Part shown: in pieces, positions 1-58,194 of the stretch
How the letters are laid out: every line of letters starts with the position of its first letter
How positions within the stretch are numbered: the stretch's first letter is position 1
NCBI GenBank assembly: GCA_019057475.1
Contig: DXJO01000026.1
Span: forward strand, 1 to 58,194
Length of the DNA stretch: 58,194 nt
Direction of reading: 5' to 3'
Source: Candidatus Thorarchaeota archaeon
Lineage (GTDB): Archaea; Asgardarchaeota; Thorarchaeia; Thorarchaeales; Thorarchaeaceae
Made by a program: the position numbers and the translations under genes
The notes under the pieces: model-generated
Database searches by the model: none
What the model was told of the DNA's origin: nothing
The model's input: the letters and a program-made list of their open reading frames with translations, nothing else

Positions 1-155
1 GTTTTCTGTCTCCGTCCAACTGGCGGCGACCGAATTACGTGGAGGCCCTAGCAATCAGCATTGAACATCCACACCACTCAATCCTGAGCATATGTTATAA
101 CCACCTACAAAATGTCCAAGATTGTGCAAATTGTTGGCAGCTGTTGCATGCCCTA
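1..155 (+). repeat. Left copy of a long inverted repeat
   Basis: Positions 1-155 match the reverse complement of 57927-58081. The outermost 31 bases are identical and the remaining ~124 differ at about 15 positions by hand alignment, giving about 90% overall. The block contains an AT-rich TATA-like element (about 93-102) and an ATG at 113 whose first ~14 codons are conserved as protein (MSxIVQ..GSCC) between the copies, with mostly silent or conservative changes. This copy lacks one base in the middle relative to the right copy. The window starts inside the repeat, so its outer limit is unknown. Confidence 0.85.
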
Positions 156-178
156 TTTCATTTGCCGCTGTTTCGTGG

Positions 179-598
179 CTAGCCTATAGTCTTGCCCACG
201 AAGGTTACCGCAACCCGTCGACTTCTCGGTCCATCGCATTCGACGAATAGAATCCTCTGCCAAGTACCCAGAGTCAGTCTGCCAGATTTGACGGTCACGG
301 TTTCGGAGGGACCTAGCAACGACGTCATTATGTGCGAATGGGCGTTGTCGTCAACTCTGTCGTGTTGATATCCTGCATGTGGTGGGACAATCTTCGACAG
401 TTGCATTTCGATATCTTGCATCAGTCCGCTCTCAGCTTCATTGATAGTCAATCCTGCAGTCGTATGAATACTAAATACAGTCAGGATTCCATCCTCCGCA
501 TTATTCTCAACAACCCAGGACTGAACCATCTCCGTTATGTCAATGACTTCCACGGACCTGTTCGATTTGATTTCAACTTGACCATGCACTACATTCAT
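179..598 (-). CDS. yjbQ: YjbQ/UPF0047 family protein
   Basis: Small single-domain protein of 139 residues, the normal length of the YjbQ (UPF0047) family, whose members show weak thiamine-phosphate synthase activity and have no firmly established main role. Family signatures are visible in order: SIHTTAGLTINE, a central HDRVDDNAHSH block rich in His and Asp, LLGPSETVTV and a GTWQRI/FVECDGPR ending. The reading frame is open further upstream, but the extra N-terminus does not resemble the family and would run into ahcY, so I start at ATG 598. It lies 98 bases after ahcY on the same strand and could be co-transcribed. The family is recognised securely; the physiological role is open. Confidence 0.85.
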   Translation of the reverse strand: MNVVHGQVEIKSNRSVEVIDITEMVQSWVVENNAEDGILTVFSIHTTAGLTINEAESGLMQDIEMQLSKIVPPHAGYQHDRVDDNAHSHIMTSLLGPSETVTVKSGRLTLGTWQRILFVECDGPRSRRVAVTFVGKTIG

Positions 599-696
599 CG
601 TTATTTGGCTCCAAATGGACTCACACTGCGCCTTTCTTCGTAGCGTAGCTAGAGATACACCTTTCTGATTTACGAAGGGCTCCCCAAGATGCGCGC

Positions 697-1962
697 CTAG
701 GTTCCCTCGGCATAAGACTTCGCGTACGCTGCTTGTTCCTTGGTCCATCTGTCAATACTGATGCCCATTGTCTTGAGCTTGTAGGCAGCAATCTGCTTGT
801 CCATCTCAACAGGGAACTCATAGACGGCTGGCTTGAGATTCTTGCCATGTTTGGCCATCCAAATCATTGCGTACAATTGAGCTGAGAAACTCATGTCCAT
901 TACTGATGAACTATGTCCCTCAGCCGCCGTCAGGTTGACTAGACGCCCCTCACCGAGCAAGTAGATTACACGACCGTCTTTCATCGTGTATTCATCCAGC
1001 GCATGACGAACTCGCCTTTTCCCAGTGCTCAATGCAACCAGGTCTGGCTCATTGATCTCGACATTGTAGTGACCCGAATTGCCCAAGATTGCACCGTCTT
1101 TCATGACCTTCATATGAGCGCCGGTGATCACATCCTTCATGCCTGTTACAGTAAGGAACAAGTCGCCCTCTTTCGCCGCGTCCGTCATCGGCATCACCCG
1201 ATATCCGTCCATCCGTGCCTGGAGTGCTTTCACTGGGTCTACCTCAGTCACAATCACGTCCGCGCCAAGCCCTTTCGCCCTCATTGCAAGACCTCGACCA
1301 CAGTAACCGTACCCTGCAATAACGACAGTCTTGCCAGCAATCAATATCGCTGAGGCTCGAAGGACTCCATCGAAGGAGCTCTGACCAGTCCCGTAGACGT
1401 TGTCGAACATGTGCTTGGTTTCTGCATCGTTGACTGCCATGATGGGGTACTTCAACGCGCCATCATCAGCCATCGCACGGACTCGAATCACTCCGGTTGT
1501 CGTTTCCTCGGAACCGCCGTAGAGCTTTGGTATCAATTCTTGGTGTTTGTTATGTATAGTGAAGATCAGGTCGGCTCCGTCGTCTAATGTCAGTGTAGGT
1601 TCCATCTTGAGTGTCTGGTCGATGCACCAGTAGTACTCCTCAGTATTCAGGCCGTACCACGCATAGACTGGGACGTCATTTGCAGCCAGTGCAGCTGCAA
1701 CCTTATCGTTAGTTGAGAGTGGATTGCACCCAGACCATGCGACCTCAGCGCCCGCTGCCTGCAGGGTCTCAACGAGGACTGCCGTTTCCTTTGTCACGTG
1801 TAGACAGCCTGCAATCCTCATTCCCTTGAGTGGCTTTTCCTTAGCATACTTTTCTCTGAGATGCATGAGCACAGGCATGTGCTTCTCTGCATACTCGATC
1901 AACATCCTGCCTTCCTTGGCAAGTCCAATGTCTTTGACTTTGTAATTAGCCATTGTCATCAC
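697..1962 (-). CDS. ahcY: S-adenosylhomocysteine hydrolase
   Basis: Cytosolic NAD-dependent enzyme that splits S-adenosylhomocysteine into adenosine and homocysteine, clearing the inhibitory product of methyltransfer reactions. The 421 residues match the short archaeal and thermophilic form. Visible motifs are the N-terminal GCLHVTKETAVL block, the substrate region with NDAETKHMFDN and YGTGQSSFDG, the Rossmann glycine loop GYGYCGRG, and the C-terminal LLGEGRLVNL and GHSSSVMDMSF segments. A TATA-like element on the minus strand (about 1983-1992) places transcription start almost at the first ATG (1962), so the message may be leaderless; ATG 1953 (MANYK) is an alternative start. It faces a tandem Lrp-type regulator across a 80-base gap. 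Confidence 0.96.
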   Translation of the reverse strand: MMTMANYKVKDIGLAKEGRMLIEYAEKHMPVLMHLREKYAKEKPLKGMRIAGCLHVTKETAVLVETLQAAGAEVAWSGCNPLSTNDKVAAALAANDVPVYAWYGLNTEEYYWCIDQTLKMEPTLTLDDGADLIFTIHNKHQELIPKLYGGSEETTTGVIRVRAMADDGALKYPIMAVNDAETKHMFDNVYGTGQSSFDGVLRASAILIAGKTVVIAGYGYCGRGLAMRAKGLGADVIVTEVDPVKALQARMDGYRVMPMTDAAKEGDLFLTVTGMKDVITGAHMKVMKDGAILGNSGHYNVEINEPDLVALSTGKRRVRHALDEYTMKDGRVIYLLGEGRLVNLTAAEGHSSSVMDMSFSAQLYAMIWMAKHGKNLKPAVYEFPVEMDKQIAAYKLKTMGISIDRWTKEQAAYAKSYAEGT

Positions 1963-1982
1963 ACGGGCGCGGTGCTTAGCAT

Positions 1983-2010
1983 ACCTTATATGAATCCTAC
2001 ATCATATTCT
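1983..2010. promoter_or_regulatory. Divergent TATA elements between ahcY and lrp-like gene
   Basis: The short divergent gap holds two AT-rich elements. On the minus strand CATATAAGG (about 1983-1992) lies 25 bases before the ahcY ATG. On the plus strand CATATTCT (about 2003-2010) lies about 33 bases before ATG 2043. Both promoters overlap closely enough that one bound regulator could affect both. Identification is by eye. Confidence 0.45.
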
Positions 2011-2042
2011 AGAATCAAATGCACCATATCACGGTGTTAGTC

Positions 2043-2975
2043 ATGCAATCCATTACAGAGAGCGAAAAGGAACTTCTGAGGCTCCTCCTACAGGATTCCA
2101 GATCCAGTTTGGGAAGCTTGGCAGAGAATCTCGGGAAGGGACGCAATTGGGTTACTCGTGCCATCAAACGTCTTGTGCGCAGGAAGGTTCTGCAGGCCTA
2201 CGTGACGGTTTTCGACCCAGCTCAAGTCTACGCTGATCGGAGCACAATGTTGCTTATCAAGACCAATCCACGAGAACTTGATGTGAGCCGGGGACTCCTT
2301 GAGATGCCTGAGCTTGAGTCGCTTGACGGAATCTCGGGTGAGCACTCACTGCTGGGCCTTTTCCGTCTGCGAGGGGCCGGCGGGTTCGAAGCCTTTCTGG
2401 ATGAAGTGGACAGGGTGGTGGCCAAGTCAGGAGCCGAGAAGTACCAGCTCGTCCAGGTTCTGACCACATACAAAACTCATGGGTTCAATCTTGAAAATCA
2501 GAAGGTTCGCCCACCGCCAGTGTCGTCCAAAGATTGGGAGCTGATGAAGGCTGTCTACAGACACGCACCATCCGAAGAGCGTCCCTTTCCTCTCTCTCAA
2601 AGCGAGGTTGGCAAGAAAATGAAGCCGTCATTGAGCCAGCCTGCAGTATCCAAGGCAATGAAACGGCTCGAAACCCGTGGAGCAATTGCCGGTTACTCTG
2701 TGGATATTGGATTCAGACACCTTGGATTGCCCATCAAGTTCTTCCTACAAATCAAGTCGAAACCGGGAACGATAGCACAGACTGCGCACGAGATAAGCAA
2801 GATGAATGCAGTATGGGATCTGCACCGAACAAGCGAAGACCTAAGCCTCTTTGCTACTATTCGAACTAGGAGTGTAGATGGCTACAATCGGTTCCTTAGA
2901 GATCTGTACGAGAACGTAGACATCATTGACACTCAGTCACAGATTTCGCTTGAAGAGTGGTTCGTACCTGCATAG
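2043..2975 (+). CDS. Tandem Lrp/AsnC-type transcriptional regulator
   Basis: DNA-binding regulator of about 310 residues, twice the usual Lrp/AsnC size. The N-terminal half begins with a winged helix-turn-helix (LLRLLLQDSRSSLGSLAENL then NWVTRAIKRLVRRKVL), followed by a RAM-like ligand/oligomer domain (DGISGEHSLLGLFRL). From about residue 165 a second helix-turn-helix appears (SQSEVGKKM, PAVSKAMKRLETRGAIAGYS) with a second RAM-like domain. I start at ATG 2043 because the predicted transcription start lies near 2032; an ATG at 2019 would add eight residues but falls before it. It is divergent from ahcY, so control of the methyl cycle is a reasonable guess. The ligand cannot be read from sequence. 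Confidence 0.82.
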   Translation: MQSITESEKELLRLLLQDSRSSLGSLAENLGKGRNWVTRAIKRLVRRKVLQAYVTVFDPAQVYADRSTMLLIKTNPRELDVSRGLLEMPELESLDGISGEHSLLGLFRLRGAGGFEAFLDEVDRVVAKSGAEKYQLVQVLTTYKTHGFNLENQKVRPPPVSSKDWELMKAVYRHAPSEERPFPLSQSEVGKKMKPSLSQPAVSKAMKRLETRGAIAGYSVDIGFRHLGLPIKFFLQIKSKPGTIAQTAHEISKMNAVWDLHRTSEDLSLFATIRTRSVDGYNRFLRDLYENVDIIDTQSQISLEEWFVPA

Positions 2976-3003
2976 GCATTGTTTCAGCCGAAACACCTCC
3001 GCA

Positions 3004-3585
3004 CTAACCTGACGAAGGTGGGCGTTCGCCAAGCCAGATTCGCTCCCAGAGGTTTTCACCCCTGTTTCTGATGAGAATGATCAACCAGAGAACAATCATG
3101 ATCACATTGAGGAACACATTTGCTCTTAGAAACCCCAGCTGAATATCCCCCTCAAAAGCAAACAGAAGCACGAGTGGTCCCACGATGTGGAGAGGATCGA
3201 CCCATGGCCAGAATACAGGGTTGTACCAATGCATAGGAATGTCAACCAGGACATGGAAGAGTGCTCCTAACATGCATGAAAGCACAAGCAATGGAGTGAT
3301 TCTGCAGGCATTATTCAATTGTTCGCGATCAACTCCAAACAGACCTGAGATGATTGGCGGATACAGGAACCTGGTCACGAGTACAGCAAGGAGTGTTCCA
3401 AGAGTGAGGACTCCCACTAGGCTGTGTAGAACAAGGTGATCAAGCAGATTCGGAAAAAAGAAGAATAGGATTAGAACCTCTACATCCGGGATGACTGAAC
3501 CCACAATGAGTCCGGGGAATGACAATCGCCGGTCAGCCTTTGATAGACCGTAACCCACAGGGTAGTGCATTGGCGTGAAGGGCAT
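3004..3585 (-). CDS. DUF4184-like integral membrane protein
   Basis: Polytopic membrane protein of 193 residues with about five hydrophobic helices. The N-terminus (MPFTPMHYPVGYGL) followed by a first helix ending in GSVIPDVEVL resembles the DUF4184 family, which carries conserved His and Asp residues near the first helices. Further His residues occur in the third helix region (GALFHVLVDIPMHW). No enzymatic role is established for this family. The gene is monocistronic, convergent with the Lrp-type regulator on one side and divergent from the carbonic anhydrase gene on the other. Family call moderately sure, function unknown. Confidence 0.65.
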   Translation of the reverse strand: MPFTPMHYPVGYGLSKADRRLSFPGLIVGSVIPDVEVLILFFFFPNLLDHLVLHSLVGVLTLGTLLAVLVTRFLYPPIISGLFGVDREQLNNACRITPLLVLSCMLGALFHVLVDIPMHWYNPVFWPWVDPLHIVGPLVLLFAFEGDIQLGFLRANVFLNVIMIVLWLIILIRNRGENLWERIWLGERPPSSG

Positions 3586-3713
3586 GATTGGTCAACTCAC
3601 GGCTCTTGCCTCAATGGGATTGGTTTGACCCTTTTCAATACTCTTAAAGACCATAAATTGAATTGACACTTTCAAGGTGGAATAGATTGGGTCTATACGA
3701 GTTCGATAGCAAA

Positions 3714-4205
3714 ATGCCAAAGGTGCACGCAAAGGCCTACGTTTCTCCAAGAGCATCGTTGATTGGGGATGTTGAGGTCGGAGAAGACTCCAGCATTTGG
3801 GAATTTGCAGTCCTTCGTGCTGATATGAACTACATCCGCGTGGGCAAAGGCACGTCCATTCAAGACAACGCGACCGTTCATACAACCTTCACTAACCCCG
3901 CAATAATTGGCGACTACGTCACCGCGGGACACAACTGTGTGATTCATGCCTGCGAGATTGGAAACCGTGTTGTAGTTGGTATCGGTGCGATAGTCCTTAC
4001 TGGGGCGAAGGTAGGCGATGACTGTGTCATTGGTGCCGGATCGGTCGTCACTGAAAACGCGGTAATCCCTCCCAACTCACTAGTTCTAGGTATTCCTGGA
4101 AAGGTCAAGAAGGACGTTCCCGAAGGGTTGAAGGACGCCTTCATGGTTGGTGCGGAGCTCTACATCGAGCTTGGCAGGAAACACAAAGAGGCATTATCAG
4201 ACTAA
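3714..4205 (+). CDS. Gamma-class carbonic anhydrase-like hexapeptide-repeat protein
   Basis: Left-handed beta-helix protein of 163 residues in the gamma carbonic anhydrase/YrdA/PaaY group. Hexapeptide repeats run from about residue 10 to 130. The three metal-binding His positions are present: one in NATVHTTF and two in TAGHNCVIHAC. Hydration of CO2 is the family reaction, but many homologues have weak or untested activity. The start at ATG 3714 gives the typical MPKVHAKAYVSPRASL opening; an earlier TTG in frame adds unrelated residues. A decayed copy of the last third of this gene lies at about 6590-6765, on the far side of the next gene. Confidence 0.88.
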   Translation: MPKVHAKAYVSPRASLIGDVEVGEDSSIWEFAVLRADMNYIRVGKGTSIQDNATVHTTFTNPAIIGDYVTAGHNCVIHACEIGNRVVVGIGAIVLTGAKVGDDCVIGAGSVVTENAVIPPNSLVLGIPGKVKKDVPEGLKDAFMVGAELYIELGRKHKEALSD

Positions 4206-4300
4206 GATCAACAGGTTTCCTGCAAACCCCCAAAAGATTCGAAAAAATCTCCCGCTAATGACAATCTATTTCTGTCGAAAGACCGTATATTCTAGGGGAA

Positions 4301-6571
4301 TTGCACTTGACAAGCGCTCAGAAGTGCAGGGCCCGGGCGGTCCTGCTTCTTGTACTCTTATTCACTTTGTTTCTCAGTTCACCATCCGCTGCAGAAGCAG
4401 TCGGTACAGGACACGGTGGCTTGTCTTCACCTGATGCTATCCTCAACAGCAATTTCACCATTTGGGGTTTCAGTGGTCATGGAGGAGACCAAGATGTATT
4501 GAATATGCATATACTTGCTGAAGCAGGTATCAAAATTGTGCATACAGAAAGCTGGTGGAATGATACCGTGAACAACCCCCTTGACATCTACTACAACGAA
4601 ACCTTCAGGACCTATGCAAAAGGAGTACTGAACTTCAGCCTTGGGCTCACAGGAGAAACTGCAGTAATAGACACTGACGACCTCTGGGCTGTGACACTCG
4701 GGGATGAGGAACCTGCATGGATCCACTATGTTGACATATTCTCAAGTCTTTCACCAGAGATTGCGAAGTACAGCGACATCTACTATGCTGAAACGGGATA
4801 TCAGCTCAAGCCAATTTATGACACGAATCTGACGGAATGTGGGGTCTTTGTGGAGTGGTTGAATGAGAAGAGTGTCTGGGTCTATAACTACATGCACGAC
4901 TATGTGAAATCCTTGATGCCACACGTGCTAGTCTTCCAACCTGTGATGATGCATCCTGTTTGGGGTCTACCTTATGAACTGTGTGCCCCGTACGAGCTCA
5001 AGGCTGACGGATATGGAACGGGCTGCTACTATGCAGTTCAGGATCCGTGGCTACTCTACGATACAACCCGGAGATATAAGACATCAATGCCGGAGAGTGA
5101 GTTTCACATGACCATATGGGGCACGATATGGGACTTCGTCAACGAGGCTGGTGATGGCCTGTACTACAAGGAGGGAAGCTATGAGCAGATGAGGCGCGAA
5201 ACCTGGATATCCTACCTCTCAGGAGCTGATGTTCTAACTTGGTTCGACTGGGGTCCACAGGACAACAACAGCTATACCTGGCGTTGGGGGCACGAGCGTA
5301 CAGACATAATGGGTCGACGCAACTGGAAGTACGTTGACAACTTGGCGGGGCAGCTAGAGAAACTGCCTGTTCTGAAGTCTGAACCTGAGGTGCTTGTGAT
5401 TGGCACTGGCTATCAGACTGGTGCGCCCATGCAGAGCATCGCTGAAGTAGGCCTATTCACGGAATGCGACTTGGTCAACCAGAGGTGTTTCGCCAAGGCA
5501 GACATCGACCTCTCGAACTACTCGTTGGTCATGGTGACTGATGGGTGGTACTATGATGAAACAGTCAGGAAGCTCAACGCCTTCGTGGAGGAGGGCGGCA
5601 ATGTGATGTTTCTGGGAGGGATACGGAGTGGTGAGGGTCCAGAAGACGAAACTGAAGCTTTCCAGATTGAGCGGAACTCAACGGAGCCGTGGTGGTGGGT
5701 CGAAGGACATTTCAGAATCAACGTGACCAAACCAAACATCTTGGATTTGGAGCTCTACCAGGAAGCACCCCTTCACGCGACCCACACAATTCAGGCGGAG
5801 AATCTCTCAAGCGACTATCACCCAATCAGCGGCTTCTATCAAGTGGACGAAAACGGAACCCCCGTAGAAATTAATGACTATCCCCTACTTCTCTACCATA
5901 ACGAGTCAAGTCCTGACAGTGGTTGGGTGATGTATTTCGGAGCAGTGCACTCTTCTACTGACTTAGGAGCAACGTGGGAAACATACGACAGGGAGAAGCA
6001 GCCAGATCTGTGGTACTTGTACAGGGAGGTTGTCAAAGCCTTTGCCAAGTTCCTAGGCATCACCAACTCAATCTCGGCAAATGAAACAGAGGACATGCTC
6101 ATCACACAAGGAGTCATCGAAGACGGCACAATCATTGCGGGAATCCATAATTTTCGAAACGAGAGCCGTAACCTGACCTACAAGCTCGATCTGTCGCAGT
6201 TCGGCTTTCCTGCTGGAAACTACTGGGTACACTCACTGGACGAAAACAGGTTAGAAGGTCAGTATGAAACAAACGGACAGATCCTAAGCTTTGGAACGCA
6301 TGTTGTGGCAAATGGAACACGGCTGTTTCTAATCTCTGAGGACAGACCCGAACCCGATTACTCCATCCAGATATTCCCACATATCCCAAGTATCGCAGAC
6401 GTGACTCCAACCACTACGACAACCACACCCGCTACGTCGACGCAGACACCCGCAACTACAGCAGATGACATATTCGGTGTCTACATTATTGTAGGAGGCA
6501 CGGTCATTGGGCTCTCAGTCTTCACCATAGTCATTGTCATGAAGAAGAGAGCAAAGCAGCAACCTCCGTAG
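4301..6571 (+). CDS. Large secreted, C-terminally anchored glycosidase-like surface protein
   Basis: Protein of 756 residues with an N-terminal signal peptide (hydrophobic VLLLVLLFTLFLSS, about residues 14-28), a long extracellular part with many N-x-S/T sites, a Thr-rich linker near residues 700-720 (TTTTTTPATSTQT), one C-terminal helix and a KKRAK stop-transfer signal. It should sit outside the membrane, held by the last helix. The region before residue 370 is rich in aromatic and acidic residues with barrel-like spacing; it is followed by a Rossmann-like stretch (LVMVTDGWYYDETVRKL, FLGG), as in beta-galactosidase-type glycosidases with a trimerisation domain. No catalytic pair can be assigned, so the enzymatic reading is tentative. 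The start is TTG. The gene lies between gamma carbonic anhydrase and its own decayed 3' copy. Confidence 0.72.
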   Translation: MHLTSAQKCRARAVLLLVLLFTLFLSSPSAAEAVGTGHGGLSSPDAILNSNFTIWGFSGHGGDQDVLNMHILAEAGIKIVHTESWWNDTVNNPLDIYYNETFRTYAKGVLNFSLGLTGETAVIDTDDLWAVTLGDEEPAWIHYVDIFSSLSPEIAKYSDIYYAETGYQLKPIYDTNLTECGVFVEWLNEKSVWVYNYMHDYVKSLMPHVLVFQPVMMHPVWGLPYELCAPYELKADGYGTGCYYAVQDPWLLYDTTRRYKTSMPESEFHMTIWGTIWDFVNEAGDGLYYKEGSYEQMRRETWISYLSGADVLTWFDWGPQDNNSYTWRWGHERTDIMGRRNWKYVDNLAGQLEKLPVLKSEPEVLVIGTGYQTGAPMQSIAEVGLFTECDLVNQRCFAKADIDLSNYSLVMVTDGWYYDETVRKLNAFVEEGGNVMFLGGIRSGEGPEDETEAFQIERNSTEPWWWVEGHFRINVTKPNILDLELYQEAPLHATHTIQAENLSSDYHPISGFYQVDENGTPVEINDYPLLLYHNESSPDSGWVMYFGAVHSSTDLGATWETYDREKQPDLWYLYREVVKAFAKFLGITNSISANETEDMLITQGVIEDGTIIAGIHNFRNESRNLTYKLDLSQFGFPAGNYWVHSLDENRLEGQYETNGQILSFGTHVVANGTRLFLISEDRPEPDYSIQIFPHIPSIADVTPTTTTTTPATSTQTPATTADDIFGVYIIVGGTVIGLSVFTIVIVMKKRAKQQPP

Positions 6572-6589
6572 AACGTATTGCACTATTGG

Positions 6590-6765
6590 GCTATTGGTCG
6601 AGCGGGTGTGGCTGGGAACTCGGCAATTTCACCCAAGTTTCCGGTGTTAGGTGTTCTGGCAAGGTCAAGAAGAAGATCCCTGAAGGGCTGAAGGAGGCTT
6701 TCATGGCTGGTGCGGAGCTGTATGTGGAGCTAGGTAGGAAGCACGCTGAAACTGGTTCAAAGTAG
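6590..6765 (+). pseudogene. Decayed 3' fragment of the gamma carbonic anhydrase gene
   Basis: This stretch aligns with the last ~175 bases of the intact gene at 3714-4205. The final 35 codons read KVKKKIPEGLKEAFMAGAEL and on to a TAG at 6763-6765, against KVKKDVPEGLKDAFMVGAEL in the intact gene. Upstream similarity continues through the ..VLGV.GK.. region, but one base is missing (GTT-CT-GGC against ATT-CCT-GGA), which breaks the frame. No start codon or 5' half is present. It is a direct repeat of the intact gene end, separated from it by the surface-protein gene. Confidence 0.88.
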
Positions 6766-6806
6766 CCGCCCTACATCGATTCATTCCTGATTCCACTCGT
6801 ATTCTA

Positions 6807-8813
6807 TCAAGCAGCATCTCTCAAACTGCGCTTTCTGAGCACATAGAACGCTAGAATCCATACTACGCCTGTAACAGCAAATGCTGCGACAAACTCCATC
6901 GGGATGGATCCCCAGAATTCGGTCAGGGAAGGTGTCCCGACAAAACGAATACTCTGAGTGCTCAACGAATCGACATCATATGAAATCAGGTCAACGAGTA
7001 TGTAGCCATCATAAAGCAGGCTCACTTCGGCTGGCTGCGTAGATACAGACAGGACGAAAGTGGTTGTGCTGTTTATCCACACAATCTCATCCAGTAGGAT
7101 TTCATTGTAGTAGCCGTAGACTCTGACTGGCACTCGCTGGGAATATGAGTATAGATTCAAGTCTTCATTCAGGTCTTCTATCGTTACGGTCAACGTATCA
7201 TCGGTCCAGTTGTAGACCACGCCAGCAAACGAATAATCAGGGAGGAACGGATTGTCGAACCAGGGTAGGAAGAACCAATCCATGTCTTGTCCACATACGA
7301 ACTCGAATGCTTCCTGCAGATCTGGCAGTGTGGCTATCTCGAAATAGTTCTGCTTGAAGAAGTGGCTCAAGCTCTCCACGAATTTCTCATGACCTATCTC
7401 CACCCTGAGCTTCTCAAGTATCAGTGGAGCTTTCGTGTAGTCAATGTATCCCACCAGTTCGGGCCTCTCATAGTTGGACTGGTTTATCACACTCCCAACA
7501 CCGAATTCCTCGTGGTGAGTTCGTACGGTGTCAAGATAGCGATAGTACTGCAAATACTCCCAATCGGAGTAGTAGACTTCACCGTAGTAATTGTGCGACC
7601 AGCAGGTCAGACCCTCGTCAAGGAAACCCCAGTCAATAGAGTCATCTCCGACCAGTTGAGACCACCACTGATGGGCGACCTCATGCACAACAACCAGCTC
7701 CAAAAACTCTGGATAAAGGCTTCCTGCTCTCACGCTCTCAAGCGCCCCACGAGTCATGTACACTTGACAGGGGTATTCCATGCCGCCATAGAATGCATGC
7801 TGCTCCACAATGTTAAGGGTCGAGTACGGATACACCCCATAAGTTTCGTTCAATAAAGTGAGTGTCAGAATGGCCCACTCCAGTACATCATCCTCCCATT
7901 CAGGTTGAGAGTCTGGGAGATAGAAACTACTCACGGTCACACCGTTCACGTTTCCAGACTCCACCTGATAGTGTCTGGATGCTGAGAAAGTGACCTCTCG
8001 CACTGGCAAAATCGGGTCGAAGTGATAGGTCGTGCTCTCTCCGTCAGAATCGCTCCCTATCAGCTCCCCCGTGGCAGCCACGGTCATACCATCTGGGGTG
8101 TTCACGCAGAAATCATAGAACGCCATGTCAATGTAGAATGGATCACCAAAACCCACGTAGGGGTCGGTATTCCAGCCATCGAACTTGTCGTACACACAGG
8201 GAATTGGGTAGCTACTAGAAAAGGTGTAGATCCGTGACTGGCTGCCATCTTCTCCGTGCACGTTCGCCCTGTCAAGGCCGTCAGGGAGGGTTGTGATGAA
8301 CTCAATGTGAAATTCCGTCCTCTCACCAGGCTGTAGAGCTTCAGTCAGGTTCACCCACATCAACTGCTGCTCCCACAGGACACCATAGGGAAGTTCCTGG
8401 GCCGGATTTCCCATTGTAGTTACATTCAAGATTGTGATGTTCCCCTGTCTACTATCATACAACATCCCAGACGGATAGAGATGAAACGGTATTCGAGAAA
8501 ATGGGACCGGATCATCATTGTAGAAATCGACCGTTAGATTGCCTTCAACAATCGACTCAACCTCGTTCAGTTTCACGGACAGGTTGAGATGTGAGAATTC
8601 AGTACCCGTGAAGTTGCCCACAGAGAACTCATCGTAGTCCGCAATGATAATTGAATCGATGACTGGAGGGGTTCCAGACGACTGATACGTATCTTGTGAT
8701 TCCAATAGGCCTTCATCCCCGTTTATCGGGACAAGACTGACAGAAACTAGCAGAACAAAGATTAGGAGCCGTGGCACACCTCTCATCGTCATCACTCTCA
8801 TCAATGGTAACAA
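6807..8813 (-). CDS. Membrane-anchored M1-family metallopeptidase
   Basis: Zinc aminopeptidase-like protein of up to 668 residues. The zinc site is intact: HEVAH at about 377-381 with the third ligand Glu at about 400 (FLDEGL), the exact M1 spacing. GGMEYP at about 343-348 takes the place of the substrate-binding GAMEN loop. A signal peptide (LLIFVLLVSVSLVP) and a C-terminal helix (about 640-660) followed by RKRS place the catalytic part outside the cell, bound to the membrane. Several ATG codons lie within the first ten codons; 8813 is the most upstream, 8792 or 8786 are equally possible. A role in degrading external peptides is inferred. It is convergent with the carbonic anhydrase remnant. 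Confidence 0.9.
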   Translation of the reverse strand: MLPLMRVMTMRGVPRLLIFVLLVSVSLVPINGDEGLLESQDTYQSSGTPPVIDSIIIADYDEFSVGNFTGTEFSHLNLSVKLNEVESIVEGNLTVDFYNDDPVPFSRIPFHLYPSGMLYDSRQGNITILNVTTMGNPAQELPYGVLWEQQLMWVNLTEALQPGERTEFHIEFITTLPDGLDRANVHGEDGSQSRIYTFSSSYPIPCVYDKFDGWNTDPYVGFGDPFYIDMAFYDFCVNTPDGMTVAATGELIGSDSDGESTTYHFDPILPVREVTFSASRHYQVESGNVNGVTVSSFYLPDSQPEWEDDVLEWAILTLTLLNETYGVYPYSTLNIVEQHAFYGGMEYPCQVYMTRGALESVRAGSLYPEFLELVVVHEVAHQWWSQLVGDDSIDWGFLDEGLTCWSHNYYGEVYYSDWEYLQYYRYLDTVRTHHEEFGVGSVINQSNYERPELVGYIDYTKAPLILEKLRVEIGHEKFVESLSHFFKQNYFEIATLPDLQEAFEFVCGQDMDWFFLPWFDNPFLPDYSFAGVVYNWTDDTLTVTIEDLNEDLNLYSYSQRVPVRVYGYYNEILLDEIVWINSTTTFVLSVSTQPAEVSLLYDGYILVDLISYDVDSLSTQSIRFVGTPSLTEFWGSIPMEFVAAFAVTGVVWILAFYVLRKRSLRDAA

Positions 8814-8880
8814 AATTCCTGAATAAGGATGCCTTTCAGCGCAGATATTCCCAACCTACGAATTAGCCGGGTGAATTGCA

Positions 8881-9150
8881 TCATTCCTGAAGCCAGCTAT
8901 CTTCTTGGCCTAGGGAACCAGTTCCGCGCCGACGCAATATGCAGAACACAATGGTACCCATAATCACTAGTCCCAGAGCTAAAAGTCCTATGATGGAAAC
9001 TACGACCATCGGTGTTTCAGTTGTAATAATCTGCAGAATCTCAATCCTCAGTCTACTATCTACACGTGGCAATAAAAGGGAGAGGGCGGGGGCTGTGCCC
9101 CCACCTGAGGTATTGCTACCGTTCATTGTAAGTTGTACAAAGTTGGACAC
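8881..9150 (-). CDS. Small single-helix membrane protein, possibly the remnant end of a surface protein
   Basis: Reading frame of 89 residues with a polar start, the linker ITTETP, one strong hydrophobic helix (about 48-70: VVVSIIGLLALGLVIMGTIV) and a basic RRR stop followed by a short acidic tail. This is the same C-terminal anchor layout seen in the large surface proteins of this window, but there is no signal peptide and no extracellular domain. It may be the surviving end of a degraded surface-protein gene or a true small membrane protein. GTG at 9150 would be the start. Function unknown. Confidence 0.4.
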   Translation of the reverse strand: MSNFVQLTMNGSNTSGGGTAPALSLLLPRVDSRLRIEILQIITTETPMVVVSIIGLLALGLVIMGTIVFCILRRRGTGSLGQEDSWLQE

Positions 9151-9289
9151 CGAAGTCCAGTACGTCCAGAAAACGGCACTGGACTACTCCGTGAGGAACC
9201 TTCGCAGGTGTGTCATATTCCTCAGAGATCAATGTCGTATTGCTCCATATAAAGCCCACAATAGAATTGTCCACGTATGTCCAACTTTG
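9138..9289. repeat. Nested inverted repeats, possibly a small mobile remnant
   Basis: CAAAGTTGGACA at 9138-9149 has its exact reverse complement TGTCCAACTTTG at 9278-9289. Inside, AGTCCAG (9154-9160) pairs with CTGGACT (9178-9184). The ~150 bases enclosed hold no convincing gene. Size and terminal inverted repeats resemble a miniature inverted-repeat element, but no target duplication was found. Confidence 0.35.
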
Positions 9290-9302
9290 CACCATCTGTT
9301 TA

Positions 9303-11036
9303 CTACCCTCTCTTCTTGAGTTCTTCTTCTCGCAGCTGTCGTCTCAATATCTTCCCGACGGCAGTCATTGGTAGCGAGTCTACAATCGCGACCTCACGAG
9401 GACGCTTGTATCCAGCTAGCCGCTCCTTAGCCCACGCAACGATCTCTTCCGGCGTTGCGGTTTCGCCGTCCTTTAGGACCACATACGCCTTCACGTACTC
9501 ATTGGTTGGGTCATCCTCTCGTGGCAATCCAATCACACCTGCCATCTTGATCTTGGGGTGCTCATACAGAGTATCCTCAACTTCCCGCGGGTACGCCTTC
9601 AAACCACCGACATTGATCATGTCCTTTTTCCTGTCCGAAATGGCAAAGAAGCCTTCTTCGTCCATGTGACCAATGTCACCTGTGAGGAAGTACCGCCTGC
9701 CACTAAATTCTCGGAACACCTCAGCTGTTTCTTTGGGTTTGTTGTAGTATCCTTTCATAACCTGCGGTCCACTGAGAGCTATCTCTCCAACCTCACCCTG
9801 GGGCAGCTCTTTGGATCCTGTTTCAATGTCGACGATTGTCGCATATGTGTTACTGATTGGCATTCCAATTGAACCAAACTTGCGAGTGGTCCTGGATGGC
9901 GGATTTCCGTGGGTCAACGGCGATGTTTCCGTCAGGCCATAGCCCTCAAACAAGGTGCCGCCTGCCACTGACTCAAAGAGTTTGGCCAATTCTGGAGGCA
10001 GAGGTGCGGCTCCAGACGCACAGACCTTGAGGCTTGAAAGGTCGAAATCTTTCACCTTTGGGTGATTTGCGATTCCTGCATATAGCGCAGGAACACAGTG
10101 CAGTATTGTGCCCTTGTTTTTCGCTATTGCTGCAAGCAAATCTGTCATTGGTGGTTTCCCTGCTCTTGGATCGGGGATGCAGATCACCCTATTGGCTTGA
10201 CGAACACAGGTTATCATTGTCAGCGTCAGACCGTAGCTGTGATACCACGGAAGGGCGCCCACGTATACTTCCTCACCTTCTATCAGGTTGTTAGGAGGCT
10301 CAAGTTGAGCCCACTCGTGCATCTGCTCCACATTGCTGGTCAAGTTATAGTGGGTCAACTCCGCACCTTTCGGTGTGCCTGTTGTCCCGCCAGTGTACAT
10401 AATCAAAGCTGCATCTTCTTTGGGGTTGACTGACACTTCAGGTGCCTTCGCCTCGTAGTTGGCCATGATGTCCTTGTAGAAGACGGTGATGTCCTCGTCG
10501 TAGGACGGACTCTTGGGGATTTTGCCTAGGAGACCTCCTATTACGGCTTTCATCTTCGAAATGAATTCCGCGGCGCTACAGACAACCACAGTCTTAACAT
10601 CGGTGCCCTTTATGGCTTCGTATGTTAATGGTGTGAACTTTTGATGGTCAAAGCAAAACACCGCGACAGCACCAGAATCCTTCAACTGAAAGTTCAGTTC
10701 ACGTGCCGTGTACGACGGATTGCACGTAACCGTGATTCCTCCGGCTTTCAAGATGCCAAAGAACACAGGAGGATAATGGGGCATGTTGGGTAAGAAAATC
10801 GCGACCCTATCGCCCTTCTTGATTCCTTTACTAGCAAGGAAATTAGCAATCCTATCAGCGCTCTCTCTCACCTGCGAGTAGGTCTGATTATTGCCGGCCC
10901 ACATTGTGTATATCTTTTCGCCGTACTTGTCGGCAGTCCTATCAAGCATTGCGAAGAGGGGTTCCTCTGGAAGCTCCAGAGATTTTTTCACTTTCTCTGG
11001 CCACTTTCCGCCTTTGTGCCATAACATTTCTTCCAT
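9303..11036 (-). CDS. AMP-forming acyl-CoA synthetase
   Basis: Adenylate-forming enzyme of 577 residues that activates a carboxylic acid with ATP and CoA. All core motifs are intact: the P-loop MYTGGTTGTPKGAEL, GYGLTETSP, the hinge region YFLTGDIGHMDEEGF then SDRKKDMINVGG, and the catalytic Lys in GKILRRQLR near the C-terminus. Overall it resembles long- or medium-chain fatty acid:CoA ligases; chain length cannot be decided. It faces the 2-hydroxyacyl-CoA dehydratase operon and may supply its acyl-CoA substrate. An operator-like dyad (11073-11100) surrounds its TATA element, suggesting repression in response to an acid or acyl-CoA. Confidence 0.92.
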   Translation of the reverse strand: MEEMLWHKGGKWPEKVKKSLELPEEPLFAMLDRTADKYGEKIYTMWAGNNQTYSQVRESADRIANFLASKGIKKGDRVAIFLPNMPHYPPVFFGILKAGGITVTCNPSYTARELNFQLKDSGAVAVFCFDHQKFTPLTYEAIKGTDVKTVVVCSAAEFISKMKAVIGGLLGKIPKSPSYDEDITVFYKDIMANYEAKAPEVSVNPKEDAALIMYTGGTTGTPKGAELTHYNLTSNVEQMHEWAQLEPPNNLIEGEEVYVGALPWYHSYGLTLTMITCVRQANRVICIPDPRAGKPPMTDLLAAIAKNKGTILHCVPALYAGIANHPKVKDFDLSSLKVCASGAAPLPPELAKLFESVAGGTLFEGYGLTETSPLTHGNPPSRTTRKFGSIGMPISNTYATIVDIETGSKELPQGEVGEIALSGPQVMKGYYNKPKETAEVFREFSGRRYFLTGDIGHMDEEGFFAISDRKKDMINVGGLKAYPREVEDTLYEHPKIKMAGVIGLPREDDPTNEYVKAYVVLKDGETATPEEIVAWAKERLAGYKRPREVAIVDSLPMTAVGKILRRQLREEELKKRG

Positions 11037-11072
11037 GATTTATTCTACTCCACTACTCTCTCATCGAATCCA

Positions 11073-11100
11073 ATGACCGTATATGTCAAAAGACGGTCAT
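11073..11100. promoter_or_regulatory. Operator-like dyad around the acyl-CoA synthetase TATA box
   Basis: ATGACCGT (11073-11080) and ACGGTCAT (11093-11100) form an 8-base dyad with a 12-base spacer. The spacer region on the minus strand contains ACATATAC, the best TATA element for the acyl-CoA synthetase gene (ATG 11036). A third half-site ATGACCGT occurs at 11177-11184, nearer the divergent dehydratase operon. Binding here would block TBP/TFB access. The cognate regulator is not identifiable in the window. Confidence 0.55.
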
Positions 11101-11269
11101 GAACCAATAGCTGGATATCACATCAGTGCTTGATATTTCCTTCTGCTTCCCTTTTTGAGCATGTTATGGCCGCCTAATGACCGTTCAACACAACAAATAA
11201 GATGGTACGGCAACATAGGGCTCTATTACTAGTGTCATAGAGAGGACCCACGGCTGAAGGGATGATCGA

Positions 11270-12481
11270 GTGAGCAATGCACAGGCGACCGAGCAATCCG
11301 AACGGATATTGAAGCAGTTAGTTGACAAAGGCAAACCAATCTTAGGCTATGTGTATCCACACACTCCGCTTGAGATTATAATGGCACACGGCATGATGCC
11401 TGCACTCCTATTTGCGAATCCTACGGTGATGGGCTCCTACGAGGCGAGCCTGCAAACATTCGCCTGCTCTTTTATCCGAAATATGTTCAGCCAAAGAGTC
11501 CATGATCAGCTTCCGTATGTTGACGGAATAGTATTCCCTGGAAACACTTGTGATTCTCTCCAGAATCTTGCCGATATCTGGCATCTACGATTCCCCCAGG
11601 ACAAGATTTTTCGACTGACATATCCCGCAGGAGACCAGGGTGAAGCTGCTGTTCAATACTTTGCAGAAGAACTCAGAATCTTCAGCAATTCATTGCAGGA
11701 TGCGTATGGTTCCCCATTTTCTGATGATGCCTTCAGGCTGGCAGTCGATTTAGTCCAACGATTCCGCAACGCAGTCCAGTTTCTCTATGCGGCTCGGCTT
11801 CTTCAGCCAAGTTCAGTACCATACCACCGAATTGCGGCATTCGTAAGGGAGTTCCACTCAGCTCCTCTGGAAACGGTAGTTGACGAACTAAGGCCAATCG
11901 TGAATGATGTAGAGCGCAGCTTAGCGGAAGCAGGACGGGTCGACTCCACTAAGGCATTGCAGCACGCCCTTCTGGAGCGAAAATTAGAGGATGTTTCGCT
12001 TCCATCTGATTTGCCCACTCCACGAATTGCCATAGTAGGAGGAATGACCGAACCGCAGGCGATAGCTGAATTGGTCAACGCCGTCTCGAAAGTTTCAAGC
12101 ACTGCAATTGTGTTTGACTTACTCTCGTTTGGTTTCAAGACGATATTTACACCAATGCCGGCATTAGAGGGTGATTCATTCGAAACTATGGCACGTTCAG
12201 TGCTCGGTGCTCTGCTAGAGCCCACACAAGAAGGCCTCCCGAAGCGTCTTGAATTCCTAAAGGATGTACTCACTCACTTGGCCATTGATGGGCTGATAGT
12301 GTGTGAACAGTCTTTCTGCGATCCAGATGTGTTCGAGGCACCGTCGCTCCTAGCAGTTGCATCAGAGGTTGGGGTACGGTCTGTACGGCTTCCGGTTGAC
12401 CCGGAATTCTCGGATCGTGCACGACTAGAAGGGAGAATCCAGAGCTTCCTAGAAACTCTCGCACACGGGGGTGCAGCGTGA
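11270..12481 (+). CDS. 2-hydroxyacyl-CoA dehydratase, HgdB/BcrB-like subunit
   Basis: First subunit (403 residues) of a two-subunit iron-sulfur dehydratase or reductase of the HgdB/HadC/BcrB superfamily. These enzymes use single-electron ketyl radical chemistry to remove water from 2-hydroxyacyl-CoA or to reduce benzoyl-CoA-type rings. N-terminal family features include YVYPHTPLEIIMAHG and the Cys-bearing GIVFPGNTCDSLQN, where Cys residues ligate a [4Fe-4S] cluster in homologues. GTG 11270 is the only reasonable start; an ATG eight bases earlier meets a stop after three codons. It overlaps the next gene by one base. Its partner and activator follow, so this is a complete three-gene system; the substrate is unknown. 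Confidence 0.82.
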   Translation: MSNAQATEQSERILKQLVDKGKPILGYVYPHTPLEIIMAHGMMPALLFANPTVMGSYEASLQTFACSFIRNMFSQRVHDQLPYVDGIVFPGNTCDSLQNLADIWHLRFPQDKIFRLTYPAGDQGEAAVQYFAEELRIFSNSLQDAYGSPFSDDAFRLAVDLVQRFRNAVQFLYAARLLQPSSVPYHRIAAFVREFHSAPLETVVDELRPIVNDVERSLAEAGRVDSTKALQHALLERKLEDVSLPSDLPTPRIAIVGGMTEPQAIAELVNAVSKVSSTAIVFDLLSFGFKTIFTPMPALEGDSFETMARSVLGALLEPTQEGLPKRLEFLKDVLTHLAIDGLIVCEQSFCDPDVFEAPSLLAVASEVGVRSVRLPVDPEFSDRARLEGRIQSFLETLAHGGAA

Positions 12482-13683
12482 TGTCAGAGAAGGCGTACAG
12501 AGTACTGGAATCTCATAATTTCCTACAGGGTGTAATGTACCGCTATATGCTAGAAGGACATGCTGCGAGTGAAGAAGGTAAGCTGGCATGGGTCACCTCC
12601 GGATTTCCCGTGGAGATTCCTGTTGCAATGGATGTGGGCGTATCATATCCTGAACAGTACGGGGCTATCGTTGGCTCAGAAAAGGTTGGTCCCAAGCTGT
12701 GTGGATATGCAGAGGAGTTAGGTTACTCGCAAGAGCTCTGCTCCTACGCTCGGGCGAGCATCGGATCTGTGAAATATCCCGAAGAGAGTCCATTGGAAGG
12801 ACTTCCAGCCCCCCAAGCGCTATTGGCATGCAACAACATCTGTGGAACTGTCCTGCGATGGTACGACGCCATTTCTCAAATGATTGGCGCTCCCGTATTC
12901 CTTGTAGACACACCCCCTCTTGAGGGGGAACAGCTTCCTCACCATATTGCCTATGTTCGTCATGGTCTTGATAACCTGGTTAGCTTTCTGAGTGAGCAAT
13001 TCGGCACAACACTAAAAGAGGATAAGCTTCGTGAAGTGACGGACCTATCAACAGAAACTATCGGCGTTTGGACACAGTGCCTCGAGGCGTGCAAGAACAA
13101 GCCCTCTCCTCTCAACTGTGCAGACCGCTTCTTGGCGATGGCTCCGGTCGTCGCTATTCGTGGGAGGGACTACACCTTGGAATACTATCAGACGCTTCTC
13201 AATGAGGTCAAGGACCGAGTTGCCAACGGTCTTGGGGCAATACGTGACGAAAAGGTCCGACTTCTCTGGGATAATATTCCTCCATGGTTCCGCGTATTCC
13301 GCATTATGGGATCACTTGCTAAGAGGGGCGTGGTCTTCCCCGCGGATACCTACACACATGCGTGGACAGGGTCGTTCAAGGACGAGGACCGGATGGATAG
13401 CATTGCATCTATGTACTCCAACGTATACCTGAATAAGGGACTCGAGGCCAAGATCGACAAGATGTGCGGTCTCATAAAGGACTATGACTTGGATGGCTTT
13501 GTCATGTTCTCTGTCAGGTCATGCAAACGCTATTCCTTGGGACAGCTCGTATCAAAGGAACTCGTATCGGAGAGAACCGGGGTGCCTGGAGTAGTCATAG
13601 AAGGCGATATGGTTGACTCGCGTCTCCAAAACGATGCGCAGGTGGAAACTCGTTTGGACGCACTGTTGGAGATGTTACTGTAG
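12481..13683 (+). CDS. 2-hydroxyacyl-CoA dehydratase, HgdA/BcrC-like subunit
   Basis: Second subunit (400 residues) of the same enzyme. The family hallmark CNNICGTVLRWYDAISQMIG followed by PVFLVDTPP is clear around residues 119-147, and further conserved Cys residues occur at CADRF and in the C-terminal VMFSVRSCKRYSLGQ. These positions bind the active-site [4Fe-4S] cluster and substrate in characterised relatives. ATG 12481 overlaps the stop of the previous gene (TGATG), indicating translational coupling. With an acyl-CoA synthetase across the divergent promoter, a hydroxy acid or aromatic acid pathway is possible. The sequence alone does not separate dehydratase from benzoyl-CoA-reductase-like function. 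Confidence 0.84.
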   Translation: MSEKAYRVLESHNFLQGVMYRYMLEGHAASEEGKLAWVTSGFPVEIPVAMDVGVSYPEQYGAIVGSEKVGPKLCGYAEELGYSQELCSYARASIGSVKYPEESPLEGLPAPQALLACNNICGTVLRWYDAISQMIGAPVFLVDTPPLEGEQLPHHIAYVRHGLDNLVSFLSEQFGTTLKEDKLREVTDLSTETIGVWTQCLEACKNKPSPLNCADRFLAMAPVVAIRGRDYTLEYYQTLLNEVKDRVANGLGAIRDEKVRLLWDNIPPWFRVFRIMGSLAKRGVVFPADTYTHAWTGSFKDEDRMDSIASMYSNVYLNKGLEAKIDKMCGLIKDYDLDGFVMFSVRSCKRYSLGQLVSKELVSERTGVPGVVIEGDMVDSRLQNDAQVETRLDALLEMLL

Positions 13684-13713
13684 GTTGCGATTGCTTTGAT
13701 ACAAGAATCGAAA

Positions 13714-14493
13714 ATGGGCATCGGTCTTGATCTCGGTTCCACAACCACTAAGGGGGTCCTTGTGGATAAGAGTGGCAAAGTCATTGCGGCCCACCTGATA
13801 CCTACGGGAGCGATAGCATCCAAGGCTGCAGAAACTGTTCTCGAAGAGCTGACAAAACTCTCTCAACTCGAATTGGGCGATGTTTCTACGGTGAGCACTG
13901 GATATGGAAGAACACAAGTGAAGTTCGCGCACGAGTCAATCACGGAGATAACCTGCCATAGTGTGGGAGCCCATAATCTGAACCCGGGCATCAAACTCCT
14001 CATTGACGTTGGTGGTCAGGACTCAAAGGTAATACGCATCGGTTCGAATGGCAGACCAACTGACTTCGAACTCAACGATAAGTGCTCAGCAGGCACGGGT
14101 AGATTCCTCGAAGTCATGGCAAGGGTTCTAGAGGTTTCAATTGACGAGCTTGGCCCACTCGCGCTGAAGTCGAAATCTCCATGTCCAATCAGCAGCACCT
14201 GTACAGTGTTTGCTGAGAGTGAGGTTATCGGGCGTATTGGCTCTGGAGAGAGTCCGGCAAATATCGCGGCAGGGGTTCACCAAGCAATGGCTGCAAAGAT
14301 CAGCACATTATCACGACGTGTTGGTATAGCTTCTCCAATTGGCGTGACAGGGGGCGTCGCACGCAACCCAGCGTTTCGCAACTATCTCTCCGCGGCACTG
14401 AACTGTGACCTTTGGATGCCCGAAGAGCCACAGCTGACAGGGGCTCTTGGTGCAGCAATCCTTGCTATTGCGAGAGCATCCGATACAGTATGA
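13714..14493 (+). CDS. hgdC: ATP-dependent activator of 2-hydroxyacyl-CoA dehydratase (HgdC/BadF family)
   Basis: Activator of 259 residues that injects one electron into the dehydratase at the cost of ATP. The ASKHA ATPase fold is shown by the phosphate-1 loop GIGLDLGSTTTKG, the adenosine region GVTGGVARN and the central IDVGGQDSKV. The two Cys that bridge a [4Fe-4S] cluster across the homodimer are present in NDKCSAGTGRF and SSTCTVFAESE. The electron normally comes from reduced ferredoxin or flavodoxin, fitting the ferredoxin-rich metabolism seen here. I take ATG 13714; a TTG six codons earlier is possible. It lies 30 bases after the second subunit and completes the operon. Confidence 0.92.
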   Translation: MGIGLDLGSTTTKGVLVDKSGKVIAAHLIPTGAIASKAAETVLEELTKLSQLELGDVSTVSTGYGRTQVKFAHESITEITCHSVGAHNLNPGIKLLIDVGGQDSKVIRIGSNGRPTDFELNDKCSAGTGRFLEVMARVLEVSIDELGPLALKSKSPCPISSTCTVFAESEVIGRIGSGESPANIAAGVHQAMAAKISTLSRRVGIASPIGVTGGVARNPAFRNYLSAALNCDLWMPEEPQLTGALGAAILAIARASDTV

Positions 14494-14679
14494 TTCATTA
14501 AGATTCTCAATTGAGAGCGCCTAAGTTCGTGTTCCGATTCGGATTTCTGTCGCGCTGTGTATCTGCGTGGTCAAAGATATCAGTCGGGACACTATGATAT
14601 GTTTCCTGACCGCCAAAGATAATAAGAAAATCTAATGCGGGCGGACTCGATATACACAGTTGAGTTGTGGTGATTCTAC

Positions 14680-15024
14680 TTGGACCTAATCCTTGGATTT
14701 GCTCTCGTACTCGTTCTGAGTCTGCTTTTCGCAGGAGTGATCATTCTATTGGGTAGGTCTGTGGCACCTAAGGCACGGACAACTGGAGCCGCAGTTGAGT
14801 CGTACGCCTGTGGTGAACCAGCCTTTGAGGGTGGCAAGATACAGTTCAACCTGCCCTTGTTCAACTATGCTCTCTACTTCCTGTTCTTTGAGAGCCTCGG
14901 GTTTGTCCTATTCCTCTCCTGGCAGAGTCCTGGACTGGTTGTGATTGCTTATCTGCTCGTGACACTCGTTGCTGCAATGTACGTTTCGCTCACTCCAAAA
15001 GAGCTAGGACAGGAGGCTGTGTAG
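14680..15024 (+). CDS. Complex I subunit A-like membrane protein (NuoA)
   Basis: Membrane subunit of 114 residues with three helices. Between helices 1 and 2 it carries the NuoA loop signature ESYACGEP, and helix 2 reads LFNYALYFLFFESLGF, matching the conserved F-x-x-F-D/E-x-E pattern of NuoA/ND3. In complex I this subunit contacts the junction of the peripheral arm and the membrane. The start is TTG 14680 behind GGTGAT. It is the first gene of a six-gene cluster in nuo order (A-B-C-D-H-I). NuoA beside a large subunit that keeps all nickel ligands is unusual. Confidence 0.85.
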   Translation: MDLILGFALVLVLSLLFAGVIILLGRSVAPKARTTGAAVESYACGEPAFEGGKIQFNLPLFNYALYFLFFESLGFVLFLSWQSPGLVVIAYLLVTLVAAMYVSLTPKELGQEAV

Positions 15025-15678
15025 ATGGGCTTTTTCCAGAAATTAGTGAACAAGGCGCGTGTAAAATCACCATTCGTTTTCCACTTCAACTCAGGCAGCT
15101 GCAATGGCTGTGACATTGAAATAATTGCGTCGCTGATGCCCAGAATTGACATCGAGCGTTTCGGCATGAAGCTAGTCGGAAGCCCGCGTCATGCTGATAT
15201 CATGCTCGTGACCGGGCCTGTATCCCATCAGATTGCACCACGACTGAAGCGAATCTACGACCAGATGGCTGAACCAAAGTTCGTGGTGGCAGTGGGTTCC
15301 TGTGCTTGTAGTGGAGGCGCATTTCGTGGTGGCTATGCAACGTTGGGAGGCGTAGATCAAGTTATTCCTGTGTCTGCTTACATCCCGGGATGTGCTCCCA
15401 AGCCGTCAGCCATCGCATATGGCGCGTACAAGCTCCTTGAGCGCCTCTCGGAAGTGTGGGATCTGGTGGAATCCATCCCTATAGAGAAGATTCCAATCCG
15501 AAAACACAAGCGCAAGGCTGATTTCTTGCCTCATGATCTTGATGATATGGACCCCCCACCAAGCTCAGTGATTCAGGAGTTATTTGCACCTGACGGTGAC
15601 GAGTCAAAGAACCGGCCGCTAATTTCAGAGGATGACCCCACGATAAGAACGCGAAAGGAGTCAAAGAAAGATGAGTGA
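15025..15678 (+). CDS. Group 4 [NiFe] hydrogenase small subunit (NuoB-like)
   Basis: Iron-sulfur subunit of 217 residues that carries the cluster next to the active site. It has GSCNGCD near residue 27, as in Ech/Mbh hydrogenases, not the CC pair of true complex I NuoB, followed by GSCACSGG and PGCAPKP, giving four ligands for a [4Fe-4S] cluster. The core ends near residue 150; the last ~65 residues form a charged, Pro- and Asp-rich tail that is longer than usual. It begins directly after subunit A's stop codon and overlaps the next gene by eight bases. Electron donor is presumably ferredoxin through the NuoI-like subunit. Confidence 0.93.
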   Translation: MGFFQKLVNKARVKSPFVFHFNSGSCNGCDIEIIASLMPRIDIERFGMKLVGSPRHADIMLVTGPVSHQIAPRLKRIYDQMAEPKFVVAVGSCACSGGAFRGGYATLGGVDQVIPVSAYIPGCAPKPSAIAYGAYKLLERLSEVWDLVESIPIEKIPIRKHKRKADFLPHDLDDMDPPPSSVIQELFAPDGDESKNRPLISEDDPTIRTRKESKKDE

Positions 15679-16234
15679 TATAGAGGCAGAGAAGATTACT
15701 GAGCATCATCCAGCGCCAAGAGAGGGCCACGAGGCTGAGTATGAGCTTCTGGAAGAGATAATGGGTGATCTCAAAGACTCAATAATCGAAGAAGGCACCT
15801 ACGTCCACAAGCAGCCAAGGAGAATCTTTGTGCAGATTCATCCCGAGAAGATACGAAACGTAGTCCGGCACATGCTCGACAAGTACGAAATGTGGCAGTT
15901 CATTACTGTTTCAGGGAGAGACTTGGGCGATGATCTTCAGGCATGTTATCACTTCGTCATCAATGACAGGAAGATAGCCATCACGTTCAGACTCAATGTA
16001 CGGAGAAACAAGCCAGAGCATCCGACGATTTCAGATCTGGTCCCCGCTGCCGAGTTCATAGAGAATGAAGTGCGGGAGTTATTCGGCATAGTGCAGGTCG
16101 GTCATCCCAATGTTCGCCGCATAGAGCTTCCCGAGGACTGGCCGGCAAATGAATACCCGATGCGGAAAGACTGGGAAGATCTGCGAGGCCTGATGAAGAA
16201 GTCTAGGACCACGGGTCCCAAGGAGGGGGTCTGA
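15671..16234 (+). CDS. Complex I/hydrogenase 30 kDa subunit (NuoC-like)
   Basis: Structural peripheral-arm subunit of 187 residues. The NuoC/EchD fold is recognisable from about residue 50 onward: a segment QIHPEKIRNVVRHM, the ALTFRLNV-like strand (ITFRLNVRRN), SDLVPAAEFIENEVRELFGI and the family ending HPNVRRIELPEDWP followed by YPMRKD. The first ~45 residues are acidic and extra relative to short homologues. It binds no cofactor but scaffolds the small and large subunits. It overlaps the small-subunit gene by eight bases and is followed by the large subunit after one base. Confidence 0.92.
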   Translation: MSDIEAEKITEHHPAPREGHEAEYELLEEIMGDLKDSIIEEGTYVHKQPRRIFVQIHPEKIRNVVRHMLDKYEMWQFITVSGRDLGDDLQACYHFVINDRKIAITFRLNVRRNKPEHPTISDLVPAAEFIENEVRELFGIVQVGHPNVRRIELPEDWPANEYPMRKDWEDLRGLMKKSRTTGPKEGV

Positions 16235-16235
16235 G

Positions 16236-17462
16236 ATGACCTCAGCTGGCAAGAGGATTGTTATTCCTCCTCGAGTGACAATACCAATCGGACCACAGCA
16301 TCCGGCTCTGAAGGAACCAGGGATGTTCAAGCTCACTGTGGAGGGTGAACACATTGTTGATGCAGTGGTGAACATTGGCTACAACCATCGGTCAATAGAA
16401 AAGATTGGCGAAAACAACACACACCTTCAGAACCTCTACCTTGCGTCACGTATCTGCGGCATATGTTCTGCTACCCATAACGGGAACTACGCTCAAGCCG
16501 TGGAATTCGCCGCTGAGGCGGAGATTCCAGAGCGTGCCAAGTTCATTCGTACGCTGATCTGGGAATTAGATCGAATACACAGCCATATTCTGTGGCTCGG
16601 AGTAGCCTTCCACGAAGTGGGCTTTGATACAGCATTCATGCTGTCCTGGCGTGATCGAGAGATTGTCATGGACATGCTAGAGAACATTTCTGGGAACAGA
16701 ATTCACCATGATATGAGCACGATAGGCGGAGTCCGAAGAAACATATCCGATGTCCAGAAGGAGCAGATGCTAAGGGGCTTTGACAAGCTTGAAGAACGAA
16801 TGGCCTTCTACCGCGATGTTGCGATACATGAGAAGACGTTCTGGAATCGTGTTGATGGCGTTGGCATGCTTGAAGCTCCAATCGCAAAGAAGACGAGTGC
16901 TGTTGGACCCACCGGCAGAGGCTCTGGTCTTAAGGTAGATGTCAGGTTCAATGACCCAACGCAGGCTTACATCCCAATGATGGATACGGGTGACTTCGAG
17001 ATGATCCTGTCGGACAGGGGTGATGTGGCAGGTAGAGCAGTAGTCAGAGTAATTGAAACAATCGAAGCCATCAATATGAGCAGATGGCTCTTGAACAACA
17101 TGCCTGATGGACCCATTCGTGAGAGGGTGCGGCCCAGAATACAACCCAATGAAGTGCTTGCTAGGCATGAAGCACCCCGCGGCGAGCTAATCCACTACTT
17201 GGTCACAAATGGCACAAACAAGCCGGACCGGTGGAAGGTGCGTGCACCTACCTACAATAACTGGACTAGCATGGCACACTGCCTACGTGGCGATTACCTT
17301 GCAGATGCGCCAATCATTCTTGCGGCTATTGACCCCTGTTACAGTTGTACTGACAGGGTAGTAATAGTCGATGGGAATGACGAAACTATGCGATTGGTCT
17401 CTTTGGACAACCTCAGAATAGAGAGCAACAAGTGGCACAAAGAACATCCAAGAAGGGAGTGA
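16236..17462 (+). CDS. Group 4 [NiFe] hydrogenase large subunit (NuoD-like)
   Basis: Catalytic subunit of 408 residues. Both nickel-binding pairs are intact: RICGICSATH (Cys 74 and 77) near the N-terminus and DPCYSCTDR near residue 367. True complex I NuoD has lost these, so this protein is a hydrogenase producing or oxidising H2. About 33 residues follow the second motif and may be removed by a maturation protease, as in other group 4 enzymes; no such protease is encoded in the window. The gene lies in nuo order between C and H subunits. Assignment to a named subgroup needs a phylogeny. Confidence 0.94.
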   Translation: MTSAGKRIVIPPRVTIPIGPQHPALKEPGMFKLTVEGEHIVDAVVNIGYNHRSIEKIGENNTHLQNLYLASRICGICSATHNGNYAQAVEFAAEAEIPERAKFIRTLIWELDRIHSHILWLGVAFHEVGFDTAFMLSWRDREIVMDMLENISGNRIHHDMSTIGGVRRNISDVQKEQMLRGFDKLEERMAFYRDVAIHEKTFWNRVDGVGMLEAPIAKKTSAVGPTGRGSGLKVDVRFNDPTQAYIPMMDTGDFEMILSDRGDVAGRAVVRVIETIEAINMSRWLLNNMPDGPIRERVRPRIQPNEVLARHEAPRGELIHYLVTNGTNKPDRWKVRAPTYNNWTSMAHCLRGDYLADAPIILAAIDPCYSCTDRVVIVDGNDETMRLVSLDNLRIESNKWHKEHPRRE

Positions 17463-17463
17463 A

Positions 17464-18555
17464 GTGCAGACACCTTTGGACGTGACAATTCAACTGCTTG
17501 CCCAAACACTTGCTGTGTTCGTATTTCCGGGCATCCTGTTCATAACATTCCTCGCTCTGCTCTGGCAGTGGATTGACAGAAAGGCACATGCACGCTTTCA
17601 GAACAGGTTTGGTCCTCTTCACACGGGCTGGCGGGGTATTCTCCAACCGCTAATGGACTTTCTTAAGCTCCTGGGGAAGGAGGACCTCACTCCGAAGGCG
17701 GCCGATAGAAAGAGCTTTGCGGCAGTGCCTGTTGTCATGCTGGTTCTGAGTCTTGTAAGCGCCATGTTCCTTCCTATTGTTGACATGGACCCTGGGACTT
17801 CCGGTGTTCAGGGCATACTCAGTTTCGAAGGCGACCTTGTTTTCCTGTTATTCCTATCAACGCTGATGGCTGTCACGATTGTTCTAGCAGGCTACTTCTC
17901 TTCGAATCGTTATGGTCAAACGGGATCTGCGAGGACTGGCATGCTACTAATCAGTTTCGAGATACCGTTGATTCTTGCTCTGGTGACTCCAGCATTACTC
18001 ATAGGGAGTTTGCGCCTCTCAATAATCACACACGAGTTATCCAAACTTTCCCCTGCTTACATTTGGTTAATGATCCTCCCCTTCATCATCTATGTTATTT
18101 CTCTTCAGGCTGAGCTTGAGAGAATTCCCTTTGATGTTAGTCATGCTGAGGTAGAAATCGTGCATGGTTGGCAGGTCGAGTTCAGCGGAAAGAAGCTAGC
18201 CATGATTAACTTGGCTGAGGACATTATGTTGGTATTCGGCGCTGGCATGGTGACTGCGCTCTTCTTGGGAGGGCCCCTATTGCTAGAGTTCATACCGATT
18301 CCACTGTTCTCAGTAGAGTTTGCAGGATTCATGGCCACTGAATGGGTGGGATGGGTATACTACACTCTGGTGTTCATGTTCAAGTCTGCGCTGGTGATTA
18401 TTGTCTTGAGCAATATGCGAACTGCTTTTGCTCGATGGAGAATAGACCAGATTGTCCGGGCCGCTTGGAAGTTCATGGTTCCCTTAGCCATTATCAACTT
18501 GGTTCTCGTGCAGATTGCACTCACATACATTTTTCCGATATTAGGAGTGGTGTAG
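17464..18555 (+). CDS. Complex I/hydrogenase membrane anchor subunit (NuoH-like)
   Basis: Integral membrane protein of 363 residues with about eight helices. The loop RFQNRFGPLHTGWRGILQPL then DFLKLLGKEDLTP is the NuoH/EchB/MbhM signature that forms the seat for the peripheral arm. A second conserved loop reads ERIPFDVSHAEVEIVHGW, with the acidic residues thought to take part in coupling. Start is GTG 17464, one base after the large-subunit stop. In antiporter-containing relatives this subunit transmits redox energy to pumping modules; none is encoded next to it here. Confidence 0.93.
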   Translation: MQTPLDVTIQLLAQTLAVFVFPGILFITFLALLWQWIDRKAHARFQNRFGPLHTGWRGILQPLMDFLKLLGKEDLTPKAADRKSFAAVPVVMLVLSLVSAMFLPIVDMDPGTSGVQGILSFEGDLVFLLFLSTLMAVTIVLAGYFSSNRYGQTGSARTGMLLISFEIPLILALVTPALLIGSLRLSIITHELSKLSPAYIWLMILPFIIYVISLQAELERIPFDVSHAEVEIVHGWQVEFSGKKLAMINLAEDIMLVFGAGMVTALFLGGPLLLEFIPIPLFSVEFAGFMATEWVGWVYYTLVFMFKSALVIIVLSNMRTAFARWRIDQIVRAAWKFMVPLAIINLVLVQIALTYIFPILGVV

Positions 18556-18557
18556 AA

Positions 18558-18929
18558 ATGGCGCGTCTTGGTAAGATACAGCCTGAGCTGATGAAGAACG
18601 TTCGTTCCAAACAAGCAACAGTAAGGTACCCCTTCGTCAAAGCGGGGATCAATGTTCCCGAAGGTTTGAGAGCCCGCTGGGATTACAAAATGCCTGAGCG
18701 CTGTACTGGCTGTAAGATTTGCGAACGCGTCTGCCCTGCTGAAGCCATTGAGATGATCAAGTGCCGACCTGAGGATTTCCAGACCAAGACAGGCTTTCGA
18801 CCTATCTGTCATCTTGACAGATGCGTGATTTGCGGACAGTGTGTGGAGTCTTGCCCCAGAGGAGTACTAACTCTTACGGATTCCTTCGAGATGGCTTTTC
18901 TCAGCCGAGATGACATGATTGTCTATTGA
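18558..18929 (+). CDS. Two-cluster ferredoxin subunit (NuoI-like)
   Basis: Iron-sulfur protein of 123 residues. Two [4Fe-4S] motifs are present: CTGCKICERVCPAEAIE and CVICGQCVESCPRGVL, the NuoI/EchF arrangement. It should relay electrons between soluble ferredoxin and the small subunit. ATG 18558 lies two bases after the NuoH-like stop codon; an open frame further upstream is only the shadow of that gene. This is the last gene of the operon. The 199 bases after it, up to the convergent korC, show nothing recognisable. Confidence 0.92.
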   Translation: MARLGKIQPELMKNVRSKQATVRYPFVKAGINVPEGLRARWDYKMPERCTGCKICERVCPAEAIEMIKCRPEDFQTKTGFRPICHLDRCVICGQCVESCPRGVLTLTDSFEMAFLSRDDMIVY

Positions 18930-19128
18930 ACCAGCGAGAAGCCAGACAATCCAACGTGTCCTGACATTTTCCCGCTTCTGAATTTGCATTCGCGAAGGAT
19001 TGATTAGAAACATTCCCTATTCTCGGCAGTTGTGTGGTGAGTTGGTTCTGCCTGTTTCACTGCATCTAGTTCACAATATGGTGGAAATGGCGCCGGTATT
19101 CCTGTTTCTCGCTCTAGACATTGCGTAA

Positions 19129-19692
19129 CTATTGACCTGCTAATGCCGCTTCCCCAGCCTTCAAGCCGAGCTCCAACGCCTTCAGGTTTGATTCCTTGAA
19201 TCTTGGCCAGCGCTCCTCAATCCTCTGCACAAGGCCCTCGTTCGTTACAATCTTCGTTATTGCACAGAGAACTCCCAACATGACGACGTTTGTTGCCTGC
19301 TTACTGCCAACTTCCTGTTCAGCGATGCGAGTTGCAGGAATCTTGTATACCTTGACTCCGTTAGGAAGGTCACCCTCAATCTCTACAAGGTCTTCGTCTA
19401 TGATGAGGACACCGTTTTCTTTCAGCCCTTTGATATACGCGAGATACGCCGCCCTGCTCAACGCAATGAAGACGTCAGGTTCCATTACCTTCGGATAGTC
19501 AATCTCAACGTCCCCTACTACTATCTCGCTCTTACTGGCTCCACCTCGTGCTTCAGGACCGTAGCTTTGAGTTTGTACCACGAACTTCTTCTCTATCAGT
19601 GATAGCGTTTCTCCTAGGACAACTGCCATGGTGACAACTCCTTGGCCACCAAAACCGCCGATTCGGATTTCGTACCTTGACACGAGGTTCAC
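19129..19692 (-). CDS. korC: 2-oxoacid:ferredoxin oxidoreductase, gamma subunit
   Basis: Gamma subunit (187 residues) of a four-subunit CoA-acylating 2-oxoacid:ferredoxin oxidoreductase. The opening IRIGGFGGQGVVTMAVVLGE and the segment QSYGPEARGGASKSEIV are typical of KorC/PorG. It sits last in korDABC and overlaps korB by four bases. The complex converts 2-oxoglutarate plus CoA to succinyl-CoA and CO2 with reduction of ferredoxin, or the reverse under reducing conditions. Specificity for 2-oxoglutarate is inferred from the D-A-B-C order and overall likeness. Confidence 0.92.
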   Translation of the reverse strand: MNLVSRYEIRIGGFGGQGVVTMAVVLGETLSLIEKKFVVQTQSYGPEARGGASKSEIVVGDVEIDYPKVMEPDVFIALSRAAYLAYIKGLKENGVLIIDEDLVEIEGDLPNGVKVYKIPATRIAEQEVGSKQATNVVMLGVLCAITKIVTNEGLVQRIEERWPRFKESNLKALELGLKAGEAALAGQ

Positions 19693-20531
19693 TTCCGTAG
19701 CTTCTCTTGCATCTGCTTCAGCACAGCAGTATACTCATCTTTCTCTATATTCACGAACTCGCCACAGACGATTCTTCTATCGTAGTCAAACTCAGCCTCA
19801 TGTGGCGGTAGACCGTTCTGAATCTCGGCGACCTTCAGGAAATGCCTGTGCATGTCGAGTCCGTCGCCGAGACGATTCATTCTGCCAAACGCTGTGGGAC
19901 AGGCACCAACTACTTCGATGAACGAGAGGCCCTTTTTCGCGATGCCCTTCTCAATTGATGCCGTAGCACGACGTGCCTGAGTTGCAGTCCATCGTGCAAC
20001 GAATGTCGCTCCCGAAGACGCTGCAAGCTGTACTAGATTGAATGGATATTCCGGGTTACCAATGGGCCGCGGGCTAGTCTGGGAGAAGCGCCCGTGTTCT
20101 GTAGTAGGACCGAATTGACCCCCTGTCATTCCATAGATGTTGTTATTGATGCACACAATGGTCAAGTCGATATTTCTACGACACGCGTGAATCAAATGAT
20201 TACCGCCAATAGCAGCGATATCGCCATCGCCGCTCACTACTATGACTTCCAACTCAGGATTGGCAACCTTTACACCTTCTGCGAATGCAACAGCTCTTCC
20301 ATGAGTGGTATGGATTGTACCTGTCTTGAAGTACCCTGAAGTTCGCCCGGTACAACCGATGCCTGATACAATGACCACCTTCGAGAAGTCCAATCCCAAG
20401 TTATCGATCGCCCGTGCGATCATCTGTGTGACTATTCCAATAGAACATCCCGGGCAATAGATAGCTGGCATTCTATCCTCACGGATGTACTTGAGCATTG
20501 GGTGCTTCAGTATGGGTGGTGTTGTCGTCAT
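19689..20531 (-). CDS. korB: 2-oxoacid:ferredoxin oxidoreductase, beta subunit
   Basis: Thiamine-diphosphate-binding subunit of 280 residues. The ThDP/Mg motif GDGDIAAIGGNHLIHACRRN is clear near residue 100, followed by INNNIYGMTGGQ. N-terminal CPGCSIG and GIGCTGR supply Cys residues that bind a [4Fe-4S] cluster in PorB/KorB proteins. It performs decarboxylation or carboxylation at the thiamine centre. It overlaps korA and korC by four bases on either side, so the three are translated together. Confidence 0.94.
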   Translation of the reverse strand: MTTTPPILKHPMLKYIREDRMPAIYCPGCSIGIVTQMIARAIDNLGLDFSKVVIVSGIGCTGRTSGYFKTGTIHTTHGRAVAFAEGVKVANPELEVIVVSGDGDIAAIGGNHLIHACRRNIDLTIVCINNNIYGMTGGQFGPTTEHGRFSQTSPRPIGNPEYPFNLVQLAASSGATFVARWTATQARRATASIEKGIAKKGLSFIEVVGACPTAFGRMNRLGDGLDMHRHFLKVAEIQNGLPPHEAEFDYDRRIVCGEFVNIEKDEYTAVLKQMQEKLRK

Positions 20532-21664
20532 AGTGAGTCAATCTCCCTGATTTTATCAAGTATCTCATGGGGTAGTTGTGGCATGCCCGCAGGCTTAGCC
20601 ATCAGATGAATCGGTGTAGGCGCTGCTGCAGCCTTCACCATGTAGTATACCTGGCCAAAGTTCTGCTCTGCAACAATGATGTGCTTGACCTCTGAGGCAA
20701 GGTCTGCAAGAGCATCTTCTGGGAACGGCCAGACAGTCTTGAGTCTGAGCATGCCCGCCTTTATGCCTGCCTCTCTGGCTTCCTTGATTGCTTTTCTGGC
20801 ACTCCTTGATGGCGTGCCATATGCAACGACAGCAATTTCGGCGTCGTCAAGCATGAATCTCTCTAAATCGATTATCTTGTCAGCATTGTGGAGAATTTTG
20901 TTGTTCAGCCGTGCGACCAACTCGAGCTGCACATCCTCCTTGTCCGTAGGATAGCCACGATAATCGTGGGTCAGACCTGTCGCATAGAACTGATACTTTG
21001 AGCCTAACAGTGCCATGGGTGGAATCAGGTCGTCATCTGGTTTGAATGGCAGGAAATCTGCTGGGTCGCCAGTAGCCAGTTTCCTGTACTCGATCTTCAG
21101 GTCTTTCTCATCGGGAATGACTAGCCGCTCTCTCATGTGGCCCACAGTTTCATCTGCAAGTACAAAGACGGGCACTCTGTACCTCTCGGAGAGGTTAAAT
21201 GCCTGCACGGTCTGGTCAAACATCTCCTGCACAGACGCTGGGGTTAGAGCAATAATCTGATAGTCACCGTGGCTTCCCCACTTGGCCTGCATGACGTCGC
21301 CCTGCTGACCACGAGTTGGCTGACCTGTACTCGGTCCGCCACGCATGATGTTGACAAGGACCAGCGGGGTCTCAGTCATCACTGCGAGTCCAATTGCCTC
21401 CAACATCAGACTGACACCAGGACCCGATGTAGCAGTCATGGATTTCACACCAGTCCAAGAGGCACCTATCACGCTCGTTATGGATGCAATCTCGTCCTCA
21501 TATTGAACGAAAGAACCTCCGACCTCCGGCATCCTGAGAGCCATCCATTCTGCAATCTCGGTTGCCGGCGTAATGGGGTAGCCTCCAAAGTACTTGCACC
21601 CTGCGCTAAGAGCTCCTTCTGCACTGGCAATGTCACCCATCGTGAACATGATACGCTCGGGCAT
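20528..21664 (-). CDS. korA: 2-oxoacid:ferredoxin oxidoreductase, alpha subunit
   Basis: Alpha subunit (378 residues) carrying the pyrimidine-binding half of the thiamine site. Family landmarks are GALSAGCKYFGGYPITPATE, QYEDEIASI, MTATSGPGVSLM and NIMRGGPSTG. The arrangement matches KorA proteins without a fused gamma domain. It begins one base after korD's stop codon. With ATP-citrate lyase, aconitase and isocitrate dehydrogenase also in the window, a reductive TCA role is possible; an oxidative role in amino acid breakdown is equally compatible. Confidence 0.94.
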   Translation of the reverse strand: MPERIMFTMGDIASAEGALSAGCKYFGGYPITPATEIAEWMALRMPEVGGSFVQYEDEIASITSVIGASWTGVKSMTATSGPGVSLMLEAIGLAVMTETPLVLVNIMRGGPSTGQPTRGQQGDVMQAKWGSHGDYQIIALTPASVQEMFDQTVQAFNLSERYRVPVFVLADETVGHMRERLVIPDEKDLKIEYRKLATGDPADFLPFKPDDDLIPPMALLGSKYQFYATGLTHDYRGYPTDKEDVQLELVARLNNKILHNADKIIDLERFMLDDAEIAVVAYGTPSRSARKAIKEAREAGIKAGMLRLKTVWPFPEDALADLASEVKHIIVAEQNFGQVYYMVKAAAAPTPIHLMAKPAGMPQLPHEILDKIREIDSL

Positions 21665-22090
21665 CTATTTGGTCGCCTCCTTTTTCTTGGCAGCTTCTTG
21701 GTCAAACTCGGGAATCACTGTACCCTCCTCAATGGACCCGGCATCGTACGCCTTCTTTGCCTCACCTCTATCGGCAAGGAAGATGGCCAGGTCAGGACAG
21801 ATAAGTTCACAGAACTCACAGTTGACGCACGCGTCAATGTCGCACGCGGTCACAGGATAGTACCCCTTCCTATTGTAGGTGTCAGTGTAGCACAGTACGT
21901 TCTTCGGGCAGAACTCAACACAAAGCCCACATTGCTTGCACTGCTCTTGGAGGATTACTAGAACCTTGTCTCTGGTTTGTGGAGGTTTCGGCATTATTGG
22001 CTTGCGAACTGCTGACATCGTTGTATTCTCCATGTTGTCCAGTGACATGCTCGTAAATCCTGCAAGCGGGTTGTGGGTTGACCAAGACAT
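21665..22090 (-). CDS. korD: 2-oxoacid:ferredoxin oxidoreductase, ferredoxin (delta) subunit
   Basis: Ferredoxin-like subunit of up to 141 residues with two [4Fe-4S] motifs, CKQCGLCVEFCPKNV and CVNCEFCELICPDLAI. It passes electrons from the thiamine subunit to free ferredoxin. The first ~40 residues are not conserved; ATG 22090 fits a TATA-like element at about 22125-22134, but internal ATG codons nearer the ferredoxin fold could serve. A TAGCCTT/AAGGCTA dyad flanks that TATA element. It is the first gene of the operon. Confidence 0.9.
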   Translation of the reverse strand: MSWSTHNPLAGFTSMSLDNMENTTMSAVRKPIMPKPPQTRDKVLVILQEQCKQCGLCVEFCPKNVLCYTDTYNRKGYYPVTACDIDACVNCEFCELICPDLAIFLADRGEAKKAYDAGSIEEGTVIPEFDQEAAKKKEATK

Positions 22091-22104
22091 GTCCGAGTCA
22101 AGCT

Positions 22105-22139
22105 AAGGCTATCGCGTAACCTTGGCCTATTTTAGCCTT
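22105..22139 (-). promoter_or_regulatory. Promoter of the kor operon with flanking dyad
   Basis: AAGGCTA at 22105-22111 and TAGCCTT at 22133-22139 form a 7-base dyad that encloses the TATA-like CTAAAATAGG (minus strand) for korD. The layout resembles the operator around the acyl-CoA synthetase promoter, though the half-sites differ. Seen by eye only. Confidence 0.35.
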
Positions 22140-22272
22140 GCCTTGTCGGACTAAATCTCCGAACACCTTCTTGCAGCATCTAGGCCCATCCTTCCATGCT
22201 TCTCGTAGTGATGCGAGCAGATTTTAAGAGCCTACATGCTCCAATAATTATTCGCGATTGGAGCTATAGATC

Positions 22273-22731
22273 TTGCCTGATGATGATCTATCAGAAGAGG
22301 AGTTGGCCAAGGCAGTCAAAGGCAAGACTTTGCAGGTATATTGGTACATGCTAAGGCATCCAACGCCGATGACAGCCAGAGAGATTCAGAGGGGGACTCA
22401 GTTATCCAGCCCGTCTCTTTCAATGCATCATCTTGAGCGATTGAAAAACTTGGGACTCATCGAGAAGAACGTACATGGTGAGTATTCGCTTATTCGAGAC
22501 GTTCGCGTCGGAGTGCTCAGATACTACATTGGCAAGGGCCGGCTCATGGTTCCCAGATTCCTGTTCTACGCGACTTTCTACACATCGGTGACTGCAGCGC
22601 TACTCACACTGCTATGGTGGTTCATCGATTGGTACTCCTCTGTACTAATCATCCTCCTTGTTTCAGTGTGCGCAATGCTCTGGATTGAGGCGATTAGAAC
22701 GTGGAGAGAGCAGCCTTTCGAGGAGGAGTGA
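22273..22731 (+). CDS. Winged-helix regulator with two C-terminal membrane helices
   Basis: Protein of 152 residues. The first ~85 residues form a winged helix of the ArsR/MarR type (GKTLQVYWYMLRHPTPMTAREI, then LSSPSLSMHHLERLKNLGLIEK). Residues ~95-140 contain two hydrophobic helices, so the DNA-binding domain should be tethered to the inner face of the membrane. TTG 22273 lies about 26 bases after an AATAATTATT element, so the message may be leaderless. Its stop overlaps the start of a surface protein gene (TGATG), which suggests that regulator and surface protein act together. Ligand and targets are unknown. Confidence 0.78.
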   Translation: MPDDDLSEEELAKAVKGKTLQVYWYMLRHPTPMTAREIQRGTQLSSPSLSMHHLERLKNLGLIEKNVHGEYSLIRDVRVGVLRYYIGKGRLMVPRFLFYATFYTSVTAALLTLLWWFIDWYSSVLIILLVSVCAMLWIEAIRTWREQPFEEE

Positions 22732-23690
22732 TGGATTCCATGACTGGAACTGATTGGTTTGGGGACATTGGGCACAGGCAATCCATAACAGGACTCACAC
22801 TCAGAAGACTACACGTACTCCTGCTCCTACTGATGCTAGCCAGTTCCTTTGCGCTGTCTGCTGTTTCAATGATGGAAATCCATGACAGTCAATACGCAGT
22901 GACTCATACAACAAACACCAGAGCAGAAGAACCCCCTGCACTGAGTCTTACCTACTACACTCACTGGGATTCAACTAAGATCGATGTGAATGCTGGGGAT
23001 CAACTCGAAGGTGACCACATAATCCTGAATGCCACGTGGAGCCTAGGCACCGAAATCAATCGAACAAGGATTGAGGTGAATGCCACAGCAATTCCAACTG
23101 TGATCTCCAGCGAGCAATATGGTAACACTGTCGAGATTGATACACGGGCACTTAACAGCAATTTCACATGTGTGATTAACTCAACGATTTGGTTTCATAA
23201 TGGCACTACTCTGACTGAGCTGGTCCCAAACGTGTTTCTGGGTAATTTCTTTGTGCCAGTGGTCGAAGTAGTTTCACCGAACGGGTACGAAGTATGGACC
23301 GGCGCCAATAATATCACGTGGAATGCTTGGGACCTCAATGAGGATGAAGAACTGACCTTCGAGGTACTGGTTTCCTCAGACTCTGGTGTGACCTTTCAGC
23401 TTCTGTTTGCTGGCATGACCGAAACTCGGTTCTTATGGGACTGCAGTACATTCCTAAATCTTAGCACCTACGTAGTGGAAGTCCGTGTTAGTGACGGCAT
23501 CTTCTCTTCGTATGATGTTTCTGATGCACCCTTTAGAGCAGGAGAGATTGGACAACCCGATACAACGATAACAACCTCAACAACTGTGGAAGAGATTGAC
23601 GCCCGAGTAATCATGTTTCTGACAGTACTCATTATATCAAGTGGTTTCATCGCGTTTGTTGTGTACTATGCTTCCAAAAGATGGGTATGA
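22731..23690 (+). CDS. Surface protein anchored at both termini
   Basis: Protein of 319 residues. A hydrophobic segment at about 29-46 (LLLLLMLASSFALSAV) acts as signal or anchor, followed by an extracellular part with many N-x-S/T sites and beta-rich texture. Around residues 175-235 the sequence VVSPNGYEVWTGANNITW and following resembles the Ser/Thr-rich membrane-anchored (Kre9/KNH-like) domain. A Thr-rich linker (TTITTSTTVEE) precedes a C-terminal helix. ATG 22731 follows GGAGGAG and overlaps the upstream regulator's stop by one base. It could be the external sensor or the target of the membrane-bound regulator; no enzymatic motif was seen. Confidence 0.7.
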   Translation: MDSMTGTDWFGDIGHRQSITGLTLRRLHVLLLLLMLASSFALSAVSMMEIHDSQYAVTHTTNTRAEEPPALSLTYYTHWDSTKIDVNAGDQLEGDHIILNATWSLGTEINRTRIEVNATAIPTVISSEQYGNTVEIDTRALNSNFTCVINSTIWFHNGTTLTELVPNVFLGNFFVPVVEVVSPNGYEVWTGANNITWNAWDLNEDEELTFEVLVSSDSGVTFQLLFAGMTETRFLWDCSTFLNLSTYVVEVRVSDGIFSSYDVSDAPFRAGEIGQPDTTITTSTTVEEIDARVIMFLTVLIISSGFIAFVVYYASKRWV

Positions 23691-23718
23691 ATGAGTTCCC
23701 TTGCTATCAGATTCCGTT

Positions 23719-24615
23719 CTACTCTGGAATTTTGTCGAGCATAGGCTGGGTCTTGATCATATGCTGATGGAAGCCCAACTCTTCGGGCTCAAGTCCCATG
23801 GCCAGTCCTAGTAGTTGTGTGTAGTAAATCACGGGCATTTGGTATTTCTTCTCGGCAAGCTCCTTATTGACCTGAGCTTGAGCGACTTCGAACTGCAGAT
23901 GGCAGAACGAACAGACGTTCAAAACACAGTCCACACCAACATCCATCATATTATCCAGTTTCTCTGTGGCGATATCATTGGAAACTGGCGCGTTGCTTCC
24001 GCGTACACCTCCGCCAGCCCCACAACACATGAACTTGTCCGTGTATGATACACTCTCAGCCCCGGTGAGTTCCACAAGTTCGTCGAGGAATGTGTGCCTC
24101 TCAGTCTGTTTCCATGGGCGATTCTTGCTAGGCTTTAGGAGATGACACCCATAGTGCACTCCAACCTTTAGGCCGGTGAGTGGACGAGTAACCTTCTTCG
24201 TCAGTTCCTCAATCCCGATATCGTATATGACTTCTATTAGATGCTTGGCTTCTGCCTTTGCTTTATACTTCAGACCGAGACCCTTGAAGACCTTCTGCAC
24301 CTCTTTGAGCCTATCAGGATGCTCACGGACTTCGAGTAGAGCCTCCTTGAATGTTCCATAACATCCATTGCATCCAGTGATGATGTCATGTCCAGCCTTC
24401 TCAGCAAGTGCCAGATTCCTTGATGCTATAGCAAGCCACGTGGGCTCGCTGAACGAGCGAATGACACCCGGCGCAGGGCAGCAGCTTGCGCCCTCTAGTT
24501 CTTCCAACTCTATTCCAATCTTCGGGAGTACAACCCTGATTGACTTCTCAATGTTAGGGAACCTGTTGGGCATGACACACCCAAGGAAGAACGAGTACGT
24601 CTGAGTTTCAGTCAT
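23719..24615 (-). CDS. Heterodisulfide reductase subunit B-like protein (CCG domains)
   Basis: HdrB-type protein of 298 residues with two complete Cys-rich CCG domains that bind non-cubane [4Fe-4S] clusters in characterised HdrB. The first has LGCVMP, ASCCPAPG and GCNGCY; the second has YGCHLLKP, MCCGAGGG and CSFCHLQ. In methanogens HdrB reduces the CoM-S-S-CoB disulfide; outside methanogens the disulfide or other substrate is unknown. It overlaps the HdrC gene by four bases and is the last gene of radical SAM-hdrC-hdrB. Closest in texture to the HdrB at 27033-27953, less to that at 32315-33187. Confidence 0.93.
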   Translation of the reverse strand: MTETQTYSFFLGCVMPNRFPNIEKSIRVVLPKIGIELEELEGASCCPAPGVIRSFSEPTWLAIASRNLALAEKAGHDIITGCNGCYGTFKEALLEVREHPDRLKEVQKVFKGLGLKYKAKAEAKHLIEVIYDIGIEELTKKVTRPLTGLKVGVHYGCHLLKPSKNRPWKQTERHTFLDELVELTGAESVSYTDKFMCCGAGGGVRGSNAPVSNDIATEKLDNMMDVGVDCVLNVCSFCHLQFEVAQAQVNKELAEKKYQMPVIYYTQLLGLAMGLEPEELGFHQHMIKTQPMLDKIPE

Positions 24616-25157
24616 TTTTCAACCTCTTGACTTTCTATGAGGTTCTTGAATCCAGTCCGCTTCATAATGGTCTTCAAGTTATCCAACGCATCCTTGTGCG
24701 AGTGTACTGTGGGTGGGACCTCATCCAGACCCAGACTCGCACGCTTCACCCGGTTTGCATCATTAATCGGAACCGCGTGACCGGTTTCTAGAAGCTTCAT
24801 TGATGCACTCCGGTGTTCTGGGAGCATGAATCCAGCTTCCACTGCCATGTTTCTCATTATGATTATCGCATCAGTGACCTTAATCTGGCGTGGACAGCGC
24901 TCCAGACAGGTATGGCAGGTCGCACAGAGCCACAAGTCGGGAGAGCTCAGTACTTCATCCTTGAGTCCAAGTAGCGCCTTTCTAATGAGCTCACGGGTTC
25001 GGAAGGCAGTTCGGCGTCCACTAGGGCATACACTTGAGCAGGTCCCGCACTGAATGCATGTCCTTATCCTATCAGCTCCTGCTTTCACAATCTCATCGAC
25101 AAAAGTGCGGTCGGTCTTCTCTAAGTCTATGGTATCTCGAGAGATGGAATCTGGTAT
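24612..25157 (-). CDS. Heterodisulfide reductase subunit C-like protein with apparent ATA start
   Basis: HdrC-type electron carrier, 181 residues with the start proposed here. Two [4Fe-4S] motifs are present: CIQCGTCSSVCPSG and CATCHTCLERCP. The first standard start codon (GTG 25088) would begin only ten residues before the first cluster. The upstream codons, read without a stop, give DLEKTDRTFVDEIV, which matches the segment before the first cluster in the paralogue at 26418 (DVDLEFVEMIKKTG). No ATG, GTG or TTG lies between. A perfect GGAGGT (25164-25169, minus strand) precedes ATA 25157 by six bases, and a TATA-like element lies further up, so ATA is the likely start. It is co-transcribed with hdrB. 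Confidence 0.85.
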   Translation of the reverse strand: MPDSISRDTIDLEKTDRTFVDEIVKAGADRIRTCIQCGTCSSVCPSGRRTAFRTRELIRKALLGLKDEVLSSPDLWLCATCHTCLERCPRQIKVTDAIIIMRNMAVEAGFMLPEHRSASMKLLETGHAVPINDANRVKRASLGLDEVPPTVHSHKDALDNLKTIMKRTGFKNLIESQEVEK

Positions 25158-25163
25158 TCGAAG

Positions 25164-25214
25164 ACCTCCAGTCGGAACTGTGCTACTCGCACACCGAACA
25201 GGTCGTTATAAGCA
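25164..25214 (-). promoter_or_regulatory. Promoter and Shine-Dalgarno for the ATA-start hdrC
   Basis: On the minus strand, CTTATAA (about 25206-25214) is followed about 25 bases later by the expected transcription start, then GGAGGT at 25169-25164 and, six bases further, ATA 25157. The spacing of all three elements is what a leadered archaeal gene would show and decides the start codon. Confidence 0.5.
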
Positions 25215-25231
25215 TTAAGAATGAACGGTTG

Positions 25232-26305
25232 TCAGTTGAAGGAGTACTTCGCATCGGAGAGAAGAGCAACATTGCCCACCCTCACATTGGAAAGACCGGC
25301 ATCCTTTGCTGTCTGAAGAGCAGCCTTGGCGTGCTCCTTGCTGGTGCAAGGCAGGTTTCGCATGACGTGGTGGGGGTGGAAGCCGAGAAGGGCAGTGGGA
25401 ATCGTTGGGTCACTGTCCACTATGAATCCGCACAACTTGTGCACTTCAGAAACCCCGACATATCCCGGAATAAGTAGGATGCTTGCAACGAGGAACTCTC
25501 CTTCGCGTTCCTTCCCTTCAGCAGCCAATCTCTTGAAGTTCCTCAAGACAACCTTGTTCGAAACACCCGTAAGTGCAGTGTACAGCTCAGGTGTGACAGC
25601 CTTCAGGTCGAACTTGATTGTGCCTCCGCTCTCTCTAACAACTTCGGCTATTTGCCCCAGCCATTTGCTTGAGATGTTGCCATTTGTTTCATAGCACACC
25701 CGAATTTTTTTCTCTTCGTTGAGTATTCTTGAGGTCTCTATGGAGTGAGATGGATTACAGGCTGGGTCTCCTCCAAAATAACAAACACAGGCTGTTCTCT
25801 CATCAGCAGAAGATGCAAGTTCCTGAGGCGTCATCAACGGTCTGCCCTTAGCCATCATCTGTCGGAAGCTCGCGTTTTGGCAGAACAAGCAGTCAGAGTT
25901 GCAGGACCCGTAGAAGACCGCGAGGTTGTTGAGCCGTTTCGAATCCACAATCAATGAGCTCCGCGTCACTGGACAGACCCAGTCAGCAACACAGTTGGTG
26001 GGAAGTGGATCGAAATACCACGAAACAATGGCTTGTCCTGGGAACCGCTCCACAACTTCTCCATCCTCTACGCCACGGAGATGACAGAAACCCAGCTTGC
26101 CCTCTTCGATTCTGCAGTGGTTCCCACAATCAGGGCAGACGACTTCCCCTGTGGTAGGAATTGCATGGACTAGTTTGTCGATTCTCCTGTTTGCTTTGTG
26201 TGACTCCAGGGCTATTGTCATTAGTGAACTGTCAGTCTCTAAGCACTCAGCACAGTATCCAATTGAATGTGATACTGGTCTTGTATCGTGATTTGGACAG
26301 AACAT
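25232..26305 (-). CDS. Radical SAM protein, AmmeMemoRadiSam/PflA-like
   Basis: Radical SAM enzyme of 357 residues. The SAM-cluster motif is GSCNSDCLFCQN (CxxxCxxC) near residue 138, followed by a GGDPACNP segment and YETNGN. The N-terminus carries two Cys-rich, zinc-ribbon-like pieces (CPNHD...CAEC and CPDCGNHCRIEEGKLGFCHLR) typical of the AmmeMemoRadiSam/PflA-like group, whose substrates are mostly unknown. It lies upstream of and on the same strand as hdrC-hdrB, 74 bases from the proposed hdrC start, but that pair has its own TATA-like element. An activase or protein-modifying role is possible; no glycyl radical enzyme is present in the window. Confidence 0.85.
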   Translation of the reverse strand: MFCPNHDTRPVSHSIGYCAECLETDSSLMTIALESHKANRRIDKLVHAIPTTGEVVCPDCGNHCRIEEGKLGFCHLRGVEDGEVVERFPGQAIVSWYFDPLPTNCVADWVCPVTRSSLIVDSKRLNNLAVFYGSCNSDCLFCQNASFRQMMAKGRPLMTPQELASSADERTACVCYFGGDPACNPSHSIETSRILNEEKKIRVCYETNGNISSKWLGQIAEVVRESGGTIKFDLKAVTPELYTALTGVSNKVVLRNFKRLAAEGKEREGEFLVASILLIPGYVGVSEVHKLCGFIVDSDPTIPTALLGFHPHHVMRNLPCTSKEHAKAALQTAKDAGLSNVRVGNVALLSDAKYSFN

Positions 26306-26417
26306 TATTGCCTAGTATGGAGATGACGCGAATGAGTCTTTGCCTTCATAGTCGCGCTCGTTTGACAATGGATTTAAGGCTGTGATTCAAGCCTCCGCGC
26401 GCAGTCGGTGCGTTACA

Positions 26418-27026
26418 GTGACCACAACTGAAGAGAAACCTGCAGTTGACGTTGATGATGATGTTGACCTCGAGTTCGTAGAGATGATCAAGAAGACTGG
26501 AGGTCCCAACATTCAGAACTGCTACCAATGTGGAACGTGCAGCGGTAGCTGCCCCGCAGGCGCCTTTACGAATTACCTAGTGAGAGGCATAATCAGAAAG
26601 GCGCTCTTAGGCCTGAAGGAGGAAGTCATCTCTTCACCGGACCTTTGGTTCTGCACTACCTGTTACGCCTGCACTGACAGGTGCCCTCAGGATGTTAAGC
26701 CGACTGATGTCATCAAGGCGATTCGTAATGTCGCCGTTGCAGAGGGATACATGTTGGGGCCGCACCAGAAGGTGGCAGCCAAAGTGGTCGAAGCAGCACA
26801 TGCTGTTCCCTTGGATAAGGAGTCCTGGCAGAATCTCAGGGTGAAAGTGGGTCTCGAACCAGTGCCGCCGAATGCCAGTGGTAATCCATGGGCTATCGAT
26901 GAGATAAGGAAGATTACAAAGAAGAGCGGTTTCGAGAAGTTGATTGGCTACGAGGAGTTCATGAAGGCTCAGAAGGAGAAGGCCAAGAAAAAGGCTGAAG
27001 AGAAGAAGTCCCAGAAAAAGGAGTGA
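26418..27026 (+). CDS. Heterodisulfide reductase subunit C-like protein
   Basis: HdrC-type protein of about 202 residues. Two [4Fe-4S] motifs occur, CYQCGTCSGSCPAG and CTTCYACTDRCPQD. An N-terminal acidic segment (DVDDDVDLEF) and a Lys/Glu-rich C-terminal tail of about 20 residues are extra. I start at GTG 26418, about 22 bases after the expected transcription start from the TATA-like ATTTAAGG (about 26371-26379); GTG 26382 would add twelve residues but lies too close to that element. It is followed after six bases by hdrB. The pair is divergent from the radical SAM-hdrC-hdrB unit. Confidence 0.9.
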   Translation: MTTTEEKPAVDVDDDVDLEFVEMIKKTGGPNIQNCYQCGTCSGSCPAGAFTNYLVRGIIRKALLGLKEEVISSPDLWFCTTCYACTDRCPQDVKPTDVIKAIRNVAVAEGYMLGPHQKVAAKVVEAAHAVPLDKESWQNLRVKVGLEPVPPNASGNPWAIDEIRKITKKSGFEKLIGYEEFMKAQKEKAKKKAEEKKSQKKE

Positions 27027-27032
27027 TTCGGT

Positions 27033-27953
27033 TTGGCGAAGAAGCGACCTGCATTTTACCATTTCCTTGGCTGCGTCATACCCCATCGTTACCCAAGCGT
27101 TGAGAAGGCTACCAAACTAGTCTTCGAGGACCTTGGCATGGATCTTCTGGATATGGTGGGTGCAACTTGTTGCCCTGCACCTGGAGTCTTCGGTTCATTT
27201 GACAGAGTCACCTGGGCTAGTATTGCGGCACGAAACCTCACGATAGCCGAACAGGGTGGCTATCCAATTACTACTGGATGCAACGGCTGCTTCGCCAGTC
27301 TATGGGACTCAAACTACGAGCTGAAGCATGACGAAGAACTGAGAAAGGCAGTCAACGAGAACCTTGCTGAGATTGGACGGGAGTTCAAAGGTAGCATTGA
27401 GGTCACCCACTACGTTGATGCGCTATATAACACAGCAGGTCTTCCGAAGATTCGAAAACGTGTCACTCATCCGTTGAAGGGCGTGCGGATGGCATTGCAT
27501 CCGGGGTGTCACTGGATGAGACCAAAGCTCCTCAAGCAGAAGGACGAGTCTGAGAGGCCCCACATTTTTAGAGAGCTCTGTGAAGTATCAGGCGCTGAAT
27601 ACGTGCCTTACAAGGACGAACTAATCTGTTGTGGTGCTGGCGGGGCTGTTAGGACGGCTGATGTCAAAGTATCGCTGGAATTCACCAAGCAGAAGTTCGA
27701 TAGCCTCGCGGACGCAGGAGGGGCCGACATCATTGTGACGCCCTGTCCATTCTGTTTGCTGCAGCTGGATTTGGGACAAGTTGAGATCCAGAAATACTTC
27801 GGTGAAGAGTACGTTTTTGATGTGATGCATGTAACTGAATTGCTTGCTCTGGCATTTGGACATAGCCCCGAGGAGTTTGGACTAGGCACGCATTTACAGT
27901 ACATGCAGAGGAAAAGCCAGCCTAACTGGGAGCGGCTCGGGATCAAGGTTTAG
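27033..27953 (+). CDS. Heterodisulfide reductase subunit B-like protein (CCG domains)
   Basis: HdrB-type protein of 306 residues with two intact CCG domains: LGCVIP, ATCCPAPG and GCNGCF in the first half, PGCHWMRP, ICCGAGGA and CPFCLLQ in the second. Start is TTG 27033 behind a GGAG. It forms a two-gene unit with the preceding hdrC and is close to the large hdrA 370 bases downstream, so it may act as an alternative HdrBC module for that flavoprotein. The physiological disulfide or other acceptor is not known outside methanogens. Confidence 0.92.
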   Translation: MAKKRPAFYHFLGCVIPHRYPSVEKATKLVFEDLGMDLLDMVGATCCPAPGVFGSFDRVTWASIAARNLTIAEQGGYPITTGCNGCFASLWDSNYELKHDEELRKAVNENLAEIGREFKGSIEVTHYVDALYNTAGLPKIRKRVTHPLKGVRMALHPGCHWMRPKLLKQKDESERPHIFRELCEVSGAEYVPYKDELICCGAGGAVRTADVKVSLEFTKQKFDSLADAGGADIIVTPCPFCLLQLDLGQVEIQKYFGEEYVFDVMHVTELLALAFGHSPEEFGLGTHLQYMQRKSQPNWERLGIKV

Positions 27954-27988
27954 AAATCATAAGAAGCCGGAGTAAAAGGCGGGTTCAA

Positions 27989-28150
27989 TCAAGCGCCATG
28001 CACTGAACGTGGTTTCTCCTGAACTGCCTGCATGAGAGCTTGAATATCCTTCTCAGTCAGCTCCAGACAGCCTGGCGCTTCCGCATACACCGGACAGCGT
28101 TCCCGGATCCTTGACAGATAGACTCGGGTGTACAGCCGGGTGGCTTTCAT
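27989..28150 (-). CDS. Possible 53-residue protein with leaderless promoter
   Basis: Short open frame of 53 codons in the 370-base gap between hdrB and hdrA, on the opposite strand. It begins MKATRLYTRVYLSRIRERCP, ends in PRSVHGA, and has two Cys residues and a helix-like TEKDIQALMQAVQEKP segment. The TATA-like TTAATATTA (about 28173-28181) lies about 27 bases before the ATG, the spacing of a leaderless archaeal transcript. I do not recognise the family. Codon composition looks coding but the length is too short to be certain. Confidence 0.4.
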   Translation of the reverse strand: MKATRLYTRVYLSRIRERCPVYAEAPGCLELTEKDIQALMQAVQEKPRSVHGA

Positions 28151-28323
28151 AGCTCTGATATGTTATCCACGTAATATTAAGTCCCACTGGTCCTGATTCT
28201 TCAATATCGTAAATTGGCGCCAATCGAATGTAATCCGGTTGCAAGCAACACATGGCCCGACAATAAACGTTTTTACTGGCTTTACAGACGAACGGCTCAT
28301 CAACCCGCGGAGTAAACGCTGAA

Positions 28324-31300
28324 ATGGCAGAGGCTGCAGCAAAACCAGTTGTTATAATCGGTGCAGGAATCGCAGGCATGCGGGCCGCACTGGACCTTGC
28401 CGACATGGGTGTCAAGGTATACTTGGTGGAGAGAAAGCCCTCCATCGGAGGTCACATGTCCCAACTGGACAAGACCTTCCCAACGTTAGACTGCAGTATG
28501 TGCATTCAGGGTCCCTGGATGGTGGACTGTGCGCGCAATCACAACATCGAGATTCTTGCCTACTCTGACGTGACGGAGGTCTCCGGCAAGCAGGGTAACT
28601 TCAACGTTAAGGTACTCAAGCACACACGTCGCGTGGATATTGAGAAGTGCACAGGATGCGGCGACTGTCAAAGAGTTTGTCCTATTGAGGTCTTGAACGA
28701 GTATGACGAAGGTCTCAAGATGCGGAAAGCAGCTTACATTCCATTCCCGCAGGCGGTTCCGAATGTTGCAACAATAGACATGGAGAACTGCATCGAGTGC
28801 ATGACCTGTGTCAAGACCTGCAAAGCTGAAGCCATCATCTTCGACATACCTGACGAAACAATCGAGATCAATGCTGGTTCAATCATTGTAGCCACAGGCT
28901 TTGAGCTACTCGATCCGGCAGTGGTACCCGAGTACGGCTATAGTCGCTTTCCTAACGTCGTTTCTGCGCTCGAGTACGAGCGAATGGTTTCAGCAAGCGG
29001 ACCCACCGGAGGAATCGTTATGCGCCCCTCTGACGGACGCGAACCACATAGAATCGCGTTCATCCAGTGTGTGGGGTCTCGTGATGTGAATCATTGTGCC
29101 TATTGCTCTCGGATATGCTGTACCTACGCCACCAAAGAGGCAATCATAACCAAGGAGCACACTCCTGAGGTCCACATTGACATTCTATACAACGACCTTC
29201 GCGCCTTCGGCAAGGGGTTCGAGGAGTTTCTCACAAGAGCAGAAACCGAGTACCAGATCAACTTCGTGAAGGGTCTGCCCAGCGAGATAATCGAGAACGC
29301 TGGAACTGGTGATCTCTTAGTCAAGCACAGTGACGCTAAGGGACATGAGGTTCTGCAAGACAAATACGACCTAGTTGTCCTGTGCCCCGCGATGGTGCCA
29401 TCCAAAAACTCCGAGTTATTTGCCCAGCTTGGAATAGAGGTCGATAAATACGGCTTCATCAAGTCAAAGAAACCTGGTATAGTCAGTTCCGAAACTGGCG
29501 TGCCGGGTGTGTACATGTGCGGCGCTTGTGACAGTCCGAAAGATATTCCTGATTCCGTTGCCCAAGGCAGCGCGGCGGCCTCTCTAGCGGTTCTGGATGT
29601 AATCGTGCCAGATGCTTCCGAGTCGGAGGCATTGACTGGGGAGGATTTGGAGCTCATGGCTGGAGAGCCACGAATAGGAGTCATCATCTGCTCGTGCGGG
29701 ACAAACATCGCTGGCACAGTTGATGTTGCTGCTGTAACGGAATTCGCGAGCAAATTACCTAACGTGGTATATTCCGAGAATCTTCTCTACTCATGCTCAT
29801 CTGACTCTCAGGTCGTCATTATTGATGCAATCAAAGAGCACAAGCTCAACAGGCTTGTTGTGGCTTCATGCACACCAAGAACCCATGAGCCCCTATTTAG
29901 AGCTACAATCGAAGAGGCAGGTCTCAACAAGTATCTGTTCGACCTTGCTAACATCAGAGAACATTGTTCATGGATTCACCAGGGTGCAAAGGATGAAGCA
30001 ACATCCAAGGCAATGGACCTTGTGAGAATGTCGGTTGCTAGATCAGCACTCCTTGAGCCACAAGAAGAGGCATCGACACAAATCGAGCCCTCCGTCCTAG
30101 TTATCGGAGCTGGCGTCGCCGGAATGGCAGCCGCAGACATCATTGCCTGCAAGGGCTTCAGGGTGTACTTGGTTGAGAAGGATAAGGCAGTTGGTGGTCT
30201 TGTCAAGGAGCACCGCACCATCAACTTTGACCACACACCAAGTACTAAGATAATGAAGGAATACGAGTCTAAGATTACTGGCAAAGAGAACATCGAACTG
30301 ATGCTCAACTCCGAGGTCATTGAAGCAATGGGTGCAATCGGCGATTTCGATGTCGTAGTTAAGACCGGGAAGAAAAAACAGAAACTGAAAGTTGGAGTTG
30401 TCATAGTCGCCACTGGTGCTGCTCAGCTCGAAGAGAAGGGTCTCTATGGTCTGCACAAGCTGCCTGAGGTGATGACGGAGCTTGAATTCAACAATCGCCT
30501 CGCTACAGAGGGCGGCTTCAACGACAGAGAAACCTTCGCGGTCATTCACTGTGCAGGGTCGCGTGAGGATGAGACTCTTGATGGCGCAAGAACCTGGTGC
30601 TCCGGTATCTGTTGCACAATCGCTTTGGAGCACACGTTAGAACTTCTTGAGAAGCATCCCAACTCCAAGGTATTCCATCTCTACAGAGACCTGAGAGTGG
30701 CATATGATGGTGAGGACAGGTACCGGGAGGCTCGCAAGAAAGGAGTGGTATTCATTAGGTTTGATAATGACTCACCCCCACAAGTGAAGAAGGGGAAGAA
30801 GGACTCGGGCAAGGCTTTGAGGGTGAACGTTCTCGATCAGGTGCTTGGCGCTGAGCTGCTCTTGGACGTGGATCACGTTGTCCTTGCAACTGCGATGATC
30901 CCACGGACGTCCAACAAGGAGGTTTCAGAGCTCTTCAAGCTCTCTCTCAACATGTCAGGCTTCTTCATGGAAGCGCATCCCAAGCTCAGACCAGTTGACT
31001 TCCAGACTGACGGTATATACGTGGCTGGAACAGCCACAGCACCAAAGACAATACAAGAGTCGATTGTCCAAGGCCAGGGTGCTGCTGGACGGGCATTGAT
31101 TCCACTGATTAGAGGTATCCGAAAGGCAGAGGCTATAGTTTCAGTTGTTGACCCAGAGGTCTGTGTGGGCTGTGGAACTTGCGAAATCAACTGTGTCTAT
31201 AACGCAATAGAGGTGGTTCCTGGAGATGGCAGCCACGATTATGCGGTTTCCAACCCGGTTCTCTGTCAAGGGTGTGGCAAATGTGCCGCAGGATGTCCTG

Positions 31301-31791
31301 CCGGAGCCATCACCATGAAGCACTTCACTGACGATCAGATTCTCTCACAGATTAGAGAAGCCCTCAAGGATGTGCCGGCCAATCAGCCGCGAATTCTTAC
31401 GATAATGTGCAATTGGTGTACTTACGCAGGGGCCGATCAAGCAGGAGTTTCGCGACTGCAGCAACCAACTACCGTGAGGGACATACGTGTGATGTGTACG
31501 GGACGGCTGAGTGTCACTCACATGCTGGAAGCCTTCAGACTAGGGGCAGATATGGTGTGGATATCCGGTTGCCATTTCGGGGATTGCCATTATGTAGATG
31601 GTAATGTCAGCTTCGAGCGCAGATTCGCCATTGCCAAGAAGATAATCGAGAAAGCAGGGCTCGAATCCGAGCGCCTGCAGTTCACTCAGATCAGTGCAAG
31701 TGAAGGTTCTATCTACGCTGAGAAGGTCAAGGAACTCTCAAGAATGGTTGAGAAGATTGGACCAAGTCCACTTAGGCAGAGGAGGCGGTAA
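28324..31791 (+). CDS. Double HdrA flavoprotein fused to MvhD
   Basis: Giant flavoprotein of 1155 residues. Residues 1-430 form a first HdrA-like FAD half (IGAGIAGMRAALDLADMG, LDCSMCIQGP) with two ferredoxin motifs (CTGCGDCQRVCP, CIECMTCVKTCK). Residues ~450-590 hold the HdrA N-terminal domain (IICSCGTNIAG). A second FAD fold starts near 590 (VIGAGVAGMAAADI), then two ferredoxin motifs near 944-980 (CVGCGTCEINC, CQGCGKCAAGCP). From ~1025 a complete MvhD domain follows (CNWCTYAG, MCTGR, GCHFGDCHYVDGN), the [2Fe-2S] adaptor that links Hdr to a hydrogenase or dehydrogenase. HdrA FAD is the site of electron bifurcation in known complexes. hdrC and hdrB follow directly. Confidence 0.94.
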   Translation: MAEAAAKPVVIIGAGIAGMRAALDLADMGVKVYLVERKPSIGGHMSQLDKTFPTLDCSMCIQGPWMVDCARNHNIEILAYSDVTEVSGKQGNFNVKVLKHTRRVDIEKCTGCGDCQRVCPIEVLNEYDEGLKMRKAAYIPFPQAVPNVATIDMENCIECMTCVKTCKAEAIIFDIPDETIEINAGSIIVATGFELLDPAVVPEYGYSRFPNVVSALEYERMVSASGPTGGIVMRPSDGREPHRIAFIQCVGSRDVNHCAYCSRICCTYATKEAIITKEHTPEVHIDILYNDLRAFGKGFEEFLTRAETEYQINFVKGLPSEIIENAGTGDLLVKHSDAKGHEVLQDKYDLVVLCPAMVPSKNSELFAQLGIEVDKYGFIKSKKPGIVSSETGVPGVYMCGACDSPKDIPDSVAQGSAAASLAVLDVIVPDASESEALTGEDLELMAGEPRIGVIICSCGTNIAGTVDVAAVTEFASKLPNVVYSENLLYSCSSDSQVVIIDAIKEHKLNRLVVASCTPRTHEPLFRATIEEAGLNKYLFDLANIREHCSWIHQGAKDEATSKAMDLVRMSVARSALLEPQEEASTQIEPSVLVIGAGVAGMAAADIIACKGFRVYLVEKDKAVGGLVKEHRTINFDHTPSTKIMKEYESKITGKENIELMLNSEVIEAMGAIGDFDVVVKTGKKKQKLKVGVVIVATGAAQLEEKGLYGLHKLPEVMTELEFNNRLATEGGFNDRETFAVIHCAGSREDETLDGARTWCSGICCTIALEHTLELLEKHPNSKVFHLYRDLRVAYDGEDRYREARKKGVVFIRFDNDSPPQVKKGKKDSGKALRVNVLDQVLGAELLLDVDHVVLATAMIPRTSNKEVSELFKLSLNMSGFFMEAHPKLRPVDFQTDGIYVAGTATAPKTIQESIVQGQGAAGRALIPLIRGIRKAEAIVSVVDPEVCVGCGTCEINCVYNAIEVVPGDGSHDYAVSNPVLCQGCGKCAAGCPAGAITMKHFTDDQILSQIREALKDVPANQPRILTIMCNWCTYAGADQAGVSRLQQPTTVRDIRVMCTGRLSVTHMLEAFRLGADMVWISGCHFGDCHYVDGNVSFERRFAIAKKIIEKAGLESERLQFTQISASEGSIYAEKVKELSRMVEKIGPSPLRQRRR

Positions 31792-31794
31792 GAC

Positions 31795-32313
31795 ATGACC
31801 GAGTCGTGGGGACAGTTCAAATCGTTTGAAGGCAAGAAATTCAAAGCCTTGGATTCGGAGTTCACAGCGAAGGTCAGCAAGCTCATTGGCGGTGAAGATC
31901 TCACTGCGTGCTTCCAGTGCGCCAAGTGCAGTGCAGGTTGTCCTGTTTCTGATAAGGTGAACATTCAGATTCATGAAGTAATGAGGATGCTCGTCTTCGG
32001 CCTGAAAGAGGTGCTCCAGACTGATATGGTCTGGCTTTGCACTACCTGCTATACGTGCCAAGAGCGGTGTCCTCAGGGCATTGACATCACTGACATTCTG
32101 TTTGGACTCAAGAATATGGCGTACAAAAGGGGCATAACTCCGTCAGGCTATGTGACCTCCGCCAAAGCTCTCTACGATATCGGGAAACTGTATAGCCCAA
32201 CAGAATGGGAGCGCGAGGACTTGGGTCTTGACGATGTTCCCGAGCTAGACGTTTCAGAAACCAAGAAGATGCTGGACAAGACCAAGCTGCTCAAGCTACA
32301 GGAGGGTATGTGA
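31795..32313 (+). CDS. Heterodisulfide reductase subunit C-like protein
   Basis: HdrC-type protein of 172 residues with two [4Fe-4S] motifs, CFQCAKCSAGCPVSD and CTTCYTCQERCPQG. It lies three bases after the hdrA-mvhD stop codon and one base before hdrB, forming hdrA-hdrC-hdrB. It should pass electrons from the HdrA ferredoxin domains to the CCG protein. The sequence around the first cluster (AKCSAGCP) differs from the other two HdrC proteins here (GTCS.(V/S)CP), so it belongs to a separate branch. Confidence 0.93.
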   Translation: MTESWGQFKSFEGKKFKALDSEFTAKVSKLIGGEDLTACFQCAKCSAGCPVSDKVNIQIHEVMRMLVFGLKEVLQTDMVWLCTTCYTCQERCPQGIDITDILFGLKNMAYKRGITPSGYVTSAKALYDIGKLYSPTEWEREDLGLDDVPELDVSETKKMLDKTKLLKLQEGM

Positions 32314-32314
32314 G

Positions 32315-33187
32315 ATGACTCAGAGTTACGAAGTTTTCCTTGGATGTGCCATACCGAGCCGTTTCAACAACTACGAGTCCTCCATGCGTGTAGTAGCAAA
32401 GGAGTTAGGTATCGAGCTCATCGACTTCGACGGTGCCTCTTGTTGTGGCACAGTCGTCTTGAAGTCTATCGATGAGCACAGCTGGCTGTCAATGTCAGGC
32501 AGGAATCTGGCTCTTGCAGAACAGCGCGGACACGACATAGTGACTCCATGCAACGGGTGTTTCGGCTCTCTGAAAGATACTGCTCATGTTCTTCATGACA
32601 AGAAACAGCGCAAAGCAGTCAACAAAGTGTTGTCCAGTCTTGGACTCGAGTACACTGGTAAGGTCAAGATACGTCATTTCGCGGAAGTACTGTATGATCT
32701 GAAGGATGAGATTGCAAAGAAGATAGTCAAGCCCTTGGATGGGCTGAAGGTTGCGTTCCATCCTGGGTGTCACCTCATTCGCCCGTCGAATGTCGCAGGC
32801 TTTGATGACCCGGAACTTCCGAACAAGGTTGACGAGCTTCTGGAACTCACCGGCGCAAAGAGTGTCCCTTGGGGACTGAAGCTGAAGTGTTGCGGTTCAC
32901 CTCTGCTAATAGCAAGCGAGGATGTTGCGACAGAAATTCTGAGGGAGAAGATGAAGTCTGCGAAGGAGGCAGGAGCCAACTGTGTTGTCACCAACTGTCC
33001 AGCCTGTCACACCCAGTTTGATGTGCAGGCGATTGGTCTCAAGGACGAGAATGATGAATCGTTGGAGCTACCCGCTCTATTCATTACTCAAATCTTGGGG
33101 GCAGCAATGGGCCTAGACTCTGAGCAGATCGGCTTCGAACTCAACCGGGTGTCCCTTGATCCAATCAATGATATCCTGGGCCTGTAG
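32315..33187 (+). CDS. Heterodisulfide reductase subunit B-like protein, divergent CCG
   Basis: HdrB-type protein of 290 residues. The first CCG domain reads LGCAIP, ASCCGTVVL and PCNGCF; the second PGCHLIRP, KCCGSPLL and CPACHTQ. In both domains the residues after CC differ from the CCPAPG and CCGAGG forms of the other two HdrB proteins, while all cluster Cys are kept. That suggests a different substrate or partner. It closes the hdrA-mvhD/hdrC/hdrB operon and should form the disulfide-reducing end of that complex. Confidence 0.92.
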   Translation: MTQSYEVFLGCAIPSRFNNYESSMRVVAKELGIELIDFDGASCCGTVVLKSIDEHSWLSMSGRNLALAEQRGHDIVTPCNGCFGSLKDTAHVLHDKKQRKAVNKVLSSLGLEYTGKVKIRHFAEVLYDLKDEIAKKIVKPLDGLKVAFHPGCHLIRPSNVAGFDDPELPNKVDELLELTGAKSVPWGLKLKCCGSPLLIASEDVATEILREKMKSAKEAGANCVVTNCPACHTQFDVQAIGLKDENDESLELPALFITQILGAAMGLDSEQIGFELNRVSLDPINDILGL

Positions 33188-33206
33188 AACATCATAACAT
33201 TCGCCT

Positions 33207-34373
33207 TCAGATGTAACGCTTCATCAGTTCGCTCACAATGTGATCAATACTCTCAGCAGTGACACCATACGATTTGTAGATTTCCCGTACGCGTTTCATC
33301 TTCTGTGTATCTTTCATATCCCTTAGTGTGGAAAAGACTCCGATTCTACGGCCTATCTGATACAGACGCTGTTTCTCAGGTTTCATGGACAGGAATGCCC
33401 GCAATGGTTCGAGCATCCTCTCTTTGTCTTCGGGGAGAGTTCCTTCCACTTCTGAGAAGAGGTTCAGTATATGGTCGCTCTTGACAACACTTGTGATTCC
33501 TTTCAAGTTCTCAATCAGCGTAAGGAGTTCACCTGCTACCATCACGTCTGTGCATCTCTCAAAGCGTCCTTCCATGAGGTCCTTCGAGAGTGGTGCGACG
33601 ATTGGAATTGCCAGCTGTCTGAGCCGTATGAAGTCCGGATTGATTTGATTCAGTGCGTCCGCAGTTTCTAGTGCATGTTCTTCTGATAATCGTACTCCCC
33701 CAAGACCTGGCATAACGTATTCTGAGAGCTCCAATCCTACTCTCTTAGCTTTCAGGCCTGCGCTAACGTGAATGGCCTTAGTCGCCCCTTTCTTGGCCAT
33801 CTTCAATACGTTGTCAGAACCGGACTCGAGACCTACATGGACTCTATCCAAACCTGCTTCTCTTATCGCCTTCAAGTCCTCTTCATCTATCCTCGCTAAT
33901 GTGCTTGAACGAGAATAGGATGTCACACGATTAACGAAAGGAAAGCGGGTTCTAATGTGCTTCAGAATCTCAATCAATTCCGAGGGCCGCACTGTCAGAC
34001 TGTCTGCATCCTGCAGAAAAATGGAACTCATTCCAGCTCTGAACCATCTGAAGGCGCTATCAAATACCGCCCATTCCCCTGGTTCAAGATTATCAGTTGC
34101 ATTCCTGACTTGCGCTATTGGTGAGCCATCGTGCTCATCGGCAATCCCTTGGAGGATTTCCACACATCTGTAGACTGAGTCAATGTCCTTCTTCACATGG
34201 TCTACTGAACGTTTCGAATACCGTGCCCCCTTGTATACTGGGCAGAAGGTGCAGCGATTCCACGGGCAGTTCCTAGTCACACGCAGGAGGAGGCTATGCG
34301 CCTCGTTTGGGGGCCGTATGGGGCCCTGTTCGAAACCAAAATAAGAGTGACCACGTGGTGGAGTTTCTGTCAC
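33207..34373 (-). CDS. Radical SAM protein of unknown function (Elp3/HemN-like fold)
   Basis: Radical SAM protein of 388 residues. The cluster motif RNCPWNRCTFCPVYKG appears near residue 35, preceded by the characteristic GFEQGPIRPPNEAHSLL opening. The barrel continues with the acidic and Gly-rich segments DRVHVGLESGSDNVLKM and MPGLGGVRLSEEHA. This subgroup is common in anaerobes, but no reaction is known. It stands alone, convergent with the hdr operon, 19 bases from its end, with a separate 82-base gap to icd. Helical C-terminus of ~100 residues without known domain. Confidence 0.82.
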   Translation of the reverse strand: MTETPPRGHSYFGFEQGPIRPPNEAHSLLLRVTRNCPWNRCTFCPVYKGARYSKRSVDHVKKDIDSVYRCVEILQGIADEHDGSPIAQVRNATDNLEPGEWAVFDSAFRWFRAGMSSIFLQDADSLTVRPSELIEILKHIRTRFPFVNRVTSYSRSSTLARIDEEDLKAIREAGLDRVHVGLESGSDNVLKMAKKGATKAIHVSAGLKAKRVGLELSEYVMPGLGGVRLSEEHALETADALNQINPDFIRLRQLAIPIVAPLSKDLMEGRFERCTDVMVAGELLTLIENLKGITSVVKSDHILNLFSEVEGTLPEDKERMLEPLRAFLSMKPEKQRLYQIGRRIGVFSTLRDMKDTQKMKRVREIYKSYGVTAESIDHIVSELMKRYI

Positions 34374-34455
34374 GGCCTAACAACTCGTTTTCCATTCAAG
34401 TTCGCAGGCCATTTCAGGACTACACCACGCGGGTGCATGTTGCCACATTCCGAAT

Positions 34456-35799
34456 TCACAGATTCTTGATGATCTCGTCTCCAAATGCGCTCGTAGAGAT
34501 TGGCTCCACTGTTGGTTTCAGTTGCCGCGCGATATCGTAAGTGACATTCTTTGACTCGACCGCCTTGGAAACTGCGGTCTTGATCATCTCAGATGCCTCG
34601 TTCCATCCCATGTGTTCCAGCAGAAGACATGCAGACAAGGTGATAGAACCTGGGTTGATTCGGTTCTTTCCGGCATGCTTCGGAGCGGTTCCATGGGTCG
34701 CCTCGGCGAAGAAGATATCATTGCTGAGGTTTGCACCTGGCGCAAACCCGAGTCCGCCAACTTGAGCAGCCAATTGGTCTGAGAGATAGTCACCATTGAG
34801 GTTAGGCAGCGCTACGACCTCATACTCACGAGGTCTTAGAAGCACTTGTTGGAACATCGCATCCATTATGCGATCGTTTACAAGGATCTTTCCGTCGGCG
34901 TAAGCCTTCTCTCTATCGCCACCGTACTTGTCGTTCAGTTCCTTTTCCGTAACGATTTGGTCTCTGAACTCTTCGATGGCAACTTCATAACCCCAGTTTC
35001 TGAACTGACCCTCTGTAGCTTTCATGATGTTGCCCTTATGACAAAGGGTCACTACACGCCTTTTCTTGTCAATCGCATACTGGATTGCTTTCCTGACCAG
35101 TCGCTTGGTGTTCTCGGGGGACATTGGTTTCACAGAGATGCCTGCAGAGTATCGCAAGCTATCGGAGTCTGCTGGCACATTCCATTCAGTCCTAAGGAAA
35201 TCTATGAGCTTCTGTGTTCTCTTAGTTCCCGGATAGCCCTCTATGCCTGCGTATATGTCCTCTATGTTCTCTCTGAAAATTACCATATCTATTGCATCGG
35301 GATCTTTGACCGGAGCCGGGACACCTTTGATGTGCCACACCGGTCTAAGACAGACAAACAGGCCCAAGGACTTGCGGATGCCGACGTTTATCGAGGAGAA
35401 GCCCTCACCTATGGGGGTTGTGCATGGCCCCTTGATTGCCAAATGGTAGTCCCGAACGACCTTCAGCGTGTCATCGGGCAAATAGGCCATTCTCTGCTCG
35501 TCAGGGCTGAGTGCCTTAAGATCCTCATCCGTGACATCAGGGGAATAGAGCTCTCTCGCCTTATCTCCGGCAAAGATTTCGAACCATTCGAACTTCCGTT
35601 TCCCGTTGTATGCCTTCTCTACTGCGGCGTCTACGATTTTCATCATTACCTTACTAATCTCAGGGCCAATGCCGTCCCCCTCAACCCAACAGACTATGGG
35701 GTTATCGGGAATATTCCATTGACCATCCTTGATTGTAACTTTTTCTCCCTTTGTGGGGGGAACTAGTTTCTCGTACTTTGTCATTATATTCACACTCAT
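34456..35799 (-). CDS. icd: Isocitrate dehydrogenase
   Basis: Decarboxylating isocitrate dehydrogenase of 447 residues, interconverting isocitrate and 2-oxoglutarate plus CO2. Recognisable blocks are GDGIGPEISKVMM, the substrate loop GFSSINVGIRKSLGLF, the YAGIEG segment, LCHKGNIMKATEG and the C-terminal ATHGTAPKHAGKNRINPGS. The likeness to the E. coli-type enzyme favours NADP, but cofactor use must be tested. It begins one base before the aclA end and is last in acn-aclB-aclA-icd. In that context it can work as 2-oxoglutarate carboxylase in a reductive cycle, downstream of Kor. ATG 35784 (MTKYEK) is an alternative start. Confidence 0.95.
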   Translation of the reverse strand: MSVNIMTKYEKLVPPTKGEKVTIKDGQWNIPDNPIVCWVEGDGIGPEISKVMMKIVDAAVEKAYNGKRKFEWFEIFAGDKARELYSPDVTDEDLKALSPDEQRMAYLPDDTLKVVRDYHLAIKGPCTTPIGEGFSSINVGIRKSLGLFVCLRPVWHIKGVPAPVKDPDAIDMVIFRENIEDIYAGIEGYPGTKRTQKLIDFLRTEWNVPADSDSLRYSAGISVKPMSPENTKRLVRKAIQYAIDKKRRVVTLCHKGNIMKATEGQFRNWGYEVAIEEFRDQIVTEKELNDKYGGDREKAYADGKILVNDRIMDAMFQQVLLRPREYEVVALPNLNGDYLSDQLAAQVGGLGFAPGANLSNDIFFAEATHGTAPKHAGKNRINPGSITLSACLLLEHMGWNEASEMIKTAVSKAVESKNVTYDIARQLKPTVEPISTSAFGDEIIKNL

Positions 35800-37638
35800 T
35801 CATTTTGAAGCGTATAGTATTTCATCCCACGGCTGTCGATACAGTGCAGCACGTTGGCGTTTTTGGTCGAATATGTGCCCCATCATCCCGATTGATCTCC
35901 CAAGCACAAAGAGCCCATTCAAGACCTCTGTGTCCAAGACATCTTGCTTTTCTTCAGGTGTTAGGTCAATATTCTCCATCAGGTCAAGGAAACAGATTCC
36001 AATGCAACCATCCACATTGAGAATCAGGTTATTCCTCTTTTGTGTGGTCAGCTTCTCGACCTCAAGAGCATAGTCCAAGTATGGGTGCTTCGGGAAGTTC
36101 TCATTTACGAACTTTTTCAGAAGCGTAACGCGGATATCCGGATTCTGAACGGACTTGATTCTATGACCAATTCCTGGGATGTTTATCCCTACAACGTCCT
36201 TCATGTAGTTAATGAAGTCCGGTGGATGCTTTCCGGAATCCAGAGCCATTTTGAAATACTTGGCAGCATCGGAGATGGCACCGCCGAATCTTGGGCCTAT
36301 CGTCAATATACCACTGGCCAGTGAGGCCATCAAATCCTTTCCGGCTCGCGCAGTCACAATGGCGTTGTGAGCGCCTGATACGGCTGGCCCGTGGTCCGCA
36401 GTTAACTTCAGCACTAGTTCGATGTACTTTGCGGCAAACGGAGGCAACTCCTTCTTTAGCCAGAGCAGCCCAATCACGTATCCAAGAGAGAGCTCTTCAC
36501 TGATTATCTTGTCAATCGGAACTCCATTGTACGTGAGGATGTCACCCCTCTCGTTAGAAATGGTGACTACTACGTCTGTCGGTCTTCGAACAATCCCTTG
36601 AGCTGCAGCTTTGCCATAGTCCTGAGGAATCTGTGGGGGTTCAAAGTCATCCAAGGGTTCTATCTTCCCTTCGGCCTTCAATTTCTCAAAGGTTTCACGT
36701 ATCTTGTCACCGAAAGTGTCGTATGATTCGGGGACAATAACACCCACTTCAGCTAGCGCTTTGTTCTTTGCATCTGCTGTTTCCATGTCACTTCCAGCCA
36801 TTGCACCAGCGTGACCGAATTGAACACCTGCTGGAAATATCTTGGAAGAGGTACCTGTCACCCACATCACGAGAGGTTTCTTGACACGACCATCTTTCAC
36901 GGCCTCCACAATCGAGTACTCGTCCATCCCTCCGATCTCGCCTAAACAAACAATCAGCTTCACCTCTGGATTGGCTTCATATCGAAGGATGTGGTCGATG
37001 AGCAAAGATCCAGCGTACCGATCTCCGCCAATTGCAATGCCCTCTAGTATTCCGTCGGTGTTTTGAGATATCATGAAGTTCATTTCATTGCTCATACCGC
37101 CGGACTTGGATACAAAGCCCACGCTGCCTGGTCGATAGAGCTTTGACTTGACGATATTCTCTATGGTGCCTGCTGTATTGGCAATCTTGAAGGCGCCTGC
37201 TCGAATTCCACCAACAGTGGCCGGTCCGATGATTATCTTATTCTTCTCTTTTGCAAGCTTGATGAGCTCACGGCTTTGTCGCTCCGGTATTCCTTCAGCA
37301 ATTATGACCAAGACCCGAATGCTCTCAGTTTCCAAAGCCTCTTTCGATGTTGGGTAAGATGATCGGAACGATGAGAAGTTGATTAGGACGTCTGCCGTAG
37401 TATGATTCTTTGCGGCAAGCTCCAGCTTCTTGTAGATAGGTATAACAATCTCCTTGCCACCCCAGAAAACCTTGTGGTATCCGATTGCCCCTGCTTGAGT
37501 GGGCCGGATTATCGCAGCAACACTGGGCGTTTTCCGCTTGCTGACAAAGTCAAAGTCCAGCATTCGCTGGATTGCGTTTCGCTGGAATCCATAAACAATC
37601 GCTTGGGAATCTCTATTGAATAATTCATAGTCTTCCAT
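35800..37638 (-). CDS. aclA: ATP-citrate lyase, alpha (large) subunit
   Basis: Large subunit (612 residues) of ATP-citrate lyase, which cleaves citrate with ATP and CoA into acetyl-CoA and oxaloacetate. The N-terminal half is succinyl-CoA-synthetase-like and keeps the phosphohistidine motif GVQFGHAGAMAG (His 276). The C-terminal ~250 residues are citrate-synthase-like, with LTADHGPAVSGAHN, IGPRFGGAISDAA, GIGHRIKS and NVDGCIGICF, forming the citryl-CoA lyase part. The size fits the two-subunit form. It lies seven bases after aclB and one base before icd in a tight operon. ATP-citrate lyase is the diagnostic enzyme of the reductive TCA cycle, but can also supply cytosolic acetyl-CoA from citrate. 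Confidence 0.96.
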   Translation of the reverse strand: MEDYELFNRDSQAIVYGFQRNAIQRMLDFDFVSKRKTPSVAAIIRPTQAGAIGYHKVFWGGKEIVIPIYKKLELAAKNHTTADVLINFSSFRSSYPTSKEALETESIRVLVIIAEGIPERQSRELIKLAKEKNKIIIGPATVGGIRAGAFKIANTAGTIENIVKSKLYRPGSVGFVSKSGGMSNEMNFMISQNTDGILEGIAIGGDRYAGSLLIDHILRYEANPEVKLIVCLGEIGGMDEYSIVEAVKDGRVKKPLVMWVTGTSSKIFPAGVQFGHAGAMAGSDMETADAKNKALAEVGVIVPESYDTFGDKIRETFEKLKAEGKIEPLDDFEPPQIPQDYGKAAAQGIVRRPTDVVVTISNERGDILTYNGVPIDKIISEELSLGYVIGLLWLKKELPPFAAKYIELVLKLTADHGPAVSGAHNAIVTARAGKDLMASLASGILTIGPRFGGAISDAAKYFKMALDSGKHPPDFINYMKDVVGINIPGIGHRIKSVQNPDIRVTLLKKFVNENFPKHPYLDYALEVEKLTTQKRNNLILNVDGCIGICFLDLMENIDLTPEEKQDVLDTEVLNGLFVLGRSIGMMGHIFDQKRQRAALYRQPWDEILYASK

Positions 37639-37645
37639 TCTTGCG

Positions 37646-38923
37646 TCACTCCTTCAGGGCCAAAGGTACGATTCGGGTCATTGGAGTGTATCTGTCGTAC
37701 ACTTCAATGGGAATGCCCATTTCTTCTCCGACATCTTTCATAAGCTTCAGGCCCTCCTTCTCATTGGGCCCTCCACGGCGTACATAGATCTTCACGTTTG
37801 CTTTCTTTAACTTGTCAACTGATTTTCTCAGAGCGCTCACAATCCCTGTGAAAGTGGCCTTCACATCTGTGAAGTTAGCGATTCCGCCACCGATCAGGAG
37901 GATTTTCGGGCGCCCCTTTGGATCCGGCTTCTCCGTCATGAGATCGATAAGCGTCTGGGCGTACAACTCTGTGTGTTCGCGGCTGGGGTTCCCACTGTAC
38001 TCTCCGTAGTTCGCGAGTTCAGCACCGAATCCTAGGTCCACGATGGTATCGGCGTAGACAACGCTTGCACCACCTCCGGCGACCATAGTCCAAATTCGTT
38101 GGTCGCGATTGAGAATCGTCAACTTCAATGAAGAACCTGTTTGTTCGTCGATGCTTCTGATGTATTCTTCCTCTTTAGAGAACTTCTGACCGAATGAAAC
38201 TGGGAACTTGATTGGGTTATCGTAGTTGCCCCACGTGTCGGAATGCTTGAACGACGCTGTATCATCAAGACGAGCTTTGAGGTCCAGAGGAACTACCAAT
38301 TTGTCTTCAGTGACAGCGAAAGGATTGATTTCCATGAACGCGAAATCCTGGTCAATGTAGACCTGCAGTAACCCCTTGACAAAGGAAACAACAACATCTC
38401 CCAGCTCCCCAAGGTCTGGCAACTTCTCGGCCAGATTGAATGCATTGATGTCAGTCCCGATGGGTATCGGAATGTGCGACACCTTATCCCAGTTCTCCTC
38501 AACGAAAATACCTCCTTCCAACGAGAAATGGATTATGTCATTTTCGCGGTCTGACGTGATGGAAACATAGAACTCCTTGTCATGTGGAATGAACGGCTCG
38601 ACTAGGAACCTATTCAGAGTCCCTTTTGTTTCACCAACAACCATCTCCTTGCCCATCTTTTCTTTGATGAACGACTTTAGGTCGGCCAAGCTCGCATCGA
38701 GCAGTAGTAGATTCGCCTTGCCTCTCTTTCCGAATAGCTGGTCTGGTTTTGCAGCCAGTTTGTCAGTTTTCAACCACGGATTTTCTTTCACAAGCTCCTC
38801 CCATTTGGTTTCAGGAGTTATTACGGCTAGCTTCCCGTGGTAGTTGAACTCGGGGAAGTATTTCACCAGTTCTTCAGCAATCAGTTTCTTTGCTGAATAT
38901 TCATTAATTGATTTTTGTGCCAA
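37646..38923 (-). CDS. aclB: ATP-citrate lyase, beta (small) subunit
   Basis: Small subunit (425 residues) with an ATP-grasp fold and the CoA-ligase domain. Visible are INEYSAKKLIAEEL at the start, FAFMEINPFAV and PLDLKARLDDTASF in the ATP-grasp part, WTMVAGGGASVVYADTI, GEYSGNPSREH and GGGIANFTDVKATFTGI in the C-terminal domain. It phosphorylates the catalytic His of the large subunit. TTG 38923 is the start, behind a strong GGGAGGAG. It follows the aconitase gene after one base. Confidence 0.95.
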   Translation of the reverse strand: MAQKSINEYSAKKLIAEELVKYFPEFNYHGKLAVITPETKWEELVKENPWLKTDKLAAKPDQLFGKRGKANLLLLDASLADLKSFIKEKMGKEMVVGETKGTLNRFLVEPFIPHDKEFYVSITSDRENDIIHFSLEGGIFVEENWDKVSHIPIPIGTDINAFNLAEKLPDLGELGDVVVSFVKGLLQVYIDQDFAFMEINPFAVTEDKLVVPLDLKARLDDTASFKHSDTWGNYDNPIKFPVSFGQKFSKEEEYIRSIDEQTGSSLKLTILNRDQRIWTMVAGGGASVVYADTIVDLGFGAELANYGEYSGNPSREHTELYAQTLIDLMTEKPDPKGRPKILLIGGGIANFTDVKATFTGIVSALRKSVDKLKKANVKIYVRRGGPNEKEGLKLMKDVGEEMGIPIEVYDRYTPMTRIVPLALKE

Positions 38924-38924
38924 T

Positions 38925-40883
38925 CTAGACTCCTCCCTCTTTCGTGTAATTCAGAAGACCTCCGGCCAACATGATTTTCCTCTCACGCTCAGAGAGCTCG
39001 TAGGCGACGGGAATATCGATATTCTTGGTCGTGTTCCGAATTGTTAACGCCTTTTCTCCCTTTTCTAGGGCTGTGCGAATACCCGCTATCTCCAGTGAAT
39101 CTCCAGCTTCAATCTTGTCAAAACCATCGGAGTCTGCAAACTCAACCGGAAGGATTCCAACGTTGATCAAATTCGCCTTGTGAATGCGGGCAAATGACTT
39201 CACCGCAACCACCCTGATTCCGAGATACATTGGTGCGAGCGCAGCATGTTCGCGGCTTGACCCTTGACCGTAGTTCTCGCCAGCAATGATAATTCCCCCA
39301 CCAGTCTCCTTGGACTCAAGTGCTCTCGTTGCAAATGTCGTATCCACCTGTGAAAAGACAAACTCGCTTATCTTGGGCAGATTTGATCTCAGGGGTAGGA
39401 TTTTAGCTCCTGCTGGCATGATGTGGTCAGTTGTTATGTCGTCTTCAACTTTGATTAGGGCATTCAACTTGGGCAGCTTTTCAGGAAGGGGTATAGCTTT
39501 CGGAAGCGATTGAATGTTCGGGCCACGTATTATCTCGATGTCTTCAGGATGATCGGAAGGTTCGAGAATCATCGAATCATCAATGTCGATGGAGGTTGGC
39601 ATCTCGATCTCGGGATATGAACCCAGTTTCCTTGGGTCCGTTATCTTCCCGTAGATTGCCGCCGCCACAGCGACCTCCGGACTGACAAGATAAGCTTCTG
39701 AATCTATCGTGCCGCTGCGGCCCCGAAAGTTGCGATTGAATGTTCTGATCGAAACACTTCCTGTTGGCGGTGCAAACCCCATGCCAATGCATGGACCACA
39801 ACCGCTCTCTAGGATTCTGCCTCCGCTTGAAATTATATCAGCCAACATTCCTTTCTCCGCTAAGTACTTCAACACCTGCCTAGACCCCGGTGATATTCCT
39901 AGGGTCGTTCTGGAATGGACCGTCTTGCCCTTGAGAAGGGCTGCAACCATTGCCATGTCTTTGATTGACGAGTTGGTGCACGAACCAATAGCCACTTGGT
40001 CTACTGATTTGCCTTCAAGCTCTGAAAGCGGCACAACATTCCCTGGGGAATGTGGCTTGGCTATCATAGGCTCCAGCTTGTTGAGGTTAATCTCAATCAC
40101 CTCATCGAAGTCTTCTTCCTGCCCGGCTGAAATGCTGACCCAATCGTCTTCTCGTTGCTGAAGTTTAAAGAACTCCTTTGTGATCTCATCTGATGGAAAA
40201 ATCGAGGTTGTCGCACCAGTTTCAGTGCCCATATTGGTAATGGTGGCTCGCTCAGTAACGGATAACGACTTCAGTCCAGGGCCGAAGTACTCCAAGATAT
40301 AGCCCCTTCCTCCTTTCACACCGATTCTTCTTAACACCTCAAGTATGATGTCCTTTGCTGATACGAAGTCGCGGAGTTTGCCAGTTAGTTTTATTCCCAT
40401 AATCTTGGGAACTGTTATGTAAAACAACCCGCCCCCCATCGCAACGGCCACGTCAAGTCCACCGGCACCTATGGAAATCATTCCCACTCCTCCTGAAGTC
40501 GGAGTATGGGAGTCAGATCCAATGAGAGTTGCTCCTGGCTTGGAGAACCTTTCAAGGAATACTTGATGGCAAATGCCATTTCCCGGTCGTGAGAAGAGTA
40601 TACCGTACTTGGCTGCAACTGACTGCAAGTACAAGTGATCATCAGCGTTCTTGAAATCAGATTGAAGCATATTGTGATCGACAACCGAAACGGAGAGTTC
40701 CGTCTTCACCTTGTCGAGACCCATCGCCTCGAATTGCAGGTATGCCATTGTACCTGTCGCGTCTTGTGTTAAAGTACGGTCTATCCTGATTCCAATTTCA
40801 TTGCCTGGGACGAGCTTGGAATCGCCCACTGCAACGTGTTTTGCAAGAATGCTTTTAGCAACCGACACCATTGTGAGATTCAC
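38925..40883 (-). CDS. acn: Aconitate hydratase
   Basis: Aconitase of about 652 residues isomerising citrate and isocitrate. The three [4Fe-4S] ligands lie in GSCTNS and GCGPCIGM; other blocks are GSDSHTPTSGGVGMISIG, the active-site SRxH region (GSSREHAALAP) and AGENYGQGSS in the swivelling C-terminal domain. The frame is open to 40967, but a TATA-like element (TATTTTATGG, about 40936-40947) lies inside that extension. GTG 40883 therefore fits better and gives VNLTMVSVAKSILAKH, close to archaeal aconitase N-termini; ATG 40871 is also possible. It leads the acn-aclB-aclA-icd operon. Confidence 0.93.
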   Translation of the reverse strand: MNLTMVSVAKSILAKHVAVGDSKLVPGNEIGIRIDRTLTQDATGTMAYLQFEAMGLDKVKTELSVSVVDHNMLQSDFKNADDHLYLQSVAAKYGILFSRPGNGICHQVFLERFSKPGATLIGSDSHTPTSGGVGMISIGAGGLDVAVAMGGGLFYITVPKIMGIKLTGKLRDFVSAKDIILEVLRRIGVKGGRGYILEYFGPGLKSLSVTERATITNMGTETGATTSIFPSDEITKEFFKLQQREDDWVSISAGQEEDFDEVIEINLNKLEPMIAKPHSPGNVVPLSELEGKSVDQVAIGSCTNSSIKDMAMVAALLKGKTVHSRTTLGISPGSRQVLKYLAEKGMLADIISSGGRILESGCGPCIGMGFAPPTGSVSIRTFNRNFRGRSGTIDSEAYLVSPEVAVAAAIYGKITDPRKLGSYPEIEMPTSIDIDDSMILEPSDHPEDIEIIRGPNIQSLPKAIPLPEKLPKLNALIKVEDDITTDHIMPAGAKILPLRSNLPKISEFVFSQVDTTFATRALESKETGGGIIIAGENYGQGSSREHAALAPMYLGIRVVAVKSFARIHKANLINVGILPVEFADSDGFDKIEAGDSLEIAGIRTALEKGEKALTIRNTTKNIDIPVAYELSERERKIMLAGGLLNYTKEGGV

Positions 40884-40996
40884 CTTCTGTTTTACGACAC
40901 ATTTGTCCTCAGATTTGCTTGCATCGGACAAGAACGCCCATAAAATAGTGTCGCTTCGCACATCCAATAAGCAACAGTTAGCCCCACTACCCAGTC

Positions 40997-41563
40997 CTAC
41001 CCAATCTCACTACGGCCGTAGAAGAGTTCCCCTAGCCTCTTCATCGCATCACGAACGCATTCTTTCTTGCCGCTCACTTGCAGGTGTCTATCACCATCGA
41101 GTGATATCAATACACGACAGTCCTCCGCAAGCTCTGAAATTATCTCTACTGGAATCTCGTCGGGTAGCCGGATTCGGAAAAAACTAACATCCTTTTCCCT
41201 GGGCAAATCAGAAATGGGCATCGGTGGGTCCTCCGGAGCCACCTCTCCCCGTCCGTGAATGGCCTCATCGAATCTTGTTTCCCAGGCCTGTCTATATTGG
41301 ACACCATCCTTCTCTTCAGCCCATACCATCAGAGTTTCTCGAAGTCCTTGGACCTTGATCTCAATCTCATGCTGAAGATCGGCATCGCACTGCTCAGGCT
41401 GCTTGATTTCACTGCCGAATGACCTTAGATACTCGATAACCATCTTGCTATTCCTTAGATCTGCATAGACGAGGTTTGGAATGAAGACTCCCTTCGACCG
41501 CAGCTCTCCAAGTAGACTGTTCAGGACCATCCATCCTGCATGGAGGTCGTTAACTGACACCAA
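40997..41563 (-). CDS. Uncharacterised archaeal protein (DUF2096-like)
   Basis: Protein of 188 residues without signal peptide or membrane helix. The N-terminal ~70 residues are helical (GWMVLNSLLGELRSKGVFIP, LRNSKMVIEYLRS) and resemble the archaeal DUF2096 family; the C-terminal part has alternating strands (VSFFRIRLPDEIP, DCRVLISLDGDRHLQVSG). It follows the large hdrA gene after six bases and is probably co-transcribed with it. No catalytic motif is visible. Family name is from memory of the texture and is only moderately sure. Confidence 0.55.
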   Translation of the reverse strand: MVSVNDLHAGWMVLNSLLGELRSKGVFIPNLVYADLRNSKMVIEYLRSFGSEIKQPEQCDADLQHEIEIKVQGLRETLMVWAEEKDGVQYRQAWETRFDEAIHGRGEVAPEDPPMPISDLPREKDVSFFRIRLPDEIPVEIISELAEDCRVLISLDGDRHLQVSGKKECVRDAMKRLGELFYGRSEIG

Positions 41564-41569
41564 TGGCAG

Positions 41570-44500
41570 CTACTCCCTGAGCATCTCTTCTATCTGGTCG
41601 TAGAAGCTCTTCTCACGCCACCATCGGAGATCACGTGCTCCCGTTGGGCAGATGGAACAGCATGCTCCACATCCTTCACATGCAAGCTCGTTGGTGACGC
41701 TCTTCTTTACACCCGGCGATACTTCCACCATTGAAACTGCGTCGTAGGGGCAAATCTCCGAATAGTGGCATAGGTCACATCCAACACAGAGATCTTCGTC
41801 CACATCGGCTGTCAAAAGCTCGATGTTCACCGTACCGAGATTGAGCGGCGCACAGGCTGCGCTGGCAGCACCACGTGCCTGGTTGATTGAGTCTGACACG
41901 TTCTTTGCGTAGGTTGCACCCAAGAAGATGCCCGGGACAGTGGTTTCTACTGGTTTGAACTTCATATGGACCTCAAGCAGGAATCCATCTTGTCCTCGGT
42001 TGATTCCTAATGCCTTGGTGAGTTCGTTGACATCATGGGGTGCCTCCAAGCCAAGTGCAAGCACAACCATGTTGGATCGTATCTTGAAGGTCTCCTGGGA
42101 AAGAGTATCATATACTGTTACAATGGCCTCATCAGCATCAGGAGCTTTCTCAACGGTAACCGGTTTCTCTCTTATCCAGCGCAGATAGCTGACGCCCTTC
42201 TGACGGTTCTCCCGCCACATCTCCTCCATGTTGTTGGCGAATGGGCGGATGTGCTCCTTATAGGCCGAGAACACTCTGATGTCCGGGAACATCTCCTTCA
42301 GCTCGTGCTGCATAGTTATTACTGCAGAACAACACGCCCTCGAGCAGTATCTATTCCCCTCTCCTGGGCTCTGTCTTGAACCAACGCAGTGTATAAACAC
42401 CGGATTCTTTGGTGGCTTCTTGAGTTCTCCATTTCTTATCATGCGCTCGAGCTGGAGTGTTGTAATGACTCCTGGGACTTCCTCCCAACCGTACTCTCCC
42501 TTCTTTGGATCGTAGGTATCTGTGCCCGTTGTGATGACCATTGAGCCAATCGTGTGAACTTCCTGCTCTCCAGTTTCTGTATTCTGAATTGTTATCCCGT
42601 AGTTACCGTAGGACCCCTCCCTCAATACTGGCTTCGAGTTGAGCAGAACCTTGATCCGTTTCTCTTTCTCAACGCGTGCTGTGAGGTCGTCCACGATCTC
42701 TTGGGCGCTTTCCATCTTGGGGAATAGGTTGTATAGATCATTCAGCCTACCGCCAAGCTTGTTCTCCTTCTCAACAAGGATGACATCGAAGCCCTTCCGA
42801 GCAATGTCAAGCGCGGCACTCATTCCTGAAACCCCACCACCAACAATCATCGCAACTCGAGTCACGTCTACTGACTTGACAGGTACAATTTCATTATTGA
42901 TGGCCTTGGCGACGCCGGAACGAATCATGTCCTGCGCCTTCTCCTGACGAACATCTGGAGGGTCGTTCGCATTGACCAGCGCAATCATCTCTCTTAGCCC
43001 TACGGGCCCGACAAGATAGTAACCTGATATGCCAGCAGCCTCTAGTGCACGTCTGAAAGTGTCTTCATGTTGGAGTGGTGAGCATGAACCAACGACCACG
43101 CGATTCAGCTTGTGCTCTTTGATGGCTTCTGTAATGAACTCCTGACCGGGGTCGCTGCACATGAAAATATAGTCAATACTGTAAGCAACATTCGGAAGGT
43201 GACTAGCCCATTGTGCTAGGCCGGGCGAGTCTATTACGTTGCCAATGATTCCTCCGCAATGACAGATGAACACGCCAACTCTCGGCTCTTCTCCGACCTC
43301 CAGAGGTGGAACTGCTTCAGGTACGGGGGGGTGTGGGAGAGGTAGTATTGACTGTGCAGCCATAGCCGCACCCTTGCCCTCATTGACTGTGTCTGTGCCA
43401 TCCTTGGGTCCGTGGATGCATCCAGCCATGTATATGCCATCGCGGGTGGTCTCGAGAGCGCCGGAATTCGGGTTCTTCTCCTTCACCCAACCCGTTTCAT
43501 CGAGCTCGATGCCCAAGACCTTCGCAAGTTCCTCACTACCTTCAGCAGGCCTGAAGCTCGAGTTGAGAACGACCATGTTCACTTTGATCTCTTGAATCTC
43601 GCCTTTTTCGGTATCCTCTAGCTTCACCATGAGGTCGTGAGTGTCAGGGTCTTCATTAATCTCAGCAATCCTGCCGCGGATGAAGTCAATGTCCTGGTTG
43701 TGCTGCGAGTCCCAGAGGAACTCCTCCAGCAGTTTCCCGCAAGTGCGCATGTCCATGTAAGTGTAGATGATTTTACAGTGCTCCTTGGAATAGTGCATAC
43801 GAGTGACTTGGGCCAGCTTCAGTCCAAAAGAACAGCAGACCCTATTGCAATGATGACTATACCCCTCGATGTTTTCCCGAACGTCTCTTGACCCAACACA
43901 GTTCACGAACATGATGGTTTCAGGTTCCCTGCCATCAGAGGGACGAACCATGTGTGCATCAGTCGGTCCTGTTGGATGTGTCTGACGATCGTACTCTAGA
44001 GTTGTTACGACATTCGGAAACACACCGTAGCCGTATTCCGCATAGTCGGTTGGCTGATATTCCTCAAAGCCTGCAGCGTTTATAATTGCCCCAACGTTCA
44101 GGTCGTACTCCTTATCCTCGTCGTCGTACATGATGCAGTCCTGCGGACACACTGACGCGCATGTCCCACAGCCAATGCACGACTCTCGGTCGATGGCAGC
44201 CAACAGAGGAATCTGCTGTGGGAAATTCATGTATATCGCCTTGCGCAGCGATAGTCCCATGTCGTAATGGTTCGGGACCTCCACTGGGCAGGCCGCGATA
44301 CAGAGGCCGCAGCCAGTGCATTTGTTCTCGTCAACGTAGCGGGCTTTCTTGTGAATCGTCAGAGTGAAGTCGCCCGCTTTTCCTTTGACTTTCTTTACCT
44401 CTGAGAGAGAGTGTATTGTTATGTTCAGATGTTTGCCCACGAATGAGGTGAGTGGAGTCATGACGCAGGCGCTACATTCGAGCGCAGGAAATATTTTGTA

Positions 44501-44671
44501 GATGGCGACATAAGCCCCCCCGATGCTCACTGTCCTCTCAATCAGATGAGCATGATGACCGCCGTCAGCGAGGGCGAGGGCGGCGCTGATTCCTGCCATT
44601 CCAGCACCGATTATGGCAACGTCAGTGGGCTTGGGCTTTGCCGCTGACTTCTTTGTTGCCTTGCTGACCAT
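41570..44671 (-). CDS. Double HdrA flavoprotein without MvhD
   Basis: Second large HdrA-type flavoprotein, 1033 residues. It repeats the layout of the protein at 28324: first FAD fold (IGAGMAGISAALALADGG, LECSACVMTP) with ferredoxin motifs CTGCGLCIAACP and CIGCGTCASVCP, the HdrA N-terminal domain (FICHCGGIIG) near 460, a second FAD fold near 604 (VGGGVSGMSAALDIARKG), and two C-terminal ferredoxin motifs (CVGCDLC...CP, CEGCGACCSICP). It lacks MvhD and has no adjacent hdrBC, so it may borrow one of the other HdrBC pairs. I start at ATG 44671, since the decayed 5' copy at 45997-46133 keeps this ATG but not the one at 44680. Confidence 0.93.
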   Translation of the reverse strand: MVSKATKKSAAKPKPTDVAIIGAGMAGISAALALADGGHHAHLIERTVSIGGAYVAIYKIFPALECSACVMTPLTSFVGKHLNITIHSLSEVKKVKGKAGDFTLTIHKKARYVDENKCTGCGLCIAACPVEVPNHYDMGLSLRKAIYMNFPQQIPLLAAIDRESCIGCGTCASVCPQDCIMYDDEDKEYDLNVGAIINAAGFEEYQPTDYAEYGYGVFPNVVTTLEYDRQTHPTGPTDAHMVRPSDGREPETIMFVNCVGSRDVRENIEGYSHHCNRVCCSFGLKLAQVTRMHYSKEHCKIIYTYMDMRTCGKLLEEFLWDSQHNQDIDFIRGRIAEINEDPDTHDLMVKLEDTEKGEIQEIKVNMVVLNSSFRPAEGSEELAKVLGIELDETGWVKEKNPNSGALETTRDGIYMAGCIHGPKDGTDTVNEGKGAAMAAQSILPLPHPPVPEAVPPLEVGEEPRVGVFICHCGGIIGNVIDSPGLAQWASHLPNVAYSIDYIFMCSDPGQEFITEAIKEHKLNRVVVGSCSPLQHEDTFRRALEAAGISGYYLVGPVGLREMIALVNANDPPDVRQEKAQDMIRSGVAKAINNEIVPVKSVDVTRVAMIVGGGVSGMSAALDIARKGFDVILVEKENKLGGRLNDLYNLFPKMESAQEIVDDLTARVEKEKRIKVLLNSKPVLREGSYGNYGITIQNTETGEQEVHTIGSMVITTGTDTYDPKKGEYGWEEVPGVITTLQLERMIRNGELKKPPKNPVFIHCVGSRQSPGEGNRYCSRACCSAVITMQHELKEMFPDIRVFSAYKEHIRPFANNMEEMWRENRQKGVSYLRWIREKPVTVEKAPDADEAIVTVYDTLSQETFKIRSNMVVLALGLEAPHDVNELTKALGINRGQDGFLLEVHMKFKPVETTVPGIFLGATYAKNVSDSINQARGAASAACAPLNLGTVNIELLTADVDEDLCVGCDLCHYSEICPYDAVSMVEVSPGVKKSVTNELACEGCGACCSICPTGARDLRWWREKSFYDQIEEMLRE

Positions 44672-44780
44672 GCTCTGCATTCTCCGGGTTGTGGCTACAG
44701 CGACGGCGGGAACTAGCGGGGTGATATAATCTTTCTGTCGGAGGCCAATACTAATGAGGGGCGGCCACTGCTAGGCGCAG

Positions 44781-45920
44781 TTAGTCGGGTGGTCCTTCCT
44801 CAGTTTTCAGCAGCGAATCGAGTTTCCAGGCCAGAAACAGTGCATAGATCAGTGGCGAGATTCCTAGGGATGCAACAGCTAGCGCTGGAAGGGGGTCTAC
44901 TCGCGGGAGGTATACGTCCCTACTGACTTCAACAGAAAATTGAATCTCAACGTCATTCTCGATTCTATCCAGTGATAGAGTGTGCGTCAACGTGTCGTTT
45001 ACAGGAAAGCTCAACCACCACTGCCCATCGATGGTGGCTTTCGCCAAGACCATCTGTTCCTCCTGAAAGCTGTCGGAGATACTGAGTAAAACCGGAGTTC
45101 CGTCATGAGTCATTGAATGCACCCGCATGGCGTAGCTCCCCGTGTCACTTGAATACGGGATTGTAAGATTGAAAGAGGCTTCAGAATGGGATTCGTTCAA
45201 AAAAGCCAAGTGTAGTTGGTCTGACACTATTTCTGTGTGTTTGATCAATCTATAGTCTTGCGCGTAATATCCTCTCAGAACCGGCGCAAACAGGGATGCG
45301 CAAAGTAGGATTAGAAGGATGACAGCTAATGGCCCTTGGCGTCGCGACCATCTTACTTGGGCTCGTGTCTCATCCCGCGATTTTCTTCTGCAATTCCTTT
45401 CAATGAGAATCAACCTATGCCCTGCATAGACACTCAATCCAAAGGATAGCAGAAGAACTCCCATATTCGATTGAATCAGAGAAACCGACCATACAATCGG
45501 AGGAGGTATTGCGTGCCATTCTCTGATTTCTATCGAAACAGCAACATCTTGGCCCTGCCAGGTGATATTTATCCACCATTCATTGACTGATGGCCTATCA
45601 ATGACGACTGGCACGCCAACAATCTCGGACACATTGCGTAGGTGCAAATAGGTTTCCGATAGACCGAGTGCCAAGATTGAAACATAGGTTTCATTTGTCC
45701 TCAGCTCGAAGAGCTCAACTCTCGTTATGTATGAAACAACATTGTGTTGAATAGTCGGACTTTCCTCGGACAGTGTAGTGCTGTATTTGTATGATTGAAA
45801 CCCCTCTATCGAATCATAAGAGTAGGAAGGCCATAGTGGAATCGAAATAGTGCCCAGTACGCCGAGGAGTAGCAAGACTGACATCATGACTACTCTGGGT
45901 CTGGAACAGTCAATTGACAT
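44781..45920 (-). CDS. Membrane protein of unknown function
   Basis: Protein of 379 residues with about four hydrophobic helices: near 11-31 (signal-anchor), 150-170, 197-217 and 345-370. Between them lie two extracellular-looking, beta-rich parts with N-x-S/T sites (about 35-145 and 220-340). A basic loop (RNCRRKSRDETRAQVRWSRR) between helices 2 and 3 should face the cytoplasm. No known domain is recognised. The gene is enclosed by the intact 5' end of hdrA on one side and a decayed copy of that same 5' end on the other, so it may be an inserted cassette. Confidence 0.65.
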   Translation of the reverse strand: MSIDCSRPRVVMMSVLLLLGVLGTISIPLWPSYSYDSIEGFQSYKYSTTLSEESPTIQHNVVSYITRVELFELRTNETYVSILALGLSETYLHLRNVSEIVGVPVVIDRPSVNEWWINITWQGQDVAVSIEIREWHAIPPPIVWSVSLIQSNMGVLLLSFGLSVYAGHRLILIERNCRRKSRDETRAQVRWSRRQGPLAVILLILLCASLFAPVLRGYYAQDYRLIKHTEIVSDQLHLAFLNESHSEASFNLTIPYSSDTGSYAMRVHSMTHDGTPVLLSISDSFQEEQMVLAKATIDGQWWLSFPVNDTLTHTLSLDRIENDVEIQFSVEVSRDVYLPRVDPLPALAVASLGISPLIYALFLAWKLDSLLKTEEGPPD

Positions 45921-45996
45921 CTAGTACTCCTCTTAAACAGAAAGCCAATGCATGTACTAGGGGAAGCTTTGCGAAAAGGTTTTCCATGGACTTCAA

Positions 45997-46133
45997 CCCG
46001 CACCGATTATGGCAACGTCAGTAGGCTTGGACTTTGCCGATGACATCTTGGATGCCTTGCTGACCATGTTCTGTGTTCTCCAAACTATGGCTACAACGAC
46101 AGCGGGAACTAGCGGGGCGACACAATCTTTCTG
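45997..46133 (-). pseudogene. Decayed copy of the hdrA promoter and first 24 codons
   Basis: These 137 bases align without gaps to 44601-44737, with about 20 mismatches by hand count (about 85% identical). The copy contains the ATG and reads MVSKASKMSSAKSKPTDVAI then IGAG, after which a stop follows at once, exactly where the intact protein continues into its FAD loop. Upstream, the intact TATA element GATTATATCACC has become GATTGTGTCGCC, so the promoter is probably dead. It is a direct repeat of the intact hdrA start, on the other side of the membrane protein gene. Confidence 0.88.
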
Positions 46134-46140
46134 AATATGG

Positions 46141-47535
46141 TCAGATTTTCTTGGCTAGGGAAACTACTGACACTGGTCCCTCACGGTCGGCGGCGTGGAG
46201 GTGCATTCCAACTCGGACGACGTAGACTGCTGCGGTAACGCCCGCATGCAGCATGATGGTGAAGAGTGCCCAAAGCGGAATGCCCAGAAGCACGAATACC
46301 AATATGTGAATGTTGTAGAGATTGCGTCGCCCAGCCACTCGTCGGAACCTTCGTTCAAATGGCCCGTAGTTGTCAAGGCTCTCTCCTATAGTTCTACTGA
46401 ATAAATCATAGACCATCCGGTAGAAGGCCATCAGAGTGATAGATCCAGCAGCCAGTAGGATGGGCAGCGTTCCCCAGAATGCGCTGAGGTAAGTTGCCAG
46501 TGCTATCAGCCAGGCGAATTCGAAGAGTAGATCAAAGGCGTGTTCTAGTTTGCCTAGCCGGGTGGCCTGCCGCCGGATTCGGGCCAGCTTCCCATCAACT
46601 CCATCCACTATCCCCACGACGAAAGTTAGCAGTGCTGCCGGCAGCAGCTGGCCAAAGAGAAAAAACGCAGCCGCTAGGTAGGCCACTACGTTGCTTGCCA
46701 CCGTAACCATGTTGGGGGTAACCCGTGTATCCGATAGATGGTAGGCCAGCGCAGTTTCAAGTGGTCGATTCAAATAGTGGGCTATGAAGTCCGAAGCGCC
46801 CCGCCCCTTCTGGGTGTACTTCGCCAAGATCCGCTTCGCCCGCTTCACATCCTCCTCAGTATCAACATCGACCCAGTAGTATCCGCTCACATCCAGAGTC
46901 TGCGCCTTCCCCTCTTCAGCCGCCAGTCTCACGCACTCCACAAACTCTGCTTTTCCTGCTTCCGCCGCCGCCATTGCATGCTTGAAAATCTTAGGGGAAC
47001 ACTTGAAGAAGCCTGTGTCCACACCGTTCCACACCGAAAGACCCTTGCCAGTATCGACAATCTTACCGTCGCGTTCCAGCACAAGAGTGTCATCAGGAGA
47101 ATACTGAACCCGATCCACCGCCAAGGCAAGAGCTCCGGTTAAATCCACTCGTTGTAGTTTCCTCACAATCTCTGGGTTGAAGATATGATCACCCATGCAG
47201 AGGATGAAGTCCTGATCACAGAAGCCGCGGGCCGCCAAGAAGGAATGGAGATTCCCTTGAGACCAGTGCTCAGCGCGGATGTACTGCATATTCAGCCCTG
47301 CATAATCCGTGCCAATCTGCTGCTGGACCCGATCCCCTTCACAGCCCACCACCACGTGAACTTCCACGATTCCCGCATCCCGCAAGGAACACAGCACTCT
47401 TTTCAACAGTGCAAGCCCAGCCACCGGATGTAGCTGTTTCAGTGTTTCTTCGCTCATCCGGCTGCCCTGTCCAGCTGCTAGGACTAGGGCGCACACCGTC
47501 TTGCGTTGTCCCAGAATTCCGGAGTCTGTTTTCAT
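46141..47535 (-). CDS. Fused nucleotidyltransferase/CDP-alcohol phosphotransferase (IPCT-DIPPS-like)
   Basis: Two-domain protein of 464 residues. Residues ~10-235 form a sugar-phosphate-type nucleotidyltransferase (VLAAGQGSRM, LCMGDHIF, DTGFF, YYWVDVDTEEDV). Residues ~250-450 form a multi-helix CDP-alcohol phosphotransferase. The fusion resembles CTP:inositol-1-phosphate cytidylyltransferase/di-myo-inositol-phosphate-phosphate synthase, which makes a thermoprotective solute, or inositol lipid precursors. The catalytic motif starts correctly (DGVDGKLAR, then eight residues and Gly), but the two last Asp are replaced: GKLEHAFDL in place of GxxxDxxxD. GC content looks higher than in neighbouring genes. 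SD AGGAAG precedes ATG 47535. Confidence 0.8.
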   Translation of the reverse strand: MKTDSGILGQRKTVCALVLAAGQGSRMSEETLKQLHPVAGLALLKRVLCSLRDAGIVEVHVVVGCEGDRVQQQIGTDYAGLNMQYIRAEHWSQGNLHSFLAARGFCDQDFILCMGDHIFNPEIVRKLQRVDLTGALALAVDRVQYSPDDTLVLERDGKIVDTGKGLSVWNGVDTGFFKCSPKIFKHAMAAAEAGKAEFVECVRLAAEEGKAQTLDVSGYYWVDVDTEEDVKRAKRILAKYTQKGRGASDFIAHYLNRPLETALAYHLSDTRVTPNMVTVASNVVAYLAAAFFLFGQLLPAALLTFVVGIVDGVDGKLARIRRQATRLGKLEHAFDLLFEFAWLIALATYLSAFWGTLPILLAAGSITLMAFYRMVYDLFSRTIGESLDNYGPFERRFRRVAGRRNLYNIHILVFVLLGIPLWALFTIMLHAGVTAAVYVVRVGMHLHAADREGPVSVVSLAKKI

Positions 47536-48009
47536 ACGTCCATCTTCCTACACTACCTTTCTTTCCAGCTTCTCCTAGCTCGCTCTGTGAGAATGGAGCG
47601 GTCTTGCGAGCTTAGTGCAAAGGCTTGACATTCATTGTCCTGCAAGGGGCCAAGGATTGGCAACGGTTGCATAGTACTCGAACGATCTTGGAAATTCAAT
47701 CCCAACTCTCGACACAAAAAAGGCCACGCCAACTCATCTACCGGAGTTTGCATACTCCCTTGATTCGCCGAGACGTGAACGGTCGATTATCTCATCATCA
47801 AACACTAGAATATGTTTCACCAGATAGTTTTGTGTGATAAAAGGTTTTCTCCACACGATTTCGTTACTCACAGGATTCCTCCTGTTGTTCTCATCAGGTT
47901 CGGATTTCTAGGTTTGGAACGATTCAAATAGACAGTACCATATCCTCATTCTTATTACATACTCCACGGCGCAACCCGCGTCATCATCTAGCATGGGGTG
48001 TCTGGACAG
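47536..48009. other. Gene-free stretch with the hydBGDA promoter
   Basis: This 474-base gap separates two divergent genes. Short open frames occur on both strands (e.g. about 47625-47837), but none resembles a known protein or has a clear start signal. GGAGT (about 47743) pairs with ACTCC six bases on, a small hairpin. Near 47950-47960 TTCTTATTAC is a plausible TATA element for hydB, followed by GGGGTG nine bases before ATG 48010. Nothing else is recognised. Confidence 0.4.
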
Positions 48010-49038
48010 ATGCGCTACGTAAAGCTCCCAAAGGAAAAGGTCTGCGAGTTCCTTGAGCGATTGAAATCCATGGGGACTCTCTATGGGCCCAAGAAAATCT
48101 CAGAGAAATTCTACGACTTCAGAGAGATTGGCGATGTTAAAGAAGTGGAATTCGAGTACAACCGGACGATAACTCCCCCAAGGAAATTCTTCTTCCCAGA
48201 ACGAGAAACCGTCTTCACGTTTGACACGGCCAATGTTGAGATTCATGAAACGTTACCAACAGGAAACCGTATCATCATTTTTGGCGTGCATGCCTGCGAT
48301 ATCGTGGGCCTGCGCATTATGGACTCGCGTTTCATTGACGATTTACCAGACCCCTACTACCAGATTCGAAGAGAGAATGGAATAATCATTGGACTCTCCT
48401 GCCTTCCTGATGAGTATTGCTTCTGCAGTGTGCGACGAACCGACTTCGTTGACGCAGGCTTCGATCTCTTCCTGCATCTCCTCCCTGACGGCTATCTAGT
48501 TCGTGTGGGAACAGTGACCGGACACAAGCTAATCGAGAACTCGCCGGAGTACTTCGAGGAAATTTCAAGCGAAGATAAGGATAACTTCGCCAAATTCGAG
48601 ACCAAACGGAGGTCCATGTTCACGGTTCAAGGGAACTGGGATGATATGAGATATCGTCTTGAACTGCACCTCGACCATCCCATGTACATGCGCGAGAGCG
48701 ACAAGTGCCTTGGCTGTGGCAATTGCACACTTACGTGCCCGACATGCCGTTGCTATGAGGTCAAAGACCTGCCAACTCTTGATGGGGCTGGGGGCGAGCG
48801 TGTCAGGTTCTGGGATTCCTGCCAATTCAGATCGCACGGGCTTGTGGCGGGCGGTCACAACTTTAGACCCACAAAGAAGGACCGTTTCCTCAATCGCTAC
48901 CAATGCAAGAATGCTTACTGCGAAACCACCACAACTGCATACTGCGTGGGTTGCGGTAGATGTACGTACTTCTGCCCAGCAGACATCCAGTTCAAGGAAA
49001 ACCTGCTGGAAGTCTACGGACCTGGAGGTGGAGCTTAG
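48010..49038 (+). CDS. hydB: Group 3b [NiFe] hydrogenase (sulfhydrogenase) beta subunit
   Basis: Iron-sulfur subunit of 342 residues, the electron relay between the NAD(P)-binding and hydrogenase subunits of cytosolic bidirectional hydrogenases. Two [4Fe-4S] motifs lie in the second half: [14 protein letters not shown] and [14 protein letters not shown]. The N-terminal half holds the family landmarks [15 protein letters not shown] and [14 protein letters not shown] 48010 gives [18 protein letters not shown], like the family start, behind GGGGTG; GTG 47998 is an alternative. First gene of hydBGDA. Confidence 0.94.
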
Positions 49039-49899
49039 ATGTCGAAACCCGACCCAATGAAGACCTACGAGACCCACAAGTGTCGTCTCTTGAGAGTGTA
49101 CGGCCTCACTGAATATGAGAAGCTCTTCCTGTTTCGTTTTGATGACCCTGAGATAGCTCAGTCCTGGCGGTTCATGCCTGGTCAGTTTGTGGAGCTTTCC
49201 CTCCTTGGCCATGGAGAGGTGCCAATCTCAATCTGCTCTTCTGCTAGAAGGATGGGGTTCTTTGAGCTCTGCATCCGCAAGGCGGGTCGTGTCACCTCTG
49301 AGATTCACAAGCTTAAGCCTGGTGATATGGTACGGATTCGGGGACCCTATGGGAATGGCTTCCCAATGGACCGATTCTACGATAGGGACCTACTCCTCGT
49401 AGCTGCTGGACTCGGTATGGCACCGCTCAGGTCAGTCTTCCTCTACGCACTAGACAACCGCTGGCTGTTTGGCAACATCACAATCATCAACAGCTCGAAG
49501 CTGGGCAAGGAATTACTCTTTGCAAAAGAGCTGAAGGCAATGAAAGATATTGCAACAGCTGAGAACATTGAGATCATTCAGACTGCCACCAGAGACCCTG
49601 ACTGGGGTGGTTTGACAGGCCGCGCACCAACGCATCTGGATAAAGTGAATGTTGACCCAAAGAAATGTACAGCTGCGCTTTGTGGGCCGCCTCGCATGTA
49701 CAAGTCCATGTTCGAACAGATGATTGCACTGGGCTACGATCCACGATACATCTTCGTTAATCTTGAACGTCGCATGAAGTGCGGGGTTGGCAAGTGTGGA
49801 CACTGCAACATCGGCACAGCCACGTCGTGGAAGTATACCTGCAAAGACGGGCCAGTGTTCGATTATTACGACATCATCAGTATTCCGGGGTTGATCTAG
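49039..49899 (+). CDS. hydG: Group 3b [NiFe] hydrogenase gamma subunit (FAD/NAD(P)-binding)
   Basis: Ferredoxin-NADP-reductase-like subunit of 286 residues. FAD binding is indicated by GQFVELSLLGHGEVPISICS and RIRGPYGNGFPM, nucleotide binding by AAGLGMAPLRS and CGPPRMYKSM, and a [2Fe-2S] cluster by KCGVGKCGHCNIG near the end. It exchanges electrons with NADPH or NADH, letting the complex oxidise H2 or vent reductant as H2. It starts directly after hydB's stop codon and overlaps hydD by one base if GTG 49899 is used. Confidence 0.94.
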   Translation: MSKPDPMKTYETHKCRLLRVYGLTEYEKLFLFRFDDPEIAQSWRFMPGQFVELSLLGHGEVPISICSSARRMGFFELCIRKAGRVTSEIHKLKPGDMVRIRGPYGNGFPMDRFYDRDLLLVAAGLGMAPLRSVFLYALDNRWLFGNITIINSSKLGKELLFAKELKAMKDIATAENIEIIQTATRDPDWGGLTGRAPTHLDKVNVDPKKCTAALCGPPRMYKSMFEQMIALGYDPRYIFVNLERRMKCGVGKCGHCNIGTATSWKYTCKDGPVFDYYDIISIPGLI

Positions 49900-50744
49900 T
49901 GGAACGATCGAAAATGACACTCCCCGACCATGAGATAATCGAGGAGTGCAGAGATGTCTGCAGGGCCACGGTAGGTGTATACGTTCTCACATCATGCTAT
50001 GGTTGCCAGCTTGTTATGGCCACGGTCGAGAAGATTATGGAGGTAGCAAACCTTGTGGACTTCAAGTGTTTCTACATGGTTTCAAGCAAGAGTTCTCTGC
50101 ATGAACCAGTTGACATCGCCTTTGTCGAAGGCTCGGTTTCCACTGAGAAAGACCTTGAGGAGTTGAAAGAGGTCAGAAAGAACGCGAAGGTGGTAGTCGC
50201 CATAGGCGCATGTGCAGTGAACGGCGGTGTTCAGAGCTGGTCTGAAGGCGACCTTAACTACGACGAACTCTATGCATCAGTCTACGGCGATTCCAAGATC
50301 AAGTACAAGGGCTTGCAGGCTGCTCCGATTGATTCCTACGTGAAAGTCGACTATTTTCTTCCCGGTTGTCCTCCAGAAGAAGACGAGATAATGTACTTCT
50401 TGAGCACATTTCTCTTTGGCTCATATCCTGAAGAAATCGACTATCCTGTGTGCGCCGAGTGTCGCCTTGAGGGCAATCCGTGCATACTGATTGAACGAGA
50501 TGCTCCTTGCTTAGGTCCAGTCACGGTGGCAGGATGTAAGGCGCGATGTCCAAGTTTCAATGTTCCCTGCATAGGATGCAGGGGTCCAGTGCCTCATGAC
50601 AATTCGTGGTTTGACTCTCTGGCGCTCACATTCAAGAACAAAGGTTACTCAAAGGATTACATCCGGGAACGCATGAAGATATTCTGCTCTTTTGATAAGA
50701 ATCTCGAAGAGCGACTGGAAAAAGTGTTCGGGAGGAAGAAGTGA
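49899..50744 (+). CDS. hydD: Group 3b [NiFe] hydrogenase small (delta) subunit
   Basis: Hydrogenase small subunit of 281 residues with the proximal cluster ligands in LTSCYGCQL, GACAVNGG and PGCPPEEDEI. Further Cys residues (CAECRLEGNPC, CKARCPSFNVPCIGC) bind two more [4Fe-4S] clusters. GTG 49899 overlaps the hydG stop (TAGTG), consistent with coupling; ATG 49914 five codons later is also possible. It delivers electrons to the NiFe site of HydA, encoded next with a one-base overlap. Confidence 0.94.
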   Translation: MERSKMTLPDHEIIEECRDVCRATVGVYVLTSCYGCQLVMATVEKIMEVANLVDFKCFYMVSSKSSLHEPVDIAFVEGSVSTEKDLEELKEVRKNAKVVVAIGACAVNGGVQSWSEGDLNYDELYASVYGDSKIKYKGLQAAPIDSYVKVDYFLPGCPPEEDEIMYFLSTFLFGSYPEEIDYPVCAECRLEGNPCILIERDAPCLGPVTVAGCKARCPSFNVPCIGCRGPVPHDNSWFDSLALTFKNKGYSKDYIRERMKIFCSFDKNLEERLEKVFGRKK

Positions 50745-52057
50745 TGCCTAAGAAGAAGATCACACACCCAATCACTGTTGATCACATTGCTCGGATTGAG
50801 GGAAAAGCAGGCATAGAGGTCATTCTCGATGGCAAGAAGGTGGATGTGGTCAACGTCAACGTTTTCGAAGGTCCGCGGTTCTTCGAGGCGATAGCAGTTG
50901 GGAAACATGTGGACGAGGCTGTTGCTGTCTTTCCCCGAGTGTGTTCATTCTGCGCCGCGGCTCACAAAATCACTCCGGTGCTGGCTGCTGAGAACGCTAT
51001 GGGCTTGGAGCCCAGCGAGCAGACTATGAAGATGCGCGAGCTGCTGTACATTGGCGACTTCATCCAGAGCCATACTCTGCATCTGTTCTTCCTTGCTCTT
51101 CCGGATTTCCTTGGCTTTCCAGATGTGTTCTCAATGCAAGGGGCGCACAAGGATATCCTAAATGCTGCAATCGCTCTCAAGGACATGGGTGCACATATTC
51201 AAACCGTCATAGGCTCAAGAGCAATCCATCAGGAGAACGCTTTGATAGGCGGCTTTGGCAAGATCCCTCCGAAGAAGTCTTGGGAAACGATGCGGCAAAA
51301 GCTGAGGTCTCTCCATGGCGTTGCAGAGGAAGCGCTGGAGCAGTTTGTGGGCTTCTCTCTTTGGCCTGAAGTCGAAGCTGAGCGAGTACATCTTGCGCTT
51401 AAGCCCATTGATGGGACATACACAATGTTCGGAGACACTATACTGGCTAGCGATGGTAGCAAGTTCAAGGCCAAAGCATACCAGATGCGCATCAGTGAGA
51501 AGGTCGTTCCACACTCCTTTGCGAAACATGGCGCGTACAACGGTCAGCCCTTCATGACTGGGGCACTATCTAGGTTCACTCTGTTCAGCGATGGACTCTC
51601 AAAAAGAGCCAAGCTTCTCGGTCGGACCTATGAGGAGTATCTCGATGCGAAGAATCCTCTGTCTAACAACCTCGCCCAGGCGATAGAGTTGGTCCATTAC
51701 ATACACAGAGCTGAGATCATAGCAGACGAGCTGGCTAGTTCTATCAAGCCAAATGAGCGTAGAGTGGAGCTTGAGATCACCAAGGCCGCAACTGGCGTCT
51801 GTGTTACCGAGGCTCCTCGCGGACTGCTGGCATATACTTTGAAGATTGGCAAGAACGGAGTGATTAGGGCTGCAAACATCATCACTCCAACAGCTATGTA
51901 CCTTCCGATGATGGAGGCTGATTTGAGGCGAATGGTAGAAGGCCTCCTGGAGCAGGGCATAACCGATTCCAAAACCATAGCACAGAAGCTAGAAACCGTT
52001 GTCCGCTCTTACGACCCCTGTGTTTCATGTAGCGTGCATGTGGCCCGCGTCAAGTAG
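50744..52057 (+). CDS. hydA: Group 3b [NiFe] hydrogenase large (alpha) subunit
   Basis: Catalytic subunit of 437 residues. The nickel ligands lie in RVCSFCAAAH (Cys 67 and 70) and DPCVSCSVH (Cys 426 and 429). Only five residues (VARVK) follow the final His, the short C-terminal peptide that maturation proteases remove in this group. The first motif reads CSFC where CGxC is usual; ligand Cys are unchanged. ATG 50744 overlaps the hydD stop by one base and follows GGAGGAAG. Complete hydBGDA suggests a functional cytosolic NAD(P)-linked hydrogenase. Confidence 0.95.
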   Translation: MPKKKITHPITVDHIARIEGKAGIEVILDGKKVDVVNVNVFEGPRFFEAIAVGKHVDEAVAVFPRVCSFCAAAHKITPVLAAENAMGLEPSEQTMKMRELLYIGDFIQSHTLHLFFLALPDFLGFPDVFSMQGAHKDILNAAIALKDMGAHIQTVIGSRAIHQENALIGGFGKIPPKKSWETMRQKLRSLHGVAEEALEQFVGFSLWPEVEAERVHLALKPIDGTYTMFGDTILASDGSKFKAKAYQMRISEKVVPHSFAKHGAYNGQPFMTGALSRFTLFSDGLSKRAKLLGRTYEEYLDAKNPLSNNLAQAIELVHYIHRAEIIADELASSIKPNERRVELEITKAATGVCVTEAPRGLLAYTLKIGKNGVIRAANIITPTAMYLPMMEADLRRMVEGLLEQGITDSKTIAQKLETVVRSYDPCVSCSVHVARVK

Positions 52058-52122
52058 ATTTCTGCAATCTTACAGCACAGGAAATATAACTGGATTCAGG
52101 CATCAGGTTATTGGTCATCAGG

Positions 52123-52455
52123 ATGGTCAAAGCCAGGATTCTCTCCCGACTTAATGAGATTGCAGGTCGGTTTGAAGACCCAAAGATCCAGCGTCGTTTT
52201 CGAGATTATAACAAGACGCTCCTGTTCAATTTTCCTGACATCGAACTATCTTTCTACTTGAAGATTGGTGACGCAGAACTCTTGGAGCTAGGAGAAGGCA
52301 CAGTGGACGCAGAACTAGCAGTCACAATGGACTCTGGGACCTTTTTCGGCATAATGGACAAGACCGAGAGCCCCATGGCCGCTTACTCATCAGGCAAACT
52401 CAAGACAAGAGGAGAGGTGCCTGACCTTCTCAAACTGCAGAAGCTGCTACTCTGA
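52123..52455 (+). CDS. SCP2 sterol-carrier-like domain protein
   Basis: Single-domain protein of 110 residues. The C-terminal pattern AELAVTMDSGTFFGIMDKTE, then a YSSGKLKTRGEVPDLLKLQKLL ending, is typical of the SCP2 fold, which forms a hydrophobic tunnel for lipids or acyl-CoA. Start ATG 52123 lies about 11 bases after the transcription start expected from AAATATAA (about 52083-52090). It stands between hydA and the dehydrogenase gene. A diverged paralogue lies at 57500-57838 on the opposite strand, so two SCP2 genes flank the sugar/aldehyde operon. Ligand unknown. Confidence 0.8.
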   Translation: MVKARILSRLNEIAGRFEDPKIQRRFRDYNKTLLFNFPDIELSFYLKIGDAELLELGEGTVDAELAVTMDSGTFFGIMDKTESPMAAYSSGKLKTRGEVPDLLKLQKLLL

Positions 52456-52571
52456 GAATTTGCTGTTCGCATGACTATAGAGCCATTTGCAGGCCTACTG
52501 TTTCAACTTGATGAATGTTTAAAGGGTCGAAAACACCCTGAGTCACATCTGCTCTTAGGACCGTATTAACC

Positions 52572-53570
52572 ATGAGAGCGCTTGTCACTGCCCCTTTCAC
52601 AGATGATGGTCTGAACACGCTCCGTGCTTCTGGTTTGAATGTAGACTATCAGTGCTGGCTTGAAACCGGCAAGTTACATCTAGGTGACTCGCTCCTGAAG
52701 GTCATCAATAAGGGCGGATACAAAGTAGTTGTTGTCGAGGGCGATGAAGTCAAAGAGGAGGTAATCGAGGGTAGCAACCTGAAGCTGATAGGTTGTGTCA
52801 GAGGTAACCCTCGGAACATCGCAGTTGCTGAAGCGACAGCCAAGGGTATTCCGGTCATCACAGCCCCGGGGAGGAACGCAAGAGCCGTGGCTGAGCTGAC
52901 AGTGTGCCTTATGCTCAATCAAGCTCGAAATATCACGGCAGCAGATAGGTTGCTCCAACGCGAGTTCCTGGTCGATGACTTCGGGGACTTTGCGGGCATG
53001 TACAAGTCGACCATGGGCTTCGAGCTAAAAGGACGAACAATCGGACTGATTGGCCTGGGCCAAGTCGGATTCAGTGTGGCTAAGATTCTACAGTCCTTTG
53101 ACGTGAGTTTGCTCGTCACAGACCCCTACATCGATGACAGCAGAATCGCAGAGGTGGGCGCCGAGAAAGTTGCGCTTGATAATCTCTTGAGAAGGTCAGA
53201 TGTAGTATCAGTGCATTGCTTGCCAACTGAAGAAACAAACAGGATGTTGGGCAAGAGGGAATTCGAGCTCATGAAGAAGACTGCAGTATTCATCAACACG
53301 GCGAGAGCATCTATCACTGATGAATATGCATTACTTGAAGCACTCAAATCGGGCGCCATAGCTGGCGCAGGACTAGATGTATTTTCAATGGAACCCGTAG
53401 ACTGCGACAATATGTTCCTAGAACTTGATAATGTCACTGTCACCCCACATATCGGCGGAAACACGGCTGATACTGTTGAACGGCAGTCTGAGATGTTGGC
53501 TAATGATATTCGCACGTATCTAGAGGGTGGAATACCTCAACATATCGTAAACCCAGAGGTATTGAAGTAG
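52572..53570 (+). CDS. D-2-hydroxyacid dehydrogenase (phosphoglycerate dehydrogenase-like)
   Basis: NAD-dependent dehydrogenase of 332 residues. The Rossmann loop is IGLIGLGQVGFSVAK near residue 158, and the catalytic Arg, Glu and His lie in NTARASIT, DVFSMEPVDCDN and TPHIGGNT. The ACT domain of serine-pathway enzymes is absent. It opens a run of genes with a sugar kinase, class II aldolase and aldehyde oxidoreductase, spaced by 13, 2 and 9 bases, so it is probably a catabolic enzyme for a hydroxy acid formed from a sugar fragment. A GTTTAAAGG element (about 52516-52524) is the likely promoter. Confidence 0.9.
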   Translation: MRALVTAPFTDDGLNTLRASGLNVDYQCWLETGKLHLGDSLLKVINKGGYKVVVVEGDEVKEEVIEGSNLKLIGCVRGNPRNIAVAEATAKGIPVITAPGRNARAVAELTVCLMLNQARNITAADRLLQREFLVDDFGDFAGMYKSTMGFELKGRTIGLIGLGQVGFSVAKILQSFDVSLLVTDPYIDDSRIAEVGAEKVALDNLLRRSDVVSVHCLPTEETNRMLGKREFELMKKTAVFINTARASITDEYALLEALKSGAIAGAGLDVFSMEPVDCDNMFLELDNVTVTPHIGGNTADTVERQSEMLANDIRTYLEGGIPQHIVNPEVLK

Positions 53571-53583
53571 ACGGAGGAATTGG

Positions 53584-55083
53584 ATGGTCGTAGCAGCGAT
53601 TGATGCTGGAACCACTGGTGTTCGGTGTATGCTGGTGGATAAATCGGGAGCAGTAATCGGAATCGGAAGAGAATCTTGGGGATGTGTAACTCCTTCTGAC
53701 CTTGACATAGCAAAGGAGATTGACACTTCGCTGTACTGGAGAAAGATATGCCGAGTAACGCATGAGGCGCTTAAGTCGGGAGGAAAATCGTCGTCGAAAC
53801 TGGAAGCTATTGCCACGACCAGCCAGAGGATGGGCATGATAATACTGGATGCAGATGGAAAGGAGCTGCGAGGTACTCCCAATATCGATGCTCGTGGTGC
53901 ATTGACACAGTATGTTGTGGAAGAGTCAGTGGGAGATCGATTCCAAGAGCTGACTGGGTGTTGGCCCCCAATGATGTTTGCTCCTGCAAGGCTCGCCTGG
54001 TTTGAGGAAGAGGAATCAGATGTGTATGAGGCCATCGCTCGTGTCCTGCCAATAGGCGATTGGATCACATACAGACTCTGCAACGCATTCGTAACAGACC
54101 CCTCGTCAGCCAGTGCCACTGGTTTTCTTGATGTTCGAAGCCGGAAGTGGAGTTCTGAGGTGGTTGATGCCTTGAATCTTGAGATGAATATCCTGCCAGA
54201 GATACATGATGCAGGGATTGTTGTGGGGGAGATTACAACTACAGCGGCGAAGGAAACCGGCCTTCCTTCAGGATTACCCGTGGTCCAAGGAGGTGCCGAC
54301 ACTCAGTGTGCGCTTCTTGCTGCAGAAGCCAACGTTGATGAAATTACAATCGTGGCTGGCAGCACATCCCCCATGATGTTGATCACGGAGAAAGCTGTCT
54401 GTACTCAGGGTCAGAAGATATGGACTGGATGTCATGTTGTCCCTAGTAGATGGGTCTTGGAGAGCAATGCCGGTCTTACGGGATCGTATATTGAATGGGC
54501 AGTCAGGTTCTTGTGTGAACGATCTGAAAACCCAGAGCAATGTTTCACTAATACTCTAAGCAACCTGTCTGATATCGTGGCGCATGTTTCTCCCGGAAGC
54601 AACGAAACGTATGCTGCTCTCGGGCCAACCATAATGGACTGCCATCGGTTCACTGATGTACGACAAGCGGTATTGTCTTTCCCCCAGCCCGCATTACCGC
54701 AAGTCATTCCCCTTGACTCGGCAAGTTTTCTTCATGCAGTACTAGAGAATATCGCCTACTCTGCCAGGGGGAACTGTGAGCAATTGGAGGAGCAAGCGAA
54801 AGTCAGCGCTATCAAGACAATCGGTGGAATGACCAAATCAACCGTCTGGGGGCAGCTACTGGCCAACGTTCTGAATCGATCTGTCCGAATTCCGGATCAG
54901 TCCGAGGGAAGTCTCTTGGGGGCAGCCATTTGCGCTGCCAAGGGCGCAGGTTGGTTTTCAGACTTGATGGAGGCGTCAGAAGCCATGGTCCAGTGGCATG
55001 CTCCTATTGTACCGGATGAACGCGCAGCACGATACAAACCATACTACTCAAGATGGAAAGAAATCTGGTACCGAGGTGATTGA
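53584..55083 (+). CDS. FGGY-family carbohydrate kinase
   Basis: Sugar kinase of 499 residues with the ASKHA fold. The phosphate loop AIDAGTTGVRCMLVD opens the protein; the ATP-binding GSLLGAAICAAKGAG and adenosine region TIGGMTKSTVWGQLLANVL are near the end. The substrate loop GDWITYRLCNAFVTDPSSAS resembles xylulokinase/LsrK-like members, but the sugar cannot be assigned. Next to a class II aldolase it would supply a ketose 1-phosphate. It follows the dehydrogenase gene by 13 bases, with GGAGG before the ATG. Confidence 0.92.
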   Translation: MVVAAIDAGTTGVRCMLVDKSGAVIGIGRESWGCVTPSDLDIAKEIDTSLYWRKICRVTHEALKSGGKSSSKLEAIATTSQRMGMIILDADGKELRGTPNIDARGALTQYVVEESVGDRFQELTGCWPPMMFAPARLAWFEEEESDVYEAIARVLPIGDWITYRLCNAFVTDPSSASATGFLDVRSRKWSSEVVDALNLEMNILPEIHDAGIVVGEITTTAAKETGLPSGLPVVQGGADTQCALLAAEANVDEITIVAGSTSPMMLITEKAVCTQGQKIWTGCHVVPSRWVLESNAGLTGSYIEWAVRFLCERSENPEQCFTNTLSNLSDIVAHVSPGSNETYAALGPTIMDCHRFTDVRQAVLSFPQPALPQVIPLDSASFLHAVLENIAYSARGNCEQLEEQAKVSAIKTIGGMTKSTVWGQLLANVLNRSVRIPDQSEGSLLGAAICAAKGAGWFSDLMEASEAMVQWHAPIVPDERAARYKPYYSRWKEIWYRGD

Positions 55084-55085
55084 GC

Positions 55086-55721
55086 ATGTATAAGGAAACA
55101 AAGGAAGAACTGCTAGAGATATGCACAGAGATGGTACGAAGAGACCTCGTGGAGGGGTCGGCTGGCAATGCAAGTGCTCGTGTCGACGATCACGTTGTGA
55201 TCACCCCGAGCTCAGTCCGCTATGTTGAGATGGCGGCTGAAGACATGATGGTGATTGACATGGATGGCAAAGTCATAGAGGGCGACAGAAACCCGAGCGT
55301 AGAGTCGCCTATGCATCTTGAAGTCTACAAGAACCGCAAGGACGCTCGAGCTATTGTACACACTCACAGTATCTATGCCTCAGCATTGACCCTTCTGAAC
55401 AGAACTCTTCCGCCAATACTAGACGAGATTGTTCCCAAGCTTGGTGGAGAGATACGTATTACGCAATACTCCATGCCAGGCACCAAAGAACTGGGCCAGA
55501 GGGTTGTAAAAGCTATGGACATGAGAAGTGCTGCTCTGATAGCGAACCACGGTGCTCTTTGCTGCGGCGGGTCATTGCGCGAAGCACTTGACGTTGCTGT
55601 GCTTCTGGAGCGTGCATGCAGAATCTACATGATTGCACTACAAGCTGGCAAACCCTCACAGCTCCCTGAGGATGTTGTAGAGGATGAAGCGACACTCTGG
55701 GAGATGATGAAGGGGTACTGA
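55086..55721 (+). CDS. Class II aldolase (fuculose-1-phosphate aldolase family)
   Basis: Zinc-dependent aldolase of 211 residues. Zinc ligands are seen in VHTHSIYAS (two His) and LIANHGALCCGG (third His), with DEIVPKLGGEI carrying the usual acidic residue. Substrate phosphate binding is indicated by EGSAGNASARV and TPSSVRY. Such enzymes cleave ketose 1-phosphates to dihydroxyacetone phosphate and an aldehyde such as lactaldehyde, glycolaldehyde or acetaldehyde. ATG 55086 follows GAGGTG by seven bases; TTG 55080 overlapping the kinase stop is an alternative. The aldehyde product could feed the tungsten enzyme encoded next. Confidence 0.9.
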   Translation: MYKETKEELLEICTEMVRRDLVEGSAGNASARVDDHVVITPSSVRYVEMAAEDMMVIDMDGKVIEGDRNPSVESPMHLEVYKNRKDARAIVHTHSIYASALTLLNRTLPPILDEIVPKLGGEIRITQYSMPGTKELGQRVVKAMDMRSAALIANHGALCCGGSLREALDVAVLLERACRIYMIALQAGKPSQLPEDVVEDEATLWEMMKGY

Positions 55722-55730
55722 GGTGCGCGA

Positions 55731-57506
55731 ATGAACGGGTACATGGGACAGCTCCTTGTGGTAGATTTGACCAGAGAGAAGATAAGCGAGATTCCCTTGG
55801 ACCGGGGAATCATCAAGCAATTCCTTGGTGGGGCTGGCTATGCCTGCAGGCTGCTCTACGACATGATAGATGCATCGTGCGATCCTCTGAGTCCTGACAA
55901 TATGCTCGTATTCATGACTGGGCCACTTACTGGAACAATGGCCCCGTGTACAGGTCGTCATGTTGTGTGTGGGAAGTCCCCCCTTACGGGCTATTGGGGC
56001 GAGTCGCATTCTGGCGGCCATTTTGGTGCGCATCTGAAGTTCTCAGGTTACGATGGACTGGTAGTCAAGGGCAGGGCCAAGAGCCCAGTCGTGCTTCACA
56101 TTGATGAAGGCGCACTCACGTTTCTTCCTGGCGGCGACCTCTGGGGAACAACCACAGATGTGGCTCAGGAGAGGCTTCGGAAGGACTTGGGTCCTGTGAA
56201 AGTCGCATGCATTGGTCCCGCGGGCGAAAATCTCGTTCGCTATGCCAGCATTATGAATGCAGAACGTGCAGCCGCAAGATGCGGCTTGGGTGCCGTCATG
56301 GGGTCGAAGAATCTCAAAGCCATTGCAGTCGGAGGGAGCAAGGAAATTGCACTTAGTGACGCTGAGGAATTCACTGAGATTGCTAAGAAATCCTCAGCAA
56401 TACTCCGTGAGATGATGTCTAACTTGAGTCAGTCTGGAACGGCAATGTATGTAGACATTGCAATGATGTTCAACGATATGCCCATCAAGTACTTCCAAGA
56501 GGTGGATTTCGAGTCTGACCTGATAAATGACAAGGCACTGGGCGAGATTCTAACAGGTCGCACCGCCTGCCATTCATGTCCTATAGGATGCGGTCGCAAG
56601 GTGTCACTTCCAGAGCATAATCTCAAGAACATCGGCGGTCCCGAATACCAGACCATTGCATCCCTTGGGTCAAACCTTCTGATTTCAGATATCCGCGCAA
56701 TTGCAGTCATGAATCGGCTCTGTAATCAATATGGATTAGATACCATAAGCACCGGTGGTACATTGGCTCTTGCAATCTCACTGCAGGAGCTCGGGAAACT
56801 AGATCACAATCTTGAATGGGGGGACTCTGATAGGGCGATTGAGTTGATTCATGCAATCGCTAACCGTGATGGATTTGGCAATGAGCTGGCCGAGGGTTCA
56901 ATGCGCTTAGCTGCCAAGTATGGTGCTGAAGATGCTGCTCTCCATGTCAAGGGGCTTGAGATACCTGGTCATGATCCCCGAGCATTTGCGGGCATGGCAA
57001 CTGTGTATGCTGTAGCCGCCCGAGGGGCATCCCATTTGGAAGGGGACATATACAGCATTGATATGGGAGCAGATGTTCGCGATCTTGGAATTGTCGCTTC
57101 TGACCGATTGGATGATGAGAACAAGGGCGTTACTGCAGCAAAAGCGCAGGACTACAGAGCCTTTTTCGACTCGGTGATTATGTGTCACTTCGCGTTTGTG
57201 CTTCCGCAGACCTTGCTGGACTTACTCAACACTGCACTCGGGACATCTGCTAATCTCAAGGACATCCTTAAAATCGGATCAAGACTAGTTACTCTGAAAC
57301 GTCTATTCAATCTCAAGTGTGGTCTGCAACCTCAGGAGGATACACTCCCCTCACTATTCTCTCAACCATTGCCAGATGATGTGACCGACGACTTTGTACC
57401 GGATTTGGACCGGCAGCTGGACGATTACTATTCCTATAGAAGATGGGACCGAAAGACTGGGCGGCCCACAGAAGAGGCTCTGCAGGAACTTGAGCTTGAT
57501 TATTGA
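55731..57506 (+). CDS. Tungsten-dependent aldehyde:ferredoxin oxidoreductase
   Basis: AOR-family enzyme of 591 residues oxidising an aldehyde to its acid while reducing ferredoxin. N-terminal MNGYMGQLLVVDLTREK and the pterin-binding CGKSPLTGYWGESHSGG are typical. The [4Fe-4S] ligands are CHSCPIGC near residue 280 and a fourth Cys at about 529 (NLKCGLQPQED). The second pterin site includes EIPGHDPRAF. Members include AOR, formaldehyde and glyceraldehyde 3-phosphate oxidoreductases; the neighbouring aldolase suggests a short-chain aldehyde. It ends seven bases inside the convergent SCP2 gene. Confidence 0.94.
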   Translation: MNGYMGQLLVVDLTREKISEIPLDRGIIKQFLGGAGYACRLLYDMIDASCDPLSPDNMLVFMTGPLTGTMAPCTGRHVVCGKSPLTGYWGESHSGGHFGAHLKFSGYDGLVVKGRAKSPVVLHIDEGALTFLPGGDLWGTTTDVAQERLRKDLGPVKVACIGPAGENLVRYASIMNAERAAARCGLGAVMGSKNLKAIAVGGSKEIALSDAEEFTEIAKKSSAILREMMSNLSQSGTAMYVDIAMMFNDMPIKYFQEVDFESDLINDKALGEILTGRTACHSCPIGCGRKVSLPEHNLKNIGGPEYQTIASLGSNLLISDIRAIAVMNRLCNQYGLDTISTGGTLALAISLQELGKLDHNLEWGDSDRAIELIHAIANRDGFGNELAEGSMRLAAKYGAEDAALHVKGLEIPGHDPRAFAGMATVYAVAARGASHLEGDIYSIDMGADVRDLGIVASDRLDDENKGVTAAKAQDYRAFFDSVIMCHFAFVLPQTLLDLLNTALGTSANLKDILKIGSRLVTLKRLFNLKCGLQPQEDTLPSLFSQPLPDDVTDDFVPDLDRQLDDYYSYRRWDRKTGRPTEEALQELELDY

Positions 57507-57838
57507 GCCTTGAGTAGATGCTGCAGCTTGAGCAGGTCTCTTGTTGAGCCCTTTGCTACTATCCTGCCTCCCATGAATGCGCGCATTGCAGAGAGAGATC
57601 CATCCAAGACCTGTAGTATTGTGACACTATCAGTTGTCACAGTCATGTCAGGATTTTCAGGCATGCCTTCTTCAACTGTTGCAGTGCCCTTCTCAAATCG
57701 CATCTTGACATCAAATTCCAGGTCTTTGAATGACATAACCAGAACTCTATCGAAGTTTTCGAAGCGTTTCTGTAGCTTGGGTTCCCCGATTCTGCCAACC
57801 ATATTCTGCAGAGCTCGTATGATATCTTCCTTCGTCAG
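57500..57838 (-). CDS. SCP2 sterol-carrier-like domain protein with apparent CTG start
   Basis: Paralogue of the protein at 52123, 112 residues with the start proposed here. The ends match closely (TRDLLKLQHLLKAQ against VPDLLKLQKLLL). The only ATG (57802) would cut off the conserved first helix. Upstream codons read MTKEDIIRALQN if CTG 57838 is the start, matching ILSRLNEIAG in the paralogue; an in-frame stop lies three codons further up, and AAGGAG precedes CTG by about eleven bases. It is convergent with and overlaps the aldehyde oxidoreductase gene by seven bases. Confidence 0.78.
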   Translation of the reverse strand: MTKEDIIRALQNMVGRIGEPKLQKRFENFDRVLVMSFKDLEFDVKMRFEKGTATVEEGMPENPDMTVTTDSVTILQVLDGSLSAMRAFMGGRIVAKGSTRDLLKLQHLLKAQ

Positions 57839-57926
57839 GAAACTTCACACTCCTTTTCCTATCACGTCTTGTGTACTGTGTGCCCGTTGTACTGGGGTCT
57901 CTCTAGTATTGCAATCCCCTCAGAAA

Positions 57927-58081
57927 AGGGTATGCAACAGCTGCCAAGAACTTGTACAATTCTAGACATTTTGTAGGTGTTTATAACATACTGCTCAGGA
58001 TTGAGTGGTGTGGACGTTCAATGCTGATTGCTAGGGCGTGCATGAAATTTGGTCGCCGCCAGTTGGACGGAGACAGAAAAC
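57927..58081 (-). repeat. Right copy of the long inverted repeat
   Basis: Reverse complement of 1-155, with 31 identical bases at the outer end (58051-58081). On the minus strand the conserved ATG (57969) opens a 35-codon frame beginning MSRIVQVLGSCCIP. On the plus strand an ATG at 58042 starts a frame (MKFGRRQLDGDRKR) that stays open to the window edge; the left copy has ACG in place of that ATG. The stretch 57839-58194 contains no secure gene. Confidence 0.85.
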
Positions 58082-58176
58082 GCCTGTGGAGAGGACGTGA
58101 AACTAGTCGCAGATTCAGCAGGATCTGCAGAGCAGACCTCAATGAATCAGGAACCGAACATCAGTCATGGACATTG

Positions 58177-58194
58177 ATGTCTAGGGTTGTACAA
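58177..58194 (+). repeat. Partial third copy of the repeat's conserved start motif
   Basis: The last 18 bases of the window match the minus-strand sequence at 57969-57952 at 16 of 18 positions and read MSRVVQ. Sequence before it is not similar. The window ends inside it, so its extent is unknown. Confidence 0.4.

Follow-up and report, generated by a model that had tools for sequence, protein, structure and literature searches.

When e14 or phage 21 integrates in icd of Escherichia coli, the 3′ end of the host gene is exchanged for a slightly different one, and the original end is left behind as a pseudogene fragment. For rhs genes, displacement of the C-terminal tip has been proposed to proceed by a single crossover with a circular intermediate (PMC2935791), and in the type VI clusters of Vibrio, effector modules are inserted by homology-facilitated illegitimate recombination (PMC5361080). 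Insertion with long target duplication was first described in Helicobacter pylori, where restriction-modification genes were involved (Nobusato et al. 2000, as cited in PMC1643837). Transposed non-transposon genes of Arabidopsis have flanking direct repeats that are homologous to the empty target site, for which a circle-and-reinsert model is given (PMC2869330).

Here we describe a locus of this general kind in a Thorarchaeota genome (G000; 3.34 Mb in 56 contigs, metagenome-type assembly, 96% complete). The window, that is, the whole stretch of DNA analyzed, is the complete contig C6 of 58,194 bases. In it, a surface-protein gene lies downstream of a gene that we call gCA, for gamma-carbonic-anhydrase-like; the name comes from the sequence only, and the product is a putative enzyme. 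Unlike e14 and phage 21, the insert at gCA has neither an integrase nor phage genes. It shares with rhs tip displacement (PMC2935791) a new 3′ end on a conserved gene and an old end shunted downstream. In rhs, however, the tip that is gained forms a domain of the encoded protein itself, whereas gCA, a hexapeptide enzyme-like gene and not an rhs or polymorphic-toxin gene, gains an enzyme tail of a few residues, and the meaningful cargo is a separate downstream gene. As with the Vibrio modules (PMC5361080), a homologous upstream stretch anchors the incoming DNA and old material is kept downstream, but there are no effector or immunity genes, and the junction on the right falls inside the gCA homology. 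The H. pylori insertions with long target duplication (PMC1643837) resemble the loci of G000 in having a strain-specific gene between long repeats that are single-copy elsewhere, with no transposase. They differ in their restriction-modification cargo, compared with a surface or membrane protein in an Asgard archaeon host, and at the gCA locus the left copy ends in ∼58 foreign bases, its end having been replaced as well as duplicated. The Arabidopsis case concerns a eukaryote, and the accessible portion of its description maps no recombination mosaic inside the target gene (PMC2869330). Of these kinds, rhs tip displacement and Vibrio module insertion come closer to the gCA locus than long target duplication does.

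Events of this kind are known, and the gCA locus adds a further example. What seems new is that the mosaic evidence is clean, that the host is an Asgard archaeon, and that the footprint recurs with genes for membrane and surface proteins; a limited literature search yielded no paper on such insertions in Thorarchaeota. Most of what is known of Asgard archaea comes from assembled genomes, and gene entry into their chromosomes has been largely unobserved. At the gCA locus, the junctions can be mapped to tens of bases, close relatives have empty sites, and there are signs of more than one recombination event. The locus points to a route by which surface genes are slotted beside housekeeping genes with no dedicated recombinase.

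A gCA-end repeat around a surface-protein gene and its empty site in congeners

We compared the window with six congeners (G001 to G006) and with about forty further genomes of the same class. The congener G002 is 52% complete and had no gCA match of this type; comparisons of the gCA locus rest on G001, G003, G004, G005, and G006. The features of the locus, by position in the window, are as follows.

2019-2975, + strand: Lrp/AsnC-type regulator gene, conserved left flank (Pfam AsnC_trans_reg and HTH_24; syntenic in G004 and G005)
3004-3585, − strand: DUF4184 membrane protein gene, conserved left neighbor of gCA (Pfam PF13803; 88-91% identity to congeners)
3714-4147, + strand: native (genus-type) part of gCA (breakpoint 4147, two-log-unit interval 4134-4160)
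4148-4205, + strand: foreign 3′ end of intact gCA, encoding ...IELGRKHKEALSD (novel sites; HK-type tail)
4206-4300, + strand: foreign intergenic stretch with the surface gene's leader, without similarity to congener loci
4301-6571, + strand: inserted surface-protein gene for a putative GH42/beta-galactosidase-like ectoprotein (ORF; absent from the locus in congeners)
6595-6655, + strand: decayed genus-type gCA, the portion of the fragment that is a pseudogene (states not seen in any congener at 18 of 61 sites)
6656-6765, + strand: native gCA 3′ end (...HAETGSK stop), displaced downstream and little decayed (novel states at 2 of 110 sites)
6807-8813, − strand: M1-family peptidase gene, native right flank of gCA (Pfam Peptidase_M1; directly after gCA in five congeners)

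The gCA ORF (3714-4205, + strand) is intact and its product has hexapeptide repeats. Its top NCBIfam model is gamma carbonic anhydrase (NF050158), with a score of 145 bits that lies below the 250-bit cut-off, and we therefore use the label "gamma-carbonic-anhydrase-like." A preliminary description of this DNA had listed an intact gamma carbonic anhydrase at 3714-4205; the frame is open as stated, but the family score falls short and the 3′ end is foreign, making the gene a chimera.

Downstream of the surface gene, part of gCA recurs as a direct repeat. The segments 4096-4184 and 6656-6744 are 81% identical over 89 bases without gaps, and the longer pair 4056-4184 and 6617-6744 is 76% identical over 129 bases (E 9e-21). 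Leftward to 6595, homology of the fragment to congener gCAs is weaker but significant, with scores of 32-42 against 18.7 ± 2.7 for dinucleotide shuffles, at most 1 in 1,000 of which scored as high. Near 6655 the fragment is frameshifted by 1 base, and further to its left there is a gap of 3 bases; the exact runs common to the two gCA ends are short (∼12 bases). The frameshifted direct repeat of the gCA 3′ end that had been proposed at first (4026-4205 against 6587-6765) is thus significant, and its limits were placed correctly to within ∼10 bases. At the window locus the gCA-end repeat amounts to ∼110-170 bp; it is single-copy in congeners.

In all five congeners with the locus (G001, G003, G004, G005, and G006), a single complete gCA abuts the M1 gene without a surface gene, and the oppositely oriented M1-peptidase gene lies ∼35 bases past the gCA stop. 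Where the congener contigs reach, the genes for AdoHcy hydrolase, Lrp, and DUF4184 are common to the left flank, and an acyl-CoA-synthetase-like gene and the next ORF to the right. Both flanks are syntenic with the congeners, at ∼85-95% identity to the nearest one. The empty site that the preliminary description had anticipated in relatives is therefore present in five congeners, and two complete anhydrase genes around the surface gene were seen in no relative. Plain tandem duplication followed by decay, which had been judged inadequate from the outset, can be ruled out, as gCA is single and the surface gene absent in the five congeners with the locus.

The two gCA ends are mosaic

Up to position 4095, 6 of 382 sites of the intact gCA are unlike every congener; from 4144 onward, 15 of 59 sites carry states absent from all congeners, mostly alleles of other genera. 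A chimera model with a break at 4147, in which the donor expectation was set to other-genus divergence, was better than an all-native gCA model by 38 log units. The tail of the intact gCA, HKEALSD, is the HK type of other genera, and the congener tail, HAETGSK, is of the HAE type. The adjoining stretch 4206-4300 had no blastn match in the loci compared other than itself, and class-wide there was no clear match past 4195.

The fragment downstream of the surface gene has a different make-up. Positions 6656-6799 are 90% identical to G004 over 144 bases that span the native gCA end and its flank. To the left, at 6595-6655, homology is significant only against genus gCAs, and the changes are even over codon positions (6:6:6), with several at sites invariant in all orthologues compared. 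In a conservative alignment, 15 of 52 sites on the left of the fragment were novel versus 2 of 110 on the right (Fisher p 6.5e-7). The transition from decayed to fresh sequence corresponds to the equivalent of 4089-4117, whereas the breakpoint in the intact gCA lies at 4134-4160; between ∼4093 and 4134, both copies contain host-like sequence.

Taken together, these data show that the intact gCA is a chimera, native to ∼4147 and then continued by a foreign end that keeps the frame open, and that the resident gCA's own end has been displaced downstream, where it is still joined to its native flank (6656-6765). What had been described as a decayed copy of the gene is decayed gCA only over its left ∼60 bases, the right side being the native gCA end. 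Over seven genes, four-fold-site divergence between G000 and G004 was 0.11-0.29 in total, about half of it per lineage. The left part of the fragment has a corrected divergence of ∼0.38 (from 18 of 61 sites), which exceeds that range. The decay therefore predates the right-hand junction, and we infer that the decayed piece existed before that junction was made.

The surface-protein gene

The ORF at 4301-6571 encodes 756 amino acids, or 754 from the likely start TTG at 4307. The predicted protein has a signal peptide and a Thr-rich linker, together with a transmembrane segment at the C-terminal end and a basic tail, in agreement with the initial view of a 756-residue anchored surface protein gene following gCA. 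Pfam returned no family above threshold for this protein. The trimerisation domain Glyco_hydro_42M gave a weak match in 7 of 9 members of the surface family (best E 0.002); the window protein scored 14.1 bits against it, below the gathering score of 25.8, and the Glyco_hydro_42 catalytic domain was not found in it above the gathering score. A GH42 beta-galactosidase (E 0.04) is among the few matches of the surface protein to solved structures, and an AlphaFold model, built from a two-sequence alignment, had a mean pLDDT of 31, too low for use in judging a TIM-barrel fold. Judging from the sequence and structure-database matches, the protein is likely a carbohydrate-active ectoprotein.

Relatives of the surface gene are patchy within the class. 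In a maximum-likelihood tree, the window gene paired with that of G007, which belongs to another genus (97/96), and not with that of the congener G005. The G005 surface gene (L060 4309-6552) is in turn almost identical to that of G068 (L075), from a third genus, with a path of ∼0.07 compared with ∼1.1 to the window gene, which points to a recent transfer between genera. These pairings across genera indicate that the surface-gene family moves laterally between them. The preliminary description had looked to both the phylogeny and the k-mer profile of the surface gene; the tree places it with another genus, as expected of a lateral arrival, but its composition offers no contrast with the host genome. 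A foreign composition was rejected, as both the GC content (0.498, versus 0.476 ± 0.063 for the genome) and the codon usage are ordinary for G000. Composition is thus uninformative on origin, and its ordinariness fits donors of the same class.

A search of genome collections found one contig with a relative of the surface gene (Candidatus Thorarchaeota archaeon MAG TEKIR_14), and viral collections held none. At other surface-gene loci, no convincing flanking gene-end repeats were found. At the G005 locus (L060 3502-4300 and 6610-9450), scattered short repeats (∼20-70 bp, 74-94% identity) occur around the surface gene and its neighbors; they differ in kind from the gene-end repeats. Contig C40 of G000 (L066 7369-11434) has two divergent relatives of the surface protein side by side in opposite orientation.

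Proposed history of the gCA locus

We have high confidence in a lateral insertion with replacement of the gCA end and moderate confidence in a two-stage history of homologous recombination. In the history that we think probable, a surface gene had been inserted earlier between copies of the gCA end, and homologous recombination within that repeat later joined this insertion to an empty-site allele. A laterally moving surface gene would thereby occupy a slot at the 3′ end of the housekeeping gene gCA, its entry taking place by homologous recombination in gCA's own end. The incoming DNA would have carried the gCA 3′ end of another lineage and then the surface gene, and would have met a resident single-copy gCA. 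A crossover inside gCA would have given the resident a foreign 3′ end with the frame kept open and brought in the surface gene; the same crossover would have stranded the last ∼110 bases of the resident gCA downstream, next to their native flank. Because the ∼60 bases to the left of the native end are already badly decayed, the surface gene of the donor probably lay between gCA and an old gCA remnant even before this event. Either the whole donor block may have recombined with an empty-site chromosome by two crossovers, or a circle popped out between the donor repeats may have re-integrated by one. An integrase would not be needed, and the duplicated gCA end might serve as a ready homology arm for later loss or spread of the surface gene.

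In gap-repair integration, a gap in the incoming circle is copied from the resident gene. The overlap at ∼4093-4134 would be expected if a circle broken within gCA integrated in this manner; two separate crossovers could be an alternative source. The two breakpoints lie at different positions, so that a single crossover would suffice only with a short tract of conversion or gap repair. The original proposal of an insertion at the gCA 3′ end with duplication of that end is borne out by the empty sites and the significant repeat, with the roles of the two ends swapped. Its suggested route, single-crossover integration of a circle, fits the locus but is unproven, and the uneven decay of the fragment requires an earlier duplication with recombination at a later time, not one simple step.

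A donor with gCA-HKEALSD followed by the surface gene was not found among 47 class genomes, and class-wide searches with the foreign gCA end and with the decayed part likewise gave no donor. Two further points count against the two-stage history: the decayed part is only ∼60 bases long, which leaves its age uncertain, and its similarity is to the genus and not to those other genera in which the foreign tail type occurs. The donor and the decayed copy could belong to a single lineage only if that lineage branched near the base of the genus.

The genus-type character of both fragment parts, together with the host-like sequence in both copies at ∼4093-4134, would also suit a one-step event, in which linear foreign DNA was anchored by homology at its left end and joined illegitimately at its right end, and the differences within the fragment arose by later decay. 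Such homology-facilitated illegitimate recombination, here duplicating ∼130 bases of the host gCA, has been described for bacterial gene displacement (PMC5361080; PMC3240628), and a clean 265-bp host duplication exists at another G000 locus, C21. We regard this explanation as unlikely given the sharply uneven decay of the fragment (p 6.5e-7), which a single insertion with uniform decay does not yield. A decayed left side next to a fresh right side would also be explained if the insertion were old in the G000 lineage and the right flank, from 6656 through M1, had recently been replaced through recombination with an empty-site strain. The M1 3′ region is indeed closer to G004 (85%) than to other congeners (70-76%), but G004 is the closest relative at several other genes too. 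Moreover, the decay is older than the G004 split, and perhaps than the genus, so that loss or replacement would have to be invoked for five congeners, and we find this explanation decidedly unlikely.

A replaced gene 3′ end with the original end displaced is the textbook footprint of a site-specific element, and the insert might descend from one that had an integrase and an att site in gCA, like e14 in icd, and later shrank to one gene; we give this a very slim chance. The ORFs of 4206-6594 include the surface gene as the only substantial gene, with no integrase-like ORF and no other element gene. The decayed gCA homology continues for ∼60 bases on the left side of the junction, farther than a short att core would reach, and other surface-gene loci are without flanking gene-end repeats. 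A site-specific origin is unlikely because there is no integrase and because gCA homology continues past the junction. An assembly or binning artefact might be suspected in a metagenome-type assembly of 56 contigs, but it is scarcely credible here: both flanks are syntenic with congeners at ∼85-95% identity to the nearest, and exact runs of ∼12 bases between the gCA ends are too short to mislead an assembler.

Further loci with similar scars in the genome

A scan for spaced direct repeats, which covered 1.76 Mb of the 3.34-Mb genome, identified two more loci with clear empty sites in congeners, one on contig C21 and one at 44601-46133 of the window. At C21, a gene for a 1,372-aa NosD-like/beta-helix anchored protein lies between direct repeats of 267 bp with 93% identity (L095 12164-12430 and 16906-17172), which correspond to the 3′ end of a gene for a 471-aa membrane protein. 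The empty site in G006 has one repeat copy, and the two matching sides overlap by exactly 265 bases. Changes unique to the intact copy comprise seven at third positions and two in non-coding sequence, with none elsewhere; those unique to the stranded copy are distributed 3:3:5 over codon positions and include a stop, and this copy is decayed. Unlike at the gCA locus, both repeat copies derive from the target site. With its 265-bp duplication, C21 is a close fit to insertion with long target duplication as described for H. pylori. In G001 (L156 3625-3737), ∼113 bp are left of the 471-aa gene, namely, its last 24 codons plus flank; the whole gene is present in G006. This G001 sequence is what a deletion left at the locus that carries the C21 insertion in G000.

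The second locus in the window has the following features.

44601-44737, − strand: repeat copy 1, covering the leader and 5′ end of an HdrA-like gene (direct repeat, 85% identical to 45997-46133)
44781-45920, − strand: 379-aa membrane-protein gene between the repeats (presence or absence in congeners)
45997-46133, − strand: repeat copy 2, the decayed 5′ end of the HdrA-like gene with its start codon lost (repeat alignment)

The 379-aa gene is present in G004, G005, and G006 and precisely absent from G001 and G003, which have one repeat copy with a 137-base overlap. Gain and loss are both compatible with this pattern.

These loci allow a broader but speculative idea, to which we assign a low probability. 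Single genes might pass among Thorarchaeota as cassettes without an integrase, many of them coding for membrane or surface proteins and each with 100-270 bases of a host gene end carried along or duplicated on entry, and such genes might be gained, lost, and passed between strains and genera by homologous recombination in the duplicated end. If this were true, the gCA, C21, and 44.6-46.1 kb loci would be three examples. The footprint occurs at least three times in roughly half of one genome, so that a genome-wide census could test the idea.

The scan also returned other repeats in G000. Those on contig C32 were rejected as an insertion scar, as by eye they look like transposase remnants. On contig C23 (L153 6222-6539 and 7639-7974), a 336-bp repeat with 80% identity, from the 3′ end of an ABC-transporter gene, flanks an epimerase gene, and the congener contigs end at the repeat. 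Direct repeats of 135 bp with 79% identity on contig C44 (L176 5488-5622 and 10954-11088) flank a gene for a 1,707-aa NosD-like surface protein, which adjoins another surface gene; these repeats are possibly a shared upstream region instead. On C28, repeats lie around a single gene in G000.
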